Source of the DNA: Solwaraspora sp. WMMA2065
GTDB taxonomy: Bacteria; Actinomycetota; Actinomycetes; Mycobacteriales; Micromonosporaceae
DNA: 64,000 nt
Direction of reading: 5' to 3'
Assembly: GCF_030345075.1 (NCBI RefSeq)
Contig: NZ_CP128361.1
Location: forward strand, 5,022,001-5,086,000
Below the pieces are notes generated by a model. The model saw nothing but the letters and a program-made list of their open reading frames with translations, was not told the DNA's origin and did not search any database. Below, piece after piece: positions 1 to 64,000 of the stretch (its first letter is position 1; every line of letters begins with the position of its first letter). A program made the position numbers and the translations under genes.

Positions 1-12
1 TCACAAGGCACC

Positions 13-50
13 CCGGCCCGGGGTGTCCGCCAGCGGACACCCCGGGCCGG
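13..50 (-). terminator. Perfect 17-bp stem-loop, probable terminator
   Basis: Positions 13-29 pair without mismatch with 34-50 around a 4-base loop (CCAG). It lies 16 bases beyond the stop codon of the minus-strand secreted-protein gene that ends at 66. There is no clear U-tract, which is common for GC-rich actinobacterial terminators. Confidence 0.8.
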
Positions 51-65
51 AAGGCGGGGCAGGGA

Positions 66-1307
66 TCAGCTGGCGGTGGCTGGCCGGTCGTCGGCGAGCT
101 CGCGGCGGGTCTCGGAGCGGGTCGGCGCGGCGGCAGCCCGGCGGGCCGGGTCGGTGCAGAGCTCAGCGATCTGGGCCTCGGTCATCGGGCCGCCCCGGGA
201 CCGGGTGACGCCCAGGTGGTCGGGGACCTCGACGGTCGCCTCGAAGTCCCAGATGTACCACTCCTTGCGGCCCCAGGCCTTGTTCTTCAGCTTGATCTCG
301 ATCGTGCCCTGGGCGGTCTGCAGCTTGGGGCTGCGGTCCAGCGCGGCCCAGCCCGACGGGCCGGCGTTGAGCGACGTGGTCCGGGAGACCGTCGACTCCC
401 AGTTCCACTGCCGGCCGATGCTCTGGCTGATGCTCGTCGACACGTTGCTCAGCGCGCTGGAGCCGAAGGTGGTCGCGGGCACCTCGGCGGTCATGCTGAT
501 CGACCCACCGGTGGTGTCGGACCATTCGACCGACAGGCTGTTGTCGTACGGGGTGCAGTTGAAGTGCGAGGCGACCTCGTGGAAGCCGGCGGTGGTCTCG
601 GTCACCGGTGTCCCCGCAACGAACTGGCAGGACACGGCCCGGCTGTCGCAGTGCTCGAAAAGCTCCGCGCGGGACGGTCCGTCCCAGAACCTGACCGAGC
701 TGTACTGGTTGTCGGCGGGCACCTGCGCGAGCTGGTCGTGCGAGTACCACATGTGGGGGGTGCCGGACTGGTTGGTGTTGACGTAATAGTTGCTGGCGCA
801 GTCGGTGATGTTCTTGTATGAACTGATCACGTTACTCCAGGCGGCGCCGGCGTCAGCGAGGTTGTTGAAGTTGTAGTACTTGCCGCCGCTGCAGGTGCCG
901 GATCGCGAGACCATGCTCAGTGAGCCGCCGGTGTAGTTGGCGTTCTGGTACGCGATCCCGAGGACCACCTGGGCGGCCGCGGACGTACCCGAAGCCATGG
1001 CGCGGGTGGCGGCGGTGCCGGCGGCGGCGATCCGCTCGGTGGTCGCCGCGTCGAGTCGGCTGCCGTCACGCGGGGCGTCGGTGACCGCCCCGGCGGTCGC
1101 CACCTTCATGGCGGTCCGGAAGTCGCGGTAGCAGGCCAGCTCTTCGGCGGACTCGTAGAGCAGACAGTCGGCCATCTCCGCGGTGGGCACGGTGGAGGAG
1201 GCGGCGGCCGGGGTGCTCACGGCGAGCATCGGACCCAGCATCAGTACGGACAGGACGGTCGCGGTGCGGGCGTGTCGGAACATCCGACGGCGTTGCAGGA
1301 ATGTCAT
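66..1307 (-). CDS. Secreted protein with a beta/gamma-crystallin-like domain
   Basis: Encodes a 413-residue exported protein. The ATG at 1307 gives a short basic N-terminus, a hydrophobic stretch and a small-residue cleavage region near AVSTPAAAS, a typical Sec signal peptide; an in-frame ATG at 1283 is an alternative. The open frame continues upstream to 1712, but that part overlaps the opposite gene and has no signal. The middle (about residues 120-210) is rich in Gly, Tyr, Asn and Cys in the manner of beta/gamma-crystallin or I36-inhibitor-like folds. The last 150 residues look like a beta-rich Ser/Thr/Trp domain that I do not recognise. It stands alone, divergent from the winged-helix/hydrolase gene, with a perfect hairpin after its stop. 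Function unknown. Confidence 0.75.
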   Translation of the reverse strand: MTFLQRRRMFRHARTATVLSVLMLGPMLAVSTPAAASSTVPTAEMADCLLYESAEELACYRDFRTAMKVATAGAVTDAPRDGSRLDAATTERIAAAGTAATRAMASGTSAAAQVVLGIAYQNANYTGGSLSMVSRSGTCSGGKYYNFNNLADAGAAWSNVISSYKNITDCASNYYVNTNQSGTPHMWYSHDQLAQVPADNQYSSVRFWDGPSRAELFEHCDSRAVSCQFVAGTPVTETTAGFHEVASHFNCTPYDNSLSVEWSDTTGGSISMTAEVPATTFGSSALSNVSTSISQSIGRQWNWESTVSRTTSLNAGPSGWAALDRSPKLQTAQGTIEIKLKNKAWGRKEWYIWDFEATVEVPDHLGVTRSRGGPMTEAQIAELCTDPARRAAAAPTRSETRRELADDRPATAS

Positions 1308-1571
1308 GAGTGCCAAGTCTGGTGATGCAGGACCGCGCAGCCTTGGTGGAATTCGAAGGATCAGCTGAGGAAAATATGAGGAAGGAACATGGCCAGTGCT
1401 CTTTCCGGTGGAGTCAGTGATCGCCGTTACATTGACTCTGCCCGAAACCCTACAGCATTTCTGTCGGGTCTGAAACAGTGCGACCATTCGTGGCGCCGCT
1501 GACCAGGGCGTTCTGGTCGCCGCGAGGCGGTGGCCAAGATCGTCCGTCGAGGGCCGGGCGCGCACCGGGGG

Positions 1572-1577
1572 TACGCT
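1572..1577 (+). promoter_or_regulatory. TACGCT -10 box of a leaderless promoter
   Basis: A TAnnnT hexamer lies six bases before the ATG at 1584, and no Shine-Dalgarno sequence separates them. This is the usual leaderless arrangement in actinobacteria and supports 1584 as the start of the following gene. Confidence 0.5.
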
Positions 1578-1583
1578 CAGCCG

Positions 1584-2840
1584 ATGGCCGGCGACACCTT
1601 CCGCTTCGGCGAGTACGAACTGGACATGGCCCGCTACCAGCTGCGGCGATCCGGTGAGCCGGTCCACGTGGAGCCCCGGGCACTCGACCTCCTGCAGTAC
1701 CTCATCGAACACCGGGACCGGGTGGTATCGAAGAACGAGCTGCTAGACCAGGTGTGGGGCGACCGTTTCGTCAGCGAGGCGGCGCTGACCACCGGGCTGC
1801 GTACCGCCCGGATCGCCGTCGGTGACACCGGCCGTCACCAGCGGCTGATCCGGACCGTGCACCGGCGGGGGTACCAGTTCGCGGCACCAGTGACGGTGAC
1901 CCGGGCCGGTGACCCCGCGGCCCCCGGACCGCAGCCGGCCGCACACCCGACCCGACCGGCACCGGCCCGGTCTGTGGTCGCCGGGGAGGCCGGCGGCGCG
2001 GACCGCCAGATCGTCCGGTTCTGCCGGGCCGACGATGGCACCCGGATCGCCTACGCCAGCGTCGGTTCGGGTCCGCCGCTGCTCAAGGCCGCCAACTGGA
2101 TGACCCACCTCGATCTGGAGTGGACCACCCCGGTGTGGTCGCACTGGCTCAACGGGCTGGCCCGGGACCGGCAGCTGGTCCGCTACGACGAGCGGGGGTG
2201 CGGCCTGTCCGACTGGGACGTGCCCAGCTTCTCTTTCGACGACTGGGTCGACGACCTGGACACCGTGGTCGAGGCGGTGGGGCTGGACCGGTTCCCGCTG
2301 CTCGGTGTCTCCCAGGGCGGTGCGGTAGCGGTCGCGTACGCCGTGCGCCGGCCGGAGCGGGTCAGCCGGTTGATCCTCGCCGGCGCGTACGCCCGGGGCC
2401 GCCAGGTCCGGGCCCGCAGCCAGGCCGAGCAGGACGAGGCGGCCCTGGATCTGAACCTGGCGCGGGTCGGTTGGGCACACCAGGACCCCAGTTTCCTCGG
2501 TGTCTTCGCTTCCCAGTTCCTGCCCGAGGGCACTCCGGAGGAGTTGGAGGAGTTCATCGGCTTTCAGCGGCGGACCACCTCGGCGGCGAACGGGGTCCGG
2601 TTCCTGGAGGAGTTCGCCCGGATCGACGTCTCGGACATCGCCCACCGGGTGCAGTGCCCGACGTTGATCCTGCACTGCCGCGATGACATGCGGGTGCCCA
2701 CCTCGCAGGCCAGCGAGCTGGCCACCCTCATTCCGGACAGTCAACTGGTGCTGCTGGACAGCCGCAACCATCTGCTCACCGCGTCCGAGCCGGCCTGGCC
2801 GGAGTTCCTGGCCCAGATCGACGCCTTCCTGACCGATTGA
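1584..2840 (+). CDS. Winged-helix DNA-binding domain fused to an alpha/beta hydrolase
   Basis: A 418-residue fusion. Residues about 5-100 form an OmpR/PhoB-type winged helix (Trans_reg_C), ending in the typical HRRGYQF strand-turn. After a Pro/Ala-rich linker (about 105-150), residues 150-418 are an alpha/beta hydrolase with the nucleophile elbow GVSQGG, an acid in DDMRVP and a histidine in SRNHLL near the C-terminus. The family is known in actinobacteria, but no receiver domain is present, so the hydrolase part may act as a small-molecule sensor or as an enzyme that controls its own gene; that is inference. An upstream in-frame start at 1530 is less likely because of the leaderless -10 box. 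The next gene follows after 16 bases and is probably co-transcribed. Confidence 0.85.
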   Translation: MAGDTFRFGEYELDMARYQLRRSGEPVHVEPRALDLLQYLIEHRDRVVSKNELLDQVWGDRFVSEAALTTGLRTARIAVGDTGRHQRLIRTVHRRGYQFAAPVTVTRAGDPAAPGPQPAAHPTRPAPARSVVAGEAGGADRQIVRFCRADDGTRIAYASVGSGPPLLKAANWMTHLDLEWTTPVWSHWLNGLARDRQLVRYDERGCGLSDWDVPSFSFDDWVDDLDTVVEAVGLDRFPLLGVSQGGAVAVAYAVRRPERVSRLILAGAYARGRQVRARSQAEQDEAALDLNLARVGWAHQDPSFLGVFASQFLPEGTPEELEEFIGFQRRTTSAANGVRFLEEFARIDVSDIAHRVQCPTLILHCRDDMRVPTSQASELATLIPDSQLVLLDSRNHLLTASEPAWPEFLAQIDAFLTD

Positions 2841-2856
2841 CCAGCGGAGAGCCAGC

Positions 2857-3780
2857 ATGAGGATCCTTGTCGTGGGCGGGACCGGCCTGATCGGTACGCA
2901 CGTCGTCGACCTGCTGCGCGAGCGCGGCCACGCGGTGGCCACGGTGGCGCGGACCGCCCGTACCGGGGTCGACCACGTGCTCGACGTCGAGACCGCCTCG
3001 GTCGAGGACCTGCGGCCGCTGCTCACTGGCCACGACGGCGTCGTGTACGGCACCCGGGTCGACGAGCAGCGGGTACTCCCCGCACCGATCCATCCCGTGC
3101 TGCGCAGTGAACTCGTCGATCCCGTGGCGCGGATGTTCACCGCTGCCCGGCACGCCGGCCTGACCCGTGGGGTCCTGCTCGGCTCCTACTACACCTACCA
3201 CGTCCGGCTTCGTCCCGAGCGGCGGCTCGGCGAGCGGCACGCGTACATCCGGTGCCGGCTGGAACAGGCCCGGCAGGTGCGGACGGCGGCCGGAACCGAC
3301 CTGCCGGTCACCGTGCTGGAGCTGCCGTTCGTCTTCGGCCGAGCCGGTGACCGGCTACCGAACTGGGCCGGTCCGCTGGACCGGTGGGCACGGTCGGCGG
3401 CGCCGCTGCTGGTCCCGGTCGGCGGAACCGCCGCGGCCTCGGCCGGCAGCGTCGCCGTCGCGGCGGTCGACGCGATCGAGGGAGCGTACGGCGGGGACGT
3501 TCCGGTCGCCGACGCCAACCTGACCTGGGTCGAGATGCTCGGGCGGATCGCCGAGGCGGTGGGCCGGCCACGCCCGGTCCGGCGGCTGCCCGCCGGTGCG
3601 GTCCGCGTGGCCCTGCGGGCCGGCGGCGCACTGCAGGCGCTCGCCCGCAGGGAATCTGGGCTCAACCCCGCTCACCTGGCCGACCTGCTCCTCGCCGAGC
3701 TGTTCATCGAGCCGCTGACCGGCCGGTCGCTCGAACCGTCGTTGCAGGAGACCTTCCGCGCGTCACCTGCCGGCAGGTGA
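2857..3780 (+). CDS. NAD-dependent epimerase/dehydratase family protein
   Basis: A 307-residue protein that starts with a Rossmann nucleotide-binding motif (GGTGLIGTHV at residues 7-16), as in extended short-chain dehydrogenases and NmrA/isoflavone-reductase-like proteins. A YTYHVR stretch may stand where the usual Tyr-x3-Lys pair is found, but the Lys is not obvious, so catalysis is uncertain. GGAGAG ends five bases before the ATG, a good ribosome-binding site. It follows the regulator-hydrolase fusion by 16 bases, so the pair probably act on the same unknown metabolite. Substrate unknown. Confidence 0.8.
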   Translation: MRILVVGGTGLIGTHVVDLLRERGHAVATVARTARTGVDHVLDVETASVEDLRPLLTGHDGVVYGTRVDEQRVLPAPIHPVLRSELVDPVARMFTAARHAGLTRGVLLGSYYTYHVRLRPERRLGERHAYIRCRLEQARQVRTAAGTDLPVTVLELPFVFGRAGDRLPNWAGPLDRWARSAAPLLVPVGGTAAASAGSVAVAAVDAIEGAYGGDVPVADANLTWVEMLGRIAEAVGRPRPVRRLPAGAVRVALRAGGALQALARRESGLNPAHLADLLLAELFIEPLTGRSLEPSLQETFRASPAGR

Positions 3781-3785
3781 GCGGG

Positions 3786-4382
3786 TCACTCGGCCGGCTG
3801 CAGGGGTTCGCAGGCGGCCAGCGCCGCGGCGACGGTCGGATCCGAGGAGTCCAGGTCGTCGGCCCACTCGACGTCGTTCTCCGCCAGGCAGTTGCGGTAC
3901 GCGACGATGCCGCTGGCGTCCGCCCCGTTCTCGGTGCCGCCGCCGGGTCCACGGGCCGGTAGCTCGGACTGACACGCCTCCTGCGCCGCCGCCCAGGTGT
4001 CGTCGTCGACGTCGTCAGGTCGGAGCATGTCGCCGAATCCGCCGCCCATCCTGCCGCCGCCCGGTCCCGCACCGCCTGGCCCGCCGGACGGGAACCCCGA
4101 CGGCGCGCCGGACGGCAACCCCGACGGCCGGTCGCCGGGCTGCCCCGACGGCATCCCGTTCGGGGCACCACGTCGGAAACCTCCTCCGGCCTCGGGAACC
4201 TCCACGCCGTCGACCCCGTTGTCCCGCAGGCAGTCCACGTACTCCGCCATGGCTCCGGCGCCAGCTGCCGCGGTTTCGCTGTCCGAGTCCGGGTCGGACG
4301 CTCCACAGGCGGCAAGTAGCAGCAGGCAGACGCCTCCGGCAGTGCCCCACATCGAACGACTGAGCGCAACGTGCACGATCAT
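3786..4382 (-). CDS. Small lipoprotein with a Gly/Pro/Ser-rich linker
   Basis: A 198-residue predicted lipoprotein. The N-terminal hydrophobic stretch ends in the lipobox LAAC. Two similar short segments, each with a C-L-x-(D/E)-N core (MAEYVDCLRDNG and IVAYRNCLAENDVEW), flank a low-complexity region of Pro-Ser-Gly repeats, suggesting two copies of a small helical Cys-containing module. A GGGGAGG purine run precedes the ATG at 4382. It is divergent from the MacAB-type export operon that starts about 200 bases away, so it may be an extracytoplasmic partner of that exporter; that is inference. An in-frame start further upstream (4529) would bury the signal peptide and is rejected. Confidence 0.7.
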   Translation of the reverse strand: MIVHVALSRSMWGTAGGVCLLLLAACGASDPDSDSETAAAGAGAMAEYVDCLRDNGVDGVEVPEAGGGFRRGAPNGMPSGQPGDRPSGLPSGAPSGFPSGGPGGAGPGGGRMGGGFGDMLRPDDVDDDTWAAAQEACQSELPARGPGGGTENGADASGIVAYRNCLAENDVEWADDLDSSDPTVAAALAACEPLQPAE

Positions 4383-4588
4383 GCCCTCCCCATCAGATGG
4401 CCCGCGACGGACGTCGCCGGTGCGGGCGTCAGCAGAGCTGACGAACCTCCGCGTCACGTCAGGATTTGCTGTGACGGCGCTGGGGATGGCGACCAACGCG
4501 GGGAGGGCACCGGCGAACCGTCGGTTCACAGGAAACGCCGAGCTGTCACCGAGCCGGTCCTGAGCCGGTGCCGGAACACTTCCCGGTC

Positions 4589-5926
4589 ATGAGACTCGGC
4601 TCCATCAGGGCGCTGGTCAGCCGGCTGCCCGCGAGCCGGTGGCTTGTCGCCGTGGCGGCCGGTGCGACGCTGATCCCGGCGGGTGTCGTCGCCTACGCGG
4701 TCGCCGTCCCGACGAGCACCGACGACGCCGTACCCGTAGCCATGACGCAGGTGGACAGAGGGACGGTCACCGTGGCGATCGCCGCGGCCGGCTCGGTCGC
4801 ACCGGCCGAGGACCGCCAACTCGGCTTCGCGGTTGCCGGCACGGTGACCAGGCTGGACGTACGGCTCGGGCAGGACGTCGCCGCCGGTGACGTGCTCGCC
4901 GCCGTCGACGACAGCAACGCGGCGGCAGCTGTCGAACAGGCTGAAGAGGCGCTGACGGCAGCGCGGGAAGCCCTCGCCGAGGCGCAGGCGGACGCCCGCA
5001 CGGACGGGACGGACACCGACGTGAGCACCGGGTGCACGACGACCGCGCTGGCGGCCTGGACCGCTTCCGACCCCTCCACCAGCCCGACGCCGGAGGCGAC
5101 TAGGTCGGCCACCCCGGACCCGTCCCCTACTGTCGGCACCACCACCTCGCCGGCACCTTCGCCCACCGCGTCCGTACCGGCGGAATCGCCCACCCCGACC
5201 CCACCGGCCACGCCGGCGAACTCGCCGGCCGCGCCCACCGGCGACCCCGGGGACCGGGCCGACGGTTCCGACAGCGGTTGCGGTAGGGCGGCGGACGGGC
5301 GCTCCAGCGGAGACCCGGTGCTGCGGGCCCGGCAGCAGGTCACCGCGGCGCAGCTACGACTCGCCGCCGCCGAGGACGATCTCGCCGGTACGGTGATCAG
5401 CGCTCCAGTCGACGGCAAGGTGCTCGGTGTCTCCGGCACCGTCGGCAGCACGGTACGAGCCGGTGACACCTTCATCGAACTCGGCGCGGTCGCCCAGATG
5501 CAGGTGACCGCGAGTTTTCCCGAGGCCGACGCCGCGCGGTTGTCGGTCGGCCAGCCGGCCGTCGTCACCCTGGCCACCCGGCCGGGCGAGGAGTTCCCCG
5601 CCCACCTCGGTCAGGTCGACCCGGTGGGCAGCGTCGACGGCCAGCTGGTGCGCTACGGCGTGATCGTCGACTTCGACGACGTCCCGGCCGGCCTGCTGGT
5701 CGGTCAGAGCGCCGGGGTACGGGTCGTCGTTGACGAGGTGACCGACGTGGTACGAGTCCCGGTCACCGCGGTGAGCCGCAGCAGCGTCGGCGGCGAGGAC
5801 ATCGTCGTCGTGCGGGACGGATCCGGCGTTGAGCAGCAGCGGGTGGTGACCGTGGGCGTCCGTGGCGACCAGTACGTCGAGGTCATCGACGGCCTGGCGG
5901 TCGGCGACGAAGTGGTGGATGGGTGA
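4589..5926 (+). CDS. HlyD/MacA-type efflux adaptor with a mucin-like insertion
   Basis: Membrane-fusion (adaptor) subunit of an ABC export system, 445 residues. Residues 16-40 are an N-terminal membrane anchor. A lipoyl half-motif (about 75-107) is followed by a coiled-coil arm (about 112-136), a returning arm (about 242-266), the second lipoyl half (ISAPVDGKVLG) and beta-barrel domains. Between the two arms lies an insertion of about 100 residues, very rich in Pro, Ser and Thr and bracketed by Cys149 and Cys231. An in-frame GTG at 4568 could also start the protein. It overlaps the next adaptor gene (TGATG), indicating translational coupling. Gram-positive bacteria lack TolC, so the altered hairpin tip makes sense in a cell-wall setting. 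Confidence 0.85.
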   Translation: MRLGSIRALVSRLPASRWLVAVAAGATLIPAGVVAYAVAVPTSTDDAVPVAMTQVDRGTVTVAIAAAGSVAPAEDRQLGFAVAGTVTRLDVRLGQDVAAGDVLAAVDDSNAAAAVEQAEEALTAAREALAEAQADARTDGTDTDVSTGCTTTALAAWTASDPSTSPTPEATRSATPDPSPTVGTTTSPAPSPTASVPAESPTPTPPATPANSPAAPTGDPGDRADGSDSGCGRAADGRSSGDPVLRARQQVTAAQLRLAAAEDDLAGTVISAPVDGKVLGVSGTVGSTVRAGDTFIELGAVAQMQVTASFPEADAARLSVGQPAVVTLATRPGEEFPAHLGQVDPVGSVDGQLVRYGVIVDFDDVPAGLLVGQSAGVRVVVDEVTDVVRVPVTAVSRSSVGGEDIVVVRDGSGVEQQRVVTVGVRGDQYVEVIDGLAVGDEVVDG

Positions 5927-7206
5927 TGCGATCCGCCGGTCGGCTCTCAGCCGCCACCGAGCCCGCTCCGAGTCCGCGTCGAGGAAGTCACCAGAAGCTG
6001 TCCGCCATGCCTGTGCGTCGCCTCGCCGGCCTTCGCCGGCCGTTGATCCTCAATGCGGTTCTTGTCCTGGCCGTACTCGGCCTGCTCGGCTGGACGTACC
6101 ACACAGTGGTCGGGCCGGACAACACCGCTGTCGCCGCCGGCTCGGCGGCAACCGCGACCGTCGTCGTCGAGCAGGCCACGGTCACGGCGACGGTCACCGC
6201 CTCCGGTTCGGTACGCAGTGCGAAGACGGCGGTCGCTGACTTCGTCACCGGCGGCACGGTCACGGAGATCCTGGTGTCCGTCGGGCAGCAGGTCGACGAG
6301 GGCGCGGTCCTCGCCCGGGTCGACGACACGGTGGCCCAGCGGGAACTGGACGCCGCGCGGGCCAACCTCGACGCCGCGCAGGACGCCCTCGACACCGCCG
6401 AGGTCGCTGGCGTGTCGACGGCTGACGCCGTCGCCGCGGTGACCGAGGCGGAACTCGCGGTCGACGAGGCGCAGGCGGCCGTCGACGGCACGACGTTGAC
6501 AGCCCCGGTGGCCGGTACGGTCGTCGCGGTCAACGGCAGCGTCGGCGCGTCGACCGGAGGCGGCACCGGGTCGTCGTCGGCGGGTGGCGGCACCGGGTCG
6601 TCCTCGTCGTCGGGTGCCAGTGGGTTCGTGGATCTGGCCGACCTGACCCAGTTGGAGGTGACCGCCTCGGTGTCGGAAACCGATGCGACGCGGCTCGAGA
6701 CCGGTCAGCCGGCGACCGTACGGTGGAACGCGCTGCCGGACACCGAGGCCACCGCGAGCATCGGGGTCATCGACCCGAACGCGGCCACCACCAACGGCGT
6801 GGTGAGCTATCCGATCACCCTCGACCTGGACTCGCTGCCCGAAGGCGTCCGGCCTGGACAGACCGTGGAAGTGACGGTGGTTGTCGGCGAGGCGGTGGAC
6901 GTGCTGACCGTCAGCCCGGCCGCGCTGACCGGCACCGGCACCCGGCAGTCGGTCACCGTGCTGGTCGACGGCGCACAGGTCAGCCGTACCGTCGAGGTCG
7001 GCCTGCAGGGCGACGACGCGGTGGAGATCATCTCCGGGCTGGCCGTCGGCGAACAGGTGGTGGTCGTCATCCCCACCGAGTCGGAGAGCGGGTCCGGCGG
7101 CTTCCCCGGTGGCGGCGGGTTGACCGGCGGTGGCGGCTTCCCCGGCGGGGGCGGACCGGGTGCCGGTGGCTTCTCCGGTGGCGGCAGGCCGGGGGGTGGC
7201 CGGTGA
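5926..7206 (+). CDS. Second HlyD/MacA-type efflux adaptor with a glycine-rich tail
   Basis: A 426-residue adaptor of the same family as the preceding gene, read from the ATG that overlaps its stop codon (TGATG); GTG 5923 and ATG 6007 are alternatives. It has an N-terminal transmembrane anchor (ILNAVLVLAVLGLLGW), a first lipoyl half (about residues 100-130), a short coiled-coil arm, the second lipoyl half (LTAPVAGTVVAVNG), a Gly/Ser loop and two beta domains. The last 35 residues are Gly/Phe/Pro repeats. The ATPase gene begins inside its stop codon (GTGA). Two non-identical adaptors in one operon suggest a hetero-oligomeric adaptor ring or two alternative cargoes; neither can be decided from sequence. 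Confidence 0.85.
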   Translation: MRSAGRLSAATEPAPSPRRGSHQKLSAMPVRRLAGLRRPLILNAVLVLAVLGLLGWTYHTVVGPDNTAVAAGSAATATVVVEQATVTATVTASGSVRSAKTAVADFVTGGTVTEILVSVGQQVDEGAVLARVDDTVAQRELDAARANLDAAQDALDTAEVAGVSTADAVAAVTEAELAVDEAQAAVDGTTLTAPVAGTVVAVNGSVGASTGGGTGSSSAGGGTGSSSSSGASGFVDLADLTQLEVTASVSETDATRLETGQPATVRWNALPDTEATASIGVIDPNAATTNGVVSYPITLDLDSLPEGVRPGQTVEVTVVVGEAVDVLTVSPAALTGTGTRQSVTVLVDGAQVSRTVEVGLQGDDAVEIISGLAVGEQVVVVIPTESESGSGGFPGGGGLTGGGGFPGGGGPGAGGFSGGGRPGGGR

Positions 7207-7946
7207 GCCCGGTTCTGGACGTACGGGACGTGACCAAGGTGTACGGCGTCGGTGAGTCGGCGGTCGCCGCTCTGCGGGGCGTGTCGCTGCAGGTCGACCG
7301 GGGTGAGTTCATCGCCGTGATGGGCTCGTCCGGCTCCGGCAAGTCGACGCTGATGAACATCCTCGGCTGTCTGGACGTGCCCAGCACCGGCCGCTACCTG
7401 ATCGACGGGGTGGACGTCAGCCAACTCACCGAGCGGCAGCTGGCCATGGTCCGTAACCGCCGGATCGGCTTCGTCTTCCAGTCGTTCAACCTGATCCCGC
7501 GGACCACCGCCGTGGCGAACGTCGAGCTGCCGCTGGCGTACGCCGGGGTCCGTCCGACCGTGCGACGCCGGCGGGCGCTGGCCGCGCTCGACCTGGTCGG
7601 GCTGGCCGGACGGGCTGGGCATCTGCCGAACCAGCTCTCCGGCGGCCAGCAGCAGCGGGTCGCGGTCGCCCGCGCGTTGGTGACCGAACCGGCGCTGGTG
7701 CTGGCGGACGAACCGACCGGAAACCTGGACAGCGCGTCCACCGAGGAGGTGCTGACCATCTTCGACCAGCTCAACGCCGACGGCCGCACCATCATGCTGA
7801 TCACCCATGAACCGGAGGTCGCTGACCGGACCCGCCGGCTGCTACGGGTCCGCGACGGGCGGATCGTCTCCGACGACCGACGCCACGGTGCCGGTCAGCC
7901 GGGTGCGGGCAGACCGTACCGGGAGGTCGCCCAGTGGGGCCCGTAG
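7203..7946 (+). CDS. MacB/LolD-type ABC transporter ATP-binding protein
   Basis: A 247-residue ATPase. Walker A is GSSGSGKST, the Q-loop is in [22 protein letters not shown], the signature is LSGGQQQR, Walker B is [14 protein letters not shown], and the switch histidine is in LITHEPE. These are typical of the MacB/LolD/FtsE subgroup that powers extrusion from the outer leaflet or periplasm instead of channel-type import. The start is the GTG overlapping the adaptor stop (GTGA), and the end overlaps the permease gene by 13 bases. It energises the adjacent permease. Confidence 0.93.
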
Positions 7947-9145
7947 AGATTGTCCGCTCCGGGCTGCGCGGCATCGGCGCGAACAAGCTGCGTTCGGCGT
8001 TGACCACACTCGGCATCCTGATCGGCGTGGCCGCGGTGATCCTGCTCGTCGCCGTGGGCAACGGGTCGGCGCAGACGGTCAACGAGCGGATCGAGGCGCT
8101 CGGCACCAACACGATCACCGTGTCGGCGTCCGGCGGTGGCGGCGCCGGGCTGACCGTCGCGGTCGCCGAGGCGCTGCACGATCCGGTGCTCGCCCCGGAC
8201 GTCCGTTCGGTGTCGCCGGTGGTCAGCACCTCGGCGACCCTCACCTACGGCGACGCCGACCACTCCGTCGGGCAGTTCGTCGGCAGCTACCCGAGCTACC
8301 TGGCGGCGTCGAACACGCCGGTCGGCGAGGGGGTCACCTTCACCGAGGCCGATGTCGCGCAGGGCCGCCGGGTGGCGCTCGTCGGGCAGACCGTGGTCGA
8401 CGAGCTATTCGCCGGAGCGGATCCGCTGGGCAGTCAGATGATGGTCGACGGCACCCTGTTCACCGTGGTCGGCGTGCTCGCCGAGAAGACCTCCACCGGC
8501 GGTCTGCAGGACGCCAACGACCTGGTGGTGGCGCCGTTGACCGCGGTGCGCCAGACATTGACCGGGTACGGGTCGATCAACTCGGTGCTGGTGGAGGCGG
8601 CTGGGCCGGACCGGGTCGACGCCGCGCAGGCACAGGTCAGCGCGATCCTGGACCGCAAGCTGGCCACGGACGGCGCTGCCGGCTCCGGCGGCGTCTCCGG
8701 CGGTTCCTCGTACCGGATTCAGAACGCGGCACAGCTGCTGGAGACGCAGGCGTCGACGGCGGAGACGTTCACTGTGCTGCTCGGCGCGGTCGCGGCGATC
8801 AGCCTGCTGGTCGGCGGGATCGGCATCACCAACATCATGCTGGTGACGGTGACCGAACGGACCCGCGAGATCGGTGTCCGCAAGGCGCTCGGCGCCCCAC
8901 CCGGCACCATCATGGCCCAGTTTCTTGTCGAGGCGACGCTGCTCAGCGCGATCGGCGGCGGGGCGGGGGTCGCGGTCGCGGTGATCGGCAGCCGGTTCAC
9001 CATCGTCGGGGTGGAGCCGGTGATCGTGCCGAGTTCGGTGCTGCTGGCGCTGGGCGTGTCGGTGGCGATCGGCCTCTTCTTCGGCAGCGTCCCGGCCCGC
9101 CGGGCGGCGAATCTGCGACCCATCGACGCCCTGCGGTACGAGTAG
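7934..9145 (+). CDS. MacB-type ABC transporter permease (FtsX family)
   Basis: A 403-residue permease with one N-terminal transmembrane helix (about residues 20-42), a large extracytoplasmic MacB periplasmic-core domain (about 45-265) and an FtsX domain with three C-terminal helices, beginning near AETFTVLLGAVAAISLLVGGIG. The conserved stretch TERTREIGVRKALGA lies in the cytoplasmic loop, and the protein ends RRAANLRPIDALRYE, a typical MacB terminus. It starts at a GTG inside the ATPase gene. With that ATPase and the two adaptors it should form a MacAB-like exporter, perhaps for a peptide, lipid or antibiotic; the cargo cannot be read. Confidence 0.92.
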   Translation: MGPVEIVRSGLRGIGANKLRSALTTLGILIGVAAVILLVAVGNGSAQTVNERIEALGTNTITVSASGGGGAGLTVAVAEALHDPVLAPDVRSVSPVVSTSATLTYGDADHSVGQFVGSYPSYLAASNTPVGEGVTFTEADVAQGRRVALVGQTVVDELFAGADPLGSQMMVDGTLFTVVGVLAEKTSTGGLQDANDLVVAPLTAVRQTLTGYGSINSVLVEAAGPDRVDAAQAQVSAILDRKLATDGAAGSGGVSGGSSYRIQNAAQLLETQASTAETFTVLLGAVAAISLLVGGIGITNIMLVTVTERTREIGVRKALGAPPGTIMAQFLVEATLLSAIGGGAGVAVAVIGSRFTIVGVEPVIVPSSVLLALGVSVAIGLFFGSVPARRAANLRPIDALRYE

Positions 9146-9156
9146 GTGACCGACTG

Positions 9157-9654
9157 ATGACAACGGGTGGAGATGACGTGCGCGACGACGACACCGAATG
9201 GCTGGCCGCGGCGACGCCTCGGCCGTGGACGAACCGGCTCACTCCGTGGCTGGTTGCCGTGCTGCTGTTGGTCGCCGGGTTCGCCGTCGGCGTGGCGGTG
9301 CCGTCCAACGACGACACTGGCGCGGGTGCCGGGCCCGGACTGCGCGGATCCGGCGCCGGGCAGTTTCAGCCGGGGGCGGGGCAGTTGCAGCGGGGCGGCG
9401 CGGCCGACGCGACGGGTGCGGAAGGGGGCGGCCCGCAACCGGCAGCGGTCGGCACGGTCAAGCTGGTCGACGGCGACACGGTGTACGTGGAGACCGAGGC
9501 CGGGGAGGTGGTGATCGTGCGCACCGATGGCGGGACGGCCGTCCGGGTGCCTGGTGACCTCGACGGGTTGGCCGTCGGCGTGCCGGTGTCGGTGGCCGGC
9601 GAAACCGCGACGGACGGCACCGTCAGCGCCGAGTCGATCGTCGCCGGTGACTGA
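9157..9654 (+). CDS. Single-pass membrane protein with an extracytoplasmic beta domain
   Basis: A 165-residue protein, last in the exporter operon, starting 11 bases after the permease stop. Residues 1-28 are cytoplasmic and acidic, residues about 29-47 (PWLVAVLLLVAGFAVGVAV) form a membrane helix, a Gly/Gln-rich linker follows, and the last 65 residues (VGTVKLVDGDTVYVET onward) look like a small beta-barrel similar to DUF5666-like domains. No catalytic motif is visible. Its position suggests a role with the exporter on the outer face of the membrane. Confidence 0.7.
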   Translation: MTTGGDDVRDDDTEWLAAATPRPWTNRLTPWLVAVLLLVAGFAVGVAVPSNDDTGAGAGPGLRGSGAGQFQPGAGQLQRGGAADATGAEGGGPQPAAVGTVKLVDGDTVYVETEAGEVVIVRTDGGTAVRVPGDLDGLAVGVPVSVAGETATDGTVSAESIVAGD

Positions 9655-9700
9655 CAGCTGACGCTGATCACATCCAGATCGACAAGATCAACAGTAGTTG

Positions 9701-9738
9701 GCAACATCGATGTGACGTCGGCAACACGATAGCGCAAC
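9701..9738 (+). promoter_or_regulatory. Four pentamer half-sites at 11-bp spacing before the nitrate operon (GlnR-box-like)
   Basis: Pentamers GCAAC (9701), GTGAC (9712), AACAC (9723) and GCAAC (9734) occur exactly 11 bases apart, each separated by six bases. This matches the layout of actinobacterial GlnR boxes (gTnAC-n6-GaAAC repeated), although the individual pentamers match imperfectly. A GTYGGCAACA element also occurs twice 20 bases apart (9697 and 9717), which could instead be a site for another activator. The array centre is about 41 bases before the ATG at 9761, a normal activator position if transcription starts near that codon. Confidence 0.45.
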
Positions 9739-9760
9739 GTCGATTTCCCACTCTTGGGCG

Positions 9761-11950
9761 ATGGGTGACCACGGCAGTCCCGACCTGGTCGGGAACGTGC
9801 TGACCCACTGCCCGTACTGCTCGCTGCAGTGCGGCGTACGGATGCGGCCGGCGCCGCCCCGACCGCCCGTCATCGAGCCGGCGGACTTCCCCACCAACCG
9901 GGGCGGGCTCTGCGCCAAGGGCTGGAGCGCGCCGGAACTGCTCGACCACCCCGACCGACTGCTCACCCCGCTGGTGCGCGCCGACCCGGCCGACCGGCGC
10001 AGCCCGCTGCGCCCGGCCAGTTGGGACGAGGCCCTCGACCGGATCACCGCCGCCATACAGACCAGCCAGCACCGGTACGGACCGGCCAGCGTCGGCCTGT
10101 TCGGCGGCGGCGGGCTGACCAACGAGAAGGCGTACCAGCTCGGCAAGTTCGCCCGGGTCGGACTGCGTACCCCGCACATCGACTACAACGGCCGGTTCTG
10201 CATGTCGTCGTCGGCCACTGCCGGCAACCGGGCCTTCGGTATCGACCGAGGCCTGCCGTTTCCGCTGGCCGACATCGCCGACGCCCGCGCGGTGCTGGTT
10301 GTCGGCGGCAACCCGGCCGACACCATGCCACCGGCGATGCAGTACTTCGACGCCGGCCGGGCCGCCGGCGCGGTCCACATCGTCGCCGACCCGCGCCGCT
10401 CGGCGACCGCCCGGGGCGCCGGCATCCACCTGCCGGTGGCGCCCGGCACCGACCTGGCCCTGGCCAACGGGCTGCTGCACATCGCCATCCGGGCCGGCCA
10501 CGTCGACCAGGCGTACATCCGGGACCGGACCACCGGGTTCGACGCGGTCCGCACCGCCGTCGCCGGCTACTGGCCGGACCGGGTGGAACGGATCACCGGC
10601 GTGTCCGAGGAGTTGCTGCAGCGTACGGTGCACGCGCTGGCCACCGCGCCGACCGCGATGATCCTCACCGCGCGCGGTGCCGAGCAGCACAGCAGCGGTA
10701 CCGACACCGCGCAGGCGTACATCAACCTCGCCCTCGCCCTCGGCCTGCCCGGCCGGCCCGGCAGCGGCTACGGCACCATCACCGGGCAGGGCAACGGCCA
10801 GGGCGGCCGGGAACACGGCCAGAAGGCCGACCAGCTGCCCGGCTACCGGCGCCTCGACGACCCGGCCGCCCGCGCCCACGTCGCCGCCGTGTGGGGCGTC
10901 GACCCGGCCGACCTGCCCGGCCCGGGGGTCTCCGCCACCGAGATGATCGACCGGATCGGTACCCCCGGCGGGGTGCGCACCATGCTGGTGTTCGCCTCGA
11001 ACATCCTGGTCTCCGCGCCCGACCGGGACCGGGTCGCCGACCGGCTGGCCGCGCTGGACTTCCTCGCGGTGTCGGACATCTTCCGGTCCGAGACGGCCGC
11101 CGTCGCCGACGTGGTGCTGCCCACCGCCCAGTGGGCGGAGGAGGAGGGCACCATGACCAACCTGGAGGGTCGGGTGCTGCGCCGCCGCCGGGTGCTGCCA
11201 CCACCGGACGGGGTACGCGACGACCTGAGCGTGCTGGCCGCGCTCGCCGACCGGCTCGGCCGGGGCAAACACTTCTCCACCGACCCGCAGACCGTCTACG
11301 ACGAGCTGCGCCGGGCCAGCGCCGGCGGGATCGCCGACTACGCCGGCATCAGCTACCAGCGGATCGAGGCCGAGGACGGGGTGTTCTGGCCGTGCCCGGC
11401 CGACGGCCATCCGGGTACGCCGCGACTGTTCACCGAACGGTTCGCCACCGCCGACGGGCGCGCCCGGTTCATCCGCGTGGAGCACCGGGATCCGGCCGAA
11501 CTGCCCGACCGCAGCTACCCGTACCTGCTCACCACCGGCCGAATAATGGGCCAGTACCAGAGCGGCAACCAGACCCGCCGCTCGCCGTCGCTGGCCAGCA
11601 CCGCCAGCGACCCGAAGGCCGAGATCCACCCGGACCTGGCCCGCCGGCTCGGCATCGGCACCGCAGACCTGGTCGAGTTGACCACCCGCCGGGGCCGGGC
11701 GGTGTTCCGGGCGTACCTGACCGAGCACATCCGGCCGGACACCGTCTTCGTGCCGTTCCACTGGGGCGGCACGGCCAGCGCCAACGCCCTGACCGATCCG
11801 ACGTTGGACCGGCACTCCCGGATGCCGGCGTTCAAGGTCTGCGCGGTGGCGGTCCGCCGCTTCGCCGGACCCGACGGAGCCGGCCGGGCCACCACCGGCC
11901 CGGTCGGAGCCGGCCCGAGCAGCGCCGCCCCCGACGATTCCGCCACCTGA
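9761..11950 (+). CDS. nasA: Assimilatory nitrate reductase, molybdopterin catalytic subunit
   Basis: Reduces nitrate to nitrite in the cytoplasm with a bis-molybdopterin-guanine-dinucleotide cofactor and a [4Fe-4S] cluster. At 729 residues it matches the NasA/NarB class. The cluster motif is CPYCSLQC near residues 19-26 followed by CAKG about 30 residues later. The YNGRFCMSSS segment near residue 145 resembles the usual molybdenum-site region of this family, and the C-terminal molydopterin dinucleotide-binding domain starts near YPYLLTTGRIMGQYQSGNQTRRS. No N-terminal Tat signal or C-terminal [2Fe-2S] extension is seen. It heads a tight operon with an unknown small protein, NirB and NirD. A GTG at 9778 could also serve as start. 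Confidence 0.92.
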   Translation: MGDHGSPDLVGNVLTHCPYCSLQCGVRMRPAPPRPPVIEPADFPTNRGGLCAKGWSAPELLDHPDRLLTPLVRADPADRRSPLRPASWDEALDRITAAIQTSQHRYGPASVGLFGGGGLTNEKAYQLGKFARVGLRTPHIDYNGRFCMSSSATAGNRAFGIDRGLPFPLADIADARAVLVVGGNPADTMPPAMQYFDAGRAAGAVHIVADPRRSATARGAGIHLPVAPGTDLALANGLLHIAIRAGHVDQAYIRDRTTGFDAVRTAVAGYWPDRVERITGVSEELLQRTVHALATAPTAMILTARGAEQHSSGTDTAQAYINLALALGLPGRPGSGYGTITGQGNGQGGREHGQKADQLPGYRRLDDPAARAHVAAVWGVDPADLPGPGVSATEMIDRIGTPGGVRTMLVFASNILVSAPDRDRVADRLAALDFLAVSDIFRSETAAVADVVLPTAQWAEEEGTMTNLEGRVLRRRRVLPPPDGVRDDLSVLAALADRLGRGKHFSTDPQTVYDELRRASAGGIADYAGISYQRIEAEDGVFWPCPADGHPGTPRLFTERFATADGRARFIRVEHRDPAELPDRSYPYLLTTGRIMGQYQSGNQTRRSPSLASTASDPKAEIHPDLARRLGIGTADLVELTTRRGRAVFRAYLTEHIRPDTVFVPFHWGGTASANALTDPTLDRHSRMPAFKVCAVAVRRFAGPDGAGRATTGPVGAGPSSAAPDDSAT

Positions 11951-11964
11951 CGAAGGGACCCACG

Positions 11965-12312
11965 ATGCAGTCGACCCCACGTTTCCTGCAAGGAGTGTTC
12001 GCGTTCGACGGCAAAGGGTTGGACACGCCGCTGCCGTTGGATGGCAGCCTGCGCTACACGGTGCCGGACGGGCTGGTCACGCAGACCGTCTACTTCCGGG
12101 GCGGCAACAGCAGCGGCGAGCTGGTCTACGTCCTGCTGCTGCGCGACGGCGACCCGATGCGCTACTTCCCGATCGGCGCCCGCGACGCGGTGCACGTGCC
12201 GTTGCGGGTCGTCGAGGACCTGGTCGCCGGCACCGTGGTGGAGCTGCAACTCGCCGCGCCGGAAGGCGTCACCGGCACCGTCGTGCTCGATCTCGGCCTG
12301 GTGGAGGTGTGA
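11965..12312 (+). CDS. Conserved small protein of the nitrate assimilation operon
   Basis: A 115-residue protein between nitrate reductase and NirB. GAAGGGA precedes the ATG by about seven bases, and the stop is two bases from the nirB start, so it is certainly part of the operon. The sequence predicts mostly beta strands (RYTVPDGLVTQTVYFRGGNSSGELV is broken by turns), with no signal peptide, membrane segment or cysteine. I do not recognise a named family. A role in assembly, cofactor handling or electron transfer contact is possible from position only. Confidence 0.75.
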   Translation: MQSTPRFLQGVFAFDGKGLDTPLPLDGSLRYTVPDGLVTQTVYFRGGNSSGELVYVLLLRDGDPMRYFPIGARDAVHVPLRVVEDLVAGTVVELQLAAPEGVTGTVVLDLGLVEV

Positions 12313-12313
12313 G

Positions 12314-14800
12314 GTGACGCAGCGACGACCGCGACTGGTGGTGGTCGGCAACGGCATGGCCGGTGCCCGTACCGTCGAGGAGATCATCGACCGGGTCGGC
12401 CCGGATCGGTACGACATCACCATGTTCGGCGCCGAACCGTACGGCAACTACAACCGGATCCTGCTGTCCAACGTGCTCTCCGGCGCCGAGGAAGAGGACG
12501 GCATCTTCCTCAACAGCCTGCCCTGGTACCAGGAGAACGGCATCGCCCTGCGGGCCGGGGTGGAGGTGACCCGGATCGACCGGTTCGCCAGGGTTGTTCA
12601 CGCCGTCGACGGCACCGTCACCCCGTACGACAAGTTGGTGATCGCCACCGGCAGCGTGCCGTTCGTGCCGCCGATCGACGGCGCCCACCACCCACGACGC
12701 GGCTTCCACCAGGGAGTGTTCACCTTCCGCACGCTCGACGACACCCGGGCGATGATCCGCTACGCCCGCGACCACGAGCGGGCGGTGGTGATCGGCGGCG
12801 GCCTGCTCGGCCTGGAAGCCGCCCGCGGCCTGCAGCAGTACGGCGTGTCGGTGACCCTGCTGCACGCCGCCGGGCACCTGATGAACGCCCAGCTCGACGC
12901 CACCGGCGGAGACATCCTGCGGCGCAGCGTCGAACGGCTCGGTATCGACGTGGTCACCAAGGCCCGCACCGAGCGGATCCTCGGCCGGGACGCCGTCGAT
13001 GGGGTCCGGCTCGCCGACGGGCGCACGTTCGCCGCCGACATGGTGGTGATCGCCGCCGGAATCCGACCCAACACCACGCTCGCGCAGGTCAGCGGCCTGC
13101 CGGTGGAGCGGGGCATCGTCGTCGACGACCACCTGCGGGTGCTCGACGAGCCGGACATCTACGCGGTCGGTGAATGCGTGCAGCACCGAGGGCAGACGTA
13201 CGGCCTGGTTGCGCCGCTGTGGGACCAGGCGAAGGTGCTCGCCGGGCAGCTCACCGGCACCGACCCGACGGCGGCGTACCACGGCTCGCGGACCGCGACC
13301 AAGCTGAAGGTCGCCGGGGTCGACGTGGCCGCCATGGGGGTGACCGCGCCGGAACGCGACGACGACGAGTTCGTGGTCTTCGCCGAACCCCGGCGCGGCG
13401 TCTACAAGAGCGTGGTGGTCCGCGACGACCGGCTGATCGGTGCCACCCTGGTCGGCGACGTCGGCAAGGTCGGCTTCCTGATGCAGGCGTTCGACCGGGG
13501 TTCGCCGCTACCGGAGGAGCGGGTCCGGCTGCTGTTCGACCTCGGCGGGCCGTCGGCCGAGGTGTCCGCCGCCGAACTCGACGACGACGCCCAGGTGTGC
13601 AACTGCAACGGGGTCAGCAAGGGCACGCTGGTCGCCACCGTCGCCGGCGGGGTTCGCACGGTGACCGGGGTGATGGACGCCACCCGGGCCGGCAAGGGCT
13701 GCGGCTCGTGCAAGAGCCTGGTCGGCCAGATCGTCGAGTGGGCGGCCGGCGGCGAGGTCGGGGAGGACCCGGCGGCCAACTGGTACGTGCCCGGGGTGCC
13801 GATGGACAAGCCGACCCTGATGGCCGAGATCCGCGCCCGTGGGCTGCGCAGCGTGTCGGCGGTCTTCGAGGCGCTCGCCGACGGCCGCGAGGACGCCAGG
13901 AGCAAGATGGGGCTGGTGTCGCTGCTGCGGATGATGTGGGGCGACGAGTACGTCGACGAGCGCGGCGCCCGGTTCATCAACGACCGGGTGCACGCCAACA
14001 TCCAACGCGACGGCACCTTCTCGGTGGTGCCGCAGATGAAGGGCGGCTGCACCACCCCGGCCCAGCTGCGCCGGATCGCCGACGTGGCCGAGAAGCACCA
14101 GGTGCCGTTGGTCAAACTGACCGGCGGGCAGCGCATCGACCTGCTCGGCATCCGCAAGGAGGACCTGCCGCAGGTGTGGGCCGACCTGGACATGCCGTCC
14201 GGGTACGCGTACGGCAAGAGTTTCCGGACCGTGAAGACCTGCGTGGGCAGCGAATTCTGCCGGTTCGGCCTGGGTGACTCGACCGCGCTCGGCATCGCGA
14301 TCGAGGAACGGTTCCAGGGGCTGGAGGCGCCGGGCAAACTCAAGCTGGCGGTCACCGGGTGCCCGCGCAACTGCGCCGAGGCGTACGTCAAGGACCTCGG
14401 GGTGGTCGCGATCGAGGGCGGCCGTTGGGAGATCTACGTCGGCGGCGCGGCCGGTGCCCACGTACGCAAGGGCGACCTGCTGGCCACCGTCGACGCGCCG
14501 GATGAGGTGATGACGCTGACCGGCCGGTTCCTGCAGTACTACCGGGAGAACGCGAACTGGCTGGAACGCACCTACGCGTTCGTGCCCAGGGTCGGCGTCG
14601 ACCGGCTGCGGGAGCTGATCGTCGACGACGTCGACGGGCTCGGCCCCGGACTCGACGAACGGATGGCGGCGGCGGTGGCCGGCTACCGGGATCCGTGGCG
14701 GGAACGGGACGCCCCGGCGACCCCGGGCCAGTTCCGGACCGCGTTGCCGCTGGTGCCGCTGCCGGCGGTACCGGTCCGCGCCGAGAGCAGCCGGTCGTGA
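12314..14800 (+). CDS. nirB: Assimilatory nitrite reductase [NAD(P)H], large subunit
   Basis: Reduces nitrite to ammonium by six electrons. The 828 residues contain an N-terminal FAD/NAD(P)H-dependent oxidoreductase (about 1-300; VVVGNGMAGAR and VVIGGGLLGLEAA are the two dinucleotide-binding turns), a BFD-like [2Fe-2S] domain (Cys429, Cys431 and the later CGSC pair), and two ferredoxin-like nitrite/sulfite reductase half-domains. Siroheme/[4Fe-4S] ligands are in CVGSEFC (about 642-648) and TGCPRNC (about 680-686). The GTG start lies two bases after the preceding stop; the larger open frame upstream is not coding. The nirD gene starts within its stop codon. Confidence 0.95.
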   Translation: MTQRRPRLVVVGNGMAGARTVEEIIDRVGPDRYDITMFGAEPYGNYNRILLSNVLSGAEEEDGIFLNSLPWYQENGIALRAGVEVTRIDRFARVVHAVDGTVTPYDKLVIATGSVPFVPPIDGAHHPRRGFHQGVFTFRTLDDTRAMIRYARDHERAVVIGGGLLGLEAARGLQQYGVSVTLLHAAGHLMNAQLDATGGDILRRSVERLGIDVVTKARTERILGRDAVDGVRLADGRTFAADMVVIAAGIRPNTTLAQVSGLPVERGIVVDDHLRVLDEPDIYAVGECVQHRGQTYGLVAPLWDQAKVLAGQLTGTDPTAAYHGSRTATKLKVAGVDVAAMGVTAPERDDDEFVVFAEPRRGVYKSVVVRDDRLIGATLVGDVGKVGFLMQAFDRGSPLPEERVRLLFDLGGPSAEVSAAELDDDAQVCNCNGVSKGTLVATVAGGVRTVTGVMDATRAGKGCGSCKSLVGQIVEWAAGGEVGEDPAANWYVPGVPMDKPTLMAEIRARGLRSVSAVFEALADGREDARSKMGLVSLLRMMWGDEYVDERGARFINDRVHANIQRDGTFSVVPQMKGGCTTPAQLRRIADVAEKHQVPLVKLTGGQRIDLLGIRKEDLPQVWADLDMPSGYAYGKSFRTVKTCVGSEFCRFGLGDSTALGIAIEERFQGLEAPGKLKLAVTGCPRNCAEAYVKDLGVVAIEGGRWEIYVGGAAGAHVRKGDLLATVDAPDEVMTLTGRFLQYYRENANWLERTYAFVPRVGVDRLRELIVDDVDGLGPGLDERMAAAVAGYRDPWRERDAPATPGQFRTALPLVPLPAVPVRAESSRS

Positions 14801-15171
14801 CCGCGGTCGAGGACAGCCGGCTGATCGAGCACCGGATCGGACCCGGCGACGACATCCCACCCGGCGAGGGCCGGGCCTACCCGGTCGCAGGTGACCTGGT
14901 GGCGGTGTTCCGGCTGACGTCGGGGCAGTTGCGGGCGGTGGCGGCGGTCTGCCCGCATGCCGGCGGCCCGCTCGCCGACGGGCTGATCGACGCCGAGGTG
15001 GTGATCTGCCCGCTGCACCAGCACGTCTTCGAGCTGGCGACCGGGTGCTCGCGCACCGGGCAGCCGGCACTGCGCAGCTACCCGGTCCGGCAGGACCCAG
15101 CCGGCACGGTGTGGGTGTCGGTGCCGGCGGCACGGGTTCCGGTACCGCCTGCCGGTGGCGCCGGCCGGTAG
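14797..15171 (+). CDS. nirD: Nitrite reductase small subunit, Rieske [2Fe-2S] type
   Basis: A 124-residue Rieske-type protein that partners NirB. The cluster ligands are in CPHAGG (about residues 49-54) and CPLHQH (about 69-74). The GTG start overlaps the nirB stop (GTGA), so translation is coupled. The open frame extends 34 codons upstream inside nirB, but that part has no homology. The C-terminus carries a short Pro/Ala/Gly tail. Length and domain content match NirD. Confidence 0.92.
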   Translation: MTAVEDSRLIEHRIGPGDDIPPGEGRAYPVAGDLVAVFRLTSGQLRAVAAVCPHAGGPLADGLIDAEVVICPLHQHVFELATGCSRTGQPALRSYPVRQDPAGTVWVSVPAARVPVPPAGGAGR

Positions 15172-15373
15172 ATCTCACAACGTCGGGGCCGGCCCGGTGC
15201 GAACCATGACCACGCTCCGACATCACCGTTTTCCACGCCAGGAAACATTCGGTTCATAACCTGACTCCCCAATGCCACCCCGGTAGACGTCCGATCATCG
15301 CCGATCCGGAAACGTCGCTCGGCAGCATCTCGATCGCCACCCTACGGCACCCGATGGCTAAGGAGCCAACCTG

Positions 15374-16738
15374 ATGGCCAACGAGACAGTCAACGCGGAG
15401 ACCATCGAGACCCGCCCGCAGGAGAACCGGAAACGGTGGATTGCGCACTGGGAGCCGGAGGACCCCACCTTCTGGCGTACGGTGGGCCGGCCGGTGGCCC
15501 GGCGCAACCTCATCTTCTCCATCTTCGCCGAACACATCGGCTTCTCGGTGTGGCTGCTCTGGAGCATCGTGGTGGTGCGGCTGAGCAGCGCCGGGTGGGA
15601 CCTCAGCGTCAGCCAGACGCTCTGGCTGACCGCCGTACCGAGCGGTGTCGGGGCGTTCCTGCGGCTGCCGTACACCTTCGCGGTGCCGATCTTCGGCGGC
15701 CGCAACTGGACGGTCGTCTCCGCCCTGCTGCTGATCATCCCGTGCGCCGGTCTCGCCTGGGCGGTCAACAATCCGGAAATCGGGTACGGCACCCTTCTGA
15801 TGATCGCCGCGACAGCCGGATTCGGCGGCGGAAACTTCGCATCCAGCATGGCCAACATCTCGTTCTTCTACCCGGAACGGGAAAAGGGCTGGGCGCTCGG
15901 CCTGAACGCCGCCGGTGGCAACATCGGCGTCGCGGTGGTGCAGTTCCTGGTGCCGAAGGTGATCGTGCTCGGCGGCGGGCTGGCGCTGTCCCGGGCCGGC
16001 CTGATGTACATCCCGCTGGCGGTCATCGCGGCGGTCTGCGCCTACCTCTACATGGACAACCTGGCCGAGGCGAAAGCGGACGTCGAACCGGTCTGGTCGT
16101 CGTTGCGCCACCCTGACACCTGGATCATGTCGCTGCTCTACATCGGCACGTTCGGCTCGTTCATCGGCTACTCGGCGGCCTTCCCGACCCTGCTGAACGC
16201 GGTGTTCAACCGGCCGGACATCGCGCTCGGCTGGGCGTTCCTCGGCGCCGGGATCGGCTCGGTCGCCCGGCCGCTCGGCGGTCGGCTCTCCGACCGGATG
16301 GGCGGCGCCCGGGTGACCGCGGCCAGCTTCGTCGTCCTTGCGGCCGGCGCCTACGCCGCGCTGTGGGCGGTGCAGCAGCAGAACCTGGGCGTCTTCTTCG
16401 TCAGCTTCATGGTGCTGTTCGTCGCCACCGGCATCGGCAACGGGTCGACGTACCGGATGATCTCGAAGATCTTCCGGGTGAAGGGTGAGGACCGGGGCGG
16501 CTCTGCGGAGACGATGCTGCGGATGCGCCGGGAGGCGGCCGGCGCGCTCGGCATCATCTCGTCGGTCGGCGCGTTCGGCGGCTTCCTGGTGCCGATCTGC
16601 TACGCCTGGGCCAAGTCGACGTACGGCAACATCGAGCCGGCGCTGCGCTTCTACGTCGTGCTGTTCGTGGTGATGCTGGCCGTCACCTGGTTCGCCTATC
16701 TGCGGCGGGGTTCCCGGATGGCGCAGGCCGGCGTCTAG
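15374..16738 (+). CDS. narK: NarK-type nitrate/nitrite transporter, major facilitator superfamily
   Basis: A 454-residue multi-span membrane protein with about 12 hydrophobic segments. The two Gly-rich nitrate signature helices are visible as [20 protein letters not shown] (about residue 140) and [15 protein letters not shown] (about residue 355), and conserved arginines lie in [18 protein letters not shown] and in the second half. AAGGAG stands eight bases before the ATG. It follows nirD after a 200-base gap that probably has its own promoter, and it supplies nitrate to the reductase operon. I found no convincing GlnR box in that gap. Confidence 0.93.
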
Positions 16739-16749
16739 GATCGGGCGTC

Positions 16750-17994
16750 GTGCGCGTACTTCTCATCGGTAGCGGCGGACGCGAGCACGCGCTCGCGTCC
16801 AGCCTGGCCGCCGACCCCGCCGTCGACCAGTTGATCGCCGCTCCGGGCAATCCGGGCATAGCGGCGGTGGCCGAGCTGCGCCCGGTCACCGCCACCGACC
16901 CGCAGGCGGTCGCCGCCCTCGCCGTCGAGGTGGCGGCCGACCTGGTCGTGGTCGGTCCGGAGGCACCGCTGGTCGCCGGGGTCGCCGACGCGGTACGCGC
17001 CAAGGGCATCGCCTGCTTCGGGCCGTCCGGCGCGGCCGCCGTACTGGAAGGCTCCAAGAGCTTCGCCAAGGACGTGATGGCCGCCGCCGGGGTGCCGACC
17101 GCCCGCGCCGTGACCTGCCGGAACGCCGACGAGGTGGCCGCCGCGCTGGACGCCTGCGGCACCCCGTACGTGGTGAAGAACGACGGGCTGGCCGCCGGCA
17201 AGGGGGTGGTGGTGACCGACGACCGCGCCGCCGCCCTCACCCACGCCGACTCCTGCGGGCAGGTGGTGGTCGAGGAGTACCTGGCCGGGCCGGAGGTGTC
17301 GCTGTTCGTCGTCACCGACGGCACGGCGGCGGTGCCGCTGCTGCCGGCCCAGGACTTCAAGCGGGTCGGCGTCGGCGACACCGGCCCGAACACCGGCGGC
17401 ATGGGTGCGTACGCGCCGCTGCCGTGGGCGCCGCCGGACCTGGTCGACCAGGTGATGGCCGAGGTGGTGCACCCGACGCTGACCGAGATGCGCCACCGGG
17501 GCACCCCGTTCGCCGGGCTGCTCTACGTCGGGCTGGCGGTCACCGCCGCCGGCCCCCGGGTGATCGAGTTCAACGCCCGGTTCGGCGACCCGGAGACCCA
17601 GGTGGTGCTGGCGCTGCTGGAAACCCCGCTGGCCGGCCTGCTGCACGCGGCGGCGACCGGCACGCTCGCCGACCACCCGCCGCTGCGCTGGCGGGACGGG
17701 GCAGCGGTGACCGTGGTCCTCGCGTCGGCCGGTTACCCGGCGGCGGCCCGCACCGGCGACGTGATCACCGGTGCCGGGCAGGCCGGGATCAGCCACGCCG
17801 GCACCGCCCGCGACGCCACGGGGCAGTTGGTCTCGGCCGGTGGTCGGGTGCTCAGCGCCACCGGAGTCGGCGCCGACCTGGCCGGCGCGCGGGACGCCGC
17901 GTACCGGCTGCTGGCCGGGGTCGACCTGCCCGGTGGGCACTTCCGGGCGGACATCGCCCTGGCCGCCGCCGAAGGCCGGATCACCCTGCCCTGA
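16750..17994 (+). CDS. purD: Phosphoribosylamine-glycine ligase
   Basis: Second step of de novo purine synthesis: ATP-dependent joining of glycine to 5-phosphoribosylamine. The 414 residues match GARS length. The ATP-grasp fold is clear: N-terminal [13 protein letters not shown], the ATP-binding stretch [14 protein letters not shown] (about residues 137-150), [10 protein letters not shown], and the metal site [14 protein letters not shown] (about 272-285). The GTG start is 11 bases beyond the transporter stop. The purine genes in this window are dispersed, and this one is apart from purSQL and purFM. Confidence 0.96.
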
Positions 17995-18059
17995 CCCCGG
18001 GTGCCGGATCACCCCGTGCCGGCCGGATAGCGGCCCGCGCGGCGGGTACGCCCCGGCGC

Positions 18060-18335
18060 ATGGGGACGAGCTACCAGGACGTACTGGACAGCCTGAACGA
18101 GCTGGACTTTCCCGCCGACAAGGAACAGATCGTCGCGGAGGCGCGGCGGGTCGGTGCCAGCCCCGGCGTGGTACGCGCGTTGCGCGGCCTGCCGCCGGTC
18201 GAGTACGCCAACCGGACGGAGGCGGCCCGCTCGGCGCACATCGACGCCGCGCCGGAGCAGGACCCGGCCCAACGGGCGGCGCGGGCGCGGTTCCGGGACC
18301 ACCAGCGGGTGGCCCAGCATCTGCGCCAGCCGTAA
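18060..18335 (+). CDS. DUF2795 domain protein
   Basis: A 91-residue soluble protein. The first 60 residues (YQDVLDSLNELDFPADKEQI followed by an alpha-helical region and VRALRGLPPVEYAN) match the small all-helical DUF2795 family, frequent in actinobacteria. The rest is charged and ends HRVAQHLRQP. It follows purD by 65 bases and converges on the acyl-CoA synthetase gene. Function unknown; a DNA- or membrane-associated regulatory role has been guessed for the family only by its size. Confidence 0.8.
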   Translation: MGTSYQDVLDSLNELDFPADKEQIVAEARRVGASPGVVRALRGLPPVEYANRTEAARSAHIDAAPEQDPAQRAARARFRDHQRVAQHLRQP

Positions 18336-18367
18336 GTGCCGGGGTTCACCAAGTCCGGGCCGGGGGG

Positions 18368-19954
18368 TCAGCTGCCCGAGGGCCGGGGCAGGTCCCGGGT
18401 GACAACCTTGCCGGCGGCGTTGCGCGGCAGCGCCGACAGGAAGATCACATGCCGGGGGACGGCGAACCGGGCGCGGTAGCGGCGCACGTACTCCCGGACC
18501 GCCTCGGCGTCGAGCGTCTCCTCCGGGTGCAGCACCAGGTACGCGGCGAGCCGCTGGCCGTACTCCGCGTCGGGCAGGCCGACCACCGCGGCCTCGCGTA
18601 CCTGCGGTAGCTGGGCCAGCAGGTCGGCGACGTCGGACGGGAAGACGTTCTCCCCGCCGGAGACGATCATGTCGTCGGCCCGGCCGCCGACGAAGAGCAG
18701 CCCGTCGGCGTCGACATGGCCGAGGTCGCCGGTGCCGAGCAGCCCGTGCCGGCGTTCGGCCGTGCCGTCGTCGCTGGTGGTGTAGCCGTCGAAGAGCAGC
18801 TCGTTGCCGACGAAGATCTGCCCGACCTGCCCGGTCGGCACCGGTTCGCCGTCCGGCCCGAGCACCGCCAGCCGGGTGCCGTACGGCGGCCGGCCGGCCG
18901 TGTTCGGTGCCCGGCGCAGGTCGGCCGGAGTGGCGATGGCCGCCCAGGAGACCTCGGTCGACCCGTACAGGTTGTAGAGCACGTCGCCGTACCGGTCCAT
19001 GAACCGGGTGGCGATGCCGCCGCCGAGCGCCGAGCCGCTGACCGCGACCACCCGCAGCCCGGTCGGCTGCTGCCGAGGCTCCGGTACGTCGTGCAGCAGC
19101 CGTTGCAGCATCACCGGTACGGCGAACAACGCGGTGCAGTCGTGCCGGTCGACGGCGGCCAGCGCGGCTGCCGGCTCGAATCGTCGGTGCAGCACCACGG
19201 TGGCCCGCAGCGCGAACGCGATCTGCAGGGCGGCGTACCCCCAGGTGTGGAAGACCGGCGTCGCGATCATGATCCGGTCGTGGACCCGCAGCGGGATCCG
19301 GTCGATGATCGATGCCAGCGGTCCGAACCCGGTCGGGGTCCGTCGCCGGGCGCCCTTCGGGGTGCCGGTGGTGCCGGAGGTGAGCACGATGATGCGGCCG
19401 TCGCGGCGCGGCGGCTCCAGCCGGGTGTCCGTCGGAGCGTCGCGCAGCAGCTGCGCCACCCGGGTCTCGTCGACCCGGACCACCCCGGTGTCGACCTCGA
19501 CCACCTGCTCGCCGAACTCGCGGTCGTGCAGCAGCACCCGCAGCCGCAGCTCGTCGGCGACGGCGGCGAGCTGCGGCCCGGCCAGCCCGGTGTGCAGCAG
19601 TACGGTGTCCGCGCCGAGTAGCCCGGCGGCGACCATCGCGGCCACCATGTCGGGGTGGTTGCGGCAGAGCAGGCCGATCCGGTCCCCGGCGGAAACATCC
19701 AGTGCGGTACGTAGCGCCCCGGCCAGCCGCTCGGCGCGGTCGAGCAGCTCCCGGTAGGTCAGCTGTTGTCCGCCGTCGTCGATGAGCGCGACCCGGCGTG
19801 GATCGCGGGCGGCGGCCTGGCGCAGTTCGCCGACGAGGGTGAACCCCCAGCGACGCAGCGCGGCGAGTTGGGCGACGGTCCGCACCGGCGAGCCGGGGGT
19901 GAGCACCCCGCGTCGGGTCAGCGTGGAAATCAGGAACGGCAGGTCCACCGGCAC
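18368..19954 (-). CDS. AMP-binding acyl-CoA synthetase/ligase
   Basis: A 528-residue adenylate-forming enzyme that activates a carboxylic acid with ATP and usually transfers it to CoA. Visible motifs are the P-loop-like ILTSGTTGTPKGARR (about residues 170-184), YNLYGSTEVS (about 302-311), the hinge TGDLGHVDADGLLFVGGRADD (split across the TGD and GGRADDMI elements) and the C-terminal catalytic lysine in AAGKVVTRDL. The GTG start is preceded by a G-run. It lies downstream of the SCP-2 gene on the same strand, with a hairpin between them. A fatty or sterol-type acid substrate is plausible from that neighbour but not shown. Confidence 0.9.
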   Translation of the reverse strand: MPVDLPFLISTLTRRGVLTPGSPVRTVAQLAALRRWGFTLVGELRQAAARDPRRVALIDDGGQQLTYRELLDRAERLAGALRTALDVSAGDRIGLLCRNHPDMVAAMVAAGLLGADTVLLHTGLAGPQLAAVADELRLRVLLHDREFGEQVVEVDTGVVRVDETRVAQLLRDAPTDTRLEPPRRDGRIIVLTSGTTGTPKGARRRTPTGFGPLASIIDRIPLRVHDRIMIATPVFHTWGYAALQIAFALRATVVLHRRFEPAAALAAVDRHDCTALFAVPVMLQRLLHDVPEPRQQPTGLRVVAVSGSALGGGIATRFMDRYGDVLYNLYGSTEVSWAAIATPADLRRAPNTAGRPPYGTRLAVLGPDGEPVPTGQVGQIFVGNELLFDGYTTSDDGTAERRHGLLGTGDLGHVDADGLLFVGGRADDMIVSGGENVFPSDVADLLAQLPQVREAAVVGLPDAEYGQRLAAYLVLHPEETLDAEAVREYVRRYRARFAVPRHVIFLSALPRNAAGKVVTRDLPRPSGS

Positions 19955-19995
19955 ACACCCCCAGCTGCGGGCGTGACCGGTCGGAGGGATGGTCG

Positions 19996-20029
19996 ACCCC
20001 GCTGATACAGGACACGTATCAGGCGGGGT
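19996..20029 (-). terminator. Inverted repeat between the SCP-2 and acyl-CoA synthetase genes
   Basis: CTGATAC (20002-20008) and GTATCAG (20016-20022) are perfect inverted copies around a 7-base loop; a C4G/CG4 extension pairs outward with one bulged G. It starts 14 bases beyond the SCP-2 stop and about 40 bases before the ligase start, so it may terminate the first gene, act as an operator for the second (TetR-like geometry), or both. Confidence 0.5.
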
Positions 20030-20042
20030 TACGGATCGGTGG

Positions 20043-20495
20043 TCAGCTCTTGGGGATGTCGAACAGGTTGGGGATCTGGGCGGCGAGTCCGAGATCGCCC
20101 TTGGCCTTGAGTTTGCCGGTCATGAACATCATCATCGGGTTCGCCGTGCCGGCGACGACCTTGAGGAAGTCGACCGGTCCGAGGGTCAGGCTCAGCCGCG
20201 GTTCGCGCTCGGCGGCCGGGGATACCACGCAGGTGCCGTTGTCGACGACGATCTCGTAGGTGTCGGTGCCGCCGTCCGGCCGGCCGGTGATGTTCCAGTG
20301 GATCACCGCGCTGGTGGCGCCGGCCTTCTCCGGACGGAACAGCACGGGCATCCGGTTGAACACCTCGTCGAGGACCTTGCCGCGCAGGTCGCCCTGCATC
20401 ACCTCGGCGATCTTGGAATCCGGGGTGGTCTTGACCAGCTTGCTGAACTCCTTGGCGTCGATGGACGCGAAGTTGGCCGGGTCGAACTCGGTCAT
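20043..20495 (-). CDS. SCP-2 sterol-transfer family protein
   Basis: A 150-residue SCP-2-fold protein without signal peptide. A typical pattern is seen: an early helix (AKEFSKLVKTTPDSKIAEVM), a central beta sheet (AVIHWNITG, DTYEIVVDNGTCVV, LSLTLGPVDFLKVVAGTANP) and a C-terminal hydrophobic helix MMMFMTGKLKAKGDLGLAAQ. Such proteins bind lipids, CoA esters or sterol-like molecules. GGAGGGG precedes the ATG by about seven bases. It sits before the acyl-CoA synthetase on the same strand. Confidence 0.88.
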   Translation of the reverse strand: MTEFDPANFASIDAKEFSKLVKTTPDSKIAEVMQGDLRGKVLDEVFNRMPVLFRPEKAGATSAVIHWNITGRPDGGTDTYEIVVDNGTCVVSPAAEREPRLSLTLGPVDFLKVVAGTANPMMMFMTGKLKAKGDLGLAAQIPNLFDIPKS

Positions 20496-20533
20496 CGCAT
20501 ACCCCTCCAGATCGGAACGTCGGGCCTACCTTA

Positions 20534-20547
20534 GCGTAATGTTACGC
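20534..20547 (-). promoter_or_regulatory. Perfect 14-bp palindrome in the SCP-2 promoter
   Basis: GCGTAA-TG-TTACGC is self-complementary and overlaps the region just upstream of a TAAGGT box on the minus strand (20528-20533), about 40 bases before the SCP-2 start. A palindrome overlapping a promoter is typical of a TetR- or MarR-family operator; the regulator is not in this window. Confidence 0.5.
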
Positions 20548-20626
20548 GTCGGTAGGTTCGGCCGGTGGGGCCTGACGCGGACCCCAGCCGCTGCGGGGGC
20601 CCGACCACCCGTAGAGTCGGGCGTGC

Positions 20627-20983
20627 TCAGTCCTCGCCCCGGTAGACGCAGCCGGAGGTGCAGGTTTCCCGGACCGTAACCGCTGACAACGGCAACTGAC
20701 CGGCAAGTCGCTGCCAGATCCATCGGGCCAGCACTTCGCTCGTCGGGTTCTCCAGCCCGGCGATCTCGTTGAGATAGTGGTGGTCGAGTTGCTCTCGGAC
20801 CGGTGCGAACGCCTGCTTGAGGTCACCGAAGTCGATCACCCAACCGGTGCGCGCTCCGACCTGGCCACTGACGTGCACGGTGACCCGGTACGAGTGTCCG
20901 TGCAGGCGGGCGCACTTGTGGCCTTCGGGTACGTAAGGCAGCCGGTGTGCGGCCTCGAAGGTGAACTCCCGAAAGATCTCCAT
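20627..20983 (-). CDS. queD: 6-carboxy-tetrahydropterin synthase
   Basis: First dedicated step of 7-deazaguanine synthesis, turning dihydroneopterin triphosphate into 6-carboxytetrahydropterin. The 118 residues contain the zinc/catalytic set of the PTPS fold: [21 protein letters not shown] has one zinc His in AAHR, the catalytic Cys in HKC and the other two zinc His in HGHS; DFGDLK follows, then NPTSEVLA and a glutamate in VRETCTSG. The start at 20983 overlaps the queE stop (TGATG). The longer open frame to 21028 is not used. Confidence 0.93.
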
Positions 20984-21630
20984 CAGGCAATCCCAATGTA
21001 TTTGTGAGTCTGTAAACTCAGACGCCACTGCGGATTCTCTAGGCAGTACCGCACCGCAGCCGCAGTATTGGCGACTCGATCCGGCCCGTCCATCGGCTGC
21101 AGCAGAAAATGGCCGAAGTCGAGGTGCTCGAAGCGGGCCGGGTCGGCCTCCGGCTGGGGAAAGACGAGCTTCAGGTCGTCACCCCGGGTGAGTAACACAT
21201 CCGCGCCGGCCTTGGGACTGACACAGATCCAGTCGATGCCCGCAGGTGCGGGCAGAGTGCCGTTGGTCTCGACCGCGACCTCGAAGCCTGCTTCGTGCAG
21301 GGCGGTCACGGCCGCCTCGTCCAGCTGCAACAGTGGTTCGCCGCCGGTGCACACCACATACCGTCGGCTGCGGGGGTGCGCCCGCCCTTGCCAAGCCTCG
21401 GCGACGGCGGTGGCCAGCTCGTCGGCGGACGGGAACCGCCCGCCCCCGGTGCCGTCGGTGCCGACGAAGTCGGTATCGCAGAATTGGCAGATCGCACGAT
21501 GTCGATCGCGTTCCCGCCCGGTCCAGAGGTTGCAACTAGTGAATCGGCAAAAGACTGCGGGGCGACCGGCATGCGTACCCTCGCCCTGAAGCGTGTAAAA
21601 GATTTCCTTGACCCGGTACACGCCGATCAT
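20983..21630 (-). CDS. queE: 7-carboxy-7-deazaguanine synthase, radical SAM
   Basis: Radical S-adenosylmethionine enzyme that contracts 6-carboxytetrahydropterin to 7-carboxy-7-deazaguanine. At 215 residues it has the long QueE cluster loop: Cys in FTSCNLW, then about 14 residues, then CQFC, with [19 protein letters not shown] at the N-terminus and a SAM-binding CTGGEPLLQ (about residues 93-101). The C-terminal [10 protein letters not shown] is the usual family ending. Starts within the queC stop (ATGA) and overlaps queD by one base, so the three genes are translationally coupled. Confidence 0.95.
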
Positions 21631-22340
21631 CCGTCGCCGGAGATGGCAGGATCGATCATGCCGAGCTCGGCGAAACCGCGTTGACGGAGCAGGCAGGAGT
21701 CGCAGCTGCCGCAGGCTCTGTCGTCGATCGGGTCGTAGCAGCTGTGGGTCCAGGCGAAGTCGACCCCCAGCTCCAGGCCCCGCTGGATGATCGCGGCCTT
21801 GGTCAGCCGGATCAACGGGGTGTGGATGCGCAACCGCTGTTGCCCCTCGACGCCGGCCTTGGTGGCAAGATTGGCCATCGCCTCGTACGCAGCGATGTAC
21901 TCAGGGCGGCAGTCCGGGTAGCCGCTGTAGTCCAGTGCGTTGACCCCGATGAATATGTCCGACGCGTTCAGGGTCTCCGCCCAGGCCAGCGCGAACGACA
22001 GGAAGATCGTGTTGCGTGCCGGTACGTAAGTGACCGGGATGGTATCGTCCATCTCGTCGGGGTTGGTACGGTGCGGTACCGCGAGCGCGTCGTCGGTCAG
22101 CGCGGACCCGCCGAAGGCCCGCAGATCGATGTCGGCGACGATGTGTTGGGCGGCGCCGAGCGCCTTCGTCACGCGGGCGGCGGCGTCAAGTTCGACAGTG
22201 TGTCGCTGCCCGTACCGAAAACTGAGCGTGTGGGCCCGGTAGCCCTCGTGTATCGCGATCGCGAGCGCCGTCGTGGAGTCGAGGCCGCCGCTGAGCAGCA
22301 CCACAGCATTCCGCGTCCCTGTCGGCAGGTGCTCCGTCAC
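21627..22340 (-). CDS. queC: 7-cyano-7-deazaguanine (preQ0) synthase
   Basis: ATP-dependent conversion of 7-carboxy-7-deazaguanine and ammonia to preQ0. The 237 residues begin with the PP-loop [10 protein letters not shown] (residues about 17-26), and the zinc site at the C-terminus has the CYDP...CGSCDSC arrangement. [15 protein letters not shown] and [20 protein letters not shown] are typical. A GTG start is used with a G-rich stretch upstream, and a TATGCT box on the minus strand at 22382-22387 could be its -10. First gene of the coupled queC-queE-queD unit. Confidence 0.95.
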
Positions 22341-22570
22341 CTTCCACCCCCGTCCATCGGCACAGGTCTAGCCAGCTGGCAAGCATACCCAGCGTGCCGC
22401 CGGAGCCTCGCTCAGGGCCGGCGTTCCGGCCGGGAGCGGAGTCCTCGTATCAGTCCATTCGAGTGGGGTGTTGTTCCGTTGGTGACCAGGGGAATACCCG
22501 TTCCTTGCGGGCGGGGAGGAAGCCAAGCGTTGTGGGCGTTCAGGCAGGCCCTTCATCAGGCGGCCGTGGC

Positions 22571-22942
22571 TCAGCGCCGGTAGGTGCTCGACGCTGCCAG
22601 CGCGATGCCGCCCCGGACGTTGAAGTCAACCGTGACCTTGAGAAAGACGGGGTCGAGTGCGGCTACCAGATCATCCCGCATCCTCGTGGCCAGGTGCTCG
22701 TGGAAGATGCCTTCATCCCGGAAGGTCTCCAGGTAGAGCTTGAGGCTTTTGGTTTCCACACCCCGGTCACCCGGACGGTAGTCGATCCGGATGGTCGCCC
22801 AGTCCGGCTGCCCCGTGATGGGGCAGCGGCAGGTGAACTCCCGGCAGTCGATCGTGATTTCCTGCGAGCTGTCCGTGATCGGAAAGGTGTCGAGTGTCCC
22901 GTCAGGCTTGGCCTGCGCCTGCCCGAGCTTAGTCAGCGCCAT
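22571..22942 (-). CDS. queF: NADPH-dependent 7-cyano-7-deazaguanine reductase
   Basis: Reduces preQ0 to preQ1, the step that commits the pathway to tRNA queuosine instead of archaeosine or antibiotics. The 123 residues match the short unimodular QueF type. The active cysteine is in EFTCRCPITGQPDWA (about residues 33-47), and the NADPH/substrate element is ETKSLKLYLETFRDEGIFHE. The ATG at 22942 is the right start because the open frame upstream lacks homology. It is 230 bases from queC on the same strand and probably has its own promoter. Confidence 0.93.
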   Translation of the reverse strand: MALTKLGQAQAKPDGTLDTFPITDSSQEITIDCREFTCRCPITGQPDWATIRIDYRPGDRGVETKSLKLYLETFRDEGIFHEHLATRMRDDLVAALDPVFLKVTVDFNVRGGIALAASSTYRR

Positions 22943-24249
<1,307 letters not shown>

Positions 24250-24320
24250 CTTTCGCTGAGCCTTCAGAAGAACTGGAACGAGCGGAGTCGCGGCTCAGGG
24301 AGGACTGAGACCACCTGGTC

Positions 24321-25232
24321 TCACCCCTTGTGGATCGCTATCAGCTCCTCCGACGCCAGGCTGGCCCGTGAAATGCGCCAACCCCGATCGCGGGCCAGCT
24401 CGGCGAGCTCCTCGACATGTCGAGACACGAAGACCGCAGCTCGACCGTTCATGGCCCGGGTGGGGAACGAAACCACCACGTCGCGGCAGTCCAGTCGGTC
24501 GATCAGCGCCTGCCCGGCACCAGTACGGCGTCCCTCCATGCAGTGGTACGTCTTGAGCAGTAGCGCCAGGTCGGCGCTCACCTGCCGGCCGTCGGCGAGC
24601 ACATCCTCGTGCTGGACCTCGCAGTCCGGGTAGGCTCGTGCCAGAAATGCGTTGCCCAACCCTACCAACGACGCGTTGAAGTCGTAGCCGACGTACCGGG
24701 CCTCGCTGACCTGCCTCAACCAGGGCAGGGTGAACGGGTTCAGCGCGCACGCGAGGTCCGCCACCGTCCGTGGCGGCGGTACCAGTCCGAACAGGACGGG
24801 GTAGAAGTCGTCGAGGTCGGGCAGACGCTCGGCGGTGGAGAAGTGGCCGCCCAGCATCTGCCGGCACCAGTCCCGCCGGCCCTGGGGATCGTCGAGATCG
24901 GCTCGGTCGACCGCCCGTCGTAGCGCCGGTGGCCGGGCGGTGAGCAGATGCAACGCAGCCACTTTGTGCAACCGGGCCCGGACCCGCCGTTCCAGCTCGG
25001 CCGGGTCGCCAGTGCCCCGCCCTTCCCGCCGTACCAGGTCGACAATGGTCTCCGGGTGGATGTCGCGGTATTTGGCGGCCGAGGTGATCCGGGCGATCAC
25101 CTTGTGGACGGCGGGAGGTTCGGCGGTTCGTGCTGGGGACGCGGCGATGCCCGGCGGGTGGGCACCTGCTGGTCGCAGCCTGGCCAGTGGTTGGTCGTGG
25201 TCCGGCGCCCGGTCCGGTGGAGGTGCGGTCAC
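24321..25232 (-). CDS. Divergent FmrO/Sgm-family rRNA-type methyltransferase
   Basis: A 303-residue member of the FmrO (m7G1405 methyltransferase) family, clearly related to the neighbouring Sgm-like protein but distant. Shared landmarks are AAKYRDIHPETI (about residues 52-63; KSRRYQTVA in Sgm), FSTAERLPDLDDFYPVLF (131-148), the SAM motif DLACALNPFTLPWL (159-172), LLLKTYHCMEGRRTGAG (224-240) and VVSFPTRAMNGR (253-264). The first 35 residues are a Pro/Ala-rich extension. The GTG at 25232 lies seven bases beyond the tgt stop, so it is co-transcribed with tgt; a TTG at 25280 is a weaker alternative. Target unknown: rRNA is likely from the family, tRNA possible from the context. Confidence 0.88.
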   Translation of the reverse strand: MTAPPPDRAPDHDQPLARLRPAGAHPPGIAASPARTAEPPAVHKVIARITSAAKYRDIHPETIVDLVRREGRGTGDPAELERRVRARLHKVAALHLLTARPPALRRAVDRADLDDPQGRRDWCRQMLGGHFSTAERLPDLDDFYPVLFGLVPPPRTVADLACALNPFTLPWLRQVSEARYVGYDFNASLVGLGNAFLARAYPDCEVQHEDVLADGRQVSADLALLLKTYHCMEGRRTGAGQALIDRLDCRDVVVSFPTRAMNGRAAVFVSRHVEELAELARDRGWRISRASLASEELIAIHKG

Positions 25233-25239
25233 CGGCCGG

Positions 25240-26415
25240 TCATCCCTGCCCGCCCGGCTCGGGTGCGGCGGATCCGGCAAGCTGGCCGGACCGGATCATC
25301 TCCAGCAGGCGGGTGTAGAAGCGAAGATTGTGCAGGGTGGCGAGCCGGTCCGCCAGTCCGTCCTTCACCCGGAACAGGTGGTGCAGATAGCTGCGGCTGT
25401 ACCGCTGGCAGGTCGGACAGTCGCAGGTCGGGCAGATCGGCTGGTCCTTGCGGGAATTCTCCTCGTCGAGGATGTAGATGTTCTGGTAGAAGCTCCGATC
25501 CGGAGTGAGCTGCCGGCTGGCGATATCAGGTTTGAACGCGTAAAGGCGGCCATGCCGGGCATCCCGGGTCGGGATCGTGCAGTCGAAGATCCATCGAGTG
25601 TCGAGTCCGCAGAGGGAGACCAGATGCTCGGGCCGGCCGACTCCGAGGGCGAACAGCGGCGCGTCGGGTGGAGTGATCCGGGCGAGCAGGGCGAACATGT
25701 CGCGCTCCAACTCGCCAGCGGAGTTCAGCGGCCAGCCGCCGAATCCGAACCCCTGCGCCCCCGACTCGACGAGGGCGTCGACGCAGCGTTGGCGCAGCGT
25801 CGGATCGGTACCGCCCTGGACCACCCCGACCAACAGGGGCGGCTCCGATGTCCGGCGCTGCCGACACTGGAGGTCGTACGCCTGTCGGGCCTGCCGGAAC
25901 CAGCGGATCGTGCGCTCGGTGGAAGCGAGCTGCTGAGCCGGGGAGTCCTCCGGGCCGGTGCAGTCATCGAGGGCGATCACCACGTCGGATCGGAGGCCGA
26001 ACTGCCATTCGATGACCTTCTCGGGGGTGAGCACGATCTTCTTCGTGTCCGGTGACTCTTGGAAAGTCACCCCGTTCGATCGGATTGACCCAATTTGTCC
26101 CCGTTTGCGGATCAGGGAGAGGATCTGAAACCCGCCGGAATCTGAGACGATCACACCGTCCCAGGCCATGAAGTGGTGTAGCCCGCCGGCCCGTCGGACG
26201 GCCTGGAGCCCGGGGCGCTGCGCCAGGTGCATGGCGTTCACCATCACCGCCTGGATTCCCACTGTTGCCAGATCACGGCTGTCGACCGCGCGGACCGAGG
26301 CCCGTGTGCCGTCGGGCAGGAAGGTCGGCAGAACGATCGAACCGTGCCCGGTCTCCAGCCGGTGCCCGGCCTGCAATCGGTGCCCAGCGGGAGCGGCAGG
26401 GTCTGCGGAAATCAT
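25240..26415 (-). CDS. tgt: tRNA-guanine transglycosylase
   Basis: Exchanges guanine 34 of GUN-anticodon tRNAs for preQ1, the insertion step of queuosine modification. The 391 residues show SDSGGFQILS (about 125-134, first catalytic Asp), GVVQGG for base recognition, FDCTIPTRDARHG with the nucleophile Asp (about 291-303) and the zinc site CDCPTCQRYSRSYLHHL. An ATG at 26415 with GAGGAG about eight bases upstream is preferred to the long open-frame start at 26592. It heads the transcript that continues into the FmrO-like methyltransferase. The zinc region has an extra CPTC just before the usual set. Confidence 0.94.
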   Translation of the reverse strand: MISADPAAPAGHRLQAGHRLETGHGSIVLPTFLPDGTRASVRAVDSRDLATVGIQAVMVNAMHLAQRPGLQAVRRAGGLHHFMAWDGVIVSDSGGFQILSLIRKRGQIGSIRSNGVTFQESPDTKKIVLTPEKVIEWQFGLRSDVVIALDDCTGPEDSPAQQLASTERTIRWFRQARQAYDLQCRQRRTSEPPLLVGVVQGGTDPTLRQRCVDALVESGAQGFGFGGWPLNSAGELERDMFALLARITPPDAPLFALGVGRPEHLVSLCGLDTRWIFDCTIPTRDARHGRLYAFKPDIASRQLTPDRSFYQNIYILDEENSRKDQPICPTCDCPTCQRYSRSYLHHLFRVKDGLADRLATLHNLRFYTRLLEMIRSGQLAGSAAPEPGGQG

Positions 26416-26787
26416 CAGGTCGCAGCTCCTCGACGGCGGCAGACGGCTTCCCCACGATACGCGACCCGCCGGACGCCATCTCGGTCGCCGCCCGGACGGG
26501 CGGCTGACTGGTAGGTCTTGACCGGGCTGTCCTTGCCGGACCGGCATATGTCCTTCTCGGACATGCACGTGCAGGGGCTCGAACGCTACCACTGTCCGGC
26601 GGCATTTTCCTGGCCGGCCCTACGGTGAATCCTGCTGAACAGCATTTCCTTATGGTCCGATCATGGACTGGCGTTCCGGTCGCCAGATGGCAGCCGGGCT
26701 CAACCGACTCTCATCACCCTGATGTGCAGCTGAATCCGGATTCGCTCTGGTCGGTCAACACAAGGGTGACCATTGGCCGTGGAGCAT
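26416..26787. other. Intergenic region upstream of tgt
   Basis: No gene seen in about 370 bases. On the tgt strand it would be the leader and promoter. It contains an ATGTCC/GGACAT hairpin with a 5-base loop (26548-26564) and a tight 8-bp GCCGCCCG/CGGGCGGC hairpin (26487-26504). TATCGT on the minus strand around 26456-26461 could be a -10 element about 40 bases before the start. I looked for a preQ1 riboswitch and did not find a match. Confidence 0.5.
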
Positions 26788-28062
26788 CTACTCGGTCGGC
26801 GGCTGATACGAAAGTGCCTGCGGCGGGTGGACGTCGCCGGTCCGTCGCGTCCCGGGGCCGAGTAGTCCGCCGGCGGCGAACCGCAGGGCGGCACCAACCA
26901 GGATCGCCAGAAGGCCGCTGACAACGAGCGGACCCAGCGTGCGCCCAGTGACCGGAAGGCCGTCATCCGATGTGCCGTCGCCCGGTTCCTCGCTCACCGG
27001 CGGTCCTTCCCCGACATACCGGAATGCGATCTCGTTGGAGGTGCCGACCGGGGTGCGTACGGAAATCGTCGTCGTGCCGGCCTCACAGGCGGGAGTCGGG
27101 AAGGTCAACACGTTGAATGCGCCACTGACCGTGACGACCTCCGGCCCGAGCGTCTGGCCGCAGATTGTCACCCGGGTCTGCCCGGGAACGAAGCCAGTGC
27201 CGCTGACCGTCGCCGTGGTGCCGCCGGCGGCGGTTCCTTCACCGGGGTTGACCGAGTCGATCCAGGGCGTGGCATCGCTGTGATACGTGGAGTCGGTGAG
27301 CGTGTCGATACCCGCAGGTCCTGGTGATGTCGGATCGGTCGGCGGTGTCGGCCGCACGCACGCTGCCTCGGCGACGGTCACCGTGCCGGCCGGAACCGTG
27401 ACCGAGCCATCGGCCGTGTCGCCGGCGATCTCGAAGGTCGCCGTGGCGGCGGTGGCGGCGGTGACGCGGGTGCCGAGCTCGCGGATCTCGGTTCCGGTGA
27501 CGCTCGCGGTCAGCCGCGCGCCGGTCAGCCCGGTAACCGGCAGCGGCCGGCTCGACGTGATCGGTGACCCTTCGACAGGCAGGCTGACGGCTGCACCGAA
27601 CACGGTCAGCCCGTCGAGCGCCGTCTCCACCGCCGCCCGCCGGTCCGCTCCACAGCTCACCGAGGCGGAAGCCGCGGTCACCGTCAGTGCGGGTACGCCG
27701 AGAACACTGACGGCCAGGTCGCTGACCGTGCCGGACCCGGTGCTGTGGTACGGCCATCTGGTGACGGACACCTCCTCGACCGTCCCGCTGGCCGACACAC
27801 CGACGGCCGTCGGCAGGACGACCTCGATCGCGGGTCCGCTGTCGGTGCCGGGCTTCGGCGGGGCGGTGGCGCTGCCGACGATGGCGTCCGCGTCGATCAC
27901 GGTGGTGCCGAGAATGTCTGCGGCGAGGTCGAATCGGACGCCGACGGCGTGCCCGTCACCTTCCGTTGCCGTGACGGGCCCGGACACGGACAGGCTGGCG
28001 AGCGCTCCGGCCAGGGCTGCGACGGTGAGCATGGATGTATTGCGGCGTGTGGTGGTACGCAC
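26788..28062 (-). CDS. Secreted surface protein with IPT/TIG domain and LPVTG motif
   Basis: A 424-residue exported protein: signal peptide (residues 1-32), a long beta-rich domain (about 38-245) of the kind found in choice-of-anchor proteins, and an IPT/TIG Ig-like domain (about 265-350; PWIDSVNPGEGTAAGGTTATVSG and the VTICGQTL strand, with a Cys pair). Near the C-terminus LPVTG is followed by a hydrophobic helix (LGPLVVSGLLAILVGAALRFA), a sortase-type layout. The tail after the helix is about 30 residues and not strongly basic, which is unusual for sortase substrates; it may simply be membrane-anchored. Role probably cell-surface adhesion or matrix, not proven. Confidence 0.78.
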   Translation of the reverse strand: MRTTTRRNTSMLTVAALAGALASLSVSGPVTATEGDGHAVGVRFDLAADILGTTVIDADAIVGSATAPPKPGTDSGPAIEVVLPTAVGVSASGTVEEVSVTRWPYHSTGSGTVSDLAVSVLGVPALTVTAASASVSCGADRRAAVETALDGLTVFGAAVSLPVEGSPITSSRPLPVTGLTGARLTASVTGTEIRELGTRVTAATAATATFEIAGDTADGSVTVPAGTVTVAEAACVRPTPPTDPTSPGPAGIDTLTDSTYHSDATPWIDSVNPGEGTAAGGTTATVSGTGFVPGQTRVTICGQTLGPEVVTVSGAFNVLTFPTPACEAGTTTISVRTPVGTSNEIAFRYVGEGPPVSEEPGDGTSDDGLPVTGRTLGPLVVSGLLAILVGAALRFAAGGLLGPGTRRTGDVHPPQALSYQPPTE

Positions 28063-28201
28063 AGTTCCTCGTCTCGGACTTCGGCATCACACCGCGCCAG
28101 GTGGGGATACGACTCGCACTGGCGGGCAGGAGCAGGAGTGGTGTGGCCGGAAGAATTCGGCAACGACAGGCTGAACGAGAGAAAATGCGACCAGTTACGC
28201 A

Positions 28202-28230
28202 ATTATCGCTAGATTGGCCAGATCGGTCAG
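28202..28230 (-). promoter_or_regulatory. Candidate promoter of the surface protein gene
   Basis: On the minus strand CTGACC (28225-28230) and GATAAT (28202-28207) are separated by 17 bases, a good vegetative promoter layout in an unusually AT-rich stretch. It would give a leader of about 130 bases for the gene starting at 28062. Confidence 0.45.
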
Positions 28231-28357
28231 ATCGTGACCGACTGCCAGGGTGCTGGTGCAGCTACGGAGCACGAGGAACGCCGAGAGGGTCAGCGGTCCG
28301 CCGGTGCTCGCCGGCTGCCCGGCAGTGCCGGCAGGTCGGCATGTCAGACTGCCGTAC

Positions 28358-29791
28358 GTGACATCGCGTCCGCAGATTCCCAACGTGCTCGCCGCCCGGT
28401 ACGCCTCCGTCGAGCTTGCCGCTCTCTGGTCCCCGCAGGAGAAGATCCGGCTGGAGCGCAAACTCTGGCTCGCCGTCCTGCGCGCCCAGCGCGACCTCGG
28501 CATCGCCGTGCCGGACGGGGTGATCGACGCGTACGAGCGGGTCGTCGACCAGGTCGACCTGGCCGCCATCGCCGAGCGCGAGCGGATCACCCGGCACGAC
28601 GTCAAGGCCCGGATCGAGGAGTTCAGCGCGCTCGCCGGCCACGAGCACATCCACAAAGGGATGACTTCCCGGGACCTGACTGAGAACGTCGAACAGCTGC
28701 AGATCCGGGCATCGCTGGAGCTGATCCGCGACCGGGTCGTCAGCACCCTGGCCCGGCTGGCCCGGCTCGCCGTCGAGCACACCGATCTGGTCCTCGTCGG
28801 CCGCTCACACAACGTCGCCGCCCAGGCCACCACGCTGGGCAAGCGGTTCGCGTCGGCGGCCGAGGAGCTGCTCATCGCGTACGAACGGTTGACCGACCTG
28901 ATCGACCGCTACCCGCTGCGCGGCGTCAAGGGGCCGGTCGGCACCGCCGCCGACCAGCTGGACCTCTTCGACGGTGACGCCGCCAAGGTCGCCGAGCTGG
29001 AGCGTCGGGTCGCCGGTCACCTCGGCTTCCGGCGGGTGCTGGACAGCGTCGGCCAGGTCTACCCCCGATCCCTCGACCTGGACGTGCTCTCCGCCCTGGC
29101 CCAGGTCGCCGCCGCCCCGTCCTCGCTGGCCACCACCATCCGGCTGATGGTCGGCCACGAGCTGGTCACCGAGGGCTTTCGGCCCGGGCAGGTCGGCTCC
29201 AGCGCCATGCCGCACAAGATGAACACCCGCTCCAGCGAGCGGGTGAACGGGCTGGCCGTGGTGATCCGGGGCTACCTGTCGATGGTGGGCGAGCTCGCTG
29301 GCGACCAGTGGAACGAGGGCGACGTCTCGTGCTCGGTGGTACGTCGGGTGGCGCTGCCGGACGCGTTCTTCGCCGCCGACGGGCTGTTCCAGACCTTCCT
29401 CACCGTGCTTGACGAGTTCGGCGCGTACCCGGCGGTGGTCGCCCGGGAACTCGACCGCTATCTGCCCTTCCTGGCCACCACCCGGATTCTCGTCGCGGCG
29501 GTGCGTGGCGGCGTCGGCCGGGAGACAGCGCACGAGGTGATCAAGGAGCACGCGGTCGCGGTGGCGCTGGCCATGCGGGAGCAGGGTGCCGCCGACAACG
29601 ACCTGTTCGACCGGCTCGCCGCCGACGGGCGGCTCGGGTTGAGCCGGGACGAGATCGCCCTGGTGGTCGCCGACCGGGCTGGCTTCGTCGGCGCCGCGCC
29701 GTCGCAGGTGCGGGCGGTGGCGGCCCGGGTGGCCGCGGTGGTCGCCGACCACCCGGTGGCCGCCGCCTACCAACCGGCCCCGATCCTGTAG
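28358..29791 (+). CDS. purB: Adenylosuccinate lyase
   Basis: Catalyses two fumarate-releasing steps of purine synthesis (SAICAR to AICAR, adenylosuccinate to AMP). The 477 residues show the superfamily signature GSSAMPHKMNTRSSERVNGL (about 280-299, mobile catalytic Ser loop), HKGMTSRDLTEN (about 97-108, substrate site) and VGRSHNVAAQATTLGKRFA with the catalytic His. The start is the GTG giving VTSRPQIPNVLAARYAS; the open frame extends upstream without homology. Not linked to other purine genes here. Confidence 0.95.
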   Translation: MTSRPQIPNVLAARYASVELAALWSPQEKIRLERKLWLAVLRAQRDLGIAVPDGVIDAYERVVDQVDLAAIAERERITRHDVKARIEEFSALAGHEHIHKGMTSRDLTENVEQLQIRASLELIRDRVVSTLARLARLAVEHTDLVLVGRSHNVAAQATTLGKRFASAAEELLIAYERLTDLIDRYPLRGVKGPVGTAADQLDLFDGDAAKVAELERRVAGHLGFRRVLDSVGQVYPRSLDLDVLSALAQVAAAPSSLATTIRLMVGHELVTEGFRPGQVGSSAMPHKMNTRSSERVNGLAVVIRGYLSMVGELAGDQWNEGDVSCSVVRRVALPDAFFAADGLFQTFLTVLDEFGAYPAVVARELDRYLPFLATTRILVAAVRGGVGRETAHEVIKEHAVAVALAMREQGAADNDLFDRLAADGRLGLSRDEIALVVADRAGFVGAAPSQVRAVAARVAAVVADHPVAAAYQPAPIL

Positions 29792-29823
29792 AGCTAGCTG
29801 CTGCCGGCCCCGATTCGGTGGAC

Positions 29824-30243
29824 CTATCTGCCGCCGGAGCCGGCCGAGCCGCTGGTGTCGTTGCCGGCGCTGGCGTCGGAGTGACTCGCGTCGACCTTGA
29901 ACTGCTTCGAGTCGTCGCCGGCGTCGGGCCGGAGCTGCAGCACCACGGCGGCCGTCCCGTACGCGCAGAGCTCCATGTGGGTGCTGCCCACCTGCCGGGT
30001 GTCGAACCGCATTCCGATGACGGCGTTCGCGCCCTTCTTCTTGGCGGCATCGCCCAGCTTGCCGATGATCTCGGTCCGGTACTTGGTGAGGCTGGCCGGT
30101 CCGCCCGGGTCGGACTTGCCGCCCCGCAGCGCCTTGACGCCTTCCTTGAAGGGGTTGATCGAGCGGACCACGGAGGTGACCACCTCACCCAGCACGATCC
30201 GGATCTCGTATCCCGGTAGATCGTTCGTCGTCACGATCAGCAC
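29824..30243 (-). CDS. YbjQ/UPF0145 (DUF74) heavy-metal-binding-domain protein
   Basis: A 139-residue protein. The N-terminal 105 residues (VTTNDLPGYEIRIVLGEV, SVVRSINPF, YRTEIIGKLGDAAKKKGANAVIGMRFD, YGTAAVV) match the pentameric YbjQ fold. The last 30 residues are a Ser/Gly/Asp-rich tail not typical of the family. GTG at 30243 is chosen because family members begin with this strand. It converges on purB. Function of the family is unclear. Confidence 0.85.
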   Translation of the reverse strand: MLIVTTNDLPGYEIRIVLGEVVTSVVRSINPFKEGVKALRGGKSDPGGPASLTKYRTEIIGKLGDAAKKKGANAVIGMRFDTRQVGSTHMELCAYGTAAVVLQLRPDAGDDSKQFKVDASHSDASAGNDTSGSAGSGGR

Positions 30244-30525
30244 GGAACCGATGCTATGAGTGATGGTGTGCCCTGCTCGCGGGCATTGGTGGGGCCTGCG
30301 CCATCCGTCAAACGGCACAGCGCGGCCACTTGGTACCTCAGCGGAGCCCGCGCCAGCTAACGGTCAGCGGACACCCGCTGGGCAGGCACTAGTCAACTGC
30401 CGGGAATAGAGGATCCACGGCCGCGGAGCGACGGCCCTCCTCGCCAACGAAACGGCAGTTCATCCGTTTCTTGGCTGGTTGGGGCTACTGGGCGGTTCTT
30501 GGGCACTCCTGCCAGGATTGCCGCC

Positions 30526-31875
30526 GTGTCCGACTACGACTACGCGTACCGCGGGCTCTCCCGCCTCCAGGGAGATGCAGGCCGGCTGACCATGCTGCTG
30601 GAGACATCCGGCGGGGTGACCCCCGAGGGCCCGGTGACGCATCCGCAGCTGTTCACAGGTTTCCTTACCGCCCCCGTCGCTGCCGCGACCGCGTTCCTCG
30701 TCGTCGCCGACGTGGCGGCGACGCGTTACTACCGGCCACAGCTCGCCGCCTCGCTGGACCCGGTGGTCACGGCCAACGGCGACCGGCTGCGGATCGAGTC
30801 CTTCTCCGGATGCTGCGGGGTCTACGCCCGCCTCGACATCCTCGACGACGGCCTGGACGGCGAGGTGATCCGGCACGGCACCACCAACGTCGACGTCAAC
30901 TCGGATTTCCGCCGAGCGCTCAACCGGGTCGGTGCTGCCACGCCGCTGCACCTGCTCGTCGGGGCGGACGAGGTTGCCGTCACGACGCTCGACGGGCGGT
31001 ACGTGGAGAAGCAGGTACCCCTGCCGTCGCGGTGGGTGCGCGGCTTCGCCGAGGCGCAGGTGCTGGCCACCGGGCTGAGCCTGCGGGCGGAGGTGTCGCC
31101 GGCGGACGCGGAGGCGGTCCTGCGGGCAGCGCCACGCCCTACCACCCGGTCAGTCATCGGCACCACGCACTGGGTGAGCGTGACCGGCCGCGGCCTGCGC
31201 CCGGCCACCCGCCCCGGACCGGGCACGATCGGCCTGCCCGGCGTCGAGCGGCTGACCACGCTGTGGCCGGTCCTGCCGTACGCGGACGCCGTCCGGATCT
31301 ACGCCCCAGCCGACGGGACCCTCGGGCCCGTCGCGTGGGAGGCACGGCTGCCGGGGATGCGGCTGACCTTGATGCTCTCGCCGGCGGCGGCACGGGGCTT
31401 CTCCGGCGAGGGCGGGGTGCTCGACGATCTGGCCACTTCGACGGCGACCGAGGACGCCGCCCTGGTGTCCGCGCTGCTGGCCTGGGACCCGACGATCGAT
31501 GTCGACCAGCTGGCCCGGATGGCGGACCTGCCGTCACACCGGGTCCGGGCAGCCCTGACCACCCTGGGCACGGCAGGTCAGGTCGGCTATGACCTCGCCG
31601 AGCAGTCGCACTTCCACCGCGACCTGCCGTACCGGCCGCAGCAGGTCGAAAGGTTCAATCCGCGGCTGCGGGCAGCGCGCAAGCTGGTCGCAGCCGGTGC
31701 CGTCACGATCGCCGACGGGTTGGCGACCGTCGGTACGGGCAAGGAGATCCACACCGTACGGTTCGGTGCCGCCGGCTGGGTGAGCTGCACCTGCCTCTGG
31801 TGGGCGAAGTACCAGGGCGGACGAGGGCCGTGCAAGCACGTGCTCGCCGCCCGTATCACCACGAACTCGATGTGA
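30526..31875 (+). CDS. SWIM zinc-finger protein
   Basis: A 449-residue protein whose C-terminal end holds a SWIM motif: CTC (two Cys in VSCTCLWW), a spacer of about 11 residues and CKHVLAA. The preceding 400 residues look like the all-alpha/beta region of actinobacterial SWIM proteins related to E. coli YehQ. GTG at 30526 has AGGA eight bases upstream; a TTG at 30499 also opens the frame. The stop lies seven bases before the next gene, forming a two-gene unit. SWIM domains bind nucleic acids or proteins; the specific job is unknown. Confidence 0.85.
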   Translation: MSDYDYAYRGLSRLQGDAGRLTMLLETSGGVTPEGPVTHPQLFTGFLTAPVAAATAFLVVADVAATRYYRPQLAASLDPVVTANGDRLRIESFSGCCGVYARLDILDDGLDGEVIRHGTTNVDVNSDFRRALNRVGAATPLHLLVGADEVAVTTLDGRYVEKQVPLPSRWVRGFAEAQVLATGLSLRAEVSPADAEAVLRAAPRPTTRSVIGTTHWVSVTGRGLRPATRPGPGTIGLPGVERLTTLWPVLPYADAVRIYAPADGTLGPVAWEARLPGMRLTLMLSPAAARGFSGEGGVLDDLATSTATEDAALVSALLAWDPTIDVDQLARMADLPSHRVRAALTTLGTAGQVGYDLAEQSHFHRDLPYRPQQVERFNPRLRAARKLVAAGAVTIADGLATVGTGKEIHTVRFGAAGWVSCTCLWWAKYQGGRGPCKHVLAARITTNSM

Positions 31876-31882
31876 GGCTACA

Positions 31883-34615
31883 GTGGACATGATGGACCGG
31901 ATCGTCGCTGGTGACGTGGCCGGGGTGGGCCGGGCGATGAGCAAGCTAACCCCGGCACGGCGCGCCGGACACGCCGAGACGCTCGCCGAGTTCCGGACGG
32001 CACTGCTGTGTGGCAAGTGGAAGAAGTTGCCTCAGCCGGAGCGGTTCGGGCGCCTCGCCGCCGAATTCGCCGCGCAACCCGACCCCGGCACAGCCGGAAA
32101 ATGGCTCACCCGGATGGAGAACCACTACTGCCAGAAGGCTGACATCAGTTGGGAGGACGACAAGAACAAGACCGCTGGGCCGCACCGGTGGGTGGTCGAG
32201 GTGGTCGACCACTGGACGGCCGAGCAGCAGGCCGAGCTGGTCGCCGCGATCGACAGTGCAAGGAAACTCTTCCCGCTTGCCGACTACCTGATCCGGCGCA
32301 CCGGCTGCCCCCCGCCGACCTCCCGCTCGTTCCTCCTCAACTGGCTCTCAGCCCGGTGGTACGGCGGGGACCCGGATCTGGTCCCCAACCCGCCCGGCAT
32401 GACGTTCGGAGAGCGGGTGCGAAACGACCCGCTCGCCCCGATCCTGTTGCCTATCGCCCGAACGAACCCAGACAAATACATGTCGGACTCTGCACAGGCC
32501 GAACTGATCGAGGCTGGCCTGATCAGCGGCGACCACGTCGTCGACCTCGTCTTCCGCCGAGTGGACTGGGGCCATCTCTGCTCGCCGCGAGGGGACAAGG
32601 CGCTGGTGCGGTTGATCGCTGATGATCCGCGGTGGCGTGCCCTGGCGGCGGAGTACTGGTCGACGAGGCTGCAGGGGTGGCTGGAGCGGGTCCGGCAGAC
32701 GAGCGAACGCAGGGAGCTGCGGAGCTGCCTCGAGATGATCAACGACCTACCCCCCGCCTTGGCGCAACATGCGGCCGTCGGCCGTGACTATCTCATGTTG
32801 TTGGACCTGTGGGTGCCGGTGGCCGAGTACGCCCGGGTCCGCCTCGCCGAGCTTGACGAGGCCGGCCTGATCGAGCCGGAGCTGGTCACCGAAACGACCC
32901 GACGACTCCTTCGTCGAGCGGACAAGAAGCTCATCCGGGCGCACCTGACGTGGCTCGACCGGACAGCGCGACGAGACCCGGCACGAGCCGGCCAGCTGGT
33001 GCGATCGGCAGCTCTGGCGTTCGGACATCCGGACATCGCCGTGCAGGAGCAGGCGCTCAAGATGATCGCCCGGCATCTGGATGCTGCCTCGGCGGCGGAG
33101 CAGGTTGGTGCCGACGAACCCATCAGGGCTGTCCTGCAGGCGGCGGCGGACCGGCTGACACCTGCACTGTCGGCGCAGGCCGCTGACCTGTTCGGACCGG
33201 TGGCGCGGCGCGACGAGCCGTACGTCGAGACGCTGCCGCTGGTCCGCGCGCCCGCCGCGGTGCCGGAACCGCTCGGCACGCCCGCCGAGGTCGCCGAGCA
33301 GGTGGCCGCTGTGCTGGCCGGCAGCCAGGACATCGTGCTGTTCGAGCAGGCGCTCGACGGACTCGTCCGTCATTCGGTGCACGACCGGGCCGGACTCGCC
33401 GCGGCGCTGGTTCCCGTCGTGCGGCGGGTACCGGGACGGCCCAGTGACTGCACACCCGTACACCTGTGGGTCGTCGTCCAGGCGGTGACCGGAGCGGTGC
33501 CGGACGACGACTGGCTCGTTGCGCGCTGCTGCTGTTGCCGCGGCGAGTTCTCGCCCCCAGGTCAGCTGCTCGCCACACGTATTCGGGAGGCCGCCGTGGC
33601 GGTACGCGCCGGCGACCTTCCGTACCTGCTGGCGGTCCCGACCGACGCCACCGGAGCCCTCGACGCGGCGGTACTCGTGGAGCGCCTGACGGGGTATGCC
33701 GAGCGTGGCATCGCCGCGCGATCGGCCGATCTTGGTCAGGCCCTGCTGCGGGTCATTCCCACCACCGATGAGCGGATCATCGATGCGGCCGACAGGCTGC
33801 CGGGCGACGCCGGTCGCCAGCTGTCCAGCTGGCTACGGGCCGGCGGCTACCCGCATCAGCCGTCGACACCGGACGACTGGGACAAAATCGGTGCCTTCGA
33901 CATCGTGCACAAGTTGATCGACCTGCCCGGGGCCGTGACCGATCTACAACTGCCGGCCGACGCCGAGCGGCTCTTCCGTACCGGCACGAGGTGGGATCGG
34001 CAGTGCCGCAACCAGTTGGCGGCCTGGGTGGCCACGTTGCCGCACCACCGGGACAGGGTGGCGAACTGCTACTACGACTACAGCGCTCGTGAGCCCTACA
34101 CGGAGCGGGACAGGCGGGCCTGGATGCGTCTGCTTCCGCAATTGGCCGAGTCGGGCGGCCCGGCCGATTTCGCCCTGCATCTCAGACTCGCGCTGGCCAT
34201 GGACGCCGACCGTCCTCGGGAACGCGCGGCGGCGATCGACGCGACCCTGGTCCTGGCTGCCCGTGGTGACCTCAACGGCGAACTGCTCGGCCGGCAGATC
34301 GTGAAGCTTGGTCCCGAGGGGTATTCGTTTGTGACCCTCAGCCGGGCAATCGAGACTCTGGGGGAGATGGCCGCTACCGGTGCGTACGCCACGGTGTGGT
34401 CGGTGTGTCGAGGCGCGCTCCCCGGCCTGCTCGAAGGCGAACCGGTGGCGCGGGGGGTAGGGAAGTTGCTGACCCTTGCGGTGGAGTGCGTGCTGCGGTG
34501 CGGGGCGAGCGGCGAGATTCCGCAGGTGACCACCGTGGCGGCGCGTCGTGGGTCGAGCGAGCTGGTCAAGAGCGCCCGAGCGCTGGTGGCGGCGCTCGCC
34601 GGCACCCGTCGGTAG
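31883..34615 (+). CDS. DUF6493-like helical-repeat protein
   Basis: A 910-residue protein made almost wholly of predicted helices in HEAT-like pairs, with a conserved N-terminus (DRIVAGDVAGVGRAMSKLTPARRA) and a cysteine cluster CCCCRGEF near residue 550. I recognise it only as the usual partner of SWIM proteins in actinobacteria (DUF6493/MolR-like); it has no catalytic motif I can see. The start is GTG at 31883 with GAGG five bases upstream; ATGs a few codons later are alternatives. The AAA+ and von Willebrand partners found with YehQ-type systems elsewhere are not in this window. Confidence 0.75.
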   Translation: MDMMDRIVAGDVAGVGRAMSKLTPARRAGHAETLAEFRTALLCGKWKKLPQPERFGRLAAEFAAQPDPGTAGKWLTRMENHYCQKADISWEDDKNKTAGPHRWVVEVVDHWTAEQQAELVAAIDSARKLFPLADYLIRRTGCPPPTSRSFLLNWLSARWYGGDPDLVPNPPGMTFGERVRNDPLAPILLPIARTNPDKYMSDSAQAELIEAGLISGDHVVDLVFRRVDWGHLCSPRGDKALVRLIADDPRWRALAAEYWSTRLQGWLERVRQTSERRELRSCLEMINDLPPALAQHAAVGRDYLMLLDLWVPVAEYARVRLAELDEAGLIEPELVTETTRRLLRRADKKLIRAHLTWLDRTARRDPARAGQLVRSAALAFGHPDIAVQEQALKMIARHLDAASAAEQVGADEPIRAVLQAAADRLTPALSAQAADLFGPVARRDEPYVETLPLVRAPAAVPEPLGTPAEVAEQVAAVLAGSQDIVLFEQALDGLVRHSVHDRAGLAAALVPVVRRVPGRPSDCTPVHLWVVVQAVTGAVPDDDWLVARCCCCRGEFSPPGQLLATRIREAAVAVRAGDLPYLLAVPTDATGALDAAVLVERLTGYAERGIAARSADLGQALLRVIPTTDERIIDAADRLPGDAGRQLSSWLRAGGYPHQPSTPDDWDKIGAFDIVHKLIDLPGAVTDLQLPADAERLFRTGTRWDRQCRNQLAAWVATLPHHRDRVANCYYDYSAREPYTERDRRAWMRLLPQLAESGGPADFALHLRLALAMDADRPRERAAAIDATLVLAARGDLNGELLGRQIVKLGPEGYSFVTLSRAIETLGEMAATGAYATVWSVCRGALPGLLEGEPVARGVGKLLTLAVECVLRCGASGEIPQVTTVAARRGSSELVKSARALVAALAGTRR

Positions 34616-34649
34616 CGACCGGATGCCGCACAGCCGGTGAGAGCAGGGC

Positions 34650-34686
34650 GGCGCGGACTCCGTGATCAGTCCACGGGGTCCGCGCC
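34650..34686. terminator. 15-bp stem-loop between convergent genes
   Basis: Positions 34650-34664 pair with 34672-34686 with a single mismatch around a 7-base loop. It is 34 bases after the plus-strand helical-repeat gene and 47 bases after the stop of the minus-strand protease, so it can serve both. Confidence 0.75.
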
Positions 34687-34732
34687 GTCGCGCGCCAGAA
34701 CCAGTCGGTCCCAGACCAGGTTCAGCTCGGGG

Positions 34733-35407
34733 TCAGACGCCGGTCACCGACCGGATCCAGGACCGGTTGTACGCGACACTGCCATAGTTCTGGATGTTGA
34801 CGCCGTTGGCGGTCGACGCCACCCCGACCTGCTGGCCGTTGTAGAACTGCGGGCCGCCGGAGTCGCCCCGCCAGGCGTTGCCGTTGATCCGGGTGCTGCG
34901 GATCGCCCGGCCGCCGTACGCGTCGCTGACGCTGGTGCTGGTCACCTGGACCGAGGCGGTCTTCAGCTGGGTCGACGCGCCGCAGCCGCTGTAGCAGGTC
35001 ATGCCCCAGCCGTAGATGCTGTTGGTCGAGCCGACCGGCGGGTAGCTGCTGGACAGCGTCACATAGCTGGTGCTGACCGGGCTGGAGAAGTAGAGCAGCG
35101 CCAGGTCGTAGCGGCCGTACGCGGAGCTGATCGTACGGGTGACGCCGCCGGAGGAGCGGTAGACGCTGCCGATCCGGACCGACATGGAGCCGCTGACACA
35201 GTGCCGCGCGGTGAGCACCCAGTTGGCGGCGATGATCGTGCCGGAACAGGTGAACGAGCCGTTGCTGAAGACCGCGGCGGCCCACGGGGCAGACGACACC
35301 GTCCCGCCGCCGATGATCTCTTCCGGTGCGGCCGTCGCCGCGGTCGGCGTGGCCAGCAGGCCGATCAGGGTGGTGGCTACTGCTGCCGCAGCCAGGCGAA
35401 CACGCAT
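34733..35407 (-). CDS. Secreted trypsin-like serine protease (S1 family)
   Basis: A 224-residue secreted endopeptidase. Residues 1-28 are a signal peptide ending in Ala-rich sequence, then a very short pro-segment and the mature start IIGGGTV, which resembles the IVGG activation site of trypsins. The catalytic triad is visible: His in TARHC (about 66), Asp in YDLALL (about 109) and Ser in GDSGGP (about 177). Cysteines in TARHC, TCYSGC and elsewhere allow disulfides. AAGGAG is eight bases before the ATG at 35407. It has no linked inhibitor. Confidence 0.93.
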   Translation of the reverse strand: MRVRLAAAAVATTLIGLLATPTAATAAPEEIIGGGTVSSAPWAAAVFSNGSFTCSGTIIAANWVLTARHCVSGSMSVRIGSVYRSSGGVTRTISSAYGRYDLALLYFSSPVSTSYVTLSSSYPPVGSTNSIYGWGMTCYSGCGASTQLKTASVQVTSTSVSDAYGGRAIRSTRINGNAWRGDSGGPQFYNGQQVGVASTANGVNIQNYGSVAYNRSWIRSVTGV

Positions 35408-35873
35408 GGGTGGGCTCCTTCCGAGGGGGCGACCCGGGGTACGGGTGGTGAGCCACGCCGCCGGACCTGTTATCCGGCGGCAGAGTGTTACAGCGTCCGT
35501 CCGACGGTCGTCATCGGGCGTTTGACGAATGACGTTAAGCCCTACGGCGGTCATCTACAAGAATCAAATCGAAGTCATACGATGCGTTGATGCCCCGCAG
35601 TGGCGTCCCGCGCTCTCGATCCCGCGCTGCGTCCGGTGGCGGTCGCCAACGGGGGTGCGGCAGGCCGTTCGTGGGCGTTCGGTCTGCCCAGTGAGCCGGT
35701 CCGTCGGCGGTGGCCGATGTCGTCGTTATCGGTTCGTGGCTGATTTGTGGCCCGATCACCGATTCGGCTCTTCGACCGCCGGTGCGTCGCACCCGGTGCC
35801 ACCAGGTAGGCTGAGCGGTGCGCGGCCCGTTCGAGGCCGGCACCCCCAACGCGTACACGGTCAGGAGTGCCAC
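35408..35873. other. Divergent promoter region between protease and purS
   Basis: About 466 bases without a gene. A 9-bp perfect hairpin (35457-35481) would lie in the leader of the protease transcript. TAGGCT at 35808-35813 is a candidate -10 box for purS, about 60 bases before its start. A more AT-rich patch runs from 35465 to 35585. No operator for purine control was recognised. Confidence 0.45.
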
Positions 35874-36137
35874 GTGGCTCGCGTCGTCGTCGACGTCATG
35901 CTCAAGCCGGAAATTCTCGATCCCCAGGGCCAGGCTGTCGCGAACGCGCTGCCGAGACTCGGTGTCAGCGACGTCTCGGCGGTGCGGATCGGCCGACGGA
36001 TCGAGATCGAGTTCGCCGGCGAGCCCGACCTGGATCGGGCCCGTGAGATCGCGGACAAGTTGCTGGCCAACCCGGTCATCGAGGACTACCAGGTCCGGGT
36101 GGCCGAGCAGCCTGAGACAGCCGGTGATCCATCATGA
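35874..36137 (+). CDS. purS: Phosphoribosylformylglycinamidine synthase subunit PurS
   Basis: Small structural subunit of the three-part FGAM synthase, bridging PurL and PurQ. The 87 residues have the typical pattern ([40 protein letters not shown]). GTG start with CAGGAG seven bases upstream; the stop overlaps purQ (ATGA). Confidence 0.94.
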
Positions 36138-36817
36138 GTGCCCGGATCGGGGTGGTCACCTTCCCGGGCTCGCTCGACGACGGCGACGCCGCCCGCGCGG
36201 TGCGGCTCGCCGGTGGGGAGCCGGTCCGACTGTGGCACGGCGACGCCGATCTGCGCGGCGTCGAGGCGGTGGTGCTACCCGGTGGCTTCTCGTACGGCGA
36301 CTATCTGCGCTGCGGAGCCATCGCCCGGTTCGCCCCGGTCATGCAGTCGATCGTCGCTGCTGCCGGTGACGGCCTACCGGTGCTCGGCATCTGCAACGGC
36401 TTCCAGATCCTCTGCGAGGCCCACCTGCTGCCCGGCGCGCTCACCCGCAACCAGCACCTGCACTTCCGCAACCGGGACCAGATGCTCCGCGTCGAGACCG
36501 CCGGGACCGCGTTCACCAACGCGTTCTCTCCGAAGCAGGAGATCCTCGTCCCGCTCAAGAGCGGCGAAGGCTGCTACGTGGCCGACGAACAGACCCTTGA
36601 CGAGTTGGAGTCGACCGGCCGGGTGGTGGCCCGCTACGTCGGCGGCAACCCCAACGGTTCGCTGCGGGACATCGCTGGCATCACCAACCCCACCGGCAAC
36701 GTCGTCGGGCTGATGCCCCACCCGGAACACGCCGTCGAGGACCTGACCGGTCCGTCCCGGGACGGGCTGGGCTTCTTCACCTCCATCCTCAAGCACCTCG
36801 CGGGAGTGCCGGCATGA
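36134..36817 (+). CDS. purQ: FGAM synthase glutaminase subunit PurQ
   Basis: Class I glutamine amidotransferase that supplies ammonia to PurL. The 227 residues contain the nucleophile elbow GICNGFQIL (Cys near residue 88) and the His-x-Glu end of the triad in LMPHPEHA (about 193-200). [20 protein letters not shown] is characteristic. Coupled to purS upstream and purL downstream by ATGA overlaps, so the three subunits are made in proportion. Confidence 0.96.
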
Positions 36818-39507
36818 CCACCCAGTCGGAGGCGGCGGCCGCCGCCGGCCCGGCAGAGACCGACCTCGGCGTACCGGTCGACCGGTACGCCGGTGGCCCG
36901 GACACCGTCGAACGCGCCACCGACACCCCTGGTGAGCTGCAGCCGTACACCGAGCTGGGGCTGCGTGACGACGAGTACGAGCGGATCCAACAGATCCTCG
37001 GCCGCCGGCCGACCCAGTCCGAGCTCGCCATGTACTCGATCATGTGGAGCGAACACTGCTCCTACAAGTCGAGCAAGGTGCATCTGCGGCAGTTCAGCGA
37101 GAAGGCTCCGGCCAGTGACCTGATGCTCGCCGGCATCGGGGAGAACGCCGGCGTCATCCGGGTCTCCGACACCCTCGCCGTCACCTTCAAGGTCGAGTCG
37201 CACAACCACCCCAGCTTCGTCGAGCCGTACCAGGGGGCGGCCACCGGCGTCGGCGGCATCGTCCGCGACATCCTCGCCATGGGCGCCCGCCCGGTCGCCG
37301 TGATGGACCCGCTGCGGTTCGGCGCCGCCGACCACCCCGACACGGCCCGGGTGCTGCCCGGCGTCGTCGCCGGGGTCGGCGGCTACGGCAACTGCCTGGG
37401 CCTGCCCAACATCGGCGGCGAGGTCGTGTTCGACCCCTGCTACCAGGGAAACCCGCTGGTCAACGCGCTCTGCCTCGGCGTACTGCCGGTCGACCGGCTG
37501 CAGAACAAGGCCGCCGCCGGAGCCGGCAACGTCGTGGTGCTGATGGGTGCCAAGACCGGCCGGGACGGCATCGGCGGGGTGTCGGTGCTGGCCAGCGCCA
37601 CCTTCGACGACGCCAGCCAGCAGCGTCGCCCGTCGGTACAGGTCGGCGACCCGTTCATGGAGAAGCTGCTGATCGAGTCGTGCCTGGAGCTGTACGACGC
37701 CGGGCTGGTCGTCGGCATCCAGGACCTCGGCGGCGCCGGTTTGACCTGCGCGCTCACCGAGACCGCCGCCGCTGCCGGCACTGGCATGCGGGTCTGGCTG
37801 GAGCGGGTCCCGCTGCGTGAGCCGTCGATGGAGCCGCACGAGATCCTGGCCAGCGAGTCGCAGGAACGGATGCTGCTGATCGTCGAGCCGGCGCAGCTCG
37901 ACGCGGTGCTCGCCACCGCCGAGAAGTGGGGCGTGCTGGCCACCGCGATCGGTGAGGTCACCCCGACCGAGCCGGACGGTCGGCCCGGACGGCTGGTGAT
38001 CACCTGGCGTGACCACGTGGTGGTCGACGTTCCACCGGGGTCGCTGGCCGACGACGGCCCGGTCTACGCCCGGCCGATGCGCGAGCCGGCGGACCTGATC
38101 CTGCTGCAGGCCGACCGGGCGGAGACGCTGCCCCGCCCCGGCTCCCCGGACGAGCTGCGGGAAACCCTGCTGCGGATGATCGCCTCGCCGAACCTGTGCG
38201 ACCGCAGCTGGGTGACCGAGCAGTACGACCGGTACGTGCTGGGCAACACCGTGCTGGCCCAGCCCGAGGACGCCGGGGTCATCCGGATCGACGAGCAGAG
38301 CGGGCTCGGCGTCGCCCTGTCGGTCGACGGCAACGGACGGTACGCCCGGCTTGACCCGTACCAGGGGGCGAAGCTCGCGCTTGCCGAGTCGTACCGCAAT
38401 GTGGCGGTGACCGGTGCCCGCCCGGTGGCGGTCACGAACTGCCTCAACTTCGGCTCCCCCGAGGACCCGAGCGTGATGTGGCAGTTCGCCGAGGCGGTTC
38501 GCGGCCTCGCCGACGGCTGCGCCGAGCTAGGTATCCCGGTGACCGGCGGCAATGTCAGCTTCTACAACCAGACCGGTGCCGCCGCGATCCACCCCACCCC
38601 GGTGGTCGGTGTGCTCGGGGTGCTCGACGACGTGGCGCAGCGCGTCCCGATGGGCTTCGTGCCGCCGTCACACAGCGACGGTGACCTGATCATGCTGCTC
38701 GGCGAGACCGAGCTGGAACTCTCCGGATCGGAATGGGCCTGGGTCACCCACCGGCACCTCGGCGGTACGCCGCCCAAGGTCGACCTGGACCGGGAGCGGG
38801 TGCTGGCCACCGTGATCGCTGAGGCGGCCCGGGTGGGGCACATCACCTCGGCCCACGACCTCTCCGACGGAGGGCTCGCCCAGGCACTGGTCGAGGCGTG
38901 CCTGCGCCGGTCGATCGGGGCGCGGATCGCGTTGCCGCCGGAGTTCAGTGACGGCTCTATGCCGTTCGTGTTCCTGTTCAGCGAGTCGGCGGGGCGGGCC
39001 ATGGTGGCCGTGCCGCGCGGGCACGAGAAGGCGTTCACCGCGCTCTGCGTGGAGCACGGACTGCCCTGGACCATGATCGGGGTGACCGATCCGGCGGCCC
39101 GCCTGTTGGAGGTCCGCGATCAGTTCAGCGTCGGTCTGGACGAGCTGCGTGGCGCGCACACCGGCACCCTGCCGGCGCTGTTCAGCGCGGTAGGGCCGCG
39201 CAACGTGCCGGCGGACCCGCAGGATCCGGACGCAGTCGGGATCCTGGCCAGTGACGCGGTTGCGGTCGACGCCCCGGCCGGTACGCCGGAGCACATCCCG
39301 GCGACCGTGGACGTCGACCCGGACAGCGACGAGGCTGACGCGGTGAGCGAGCCTGCTGCGGTGACCGAGCGGGAAACGGAAGCAGTCACCGACAGCGACA
39401 CGGTGGCCGACGACGATGCGGCCGACGACGAGGCGGCCGACGGCGACGCGGCTCAGCCGGTGGACCGCCCCGATCCGTCCGCCAGCAAGCCGAAGAACCA
39501 GAGCTGA
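36814..39507 (+). CDS. purL: FGAM synthase large subunit PurL with an acidic C-terminal tail
   Basis: ATP-dependent amidation of FGAR to FGAM. Residues about 45-800 match the small-type Pur[23 protein letters not shown]-like [31 protein letters not shown] and [13 protein letters not shown]. The protein is 897 residues, about 100 longer than usual. The excess lies after [13 protein letters not shown] and is rich in Asp, Glu, Ala and Thr with a short basic end, a disordered tail of unknown use. The ATG overlaps the purQ stop. A good terminator follows. Confidence 0.95.
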
Positions 39508-39536
39508 CCGGGCGGACGACAAGCTGACCGAGCGAT

Positions 39537-39569
39537 GATGGGCCGGACCCCGCTAGGGTCCGGCCCATC
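39537..39569. terminator. Perfect 14-bp stem-loop after purL
   Basis: Positions 39537-39550 pair exactly with 39556-39569 around a 5-base loop, followed on the plus strand by TCATTG. It lies 29 bases after purL and 25 bases after the stop of the opposite gene, so it probably ends both transcripts. Confidence 0.85.
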
Positions 39570-39594
39570 TCATTGATGTCGCGTCGATCGGCCG

Positions 39595-41919
39595 TCAGTC
39601 GTCGAGCCAGTCGAGGGAACGTCGCTCACCCCGGTTGCCTGCCTGCGGCGTGGCACCATGCCGCGGCTGGTCCCCGGGCGGCTGCTCACCGCCGTACGGC
39701 TGCTGGTCGTAGGGCTGCTGTCCGTACGGCATCTGCTGGTCGTAGCCACCCCGTTGGTCCGGGACGCGGCGGTCGTCGTAGCCGCCGCCCTGGTCGTAGC
39801 CGCCACCGGTTGGGGCACCGTACCCGCCTGGTTCCCGGCCGGACTCGTAGCCCGCCGACCCGTAGCCCTGGTCGGAGCCGTAGCCGCTGCCCCGGTCGCC
39901 ACCGTAGCCACCGGCCGGGTAGCCCGCGTCCGGGTAGCCACCGGCCTGGGGCTGACTTTCCCCGTAGCTTCCGCCGTAGCCGGCACTTGTGCCGTAACCA
40001 CCGCCCTCCGGCCCGTAACCGGGGCTGCCGCCCCGGTAGCCGGGCTGCGGCGGCTCCGGACCACGCGGTGGTGGCGGCACGTCGCCGCGCCCCTGATCCG
40101 GGCCGGGGTAACCGGCGGATTCGTACGGTGGGCCGGACTGCCCGTAGCCGCCCGGCTCGTAGCGCCCGGTCGGCTCGTCGTAACGATCGGCGCCGTACCC
40201 GCCGGCGGGGGAGTCCGCTCCGTAGCTGCCGCCGGAGTAGCCCGCGCCGCCGGCGTCGCCGAAGCTCCGGCTACTGCGGTAGCCGCCGGCCTCGTCGGCT
40301 GGCGGCCGACCGGCCGGCTCGCCGTACTGACCGGGTGCCGGCGGGGTGCCGTAGGTGCCGGGTGCCCCGGACGACGGGGCGTTGCCGCCGTACGGGCCGC
40401 CGGACGACGGGGCACCGCCGTACGGGCCGCCGGACGAGGGCGGGACGCCGTAGGTGCCGGGTGCCCCGGACGACGGGGCGTTGCCGCCGTACTGACTGCC
40501 GCCGTAGGTGCCGCCGGAGCGGGCAGCACCGCCCGGTCCGCCGTAGCCGGATCCACTACCCGGCTGGTCGGCGCCGGGAACCGCGCCGTAAACGCTGGTA
40601 GCACCGGCGGGGTCGGAGCCGTAGCCGGGCTGGGTCGGTGGTCCACCCCAACCGGGGCGCTGGTCCGCGCCGTACCGTGGTTCGGGCCCGCCCGGCGGGG
40701 TCGGACCGGGCGGCGGCGGAGCACCGTACGGGTCGGGAAACTCGTCCTTGATCGGTGGCATCTGGTGCAGCATCGTCGGCGCGTCCGACAACGACGGCCG
40801 GGTCACCATGGTGGCGTCGGAGACCGGGCCGGGCGGCATCGGCGGCATCGCCACCCGGGTCGCGTCGTCGGCACCGTGGTAGACGCCTCGACTTCCCGGC
40901 GCGGCGGCCCGACCGCCAGCTGGGTCGTCGTCGGCCGGCTCCGGGTCGTCGTCGACGTCGCCGTCCTTGCGCCGCACCAACAGCAGCACGATGGCCCCGA
41001 CACCGAGCGCGACCAGCAGGCCGCCCATGATGATCAGCAGCCAGGAGCCCATCCCCCCGCCGCTGCTCTCGTTCGCCAGGTTCTCGGTGTCGACCGGTGG
41101 GGCGTCGGTGGCCGCGCCGCTCGGCGTCGCCTCGGCGGTCGCCGACGGGGTCGCCTCCGGGGTGGCCGACGGGGTCGGCTCCACGTTCGACTTCAGGGTG
41201 ATCCGGTCGACGGTGATCGACTGCCCGGCGGCGGCGGTGACGACCTTCACATCGCTGTCGTCGTACTCGTCGGCGGTCGCCGCGATCCGGATGTCGCCGG
41301 GGACGATGGGTCGGTCGTTGCTGGAGGTGAACCGGTAGTTGCCGTTGCCGTTGGTGGTGGTGTCGTAGCTGTTGCTCTGCGAGTCGCTCATCACGACCAC
41401 GGCGCCTTCGATCGGTACACCGGTGGAGACGTCGGTGACCTTGCCGGCGACCTCCTTGACCCGGGGCGCCTCCTGCGGCCCGCGGACCGAGACGTCGCGC
41501 TGGACCCGGCCGTTCTCTCCGTCGACCACGGCGACGATCTCCACCCGGCCGGTGCGGTTCTGGTTGGTCCCGACGTTGCCGGCGATCAGCTCGACCGTGT
41601 AGGTCTTGCTCGCGCCCCGGTCGATCGTGTCGGTGAAGTCGCACTGACCTTCGCACCGCAGCTCGTTGATGTTCGTGGCGACCCGGATGTTGAAGGACGT
41701 CCCGCCCTCCACCTCTTCGTCGGCCGGGTTGTTGTTGCGGACCTCGAATTCGAGGGTGGCGCGGCCGCCGGAGGTGAGGTTGGCGTTGGAGAGGCTGCGG
41801 ATGGTGACTGTGGGTGCCTCGGCGGCCGCTGGCGCGGCGGGCAGGCCGACTAGTGCGACGGCAGCCAGCGCTGCGACAACACCGGCCCGCGAAAGCCAGG
41901 CTCGTAGGTGTGTTGTCAC
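39595..41919 (-). CDS. Exported single-pass membrane protein with a long Gly/Tyr/Pro-rich cytoplasmic tail
   Basis: A 774-residue protein. Residues 1-33 are a signal peptide; 36-150 form a beta-rich extracellular domain; 155-243 resemble a carboxypeptidase-regulatory-like (transthyretin-type) domain; a Pro/Ser/Thr-rich stalk precedes one transmembrane helix (about 290-315), then VRRKDGD. The remaining 455 residues face the cytoplasm and are low complexity, dominated by Gly, Tyr, Pro, Ser and Gln in YGG, SGGPYGG and GYG repeats. Just after the helix, Thr-containing motifs DATRV, DATMV and APTML look like Ser/Thr kinase or FHA-type phosphosites. GTG at 41919 with GGAAGG upstream. I do not recognise a named family; a scaffold or envelope-sensing role is a guess. 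Confidence 0.8.
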   Translation of the reverse strand: MTTHLRAWLSRAGVVAALAAVALVGLPAAPAAAEAPTVTIRSLSNANLTSGGRATLEFEVRNNNPADEEVEGGTSFNIRVATNINELRCEGQCDFTDTIDRGASKTYTVELIAGNVGTNQNRTGRVEIVAVVDGENGRVQRDVSVRGPQEAPRVKEVAGKVTDVSTGVPIEGAVVVMSDSQSNSYDTTTNGNGNYRFTSSNDRPIVPGDIRIAATADEYDDSDVKVVTAAAGQSITVDRITLKSNVEPTPSATPEATPSATAEATPSGAATDAPPVDTENLANESSGGGMGSWLLIIMGGLLVALGVGAIVLLLVRRKDGDVDDDPEPADDDPAGGRAAAPGSRGVYHGADDATRVAMPPMPPGPVSDATMVTRPSLSDAPTMLHQMPPIKDEFPDPYGAPPPPGPTPPGGPEPRYGADQRPGWGGPPTQPGYGSDPAGATSVYGAVPGADQPGSGSGYGGPGGAARSGGTYGGSQYGGNAPSSGAPGTYGVPPSSGGPYGGAPSSGGPYGGNAPSSGAPGTYGTPPAPGQYGEPAGRPPADEAGGYRSSRSFGDAGGAGYSGGSYGADSPAGGYGADRYDEPTGRYEPGGYGQSGPPYESAGYPGPDQGRGDVPPPPRGPEPPQPGYRGGSPGYGPEGGGYGTSAGYGGSYGESQPQAGGYPDAGYPAGGYGGDRGSGYGSDQGYGSAGYESGREPGGYGAPTGGGYDQGGGYDDRRVPDQRGGYDQQMPYGQQPYDQQPYGGEQPPGDQPRHGATPQAGNRGERRSLDWLDD

Positions 41920-42064
41920 GTCCACCGCCTTCCGGTTTGATCCTTCCCCCGCACCAGGATTCGGGCAGGGGTCACCCGTGACGAGTACACCGTCGGCAAC
42001 TATGCCTTGCCGGGACGGATGTGCGCGACCCAGGGGCGGGAGCAACTGGTACCGGAGCTAGTCG

Positions 42065-42070
42065 TATCGT
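42065..42070 (+). promoter_or_regulatory. TATCGT -10 box of a leaderless promoter
   Basis: The hexamer is six bases before the GTG at 42077 and no ribosome-binding site intervenes, as in other leaderless actinobacterial genes. Confidence 0.45.
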
Positions 42071-42076
42071 CCCGAT

Positions 42077-42430
42077 GTGTCCTCTCCGTACAGTAAGTCC
42101 ACTACGGTCGCCGCCGTGCGGGACGCCCTTGCGTCCGGTGCCGTCCCTGCCCGTGTGCAGCTGCGCGACGCGGTCCGCTTGCTGTTGGCGGCGCTGGCCG
42201 AGCGAGCGCCGGGCCGATCGGTGGAGGTCCGTGTCCCACCTTACGGTGCAATTCAGTGTGTAGCCGGGCCGCGACACACCCGCGGCACGCCCGCGAACGT
42301 GGTGGAGATCGACCCGGTGACCTGGGTGCTCCTGGCGAGCGGCGACCTCGACTGGGCCTCGGCCATGGCGAACGGACAAATCTCCGCGAGTGGTCCGAGG
42401 GCCGATATATCGCCGTACCTGCCGCTGTGA
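42077..42430 (+). CDS. Sterol-carrier-like family protein upstream of purF
   Basis: A 117-residue protein of the MDMPI/sterol-carrier-like type that often precedes purF in actinobacteria. Visible are an N-terminal helix ([10 protein letters not shown]), a long helix [18 protein letters not shown], beta strands [14 protein letters not shown] and [32 protein letters not shown], the last being the lipid-domain signature. No signal peptide. Ligand unknown. It is 190 bases before purF and probably on a separate promoter. Confidence 0.82.
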
Positions 42431-42619
42431 GGCAGGCCGGCGATCTGGCGGCCGGCTGCGACGGTCACCCGGCAGGTGTGGGGCCAAATGGAGCACTCTG
42501 GGCCAACCGGAACCTCGCGTACACTGTTCGGCGACGGTATTCCGGTGACACCCCGCGCTGAGGCGTGCAGGCCACGTGCAGGCCAGGCGTCAGTGCGGAC
42601 CAGTACGAGGGAGCGGCAG

Positions 42620-44206
42620 GTGCCTCGAGGCGACGGCCGGTTGAGTCACGATCTTGATCCCCAACGACCCGGTCCGCAGGATGCATGTGGCGTGTTCGGT
42701 GTGTGGGCACCGGGGGAAGAGGTCGCGAAGCTCAGCTACTTCGGTCTCTACGCCCTGCAGCACCGGGGCCAGGAAGCCGCTGGGATCGCGGTGAGTGACG
42801 GCTCCGGCGTGGTGGTCTACAAGGATCTCGGCCTGGTGGCCCAGGTCTTCGACGAGCCGACCCTGGCCAGCCTGCGCGGCCACCTCGCCATCGGGCATGC
42901 GCGCTACTCCACCACCGGTGGCTCGACGTGGGAGAATGCCCAGCCGACGATCAAGGCGACCAGCGCCGGCACGACGATCGCCCTGGCGCACAACGGCAAC
43001 CTGGTCAACACCGCGGAGCTCGCCCGCGAGGTGGTCGACCGAGGGCTGTCCGGCGACGGCTCGACCTCGGACACCGCCCTGGTCACCAGCCTGCTGGCCA
43101 GCCGCCCGGACCTGTCGGTCGAGGCCGCGGCGCTGGAGGTGCTGCCGACCCTGCGGGGCGCGTTCAGCTTCGTCTTCATGGACGAAACCACGCTGTACGC
43201 GGCGCGTGACCCGCACGGCGTCCGGCCCCTGGTGCTCGGCCGGCTGGAGCGGGGCTGGGTGGTCGCCAGTGAGACCGCCGCGCTGGACATCGTCGGCGCC
43301 ACCGTGGTCCGCGAGGTGGAGCCAGGCGAGCTGATCGCCATCGACGAACACGGGCTCCGGTCGGCCCGGTTCGCCCCGCCGGAGCCGAAGGGCTGCCTGT
43401 TCGAGTACGTGTACATCGCCCGCCCGGACACCACCATCGCCGGGCGCAACGTGCACGCCGCCCGGGTGCAGATCGGCCGCCGCCTGGCCCGGGAGCACCC
43501 GGTCGAGGCGGACCTGGTGATCCCGGTGCCGGAGTCGGGCACGCCGGCCGCGATCGGCTACGCCGAGCAGTCCGGCATCACCTACGGCGCCGGCCTGATG
43601 AAGAACTCGTACGTCGGCCGTACGTTCATCCAGCCCTCCCAGACGCTGCGCCAGCTCGGCATCCGGTTGAAACTCAACCCGCTGCGCGAGAACGTCCGCG
43701 GCAAGCGCCTGGTGGTGGTCGACGATTCGATCGTGCGGGGCAACACCCAGCGGGCGATTGTGCGGATGCTGCGCGAGGCGGGTGCCCTGGAGGTGCACGT
43801 ACGCATCTCGTCGCCGCCGGTGAGCTGGCCGTGCTTCTACGGCATCGACTTCGCCACCCGGGCTGAGCTGCTGGCCAACGGGCTGGACACTGAGGGTATA
43901 CGCCGGTCCATCGGTGCGGATACTCTCGGTTATGTATCGCTTGCCGGTCTGATAGCGGCAACCGAGCAGCCGAAGACACGATTGTGTCGGGCATGTTTCG
44001 ATGGGGAGTACCCGATCGAGTTGCCAGCTGGCAATCTGATCGGCAAGCACGTGCTCGAAGGTGTGGACCGCCGGGTCGCTGGCGGGGTCGGCCATCCGGG
44101 GGACATCACCGAGCAGGACTATCAGGCCGGCGGCGACCGGACCGGCCCGGGCGCTCAACGGTTCGCTGTCAGCACTGGCGGCCCCGAGGCCCTGCACCGC
44201 CCGTAG
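42620..44206 (+). CDS. purF: Amidophosphoribosyltransferase
   Basis: First committed step of purine synthesis, PRPP plus glutamine to phosphoribosylamine. The 528-residue precursor starts at GTG 42620 (GGGAG upstream). After a 22-residue propeptide comes the catalytic N-terminal cysteine in ACGVFGVW; the Ntn-glutaminase domain (YFGLYALQHRGQEAAGIA, RYSTTGG) is followed by the PRPP-binding motif VVVDDSIVRGNTQ (about 372-384). Cysteines in CLFEYVYIARPD, WPCFYGIDF and CRACFDGEYP match the iron-sulfur type enzyme, with one ligand less certain. purM follows after 104 bases. Confidence 0.95.
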   Translation: MPRGDGRLSHDLDPQRPGPQDACGVFGVWAPGEEVAKLSYFGLYALQHRGQEAAGIAVSDGSGVVVYKDLGLVAQVFDEPTLASLRGHLAIGHARYSTTGGSTWENAQPTIKATSAGTTIALAHNGNLVNTAELAREVVDRGLSGDGSTSDTALVTSLLASRPDLSVEAAALEVLPTLRGAFSFVFMDETTLYAARDPHGVRPLVLGRLERGWVVASETAALDIVGATVVREVEPGELIAIDEHGLRSARFAPPEPKGCLFEYVYIARPDTTIAGRNVHAARVQIGRRLAREHPVEADLVIPVPESGTPAAIGYAEQSGITYGAGLMKNSYVGRTFIQPSQTLRQLGIRLKLNPLRENVRGKRLVVVDDSIVRGNTQRAIVRMLREAGALEVHVRISSPPVSWPCFYGIDFATRAELLANGLDTEGIRRSIGADTLGYVSLAGLIAATEQPKTRLCRACFDGEYPIELPAGNLIGKHVLEGVDRRVAGGVGHPGDITEQDYQAGGDRTGPGAQRFAVSTGGPEALHRP

Positions 44207-44310
44207 CACCGGCCGGACCGGCCTCGGCCGTCCGACCGGCAGCCCGAGTCGAGCGATCCTCGACAGCTACCCGACGCGGCTTCGCCGCGAGAAGCACAAA
44301 GGGGAGAACC

Positions 44311-45480
44311 GTGACGCACGTGACTGAGCGCGGCAGCGCGGACGTCGGCCCGCCCGCCGACGACTCCGGCGCCCGGACGGTCAACCGCCAGCCGTGGACG
44401 GCCAGCGCCGGCCGGTCCGGCCGCAAACGCACGGTGACGTACGCGGACGCCGGCGTCTCCATCCACGCCGGTGAGCGCGCCGTCGAGCTGCTCAAGTCGA
44501 AGGTGCACAAGACGACCCGGCCCGAGGTGATGGGCGACATCGGCGGCTTCGCCGGGCTCTTCCGGCTCGACGTGCAGAAGTACCGGCACCCGATCCTGGC
44601 CTCGTCGACGGACGGGGTGGGCACCAAGCTGGTCATCGCCCAACAGATGAACATCCACGACACGGTCGGCATCGACCTGGTCGCGATGGTGGTCGACGAC
44701 CTGGTCGCCTGTGGGGCGGAGCCGCTGTTCCTGCTCGACTACATCGCCTGCGGCGAGGTCGTGCCGGACAAGGTCGCCGAGATCGGCGCCGGCATCTCCG
44801 ACGGCTGCCGGTACGCCGGTTGCGCACTGCTCGGCGGCGAGACCGCCGAACACCCCGGGGTGCTGCGGCCGGACGAGTACGACGTCTCCGCGACCGGCGT
44901 CGGCGTGGTCGAGGAGAGCGAGATCCTCGGCCGGGACCGCGTCGAGGTGGGCGACGTGGTGATCGCGATGCGCTCCTCGGGCCTGCACTCCAACGGCTAC
45001 TCGCTGGTCCGCCACGTGCTGCTCGGTGCCGGTCGGATGCGGCTGGACACGGTGGTCGACGACTTCGGCCGGCAGCGGACCCTGGGTGAGGAGCTGCTCA
45101 CCCCGACCAAGATCTACGCCCGGGACTGCCTGAAGCTGATCGAGGAGTGCGAGGTCCGGGCCCTGGCCCACGTGACCGGCGGTGGCATCCCCGGAAACCT
45201 GGTGCGGATCCTCCCTGAGCACGTCGACGCGCTGGTCAACCGCGCCACCTGGAGGCCGCAGCCGATCTTCGATCTGGTGCAGGCGAAGGGGCGGATCGAG
45301 GACAACGAGATGGAGTCGACGTTCAACATGGGCGTCGGCATGTTCGCCATCGTCTCAGCCCAGGACGCCGACCGGGCGCTCGCCTGCCTGACCGGCAGCG
45401 GCATCGAGGCCTGGCAGGCCGGCGACATCATCGAGGGCAGCGGCACCGTACAGATGGTCGGCCACCACACCCGGGGCTGA
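44311..45480 (+). CDS. purM: Phosphoribosylformylglycinamidine cyclo-ligase (AIR synthase)
   Basis: Closes the imidazole ring: FGAM plus ATP to AIR. The 389-residue protein starts at GTG 44311 with GGGGAG four bases upstream, and carries a 40-residue variable N-terminal extension before TYADAGVSIHAGERAVELLK. Core motifs are ASSTDGVGTKLVIA, DDLVACGAEPLFLLDYIA, LLGGETAEHPG and GLHSNGYSLVR. It follows purF and precedes the radical SAM/RiPP pair after 130 bases. Confidence 0.95.
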   Translation: MTHVTERGSADVGPPADDSGARTVNRQPWTASAGRSGRKRTVTYADAGVSIHAGERAVELLKSKVHKTTRPEVMGDIGGFAGLFRLDVQKYRHPILASSTDGVGTKLVIAQQMNIHDTVGIDLVAMVVDDLVACGAEPLFLLDYIACGEVVPDKVAEIGAGISDGCRYAGCALLGGETAEHPGVLRPDEYDVSATGVGVVEESEILGRDRVEVGDVVIAMRSSGLHSNGYSLVRHVLLGAGRMRLDTVVDDFGRQRTLGEELLTPTKIYARDCLKLIEECEVRALAHVTGGGIPGNLVRILPEHVDALVNRATWRPQPIFDLVQAKGRIEDNEMESTFNMGVGMFAIVSAQDADRALACLTGSGIEAWQAGDIIEGSGTVQMVGHHTRG

Positions 45481-45610
45481 CGGCGGGCCGCTGCCGCGTC
45501 ATCCGGGCGGGCCGTCGCCGCCGCGTCCCGGCGGGCCGTACCGCCGATTCACCTCGGCAGACCCCGACACCTAGCCTGAAACGGCATCCGTCACAGGCAG
45601 GAGGATGGGG

Positions 45611-46777
45611 ATGAGCAGGGCCGAAACCCGGCAGGACCCGGCCGGTGGGGAGCGGCCGGCCCCCACCGGCATGCGCGGCGTGGCGACCGTCCCGAGCTAC
45701 GTCGTCATGCAGCCCACCACGCTGTGCAACCTGGACTGCAGCTACTGCTACCTGCCGTTGCGGGCGGCCAACCGGCGGATGCCGGTCGCCGTGGCCGAGG
45801 CTGTCGCCCGGCCGGTGAACGTCTGGGCGGCGCAGCGGGGACGCCGGTTCTCGGTGGTCTGGCACGGTGGTGAGCCGCTGGCCGCCGGGCCGGACCATCT
45901 GGCGGCGCTGATCCGCCCGTTCAGCGCCGACGTGGAGCACCACGTGCAGACCAACGCGACCTTGATCGACGACCCCTGGTGTGAGTTCTTCCGCGAGTAC
46001 CGGGTGAGGGTCAGCGTCAGCGTCGACGGTCCGCGGGCGCGTAACGACAGCCGGCACACCCGGGGTGGTCGGCCCGCTTACGACCAGATCCGGAGCGGTG
46101 TCGAAGCGCTACGCCGGCATGGGATCGAATTCTCGGCGCTCTGCGTGGTCAGCGACCCGAGCCCTGGCCTGGCCACCGAGCTGTACCGCTTCTTCCTCGG
46201 CCTCGGCTGCGACGTGCTGGGCATCAACATCGAGGAGACGGAGGGCGTGAACGTCCGGCCGAACCGCTGGCCGGACCGGGCCGTCGCCGGCTTCTGGGCG
46301 GAACTGGTCGGAGCCTGGCGGCGGGCACCGCGGATCCATCTGCGCGAGGTGGAATGGTCACTGCGGTACGCGGCGGCCGTGCTCGACGGCACGGCCGACG
46401 AGGTGCTGCCCCGCCAGCTCGACCCGATCCCCACCATCGGGTACGACGGGTCGGTGGTGCTGCTCTCGCCGGAGCTGGCCGGCTTTTCCGACCCCCGGTA
46501 CGGGGACTTCACCAGCGGAAACGTGCTGACCAGTGGGCTGGCCGAGATCCTCGCCACGCCGGAACGGACACCCTGGGTCACCGAGTTCGTGGCGGGCGTC
46601 GAGGCATGCCGGACCACCTGTCCGTACTTCCGGTTCTGCGGAGGTGGTCACGCTGCCAACCGTTACTTCGAACACGGGCGTTTTGATGGTACGGAGACCA
46701 ACCACTGCCGTAACAGCAAGATCCATCTACTGGAGGGAGTGTTGGCCCATGCCAGAGACCAGCCGGCAGCGGCCTGA
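45611..46777 (+). CDS. Radical SAM/SPASM peptide maturase, cyclophane-forming (AmcB/XyeB/GrrM-like)
   Basis: A 388-residue radical SAM enzyme expected to build C-C crosslinks in the peptide encoded next door. The [4Fe-4S] motif CNLDCSYCYLP (Cys 38, 42, 45) binds the SAM cluster; WHGGEPLAAG is the SAM-binding turn; the C-terminal SPASM-type region has CRTTCPYFRFCGGG and later NRYFEHGRFDGTETNHC, the ending typical of three-residue-cyclophane enzymes (XyeB, GrrM, and the actinobacterial family I recall as AmcB). ATG 45611 is preferred over 45605 because AGGAGG abuts the latter. A TAGCCT box at 45572-45577 may be its -10. It overlaps the precursor gene by 29 bases. Confidence 0.88.
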   Translation: MSRAETRQDPAGGERPAPTGMRGVATVPSYVVMQPTTLCNLDCSYCYLPLRAANRRMPVAVAEAVARPVNVWAAQRGRRFSVVWHGGEPLAAGPDHLAALIRPFSADVEHHVQTNATLIDDPWCEFFREYRVRVSVSVDGPRARNDSRHTRGGRPAYDQIRSGVEALRRHGIEFSALCVVSDPSPGLATELYRFFLGLGCDVLGINIEETEGVNVRPNRWPDRAVAGFWAELVGAWRRAPRIHLREVEWSLRYAAAVLDGTADEVLPRQLDPIPTIGYDGSVVLLSPELAGFSDPRYGDFTSGNVLTSGLAEILATPERTPWVTEFVAGVEACRTTCPYFRFCGGGHAANRYFEHGRFDGTETNHCRNSKIHLLEGVLAHARDQPAAA

Positions 46778-47003
46778 ACCGGTCGGTGCAGCCCCGGGCG
46801 CCACCGTCGCCGAAGCAGGTGGCGACGATCAGGTGGCGGACCGGGTGTACGCCGTCCGGGACGGTCTGGCACTGCTGCTCGCCGAAGCGGATCAGGCCCG
46901 GCGGCGGCGCGCCGAGGCGGACGGTGCCGACGGCGCGGTCTGCGCCTGGAACCACTTCGAGAACATTCCGACCTTCTACAACTGGAACAACCGCCCCCGT
47001 TGA
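46749..47003 (+). CDS. RiPP precursor peptide with repeated aromatic-x-Asn triplets (AmcA-like)
   Basis: An 84-residue peptide starting inside the maturase gene, with GGAGGGAG upstream of the ATG. Residues 1-64 form an acidic/Ala-rich leader with a helical stretch (VADRVYAVRDGLALLLAEAD). The last 20 residues are unlike the leader: C65-A66, then triplets W67-N68-H69, F70-E71-N72, I73-P74-T75, F76-Y77-N78, W79-N80-N81, then R82-P83-R84. Four of the five triplets begin with an aromatic residue and three end in Asn, the pattern that cyclophane-forming radical SAM enzymes crosslink (aromatic ring to the beta carbon of the third residue). No protease or exporter is adjacent. I recall the NCBI family name AmcA for similar peptides. 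Confidence 0.82.
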   Translation: MPETSRQRPEPVGAAPGATVAEAGGDDQVADRVYAVRDGLALLLAEADQARRRRAEADGADGAVCAWNHFENIPTFYNWNNRPR

Positions 47004-47090
47004 CCGCTTCAACCGGTTTCGTCGACCGCCCTGACCGGCCCCCGTACGCGGACATGGCGGACGCACCAGCCGCCCCGCGTGCCGATGGAC

Positions 47091-47133
47091 ATCCGGTGGT
47101 GCCTACCCCGTCTTGGGGTACGCACCACCGGAT
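47091..47133 (+). terminator. 19-bp stem-loop after the RiPP locus
   Basis: Positions 47091-47109 pair with 47115-47133 with a single mismatch around a 5-base loop, an exceptionally long stem, 88 bases after the precursor stop. It should end the purM/RiPP transcription unit. Confidence 0.85.
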
Positions 47134-47193
47134 GGTGGCATTCCGACACACGTACGGCGACCAGCCGGGCCGGAGTCCTCGTCGACACGAATC

Positions 47194-47218
47194 AGCACGC
47201 GGACACTGACCGCGTGCT
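47194..47218 (-). terminator. Stem-loop after the DUF3073 gene
   Basis: AGCACGCGG (47194-47202) pairs exactly with CCGCGTGCT (47210-47218) around a 7-base loop, 17 bases beyond the minus-strand stop at 47235. Confidence 0.65.
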
Positions 47219-47234
47219 CTGATCAGTCGGACCC

Positions 47235-47456
47235 TCAGCGGGACGAAGAGGGTGTCCAGTTACCCCGGTCGTCGTCGGCTGGGTCGTCCTCGTCATCGTC
47301 GTCGAGGTACGGATCGTACTCGTCGTCGAAATCACGGTCCGACTTGCCGCTGCCGGCGAGCTCTCGCTGCAAGGCGGCGAGGTCGGTGTTCGGGGAGTGG
47401 TATTTCAGCTCCCTGGCCACCTTTGTCTGCTTGGCCTTAGCACGGCCGCGCCCCAT
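47235..47456 (-). CDS. DUF3073 protein
   Basis: A 73-residue protein with the typical DUF3073 start MGRGRAKAKQTKVARELKYH, then SPNTDLAALQRELAG and a very acidic Asp-rich tail. GAGGGGG lies eight bases before the ATG at 47456; the frame extends upstream without homology. Conserved in actinobacteria near purM and vdh; function unknown, with the basic head suggesting nucleic-acid contact. Confidence 0.9.
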   Translation of the reverse strand: MGRGRAKAKQTKVARELKYHSPNTDLAALQRELAGSGKSDRDFDDEYDPYLDDDDEDDPADDDRGNWTPSSSR

Positions 47457-47771
47457 GGCTCGACCCCCTCGCACAGAATTCGGGGCAGCCCGAAGGCGGG
47501 CCCCGATGACGTCAGGCATCTCTCGTGGCTCTTACGGTACATGGGCGAACCCAGGTTCGGCACCTCGGGTTGCATCGGGTCGCTCCCGCGCGTCATCGGC
47601 GGCCGACGTCGTCACGGGCAGCAGCGGGGTCCGTCACGGGCAGCTGGGAGGTAAGGAGCCCGATCCCCGCCGCTCGTGACCCGTACGGGTGATTCTCCAC
47701 ACGCGCGGTGACGGCCACCCGACCGGACCGGCGGGTCTGCTCCCAGGACGGCGCTGCTCAGGGGTGGCGGC
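47457..47771. other. Intergenic region between vdh and DUF3073
   Basis: About 315 bases without a gene. TACCGT on the minus strand (near 47536) could be the -10 of the DUF3073 gene. The sequence TCACGGGCAGC is repeated directly at about 47616 and 47635, spacing near two helical turns. Otherwise I see nothing to annotate. Confidence 0.5.
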
Positions 47772-48890
47772 TCACCGGAGATGGATCGCGCGCAGCCGAC
47801 CAACCTCGGCCATCCGGCGTTCAGCGAGCCGGTCGGCCGCCACCGCCGGCGGCACGCCCTCCCGGTCGGCGCTGCGCAGGATCTCCCGAGTGGTCTGGTA
47901 GATGCGCGTCGCCCGCGCCTTGGCCCGGTCGAAGTCGAACCCGTACCGGCCGTTGGCCGACGGTGTCGTGGCCCCGGTCACCTCGTCGGCCACCTGGATC
48001 ACCCCGCCGGCGTTGACGACGTAGTCCGGGGCGTAGAGGATGCCTCGCTCGGCGAGCAGCTTCTCGACGCCGGGGTGGGCCAACTGGTTGTTGGCAGCCC
48101 CGGCGACGATTGCGGCCCGCAGCGCCGGCACAGTGTCGTCGTCGAGCGCCCCGCCGAGCGCGCAGGGCGCGTAGACGTCGATCTCCTGGCGGATCAGCAC
48201 GTCGGTGTCGTCCACCAGGTCCACCTGCGGGTGGGTGCGCCGGGCCCAGTCCAGGGCCTGTTCGCTGACGTCGGTGGCCATCACCGCGGCACCGTCGTCG
48301 AGTAGATGCCCGGTCAACTGCCGGCCCACCTTGCCGAGCCCGGCGATGCCGACCCGCCGGCCGGCGAGACTGGCCGAACCCCACCGGTGCTCGGCGGCGG
48401 CGCGCATGCCCTGGAACACCCCCCAGGCGGTGAGCTCGGAGGAGTCACCGGCCCCGCCCTGCGCACGGCTGCGCCCGGTGGCGAACCGGGTCTCCCGGGC
48501 CACGACGTCCATGTCCGGCACGAAGGTGCCGACGTCGCAGGCGGTGTAGTAGCGCCCGCCGAGCGATTCGACGAACCGGCCGTACGCGCGCAGCAGTGCC
48601 TCGGTCTTGAGCTGCTCCGGATCGCCCCAGATGACCGCTTTGCCACCACCCAGGTCGAGTCCGGCCATCGCGTTCTTGTAGGCCATCCCCCGGGACAGGT
48701 CCAGCACGTCGTGCAGGGCGTCGGCTTCGGAGGCGTACGGGTAGAAACGGGTGCCGCCGAGCGCCGGCCCGAGCGCGGTCGAGTAGATGGCGATGATCGC
48801 TCGCAGCCCGGTCGGCTGGTCCTGGCAGAAGACGACCTGTTCGTGCCCGGTGGCGGTGCCGGGGCCGGCAGTGGTGGTGAAGACGCCCAT
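47772..48890 (-). CDS. vdh: Valine/branched-chain amino acid dehydrogenase
   Basis: NAD-dependent oxidative deamination of valine, leucine and isoleucine. The 372 residues match the Glu/Leu/Phe/Val dehydrogenase family: substrate-site [12 protein letters not shown], catalytic Lys in [19 protein letters not shown] (about residues 70-88), a Rossmann motif [12 protein letters not shown], and [11 protein letters not shown] with [13 protein letters not shown] is six bases before the ATG. The position next to bldC and DUF3073 matches what I remember of the Streptomyces vdh locus, hence the name. Confidence 0.92.
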
Positions 48891-49062
48891 GTCTGCTCCT
48901 GAGACGGTGTCGGCACCCTCGTGAGGTGCGTCCGGTGCGCCGGGCCGGTGAGCCCTGCTGGCTTGAGCCTAGTATCGGCCGCAGCGCGACGGACCAGCCC
49001 GCTGCGGGGGTGTTTGCCCCCGGCGGGGGCGGTGTCGTGCGGTTTCGTGGGAGGATCGCGCC

Positions 49063-49911
49063 GTGCCGTCCCTCTTCGCTTCCTTCGCCTCATACCTGCG
49101 GGTGTACGAGCCGCTGGCCGCGTTCGACCGCGAGCGACAGGTCTACTGGCGCCGATACGTGCGGGAGGGTCGCGCGGTCGGCCCGCTGGAAGGGCCGGGC
49201 CGGCAGCGGACGGCGGTGATTGAGGCGCTCGGCGCGGGCTGGACCCGGCTGCCCGACCTGCCGGACGAGGCGTACGTGCTGGAGTCGGACGACACGCTGC
49301 TGGTCTGCCCGTGGAATCTGCGGGTGCGGGTGGCGGAGGCAGCGTTGAGCGCGCGCGACGGTGTCCCGTCGGTGCTGGCCGACGCGTTCGTCCCGCCGGT
49401 ACTGGCCGGTCAGGCCAGGGCGGTGATCGACGACTGGCGCAGCGGTGCCCGGGTGCTGGAGCACGGGGTACCGCGGGTGCACGAGCAGGCCGCCACCTGG
49501 GGGGTGCCGTTGCGGTGGTTCGTCTTCGTGGACCTGGCCGAGCGTGACCTGATCGTCGCCGGGGCGCGCCGGGCGCTGCGCTACCGGACCGAGATCTCCA
49601 AGGCCCGTCGTCGGGCGTCGCGCGGACTGTCGGTGTTGCGCAAGTCGGTGGGGGATGCGCCGATCACCGAGGCGGTGGAGGAGAGTGCCCGCTGGCTCGA
49701 GGAGTTCCATCCGCGGTCGGTGGTGGAGCTTGACTACGGTGGGTTGGTGCGTCTGCTGCCGGACGAGACGCTGGAGGCCGACGATTCGCCGGGTCTGGTG
49801 AGCGCCGGGTTGGCGGCGCTCGGTCGGGGCGATGCCGAGGCGGCCGGCGAGGCGTACGAGAAGCTGGTTGCCCGGTGGCGTGCCGTTCAGCTACTGGAGC
49901 GCTGCAACTAG
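49063..49911 (+). CDS. Conserved actinobacterial protein of the vdh-bldC locus
   Basis: A 282-residue soluble protein with no signal peptide or membrane segment. It begins FASFASYLRVYEPLAAFDRERQVYW and has a long charged middle; the basic TEISKARRRASRGLSVLRKS region may be a helix. It is the expected neighbour of bldC in actinobacteria (DUF8083-like) and has no known function. GTG start with GGGAGGA five bases upstream. Divergent from vdh. Confidence 0.82.
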   Translation: MPSLFASFASYLRVYEPLAAFDRERQVYWRRYVREGRAVGPLEGPGRQRTAVIEALGAGWTRLPDLPDEAYVLESDDTLLVCPWNLRVRVAEAALSARDGVPSVLADAFVPPVLAGQARAVIDDWRSGARVLEHGVPRVHEQAATWGVPLRWFVFVDLAERDLIVAGARRALRYRTEISKARRRASRGLSVLRKSVGDAPITEAVEESARWLEEFHPRSVVELDYGGLVRLLPDETLEADDSPGLVSAGLAALGRGDAEAAGEAYEKLVARWRAVQLLERCN

Positions 49912-50200
49912 TAGTCGCCAAAAGGGGCGAATCAGATTCAATCACCGGGTACTAGGCGCAGATTTTTCCGCGAATCCTGAATAAGTTTCGTAATCACCCG
50001 TTCACGACCGGTGATCAAGAGTCCGATTATGGTATGTTCTGTCATAAGAAAAGGATAAAAATCGGTCATTGCTCATCCGTCCATCCAAGGACGTTCGGCC
50101 GTTCGGCCCATGTCGGACATCGGGGACTAGCCGGACCATGGGAGACGCGTCGGCCGGCGGGACCCCGGCCGATGTCTATAGCACTGTGGAGGAGTGACTG
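49912..50200 (+). promoter_or_regulatory. AT-rich regulatory region upstream of bldC
   Basis: About 290 bases. The section 49975-50075 is strikingly AT-rich for this genome and includes an ATCACC/GGTGAT inverted pair (49993-49998 and 50010-50015) and TATGGT/TATGTT boxes at 50028-50038, any of which could be a -10. A weak TCGCC/GGCGA hairpin just after 49911 may end the preceding gene. A long leader before bldC is likely. Confidence 0.5.
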
Positions 50201-50410
50201 ATGGCATCGCGTACGCACGAACCAGAGCCGTTGCTCACGCCGGCCGAGGTGGCGTCGATGTTCCGAGTCGACCCGAAAACCGTCACCCGGTGGGCGAAGG
50301 CCGGCAAGCTCAGCGCCATACGGACGTTGGGCGGCCACCGCCGATACCGGGAGTCGGAAGTACGTGCCCTGCTGCAGGGGCAGATTCCCCAGCAGCGGCA
50401 GGGTGATTGA
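50201..50410 (+). CDS. bldC: BldC, MerR-like developmental DNA-binding protein
   Basis: A 69-residue winged-helix protein that binds direct repeats and controls the start of sporulation and secondary metabolism. The whole protein is the MerR-type domain: LLTPAEVASMFRVDPKTVTRWAKAGKLSAIRTLGGHRRYRESEVRALL. No effector domain, as expected for BldC. GGAGG is seven bases before the ATG. Its neighbours match those of bldC in Streptomyces. Confidence 0.95.
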   Translation: MASRTHEPEPLLTPAEVASMFRVDPKTVTRWAKAGKLSAIRTLGGHRRYRESEVRALLQGQIPQQRQGD

Positions 50411-50443
50411 CTGGCCTCTCCAAGTGGCTGACATCGGCTACGC

Positions 50444-50486
50444 CAAGGGGCGGTGACCCCGGCTCGTCCGGGGTCACCGCCCCTTG
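50444..50486 (+). terminator. Perfect 19-bp terminator after bldC
   Basis: Positions 50444-50462 pair exactly with 50468-50486 around a 5-base loop, followed by TTTC. It begins 34 bases beyond the bldC stop. Confidence 0.92.
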
Positions 50487-50513
50487 TTTCACGAACGTCG
50501 ACGTGCACAACGT

Positions 50514-50551
50514 CGACAGCGGCCCGGCGGAGATCCGCCGGGCCGCTGTCG
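50514..50551 (-). terminator. Perfect 18-bp terminator for the repeat-protein gene
   Basis: Positions 50514-50531 pair exactly with 50534-50551; the two-base gap implies a loop of four or more once the top pair opens. It lies 19 bases beyond the minus-strand stop at 50570, back to back with the bldC terminator. Confidence 0.85.
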
Positions 50552-50569
50552 TCACGACGCGTACCGCAC

Positions 50570-50818
50570 TCAGCTCGCCGGCGGGTGTCCGCCGTCGCCG
50601 TCGACCACCTCGTCCGGGGTGCCGTCCTCGTCCAGATCGACCATGGTGATGTCGACCTTGCCGTCCCCGTCGGTGTCGAACTGGTACATGTCGGCCTTGC
50701 CGTCGCCGTCGGTGTCGACCACCCAGACGTCGGTCTGTCCGTCGTTGTTGGTGTCGGCCTTGAGTAGATCGACGCGATCATCACCGCGCGTCTCCACCGA
50801 CTCCTGTGCCTCGGTCAT
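50570..50818 (-). CDS. Small protein of four 13-residue calcium-loop repeats
   Basis: An 82-residue protein without signal peptide or membrane helix. Residues 19-70 are four tandem 13-residue units of form xxxD-x-D/N-x-D-G-xx-D-x (for example WVVDTDGDGKADM and YQFDTDGDGKVDI). The Asp spacing equals that of EF-hand and thrombospondin type-3 calcium loops. GGAGGG stands before the ATG at 50818. It is the shorter relative of the next gene upstream on the same strand. Probably binds calcium in the cytoplasm, or is exported by a non-Sec route; function unknown. Confidence 0.75.
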   Translation of the reverse strand: MTEAQESVETRGDDRVDLLKADTNNDGQTDVWVVDTDGDGKADMYQFDTDGDGKVDITMVDLDEDGTPDEVVDGDGGHPPAS

Positions 50819-50908
50819 CCCAGGTCCCTCCATCACTCAGTCACAACAGCTGCGGATGTCGACAGTAGGGTGCCATCCGGCCGGTCGCGACCCGGTCGCG
50901 ACCCGGCC

Positions 50909-51478
50909 TCACCTCGCCGCGTAGGGGTTGACCGTCGGGTGCAGGTAGGTCACCGTCTCCGGCACGCCGTCCTGGTCGGCGTCGCGCAGCGTCTGGTCCG
51001 CCCGGCCGTCGAAGTCAGTGTCCTGGACCCAGGTGTCCGTCCGGCCGTCGTGATCGGTGTCGGCCGCCACCTGGTCGATCAGACCGTCCCCGTCGGTGTC
51101 GGTGGCGACGGCGTCGATCCAGCCGTCGCCGTTGGTGTCCGTGCCGACCTCGTCGACCCGCCCGTCGCCGTCGAAGTCGCGCAGCATGCTCTCCAGCCGA
51201 CCGTCCCCGTCTCCGTCGACGTACGCGAGCTCCGCCAGCCCGTCGCCGTCGCTGTCGTGCAGGACCACGTCGGCGAGGCCGTCCCCGTCCCGGTCGACCA
51301 GCACGTCGGTGGAGCCGTCAAGATTGTGCTGGACTATCGTGTACGACCCGCTGCTGTAAGGACCGTCGCCGTACGGCTCGTAGCCGGCATCGTCGTGGCC
51401 CGGGTCGCCGCTCGGGCCCAGTCCCTGTTCCGCTTCGACCGCCCCGTCACCGAGGGCCGGATCGACCCACTCACTCAT
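50909..51478 (-). CDS. Protein of nine tandem 13-residue calcium-loop repeats
   Basis: A 189-residue protein. Residues 1-58 are acidic, Gly/Tyr-rich and signal-free; residues 59-175 are nine uninterrupted repeats of exactly 13 residues, such as VLHDSDGDGLAEL, MLRDFDGDGRVDE and VATDTDGDGLIDQ, each with Asp at positions 4, 6 and 8 and Gly at 9. Short hydrophobic pairs alternate with the loops, as in a beta-solenoid or stacked calcium-binding turns. AGAGGCGG precedes the ATG at 51478. It is 90 bases upstream of the four-repeat relative, likely one operon. I know no named family. Confidence 0.78.
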   Translation of the reverse strand: MSEWVDPALGDGAVEAEQGLGPSGDPGHDDAGYEPYGDGPYSSGSYTIVQHNLDGSTDVLVDRDGDGLADVVLHDSDGDGLAELAYVDGDGDGRLESMLRDFDGDGRVDEVGTDTNGDGWIDAVATDTDGDGLIDQVAADTDHDGRTDTWVQDTDFDGRADQTLRDADQDGVPETVTYLHPTVNPYAAR

Positions 51479-51627
51479 CCTGCCGCCTCTTCCGCAGATC
51501 GTCCTGGCTGCTGACAAAGGAACCGTACGCAGCGGCAACCTGCCTGTGATCCCGAGAAAGTGCCAGCTGGGCGGACCGGCCGGCGGGGGCCTGGCGACCG
51601 CCGGCCTGATCTGCTACCGGGCGGGTC

Positions 51628-52974
51628 CTACTCGGCGATCGGCAGCCCGGCCGCAGCCAGCGACTTGATCACCTCGGCCGACTCGGCGAAACCGATGATC
51701 AGGACCGCGTCCGCGCCGAACGCCTTGATCTCCTGGGCTTCACTGTCGAAGTTCACCGGCGGCGCGTCCGCCCCGGCCGGCGGCTCGTAGCTGAGCAGCT
51801 TGAGCCGGTCCGGTCCGACCCCGGCCCGGTCCAGCTCCGCCCGGACGTTCTCCTGCAGGCCCTCACCGTACGAGTCCTTGCGGGCCACCAGCGCGATCCG
51901 CTGCGACCCGTCCCGCAGGATCACGTCGGCGAGCGCCCGCCCCTGCAGCAGGTCCGACGGCGCGGTACGAAAGTACAGCCCCTGGTCGTCGACCTCGCTC
52001 AGCCCGGCGTCGGTGTTGCTGGGCGAGAACAGGATCAGCCCGGCGGCTTCCACGTCCGGTAGCACCTCGCGAGAGACGCCGGACGCACCGGCGCCGATGA
52101 TGACGTGTACCCCTTCGTCGACGTGCCCGGCAACTGTCCGGCGGGCCACATCCGGGTTGGTCCCGTCGTCGCCGTCGAACCACTCGACCGGCTCACCGAG
52201 CACCCCGCCGGACTCGTTGATCTCCCGGACCGCGAGCGCCGCGCCGGCCGCCAACGGCGGGTACGCCAACGCCAGGTCGCCGGTGCGCGGCAGCAGGCCG
52301 CCCAGCTTCAGCGGTGCCTCGGCGCGGGTGGCGAAGGTCTCCGGCTCGGCCGGTGGCGGCGCGGCCGTTGTGGTCGTCGACTCGTCACCGGCGCCGACGA
52401 ACTCGGTCTTGCCGTCGTTGATCTGGCCGTCGCCGTCGAAGTGCAGGGTGGCGTAGCTGGCGGTGGACGGCTCACCGACGTCGGTGAAGCCACCCCGTTT
52501 CAGGGAGACCCCCCGGTAGGCGATGTCCGTCCCGTCCCGGGCCAGCTCCAGGCACACTGCGACGACGTCGCACTGCTCACCGCCGGTGGTCACCCCGTTG
52601 ATCTGGGCGGCGATGTCGGTCGGGTCGGTGCTGCCGGCCAACTGGGTGGCGAGCGCGCTGATCACCACCGCGTCGTACGCCTCGCCGGCGTACAGGAAGT
52701 CGGTGAGTTGCCGGTCGACCGTGCGCAGCCTGCTGATGAAGTCGTCCGACAGCGGGGTGAGCGGGCTGGTGCCCTTCATCCCGGACAGCAGCGCGGTCTG
52801 TCCTTCGAAGCCATCACGGAAAGAGTTGCTCATGTTGCCGTCGGTGCCGTACAGCCGCACCGAGTTGACCTGGGACTCCTCGGTGGCCGCCGGTTCGGCG
52901 CAGCCCGCCGCGCCGACCAGCAGGATTGCGCAGAACGCCAGGGCGGCGGTGCGGGAGCCGCGTGACACGAGCAT
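51628..52974 (-). CDS. Leu/Ile/Val-type periplasmic-binding lipoprotein with permuted halves
   Basis: A 448-residue lipoprotein (Cys25 in VGAAGC) of the Peripla_BP_6 type. The order of parts is odd: residues 38-192 (VRLYGTDGNMSNSF onward through ASYATLHFDGDGQIND) look like the part that normally ends such proteins, then a Thr/Pro/Ala linker (193-218), then residues 219-448 (PLKLGGLLPRTGDL onward, IALVARKDSYGEGL, VLIIGFAESAEVIKSLAAAGLPIAE) look like the part that normally begins them. The frame is intact throughout. The ATG at 52974 has GGAGGAC six bases upstream; 52989 also opens the frame. No permease or ATPase genes are adjacent. Ligand unknown. Confidence 0.85.
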   Translation of the reverse strand: MLVSRGSRTAALAFCAILLVGAAGCAEPAATEESQVNSVRLYGTDGNMSNSFRDGFEGQTALLSGMKGTSPLTPLSDDFISRLRTVDRQLTDFLYAGEAYDAVVISALATQLAGSTDPTDIAAQINGVTTGGEQCDVVAVCLELARDGTDIAYRGVSLKRGGFTDVGEPSTASYATLHFDGDGQINDGKTEFVGAGDESTTTTAAPPPAEPETFATRAEAPLKLGGLLPRTGDLALAYPPLAAGAALAVREINESGGVLGEPVEWFDGDDGTNPDVARRTVAGHVDEGVHVIIGAGASGVSREVLPDVEAAGLILFSPSNTDAGLSEVDDQGLYFRTAPSDLLQGRALADVILRDGSQRIALVARKDSYGEGLQENVRAELDRAGVGPDRLKLLSYEPPAGADAPPVNFDSEAQEIKAFGADAVLIIGFAESAEVIKSLAAAGLPIAE

Positions 52975-53105
52975 GGGGACGTCCTCCATCGGCCGAAGGT
53001 CCGCAGGGCACCTTAGCGCCTCCTCGGCTGGAACGCGATGTCGGCCGTCCTGCCGGTGACGGCGACCCGGCCGGCGCCTTGACCTCGCCGCCTACCCTTC
53101 GGCTC

Positions 53106-53507
53106 ATGACCGACCGACGCGATGGGGCCGACGAGGCGTTCACCGACGCGGCTGAGATCCTGCGCTCCGCCCTGGCCGGTGACAGCGACGGCGTAGCGGA
53201 TGTCTTCGACGCGGTGGTGGACCGCAGCGGGGTCACCGGGGCGTACGACGTCGCGTGGTGCCTGGCCGCGACGATGGTCGGCGACGACGTACCGGCCGGC
53301 GGCTGGGCCCTCGACTTTCCCGGCATCGACGAGGCGGGCTATGACGCGCGGTGGGTGGCCAGGTTCATCAGCGCGTACGCCAACTCGGACGACTCGACCG
53401 GGGAGGCGCTGTTCGGTGCCGCGCTGGCCGACGGGCAGCTGCCTGAGTGCCTGCTCACACTGGCCGGGTCGGCGGTCGCCACACTGCGCCGCCGCCGGGC
53501 CGCCTAG
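53106..53507 (+). CDS. Small acidic protein of unknown function
   Basis: A 133-residue soluble, mostly helical protein (DEAFTDAAEILRSALAG, DVFDAVVDRSGVTGAYDVAWCLAATMVG). No family recognised and no signal peptide. A TACCCT box lies eight bases before the ATG without a ribosome-binding site, suggesting a leaderless transcript. It converges on the LytTR regulator gene. Confidence 0.7.
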   Translation: MTDRRDGADEAFTDAAEILRSALAGDSDGVADVFDAVVDRSGVTGAYDVAWCLAATMVGDDVPAGGWALDFPGIDEAGYDARWVARFISAYANSDDSTGEALFGAALADGQLPECLLTLAGSAVATLRRRRAA

Positions 53508-53529
53508 CGGGAGCCCGGTTGGCCGTCGG

Positions 53530-54285
53530 TCACCTGCTCCAGTCGTGTTTGGCCGCCCGGACCAGCTTGTCCTTCAGTTCCCGGGTGTGTCGTCGGGAGA
53601 CCGGCAGCTCGGTGCCGTCGATCACCACTACGTACCCGGAGTTGGCCAGCCGCAGCTCGGTGATCAGCCGGAGCTGGACCAGGAACGACCGGTGGATGCG
53701 GACGAAGCCGGCGTCGGCCCAGCGTTCGCCGAGGGTGGCCAGCGGCACCCGGACCAGGTGCGAGCCGTCGGCCGTGTGCAGCCGGGCGTAGTCGCCCTGC
53801 GCCTCCACCCAGCGCACCGCCGACCGGGGCAGCATCCGGGTGGTCCCGGCCAGCTCCACCGGGATCGCCGGGTCCTCCTCGTTGCGGGCGATTGCCGCCG
53901 GATGGGTCGGCACCACCCGGGCGGTCAGCACCCGGCGGACCGACTCGGCCAGCCGCTCCGCGCGTACCGGCTTGCGGACGTAGTCGGTGACACCGAGGTC
54001 GAAGGCGTCGACCGCGGCGTCGTCGTACGCGGTGACGAAGACGATCGCCGGTGGCCGGGCGAACCGGCGCAGCACCCGGGCCAGCTCCATACCGTCCAGC
54101 CCGGGCATCCGGATGTCGAGGAAGACGGCGTCGACGTCGGTGTCGCGCAGCACCCGCAGCGCCTCGGTGGCGTCGGCGGCGGTGTGCAGCCGGGCCACCC
54201 GGGGGTCGGCCCGCAGCAGGTACGCCAGTTCGTCGAGGGCGGGGGGTTCGTCGTCCACCGCGAGCACCCGGAGGAACGGGGTCAC
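53530..54285 (-). CDS. LytTR-type response regulator
   Basis: A 251-residue regulator: receiver domain (about 5-122) with acidic pocket VLAVDDEPPA, phospho-acceptor Asp in VFLDIRMPG (about 55), Thr in FVTAYDD and Lys in YVRKPVR; then a LytTR DNA-binding domain (about 148-245; VRWVEAQGDYARLHTADG, FVRIHRSFLVQL). GGGAGG lies before the GTG. The start overlaps the kinase stop (GTGA), so it is the partner of the adjacent kinase. Confidence 0.93.
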   Translation of the reverse strand: MTPFLRVLAVDDEPPALDELAYLLRADPRVARLHTAADATEALRVLRDTDVDAVFLDIRMPGLDGMELARVLRRFARPPAIVFVTAYDDAAVDAFDLGVTDYVRKPVRAERLAESVRRVLTARVVPTHPAAIARNEEDPAIPVELAGTTRMLPRSAVRWVEAQGDYARLHTADGSHLVRVPLATLGERWADAGFVRIHRSFLVQLRLITELRLANSGYVVVIDGTELPVSRRHTRELKDKLVRAAKHDWSR

Positions 54286-55535
54286 GACAGCACCTCCCAC
54301 CGGCCGGTCGCGCCCGCCCCAGGTCGTACGTCGGGGTGGAACTTCGGCACCCGCATGCTCACCTTCGTACCCGCTCCCACCGCCGTCTCCACCACCAGCC
54401 CGAACTCGTCGCCGAAGACCGAGCGCAGCCGTTCGTCGACGTTCGACAGGCCGACGTGCTGGCCGGCGTCGTCGGCCGGGTCGGCGCCGCGACGTACCGG
54501 GTCGGCGCCGGCGGTCAGCACCGCCGGGTCCATCCCCACCCCGTCGTCCTCGACGGTGATGTGGCACTCGGTCCCGGCGTCGCGCGCCTCGATGCTGACC
54601 GTGCCGAGCCCAGGTTTGCGGGACAGCCCGTGCCGTACCGCATTCTCCACCAGTGGCTGCAGGCAGAGGAAGGGCAGATGGACCGGCAGCACCTCCGGGG
54701 CGATCTGCAGCCGGACCTGGAGCCGTTCGCCGAACCGGGCCCGTTCGATGGTCAGGTAGCGGTCGATCGACCGCAGCTCCTCGGCCAGCGTGGTGAACTC
54801 GCCGTGCGCCCGGAACGAGTAGCGGGTGAACTCGGCGAACTCCAGGATCAGATCCCGGGCCCGTTCCGGGTCGGTGCGGACGAACGACGCGATCGCGGTC
54901 AGCGCGTTGTAGATGAAGTGCGGGCTGATCTGCGCCCGCAGTGCCCGCACCTCGGCCCTGGCCAGCCGTTCCCGCGACGAGTCCAGCTCGGCCAGCGCCA
55001 GTTGGCTGCCGGCCCACCGGGCGGTCTCCAGGGTCGCCTGCACCAGCCCTGGTGCCGGATCGTCGTCGACCACCGCGACCAGCGCGACGGTGGCGCCGTC
55101 GTCCGGCCCGGTGAGCGGGGCGACGACGGCCCCACGCACCAGACAGTCGGGCCGGTCACAGGGCAGGTCCCGGGCGGTCAGCACGAGGGATCGGCCGGCG
55201 TCGAACGCCCGCTGGGCGGCGGCGGTGAACTGGTCGGCGTGGTGCTGGCCGCGGCCGTCGAACGCGAGCACCGCCTCGCTGCCGGTCAGCGCCGCGCCCG
55301 GGGCGCCGACCAGTGCCCGCAGGTGCCGGACCGCCTTGGCCGCGTCGGCTGCGCCCAGTCCGTTGCGCAGCGGTTCGGCGGCCAGGCCGGCGGTGTGCAG
55401 GACCTGGTACGTCGCCCGCTGCGTCGCGGTGGCGATCCCGCGCCGGGCGCGCAGCCGGACGACCGCGTACACCGCGGCGGTCAGCGCGGTCACCAGAGCC
55501 AGGACCGCCAGTGGTGCGGATAGGTTTGCCGCCAC
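54282..55535 (-). CDS. LytS-family sensor histidine kinase
   Basis: A 417-residue kinase with one N-terminal transmembrane helix, a GAF-like middle (about 55-180) and the His_kinase (PF06580-like) region: phospho-accepting His in QISPHFIYNALTAI (about 207-220), N-box LVENAVRHGL (about 299-308) and G-boxes DDGVGMD and GLSNVDERL. The single membrane span and cytoplasmic GAF-like region suggest an intracellular or membrane signal. Coupled to the LytTR regulator; the pair often controls cell-wall or surface genes, which fits the adjacent exopolysaccharide gene. Confidence 0.92.
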   Translation of the reverse strand: MAANLSAPLAVLALVTALTAAVYAVVRLRARRGIATATQRATYQVLHTAGLAAEPLRNGLGAADAAKAVRHLRALVGAPGAALTGSEAVLAFDGRGQHHADQFTAAAQRAFDAGRSLVLTARDLPCDRPDCLVRGAVVAPLTGPDDGATVALVAVVDDDPAPGLVQATLETARWAGSQLALAELDSSRERLARAEVRALRAQISPHFIYNALTAIASFVRTDPERARDLILEFAEFTRYSFRAHGEFTTLAEELRSIDRYLTIERARFGERLQVRLQIAPEVLPVHLPFLCLQPLVENAVRHGLSRKPGLGTVSIEARDAGTECHITVEDDGVGMDPAVLTAGADPVRRGADPADDAGQHVGLSNVDERLRSVFGDEFGLVVETAVGAGTKVSMRVPKFHPDVRPGAGATGRWEVLS

Positions 55536-55652
55536 GGACAGATCTTGTCCGCTACCGGCGGTGCTGCCAAGCGGAAGGCGACGATCGGTCGGTCAGCGGT
55601 CGGCTGCCCGCTTTCGACGGACTTTCTGTCATCCGTCGGCATCCGGGATCGG

Positions 55653-57224
55653 TCAGTAGGCACCCTTGCGGGCCAGCACGACGCCGATGGTGCGCCACAG
55701 GATGCTCAGGTCGTAGGTCAGCGACCAGTTGTCGACGTAGTAGAGGTCCAGCCGGACCGCTTCGTCCCAGGACAGGTCGGACCGGCCGGAGACCTGCCAC
55801 AGCCCGGTCATCCCGGGCCGGACCAGCAGCCGCCGCCGGACGTCGCCGAGGAAGTCACCGTCGTCGGCGGGCAGCGGCCGCGGCCCGACCAGCGACATCT
55901 CGCCCTTGAGCACGTTGATCAGCTGGGGCAGCTCGTCGATCGAGCTGGCCCGCAGGAAGCGGCCGATCGGGAAGACCCGCGGATCGTTGCGAATCTTGAA
56001 CAGCATGCCGTCGGTCTCGTTCTGGTCGACCAGCGAGGCGAGCCGCTCCTCGGCGTCGACGTACATGGTCCGGAACTTCCAGACGCGGAACACCCGGCCC
56101 TCGTGGCCGACCCGGGGCTGCCGGAAGAAGACCGGGCCCCGGTCGGAGAACCGGATCGCGATCGCCACGGCCAGGAACAGTGGCGCCAGCATGATCAGAC
56201 CCAGCCCGGCGGCCACCCGGTCCAGCAGGTTCTTGGCCAGCCAGCCCAGCCCGGACAGGGTGGGCTCCTCGACGTGCAGCAGCGGCAGACCTTCGATCGG
56301 CCGGATGTGCACCCGTGGACCGGCGATGTCGGTCAGCTGCGGTGCGACCACCAGGTCGATCCCGCTGCCCTCCAGCTGCCAGGCGAGCCGGCGCAGCTCG
56401 CCCGGCTCGGAGCTGGCCGAGCCGCAGACCGCGATGGTGTCCGCGCCGACCTCCCGGACCAGCGCGAGGACGTTGCGGCCGGCGTACACCGGCACCGGGG
56501 TCTCGAGACCCCGGGCCGCCGCGTAGCCGTCGGTGAGGTGGATCGCGACCGGCATCAGCCCGGCGGCGGGACTACGGGTCACCGCCGTGAAGACCTCCAG
56601 GGTCTCCGGCAGGGTGCCGACCAGCACCATCCGGTGCGTGGCCTGCCCGATCCGCCGACGCAGTACGTGCAGGGCGTACCGGGCGAGGAAGCGGACCATC
56701 AGGATGAACGCCAGCGCGCCGAGCAGCGCGGTGGCCACCGAGAGCCGGGACAGGTCGGTCTTGGTGGCGAAGGCGAGGAACGAGACGCTGGCGGCGACCG
56801 TCACCCCACCGCGCAGCACCCGCTTGAACTCGTCGGTGCCGAGCCCGAGGTAGCGCCGGTCGTAGGAGCCGGTGCCCCAGAGCACCACCACCCAGCCGAG
56901 CGGCAGCAGCAGGTAGGTGACCGTGTGGAACCAGGTGGCGTCCACGTCGGCGTCGGAGAACCCGGAGGTGGCCTTCTCGAACAGCGAGATCGACAGGTAG
57001 CTGGCCAGCACCGCCGCCGCGAAGTCCAGCGCGAGCAGGGCCGCGGTGTACGGACGGTGCCAGCGCGACGCGCGACGCCGTGCCCGGGCCCAGGCGGACC
57101 GGGGTACGCCGTTGGTCGGTGTCGGCGTCGGCGGTTGGATCTCGAAGCTGTCGACGTGGCGCACCCTGTTGCTCCGGCTGGTGTTGGTTACCGGGCGCTG
57201 GAGGCTTGTTGTCACCTCACCCAC
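55653..57224 (-). CDS. Exopolysaccharide phosphosugar transferase (polyprenyl glycosylphosphotransferase)
   Basis: A 523-residue initiating transferase moving a sugar-1-phosphate to undecaprenyl phosphate. Four N-terminal membrane helices (about 60-185) lead to a Rossmann-like CoA-binding region, a further helix (LGLIMLAPLFLAVAIAI, about 345) and the catalytic bacterial sugar transferase domain with RVWKFRTM, DELPQLINVLKGEMSLVGPRP and RPGMTGLWQVSGR. GTG at 57224; a second GTG four codons on is possible. Upstream on the minus strand lies a TATAGT box. It probably starts capsule or exopolysaccharide synthesis. Confidence 0.93.
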   Translation of the reverse strand: MGEVTTSLQRPVTNTSRSNRVRHVDSFEIQPPTPTPTNGVPRSAWARARRRASRWHRPYTAALLALDFAAAVLASYLSISLFEKATSGFSDADVDATWFHTVTYLLLPLGWVVVLWGTGSYDRRYLGLGTDEFKRVLRGGVTVAASVSFLAFATKTDLSRLSVATALLGALAFILMVRFLARYALHVLRRRIGQATHRMVLVGTLPETLEVFTAVTRSPAAGLMPVAIHLTDGYAAARGLETPVPVYAGRNVLALVREVGADTIAVCGSASSEPGELRRLAWQLEGSGIDLVVAPQLTDIAGPRVHIRPIEGLPLLHVEEPTLSGLGWLAKNLLDRVAAGLGLIMLAPLFLAVAIAIRFSDRGPVFFRQPRVGHEGRVFRVWKFRTMYVDAEERLASLVDQNETDGMLFKIRNDPRVFPIGRFLRASSIDELPQLINVLKGEMSLVGPRPLPADDGDFLGDVRRRLLVRPGMTGLWQVSGRSDLSWDEAVRLDLYYVDNWSLTYDLSILWRTIGVVLARKGAY

Positions 57225-57393
57225 GTCCTCCCGCGTGACACGTGCCGCCTACTCTCCGTGAAGGCTTGGCTCGCCCACCAGCTCAGTCTCTCACGGCGCC
57301 CGTACACGGACGGTAACCCGAGTGACTTTACGCCCCCCGGGCCGAACGGTGGGGACCGGCGGTTCCGGTGGTGTTGAGCATTGGGACCGGGCC

Positions 57394-57399
57394 ACTATA
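57394..57399 (-). promoter_or_regulatory. TATAGT -10 element upstream of the sugar transferase
   Basis: A near-consensus -10 hexamer on the minus strand within the 262-base gap before the transferase gene, implying a leader of about 165 bases. A clear -35 is not seen. Confidence 0.4.
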
Positions 57400-57486
57400 C
57401 CGATGGATCGTCCCCGAGGAAGTCTCCTTTGTGGTGCAGATCGCCGTGGCGCGGGGCGTACAGACTTCTGCGCCCCATTTCGTCAC

Positions 57487-58362
57487 CTAACGCACAAGAC
57501 GGGACAACCGTCGGTCAGCGAGTGGGCGGCCGCCGGTCTGGCAGGTGGGGCAGTACTGCAGGCTCGAATCTGCAAAAGAGACATCTCTCACCTGGTCGCC
57601 GCAAACAGGGCAGGGAAGGCCGGTTCGACCGTGCACCCGCATCCCCGAGCGCTTCTCGCCCTTCAGCTCGGCCGCCCGCTGACCCACCGACCGGTCCACC
57701 GCGTCGGTCAGCACCCGCCGCGCCGCCTCGTACAACCCCGCCAGCTGATCGTCGGTGAGCCGGTTGGTCAACGCGAACGGCGACAACCGCGCGGTGTGCA
57801 GGATCTCGTCCGAGTACGCGTTGCCGATGCCGGCCAGCACCTCCTGCTCGGTCAGCACCCCCTTGACCTGACCCCGCCGACTGCGTAGCCGCTGCGCGAA
57901 GGTGCCCGGGTCCACCGCGAGCGCGTCCGGACCCAGCCGGGCCACCCCGGGCACCTGCGCCGGATCGGTCACCAGGTACGCGGCCAGCTTCTTCTGCGTA
58001 CCGGCCTCGGTCAGGTCGAAGCCCGAGCCGTCGTCGAGGCGGACCCGTACGGCGATCGGCCCCTTGCCCGGCTTCAACGGCGCGGCCGAGGGAAACGACT
58101 CCCGGTAGTGCAGCCAGCCGGCCCGCGCCAGATGCACCAGCAGGTGCAGCTCCGCCCCGCCGGCCGTCGCGCCGAACGTGACGTTGAGGAACTTGCCGTG
58201 CCGGCCGGCGTCGGTCACCGCCGCGCCGGCGACCGCCGACGGCGGCGGATCGTACGTCTTGAGCGCGTTGATCGCCGACACCTCGACACGCTCGACCCGA
58301 CGGCCGACCGCGCGCTGGCGCAGGTAGGCCGCGAGCGCCTGTACCTCCGGCAACTCGGGCAC
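57487..58362 (-). CDS. Formamidopyrimidine-DNA glycosylase family (Fpg/Nei)
   Basis: Base-excision repair glycosylase/AP lyase for oxidised bases. The 291 residues begin with the catalytic N-terminus MPELPEV (Pro and Glu after Met removal), contain a Lys in GRHGKFLNV (about 52-60), the helix-two-turn-helix region (GVLTEQEVLAGIGNAYSDEILH, about 168-189) and a C-terminal zinc finger with CPVC and CPTC. Whether it prefers 8-oxoguanine or pyrimidines cannot be read. GTG start at 58362, opposite the glycosyltransferase gene. Confidence 0.93.
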   Translation of the reverse strand: MPELPEVQALAAYLRQRAVGRRVERVEVSAINALKTYDPPPSAVAGAAVTDAGRHGKFLNVTFGATAGGAELHLLVHLARAGWLHYRESFPSAAPLKPGKGPIAVRVRLDDGSGFDLTEAGTQKKLAAYLVTDPAQVPGVARLGPDALAVDPGTFAQRLRSRRGQVKGVLTEQEVLAGIGNAYSDEILHTARLSPFALTNRLTDDQLAGLYEAARRVLTDAVDRSVGQRAAELKGEKRSGMRVHGRTGLPCPVCGDQVRDVSFADSSLQYCPTCQTGGRPLADRRLSRLVR

Positions 58363-58408
58363 GTCCTAGACGGTAGCGTCTGACGACGTCGAGCAGGAGG
58401 GTTGACCG

Positions 58409-59602
58409 GTGAGAGTCGTCGTGGCGCACAACCGATACCGGCAGGCCCAGCCGTCCGGCGAGAACGTCATCGTCGACAGCGAGATCGACCAGCTCACCGC
58501 CGCCGGCGTCGAGGTGATCCCGTTCCTGCGCAGCTCCGACGACATTCCGGCGCTGCCGGCCACCGGCAAGGCGCTGCTGCCGATCTCGCCCAGCTACGCC
58601 CCGGCCGCCCAACGCGACCTGGACCGGCTGCTCGCCGAGCACCGGCCGGACGTGCTGCACCTGCACAACCCGTACCCGCTGATCTCGCCCTGGGCGATCC
58701 GCACCGCGCACCGGCATCGGGTGCCGGTGGTGCACACCGTGCACAACTACCGGCAGGTCTGCTCGGCCGGGCTGTACTTCCGCGACGGCCGGATCTGCAC
58801 CGAGTGCCGGGGCCGGGCGATCGGCCTGCCCGGGGTGGTGCACCGCTGCTACCGGGGTTCCCGGGCGCAGAGCGCGGTGATGGCGGCGACCCTGGCGCTG
58901 CACCGGCCCACCTGGCGGTCGGTCGACCGGTTCATCGCGCTCACCTCGGCGGTCGCCGGGCACCTGCGCGACTACGGCGTCCCCGACGAGCGGGTCGTGG
59001 TCAAGCCGAACGCGATCGCCGATCCCGGGCCGCCCGCCCCGCTCGGCGACGGCTTCCTCTTTCTCGGTCGGCTCACCCCGGAGAAGGGCATCGGCCTGCT
59101 GCTCGACGCCTGGCAGCGGCACCCGGACGGGTCGCTCGGCACACTGCGCATCGGCGGCGACGGCGAGCTGCGGCCGCTCGTCACCTCGGCCGCCGCCGGC
59201 CGCGCCGACATAGACTTCCTCGGCCCGCTGGACAGATCAGCGGTACGCGACGCGCTGCGCGCCAGCGCCGTGGTGCTGGCCGTCTCCACCTGGCACGACG
59301 TCCTGCCGACCGTGGTGATCGAGGCGTTGGCCAGCGGCCGGCCGGTGCTCGGCACCGCCCTCGGCGGCATCCCCTACCTGATCGGCGCCGACGCGGCTGG
59401 CCACGCTGGCACCGGCGCCGCTGCCGGCTGGGTGGTGCCGCCGGAGACTGCCGCACTTGCCGCCGCCCTGCCGGTCGCCCGCGCCAGCGCCGCCGCGCTG
59501 GCCGGCGTCGCCCGCACCCGCTACGAGACGACCTTCCACCCCGACGTGGTGATGAAGCAGCACCTCGCGATCTACGAGGCGGTCACCACCAGGATCACTT
59601 GA
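58409..59602 (+). CDS. GT4-type glycosyltransferase
   Basis: A 397-residue retaining glycosyltransferase. N-terminal acceptor domain with HNRYR and DVLHLHNPYPLIS; C-terminal nucleotide-sugar domain with FLGRLTPEKGIGLLLDAW (about 215-232) and a donor-site Glu in PTVVIEALASGRPVLGTALGG. AGGAGG is eight bases before the GTG. It faces the CDP-alcohol transferase trio and may share a glycolipid or polysaccharide pathway with it. Confidence 0.9.
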   Translation: MRVVVAHNRYRQAQPSGENVIVDSEIDQLTAAGVEVIPFLRSSDDIPALPATGKALLPISPSYAPAAQRDLDRLLAEHRPDVLHLHNPYPLISPWAIRTAHRHRVPVVHTVHNYRQVCSAGLYFRDGRICTECRGRAIGLPGVVHRCYRGSRAQSAVMAATLALHRPTWRSVDRFIALTSAVAGHLRDYGVPDERVVVKPNAIADPGPPAPLGDGFLFLGRLTPEKGIGLLLDAWQRHPDGSLGTLRIGGDGELRPLVTSAAAGRADIDFLGPLDRSAVRDALRASAVVLAVSTWHDVLPTVVIEALASGRPVLGTALGGIPYLIGADAAGHAGTGAAAGWVVPPETAALAAALPVARASAAALAGVARTRYETTFHPDVVMKQHLAIYEAVTTRIT

Positions 59603-59641
59603 CCCGCCACCAAGATCGATCTTCCGGCCCGTGAGGGTCGG

Positions 59642-60340
59642 TCAGCGTAGGGCGGCGCGGGCCGAGAAGGTGATGCTGGCCAGCAGGAAACCGCCGTTGA
59701 CCAGAGTGAACGCGGCGATCAGCCAGACCGTCAGCACCGGAGCGACGGTCAGCACCAACCCGGCGACGAAGATCACCGCGCCGTAGTCGCGGATCAGCTT
59801 CACCAGCCGTACGGGCAGCGAGGTCGAGGTGACCATGCTGGCCGCGTTCGGGCCGGCCTGCATCACCGAGGTCACCAGGTTCACCATCCAGGTGCCGGCG
59901 AACGCCGCGAGCAGCCACACCGGGGTCTCCGGCAGTTGCGCCACCGCCACCGCGGACAGCGCCGTGACCAGCGCGATCTGCGCGGCCACGTCGCAGAGCA
60001 CGTCGACCCGGGCCCCGGCCGCGCTGGTCTGCCCGGTCACCCGGGCCAACTGCCCGTCGGCGCAGTCCAGCGCGTACGCGATCTGCCAGCCGACCAGCGC
60101 GACCAGCCCGATCAGCCAGGCCGGGACGGAGCCGTCGGCCACCGCGTCGGCGGTCGCGATCACCGTTACCGACGCGGCCAGCCCGAGCAGCAGGTTCGCC
60201 ACCGTCAGCACGGTCGGTGCCAACCGCAGCCGGGCGGCGGCGTACGCGAACACCGCCCCCAGCCGCTGGCTGACCGCCTCGCTGAACAGCCCACCCCCTC
60301 TGTTTGCCTGAAAGAAGGCTTTCAGGAACGGGGTAGACAC
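59642..60340 (-). CDS. CDP-alcohol phosphatidyltransferase family membrane protein
   Basis: A 232-residue integral membrane enzyme that swaps CMP for an alcohol. The signature DCADGQLARVTGQTSAAGARVDVLCD gives the D-xx-DG-xx-AR-x8-G-xxx-D-xxx-D pattern (about residues 90-115), and six hydrophobic segments follow the family plan. GTG at 60340 has AAGG about ten bases upstream and is seven bases beyond the dehydrogenase stop; an ATG-led extension within the previous gene is less likely. Last gene of the trio. Confidence 0.88.
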   Translation of the reverse strand: MSTPFLKAFFQANRGGGLFSEAVSQRLGAVFAYAAARLRLAPTVLTVANLLLGLAASVTVIATADAVADGSVPAWLIGLVALVGWQIAYALDCADGQLARVTGQTSAAGARVDVLCDVAAQIALVTALSAVAVAQLPETPVWLLAAFAGTWMVNLVTSVMQAGPNAASMVTSTSLPVRLVKLIRDYGAVIFVAGLVLTVAPVLTVWLIAAFTLVNGGFLLASITFSARAALR

Positions 60341-60347
60341 TGTTTGT

Positions 60348-61415
60348 TCACCTTGAAGGCATGCTGAGGGCATCGAGGTATTCTGCCAGCCGCCCCCGGA
60401 CGGCATCCGCACCGAGGTGCAGGTGTTCCAGGATGGTGTACCGGTCCGGCCGGGTGTGCGGGGCGTGCAGCACGGCGGCGACGAAGTCGTCGTCGGTCAG
60501 CCCCAGGTCAGCGGGGCGCACCGGCAGCCCGTGCCGGCGCAGCGCCGCCGCCAACTGCCCGAACCGCAGCCGGTCCCCGCGCAGGAAGGTACAGAACAGC
60601 GCACCCAGCCCGACCTGCTCGCCGTGCGAACCGGCCCCGGGATGCAGCAGGTCGAGGGCGTGCGAGATCTCGTGACAGCCGCCGCTGGCCGGCCGGCTCG
60701 ACCCGCACACCGCCATCGCGATCCCGCCCAGGATCAACGCCTCGGCGAGGGTGGTCAGAAACGCGTCGTCGCCGAGCCCGCCCGGATGGCTGATCAGCGC
60801 CTCCGCCCCGGTGCGGGCCAGCGTCACGGCGAGACCGTCGATCGGCTCGTCGCGGACCGCGTGCGCCAACTCCCAGTCGGCGACCGCGCTGAGGTTGCTC
60901 AGCGCGTCCCCGACGCCGGCCCGGGTCTGCCGGTCCGGGCCGTCGGAGACGAAGTCCAGATCGACCACGATCGCCAGCGGGATGTGCACGCCGTACGACC
61001 CACGTCCGCCGTCGTGGTCCAGCGACGCCACCGGGGAGGCGATCCCGTCGTTGGCCAGGCTGGTCGCCACGCTCACCATCGGTACGGCGTACCGGGAGGC
61101 GGCGTACTTGGCGGTGTCGATGGTCTTGCCGCCGCCAATGCCGACGACCGCGTCGTAGGAGCGTTGCCGCAGCTTCTCGCCCAGCTCGTGGGCGGCCTCC
61201 AGGGTGCCACCGGCGACGGTGAAGACGTCGGCCCGGCCGAGCCCGGGAGCGATCAGCTCGGCGATCCGCTCGCCCTGGCCGGGGCCGACCACCACGGCGA
61301 CCTCGCCGCCGGCGGAGATCCGGCGGTCGGCGAGCAGCGCGCCCAGGCCGGCGACGGCACCCCGGCGCACGTCGATGGCGAGCGGGGTGTGCACGGTACG
61401 GGCTAGTAGCGGCAT
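60348..61415 (-). CDS. Glycerol-1-phosphate dehydrogenase-like iron-containing dehydrogenase
   Basis: A 355-residue member of the EgsA/AraM branch, which reduces dihydroxyacetone phosphate to sn-glycerol-1-phosphate. NAD binding uses VGIGGGKTIDTAKYAA (about 90-105) and the SLANDGIASPVAS loop; metal ligands are Asp in GVGDALSN (about 170), His in GCHEISHALD (about 247) and His in GSHGEQVG (about 266). It overlaps the nucleotidyltransferase by 13 bases and is followed by the CDP-alcohol transferase. Confidence 0.88.
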   Translation of the reverse strand: MPLLARTVHTPLAIDVRRGAVAGLGALLADRRISAGGEVAVVVGPGQGERIAELIAPGLGRADVFTVAGGTLEAAHELGEKLRQRSYDAVVGIGGGKTIDTAKYAASRYAVPMVSVATSLANDGIASPVASLDHDGGRGSYGVHIPLAIVVDLDFVSDGPDRQTRAGVGDALSNLSAVADWELAHAVRDEPIDGLAVTLARTGAEALISHPGGLGDDAFLTTLAEALILGGIAMAVCGSSRPASGGCHEISHALDLLHPGAGSHGEQVGLGALFCTFLRGDRLRFGQLAAALRRHGLPVRPADLGLTDDDFVAAVLHAPHTRPDRYTILEHLHLGADAVRGRLAEYLDALSMPSR

Positions 61416-62134
61416 GCGATGTCCCGCGCCTTGATCAGGTCGTCGTGGTTGTCCACCTCGACCCAGTCGACGTTGCCGATCGGCGCTGCCCGCACCTCAC
61501 CGCCACGGTCGGCGTACTCCTGGTAGCCGTCCTCGTAGTAGAGGTTGGGGTCGCGCCGCCAGGTCGCCTCCAGCGCCTCGGCGAGCCCGGCGGCGGCCGA
61601 CGCCTCGATCAGCGTCGCGCCGATGTACTCGCCGTGCGCCTGCGCCGGATCCATCAGCTTGGTGATCCGGGTCAGCTGCCCGGCGTCGTCGAAGACGACC
61701 TTCATCTCCTCGTCGGCGAGCTTCTTGACCGTGTCGACGGCGAGCAGGATGCCCGGCCCGCGCCCGGCCAGCAGCGTCTGCTCGACGCTGGCCGGGTGCA
61801 CGGTGTCGCCGTTGACCAGCAGGGCACCGGCGGCGAAGTGCTCCCGCGCCAGCCACAGCGAGTACGCGTTGTTCCATTCCTCGGCGCGGTCGTTGTCGAC
61901 CAGGGTCAGTTTCACTCCGTGGCGGTCCTGCAGGTCGGCCTGCCGGGTCCGGACCGCGTCCGCGGCGTAGCCGACGACGACGACCACGTCGGTGAGCCCG
62001 GCGGCGGCGAGGTTGCGCAGCCCGATGTCCAGGATCGTGGTCTCCCCGTCGACCGGTACCAGCGCTTTCGGCAGAGTGTCGGTGTACGGCCGCAGCCGCC
62101 GTCCCGCTCCGGCAGCGAGCACGAGACCGATCAT
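61403..62134 (-). CDS. Sugar/alcohol-phosphate nucleotidyltransferase
   Basis: A 243-residue nucleotidyltransferase. N-terminal LAAGAGRRLRPYTDTLPKALVPV is the nucleotide-binding signature, with VNGDTVHP as the metal site. Sequence type fits cytidylyltransferases for phospho-alcohols (glycerol, inositol or choline phosphate). AGGAGG is ten bases before the ATG at 62134. With the glycerol-1-phosphate dehydrogenase it could make CDP-glycerol (or another CDP-alcohol) for the membrane transferase; inference from order and coupling. Confidence 0.88.
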   Translation of the reverse strand: MIGLVLAAGAGRRLRPYTDTLPKALVPVDGETTILDIGLRNLAAAGLTDVVVVVGYAADAVRTRQADLQDRHGVKLTLVDNDRAEEWNNAYSLWLAREHFAAGALLVNGDTVHPASVEQTLLAGRGPGILLAVDTVKKLADEEMKVVFDDAGQLTRITKLMDPAQAHGEYIGATLIEASAAAGLAEALEATWRRDPNLYYEDGYQEYADRGGEVRAAPIGNVDWVEVDNHDDLIKARDIACRY

Positions 62135-62187
62135 CAGACGGTCCTCCTGGTGAGGGGTGGGTGGGGTACCGGTGGAGGATAGCGGCA

Positions 62188-63003
62188 TCAGCCGGGAAGC
62201 GCGGCGAGGTCGGCGAGCAGCATCAACCGCTGCTCTGGCTCCAGCGACTGGTACGGGCCGGCGGCCCGGCGGTCGGTCTCCTGCTCGATGGCCAGCCGGG
62301 CCGGGCCGGGCGGCAGGTCGACGATGCTGCGGGCGGTGTGCCCGGCGGCGGTCCAGGCGGCGGCGTGCGCGTCGGCCCGGTGGTAGCGCAGCACGGTGAG
62401 CCGGTTGAGTAGCAGCACCCCGGCCGGGGTGCCCTCCGGCTCGTACGGCGGGGCGACCGCGCGGAACGCGTCCTGCCCGCCGGTGTCGGTGTCCGGGCCG
62501 GCACCGGTGTGGCCGGTGTCCGGGCCGGCGTCGCCGGTGCCGGCCAGCGCGGCGGCCAGCAGTCGGCCGGTCAGTTCGACCAGCCGGGCCAGCCGGGCCG
62601 CGTGCTCGGCACCCCAGATCTGTCCGGTGACCGTGGCGTGCAGCCCGTACAGGTCGGTTAGGAAGGCGCCGCCACGTTCGGTGGCCCGCAACGCCCCGTC
62701 CGGATGGCGCACCAGCATCCCGTACGCGACCTGCTTGTCCAGCACCCGCTGACAGCTCGCCGCGTCCTGGTAGCGGGTGACGGCGGCGAACCCGGCGGCG
62801 TCGACCAGGCCGGCCGGCGCGGCCAGCCGGGTCCGCAGGTCGACCAGGTAGCCGACGGCGGCCGGACCGCCGTACCGCTGACGCAGCTCGGCCCCGGCGG
62901 TGTCGGCGGCGGCCATCGCGGCCCGGTGCACCCGGTCGACGACGGGGGCGGTGAGCGCCGCGCACTGGTGACCGGGCAGCCACAGCTGGTCGCCGGCGCT
63001 CAC
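62188..63003 (-). CDS. SCO6745/SalK-like helix-turn-helix protein
   Basis: A 271-residue protein with an N-terminal helical domain that may be a winged helix (VRHPDGALRATERGGAFL), and the C-terminal stretch HAAAWTAAGHTARSIVDLPPGPARLAIEQETDRRAA, which I recognise from SCO6745/SalK family proteins. A Gly/Thr/Asp-rich linker (about 155-180) is in the middle. The GTG overlaps the NUDIX stop (GTGA). Role unknown. Confidence 0.75.
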   Translation of the reverse strand: MSAGDQLWLPGHQCAALTAPVVDRVHRAAMAAADTAGAELRQRYGGPAAVGYLVDLRTRLAAPAGLVDAAGFAAVTRYQDAASCQRVLDKQVAYGMLVRHPDGALRATERGGAFLTDLYGLHATVTGQIWGAEHAARLARLVELTGRLLAAALAGTGDAGPDTGHTGAGPDTDTGGQDAFRAVAPPYEPEGTPAGVLLLNRLTVLRYHRADAHAAAWTAAGHTARSIVDLPPGPARLAIEQETDRRAAGPYQSLEPEQRLMLLADLAALPG

Positions 63004-63476
63004 AGGCTCAGGGAGCGCAGTACGGCGAAGCCGTTCTCGGCGATCCGCCGGATCAGCCCGTCGTTGACGTGAGCCGATTCGTCGAGCACGTCGAGCGCGT
63101 CGGCGGCGAGCCAGCGGAACTCGGTGTGCTTGCCGGCTTCGAGCTGCGGATTGGCCAGGTCACCGTCGACCCGTACCAGATAGTCGAGCTCGACCCGGGC
63201 GATGCCGTCGTTGCCGACGTAGGCGTACTCACCGACCTCGGCGAGGATGTGGGAGACGGTCCACCCGGTCTCCTCGCGTACCTCCCGGTGCAGGGCTTCG
63301 ATCGGCGTCTCGCCGGCTTCGAGGTGGCCGCCGGCGATGTCCCAGGTGTCGGGGAACAGTCGACGCTGCGGCGAGCGGCGCTGGAAGAAGATCCGGCCGT
63401 CGTCGTCGACGATCAACGCCGCGACGCAGCGCAGCGGTTCGCTGGCTGCCGCACGGTCGGGGGGTGGGGCGGACAC
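63000..63476 (-). CDS. NUDIX hydrolase
   Basis: A 158-residue nucleoside-diphosphate-type hydrolase. The Nudix box is GGHLEAGETPIEALHREVREETGW (G-x5-E-x7-REVxEE), about residues 48-71. The GTG at 63476 is preceded by a TAGGGT box at about eight bases, a leaderless layout; the longer frame to 63632 overlaps the aminotransferase and is not used. Substrate cannot be told. First gene of the minus-strand run that leads to the nucleotidyltransferase trio. Confidence 0.9.
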   Translation of the reverse strand: MSAPPPDRAAASEPLRCVAALIVDDDGRIFFQRRSPQRRLFPDTWDIAGGHLEAGETPIEALHREVREETGWTVSHILAEVGEYAYVGNDGIARVELDYLVRVDGDLANPQLEAGKHTEFRWLAADALDVLDESAHVNDGLIRRIAENGFAVLRSLSL

Positions 63477-63579
63477 GCCTGTGACCCTAGCGAGCACCCC
63501 GGGGGAAGAACCAGGACCAGCATGTGTGCTGCCGCACCAGCCGACGGTGATCGGCCGGGCAGGTCGTACGCTGGCACCC

Positions 63580-64000
63580 ATGAGCGCCGAGCAGCTGATC
63601 TCGTTCGCCCGTGGGGCGCCCTCGCTGGACATCGTCGACGTCGACGGGCTGAAGGCCGCCGCCGGCCGGGCCTTCGACGCCGACCCGGCCGGGGTGACCG
63701 CCTACGGCACTTCCGTCGGCTACGTTCCGTTGCGCCGCTGGATCGCCGACAAGCACCGGGTCGCGCCGGAGCAGGTGCTGGTGACCAACGGGTCGCTGCA
63801 GGCCGACGCGTTTCTCTTCGACCACCTGGTGAAGCCGGGCGACGCGGTGGTGGTGGAGCGGCCGACGTACGACCGGACGCTGCTCAACCTGCGTCAGCTC
63901 GGTGCCGAGGTGCACCCGGTGACGCTGCAGCCGGACGGGCTGGACACCGACGAGCTGCGCAAGCTCCTGGAGTCCGGGGTGCGGCCGCGGCTGGCGCACG
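63580..64000 (+). CDS. PLP-dependent aminotransferase, class I/II (5' part)
   Basis: Only the first 140 residues lie in the window. They match the N-terminal domain of fold-type I aminotransferases of the MocR-less 2-aminoadipate/LysN type: ISFARGAPSLD, VTAYGTSVGYVPLRRWIAD, VLVTNGSLQADAFLFDHLVKPGDAVVVERPTYDRTL. The PLP lysine is beyond the end. A TACGCT box seven bases before the ATG suggests a leaderless transcript. Confidence 0.88.
   Translation, partial: MSAEQLISFARGAPSLDIVDVDGLKAAAGRAFDADPAGVTAYGTSVGYVPLRRWIADKHRVAPEQVLVTNGSLQADAFLFDHLVKPGDAVVVERPTYDRTLLNLRQLGAEVHPVTLQPDGLDTDELRKLLESGVRPRLAH

Follow-up and report, generated by a model that had tools for sequence, protein, structure and literature searches.

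We put at about 0.8 the probability that amcB and amcA of Solwaraspora sp. WMMA2065 form a two-gene RiPP operon with three probable cyclophanes in its product, vertically inherited in the family of the host, Micromonosporaceae, and most likely serving a conserved physiological role. That the precursor core is near-identical in most sampled members of this family is a hint that the product has a conserved role in its producer and is not a variable antibiotic.

The amcBA locus and its products

Within the window, i.e. the whole 64,000 nt stretch of DNA analysed, amcB (45611-46777, + strand) encodes a putative radical SAM/SPASM cyclophane-forming peptide maturase of 388 aa, and amcA (46749-47003, + strand) its 84-aa precursor, with purM on one side and a convergent DUF3073 gene on the other. 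The original prediction of both genes, as a minimal locus of the AmcA/AmcB type, is confirmed from the sequence, and both proteins exceed curated NCBIfam cut-offs. AmcB scores 506.1 bits with the equivalog NF041718 (“cyclophane-forming radical SAM peptide maturase AmcB”, cut-off 425), and 63.7 bits with Pfam Radical_SAM; AmcA scores 106.4 bits with the equivalog NF041722 (“multiple cyclophane-containing RiPP AmcA”, type 3a, cut-off 65) and remains below the cut-off for type 3b (NF041723, 37.7 versus 65 bits). The nearest other maturase model, GrrM/OscB (TIGR04261), gives 245.5 bits, under its cut-off of 310. The amcBA locus belongs to the AmcA/AmcB family (NF041718, NF041721, NF041722, NF041723), with which it shares scores above the NF041718 and NF041722 cut-offs, the two-gene order and the aromatic-x-Asn triplets, and from which it does not differ at family level. 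This kind of locus is known and named, and the family name given in the original prediction was right, being already catalogued in NCBIfam. A 2022 paper by Phan and Morinaka covers this group, judging by its title, and is said to be connected with the name Amc.

By sequence reading, amcB begins at ATG 45611, six bases downstream of a GGAGG motif (45600-45604). An alternative ATG at 45605 abuts this motif and is the poorer start; the AmcB query used in searches was the version beginning there. The amcA frame runs from ATG 46749 to TGA 47001-47003, behind a probable ribosome-binding site GGAGGGAG (46732-46739, + strand), also recognised by reading of the sequence. The position of this site and of the amcA start inside amcB, with an overlap of 29 nt, suggests translational coupling. 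No second AmcB above cut-off is encoded in this genome.

By analogy with characterised relatives, from which the chemistry of AmcB is inferred, the enzyme would recognise AmcA, possibly through its leader, and bond the ring of the residue that opens an aromatic-x-Asn triplet (position i) to the beta-carbon of the one two places further on (i+2), yielding three-residue cyclophanes; the leader may be removed by an unlinked protease. Three Cys in the CNLDCSYC motif and four C-terminal Cys, the latter presumably belonging to the SPASM region, are each kept in 73/73 relatives, all of the 3a type. This alignment, of the 73 AmcB genes extracted out of 74 and exclusively from loci with a 3a core, has 156 invariant positions among 355 ungapped columns, the longest invariant run being 7. 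Solved structures matched by sequence, i.e. those of the anaerobic sulfatase-maturating enzyme (4k36-4k39) and of the ChlB radical SAM domain (9gm3), are remote from AmcB, with an E value of 1e-14 for the sole match spanning most of the protein. Every matching plasmid record had less than 60% identity to AmcB (163/163), and viral contigs yielded only 10 remote relatives (21-35% identity).

Conservation of the AmcA core

The C-terminal core C-A-WNH-FEN-IPT-FYN-WNN-RPR (residues 65-84; 46941-47000, + strand) contains the triplet series that had been read as WNH-FEN-IPT-FYN-WNN after C65-A66, which is found as such in the 84-aa AmcA; the RPR following the last triplet was absent from that description. 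A stretch of five consecutive triplets of which four fit [WFY]-x-[NH] in register appeared in 0/200,000 whole-peptide shuffles, and four or more in-register triplets in 82/200,000 shuffles of the 18-residue AmcA tail alone, figures that are indicative since the pattern was picked after viewing the sequence. Conservation is stronger evidence than these shuffles against a chance origin of the core. The lone Cys directly before the triplets (C65, 46941-46943) is invariant in the 3a type and absent from this place in the other core types aligned.

Of 200 genomes drawn evenly from the host family, 143, representing 24 of 44 genera, encode the 17-residue core CAWNHFENIPTF[Y/F]NWNN, and the same number of genomes (143/200) has an AmcA above the 3a cut-off; the core pattern read backwards gave 0 matches in every row listed. 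Among the best 80 of 419 relatives, a set tilted to close relatives in comparison with the even sample of 200 genomes, the window core is the same except for Tyr/Phe in 74 loci, all 21 residues of VCAWNHFENIPTF[Y/F]NWNNRPR being present (68 with Tyr, 6 with Phe). The six loci of these 80 without the core are L090, L091, L096 and L098 (another core type), L100 (a fusion) and L094, whose contig stops at the amcB match. The expectation that the triplets would be conserved among homologues was borne out to this extent, the core being near-identical in 143/200 genomes, and failed for WNH, which is replaced in precursors with other cores (see below). Neither how extremely invariant the core is, nor its constant location behind purM, nor its vertical inheritance had been noticed.

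The leader is far more variable. Pairwise identity among the 74 sequences (from the best 80 of 419) averages 0.993 in the core versus 0.365 in the preceding 36 leader residues, the latter value being understated by the ungapped comparison. Within the 3a type, the parts of the core outside the predicted rings (IPT, RPR and CA) are just as fixed, suggesting that the core is important as a whole and not at its crosslink sites only. At the DNA level, the core is represented by 56 haplotypes among the 74 sequences, with a diversity at four-fold sites of 0.37 as against 0.45 in invariant AmcB codons. Since silent sites of the core vary, the constraint appears to act mainly on the peptide and not on the DNA. 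It is very improbable that the core has been kept for another function of its DNA or RNA, or that it is uniform through recent spread of the locus. The somewhat lower four-fold diversity of the core, and the use of AAC for N72, N78 and N80 in 107/107 sequences examined, would fit a function in DNA or RNA, but the number of haplotypes argues against it, as does the lack of any Rfam match at the gathering threshold in 44500-48500. Recent spread is at odds with the diverged leaders and with AmcB distances that track those of neighbouring genes (see below), so that both explanations are already largely disfavoured.

AmcB above cut-off is encoded in 158/200 genomes of the host family and in 7/7 genomes of the host genus. 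Its distribution outside the family is patchy: it was found in 8/394 genomes of the host class, 3 of these 8 being from the host family, and in 14/200 genomes of one other family. Within Micromonosporaceae, the core is missing from 57/200 genomes and 20/44 genera, and AmcB above cut-off from 42/200 genomes; the product is therefore not essential throughout the family. The core motif was not recognised in loci L111, L175, L176, L178-L181 and L183.

Predicted number of cyclophanes

The best prediction from sequence is of three cyclophanes (-6.05 Da), probably at FEN (46956-46964, Phe-Asn), FYN (46974-46982, Phe-Asn) and WNN (46983-46991, Trp-Asn), all on the + strand, with WNH (46947-46955, + strand) as a doubtful fourth site. 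This prediction derives from precursors with other cores, which keep three triplets but not WNH. The window sequence AWNH-FEN-IPT-FYN-WNN-RPR aligns with RWRP-FED-AFPT-FYQ-FTN-RPR of type 3b, with further AmcB-linked cores (WRA-FED-SFPT-FYE-FTN, WRA-FSD-AFPT-FWE-FSN and WTD-VFTTQ-FTE-FSN) and with the core CES-TGT-YYN-WNN-RSR of a fused form. WNH has no equivalent in the other-core precursors, which come from other genera of the host family and have WRP, WRA or PRP instead. FEN is represented in relatives by FEN, FED or FSD, by WTD in one type and by CES in the fused form, FYN by FYN, FFN, FYQ, FYE, FWE, FTE or YYN, and WNN by WNN, FTN or FSN. The second and third triplets thus end in Asn, Asp, Ser, Gln or Glu across the aligned cores, and the last one ends in Asn in all 8 of these hand-chosen sequences. 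Non-conservation of the triplets, which had been named as grounds for abandoning the original prediction, was observed for WNH and for the strict Asn of FEN and FYN; the final triplet keeps its Asn in all 8 aligned cores. Crosslink motifs, as expected of a triceptide, are kept in homologous precursors for three of the four triplets, with some Asn substituted; the fused form of L100, which keeps only two aromatic-x-Asn triplets, counts against this. According to section 16 of PMC11002830, OscB-type enzymes link Trp to the beta-carbon of Asn or Asp, and Phe to that of Asn. Several of the core substitutions fit the partners given in that section, Gln and Glu not being among those it lists.

The original prediction of up to four crosslinks in perfect register is not well supported. 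The spacer IPT is replaced by AFPT, SFPT or VFTTQ, with a change in length, so that the perfect triplet register appears to be incidental. That all four triplets are crosslinked (-8.06 Da) seems doubtful to us: WNH is as invariant as the other triplets within the 3a type, both in the 74 loci among the best 80 of 419 and in the 143/200 genomes, but it is absent from other-core precursors that retain the other three, nothing corresponds to it in the type-1 paralogue FDNRPTWDN...WDNWNK, and section 16 of PMC11002830 lists no bond to a His beta-carbon. Three rings at FEN, FYN and WNN are therefore retained as the prediction. An attempt to read the “3” of AmcA_3a as a ring count was dropped, as the AmcA_1 model matches four-triplet cores (peptides of L104 and L137).

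Genomic position and vertical inheritance

Six neighbours of amcBA were examined, i.e. purF, purM, the DUF3073 gene, a Glu/Leu/Phe/Val dehydrogenase gene, an ORF without Pfam match and a BldC-like regulator gene, of which purF, purM and the BldC-like gene are presumptive names that we base on sequence and synteny. Among the best 80 of 419 loci, 74 have purM just upstream of amcB in the same orientation, at a distance below 1.5 kb (gap of 60-585 bases), and 77 have a convergent DUF3073 gene less than 2 kb downstream. Of the six loci in which purM is not so placed, five have purF and purM farther upstream on the other strand and one has no purM; the three exceptions for DUF3073 are due to a contig end in one case and, in two, to inversion of the segment that runs from DUF3073 to bldC. 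In further 3a loci, purM is found beside amcB in 18/18 cases. By comparison, it is absent from the flanks of about 1.5 kb of 12/12 type-1-like loci and of 15/15 AmcB loci outside the host family.

The correlation of AmcB pairwise distances with those of a neighbour is 0.86 for PurM, 0.83 for the 49063 ORF, 0.77 for the dehydrogenase, 0.72 for PurF and 0.58 for DUF3073, compared to 0.45-0.87 among the neighbours themselves, as vertical inheritance predicts. The weaker tracking of DUF3073, PurF and the dehydrogenase than of PurM counts against it. The amcBA genes are vertically inherited at one fixed site. A DUF3073 protein probe was applied to 16 host-family genomes without the core. An AmcB match lies beside DUF3073 in four of them (L192; L197 with L208; L202; L204). 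In L199 and L207, purM and DUF3073 are about 1 kb and 0.4 kb apart, respectively, with no amcBA match between them, and the remaining ten loci have no purM match. Two adjoining ORFs rich in D-x-D-G-D repeats, which we take to resemble calcium-binding repeats, are located on the - strand beside the BldC-like gene (50570-51538).

Probable promoter and intergenic hairpin

Comparison of upstream regions points to a probable amcBA promoter at 45548-45577 (+ strand), consisting of TTCACC, an 18-base spacer and TAGCCT. The pattern TT[CG][AG]CC-N17-19-TA[GA]CCT, written after inspection of the upstream sequences, occurs upstream in 28/81 loci, window included, versus 0.11 expected from mononucleotide shuffles, the full pair being missing in 53/81 loci; CCTA[GA][CG][CG]T alone is found upstream in 56/81. 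A strict sigma-70 promoter scan gave nothing at amcBA. The promoter-like pair before amcB suggests that amcBA expression probably involves more than readthrough from purM, and the operon is probably under its own promoter.

Between the convergent amcA and DUF3073 genes lies a long hairpin (47090-47134) with two exact 13-base arms, which may be a bidirectional terminator. Folding of 47004-47160 gave a stem of 13 + 6 bp with a z-score of -3.37; the hairpin has no T run and was not reported by a terminator scan. A genome-wide repeat was considered and rejected, as a DNA search found no other copy in the genome.

Possible role of the 3a product

An invariant and vertically inherited core fits a role in the physiology of the producer better than one as a weapon. 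The product would most likely serve a conserved function in its producer, as a signal or in a cofactor-like manner; PQQ and mycofactocin are analogues for the latter. A more specific proposal, that the 3a product is a core-genome triceptide, practically invariant, made by most of the family and passed on vertically at its site behind purM, with the function of a conserved signal or a cofactor-like molecule and not of a variable antibiotic, is advanced tentatively, at slightly less than even odds.

A core can also be invariant because the enzyme is strict or because the target does not vary. Peptides used in competition tend to diversify and to change their genomic location. It seems unlikely that the product is an ordinary antibacterial or competition peptide with an invariant target, given the invariance of the core over 24 genera, its single chromosomal position, its vertical inheritance and the lack of immunity or export genes among the neighbours examined; the observation that no protease or exporter adjoins the locus holds for all six conserved neighbours. 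There are precedents for such an activity, as darobactin, which a related radical SAM enzyme produces, acts against Gram-negative bacteria (PMC9055067), and the radical SAM enzyme DynE makes a narrow-spectrum antibiotic (PMC11002830, section 16). PMC12257519, from 2025, describes the bioactivities of triceptides as not yet elucidated. The amcBA locus would bear on whether some triceptides are not weapons, and its single core, in 143/200 genomes and 24/44 genera at a fixed locus, makes it a tractable case that would speak for all of these. The literature searched, the group's own paper aside, did not mention the invariance of the core, the purM position, the fusions of L100 and L110 or the core type of L197 (see below), and no paper pairing AmcA with cyclophane was found in it.

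Paralogues, fusions and other core types

Members of the host family also encode type-1 AmcA paralogues with cores of the form FDNRPTWDN-KGK-FDSRPGWDNWNK, which resemble the FEN-IPT-FYN element. Separate AmcB copies with FDN/WDN cores are found in L137-L146, L154 and L156, and 11 of these 12 type-1-like genomes also encode the 3a core, the exception being L154. The sole type-1 peptide scanned, that of L137, was assigned to AmcA_1 by NCBIfam. A comparison of 10 of the 12 loci (L137-L144, L146 and L156; L145 and L154 were left out as their tails differ) showed that their AmcB, like that of the window, is above cut-off, and that FDN-RPT-WDN resembles FEN-IPT-FYN. They differ from the window in an AmcB of only about 40% identity, in their leader, in a mostly Lys-rich end, and in a core that varies (9 different sequences in the 10 loci, mean identity 0.89).

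In L197 and L204, precursors downstream of amcB end in WTDVFTTQFTEFSNRPR; the L197 peptide matched no NCBIfam model at E 0.01. Two natural fusions were detected. In L100 (5555-6793, a Dactylosporangium MAG), AmcB continues in frame into an AmcA-like core CESTGTYYNWNNRSR, the AmcB part scoring 452 bits, above cut-off. L192 was dropped as a second case of this kind, as it has the same tail as L100 and probably represents the same record. The open frame 1444-2754 of L110 fuses AmcB (419 bits, just below cut-off) to an AmcA-like core with FDNRPTWDN...FDNRPAWDNW. Such AmcB-AmcA fusions, together with the off-register cores, provide ready material for mapping the substrate rules of the enzyme.
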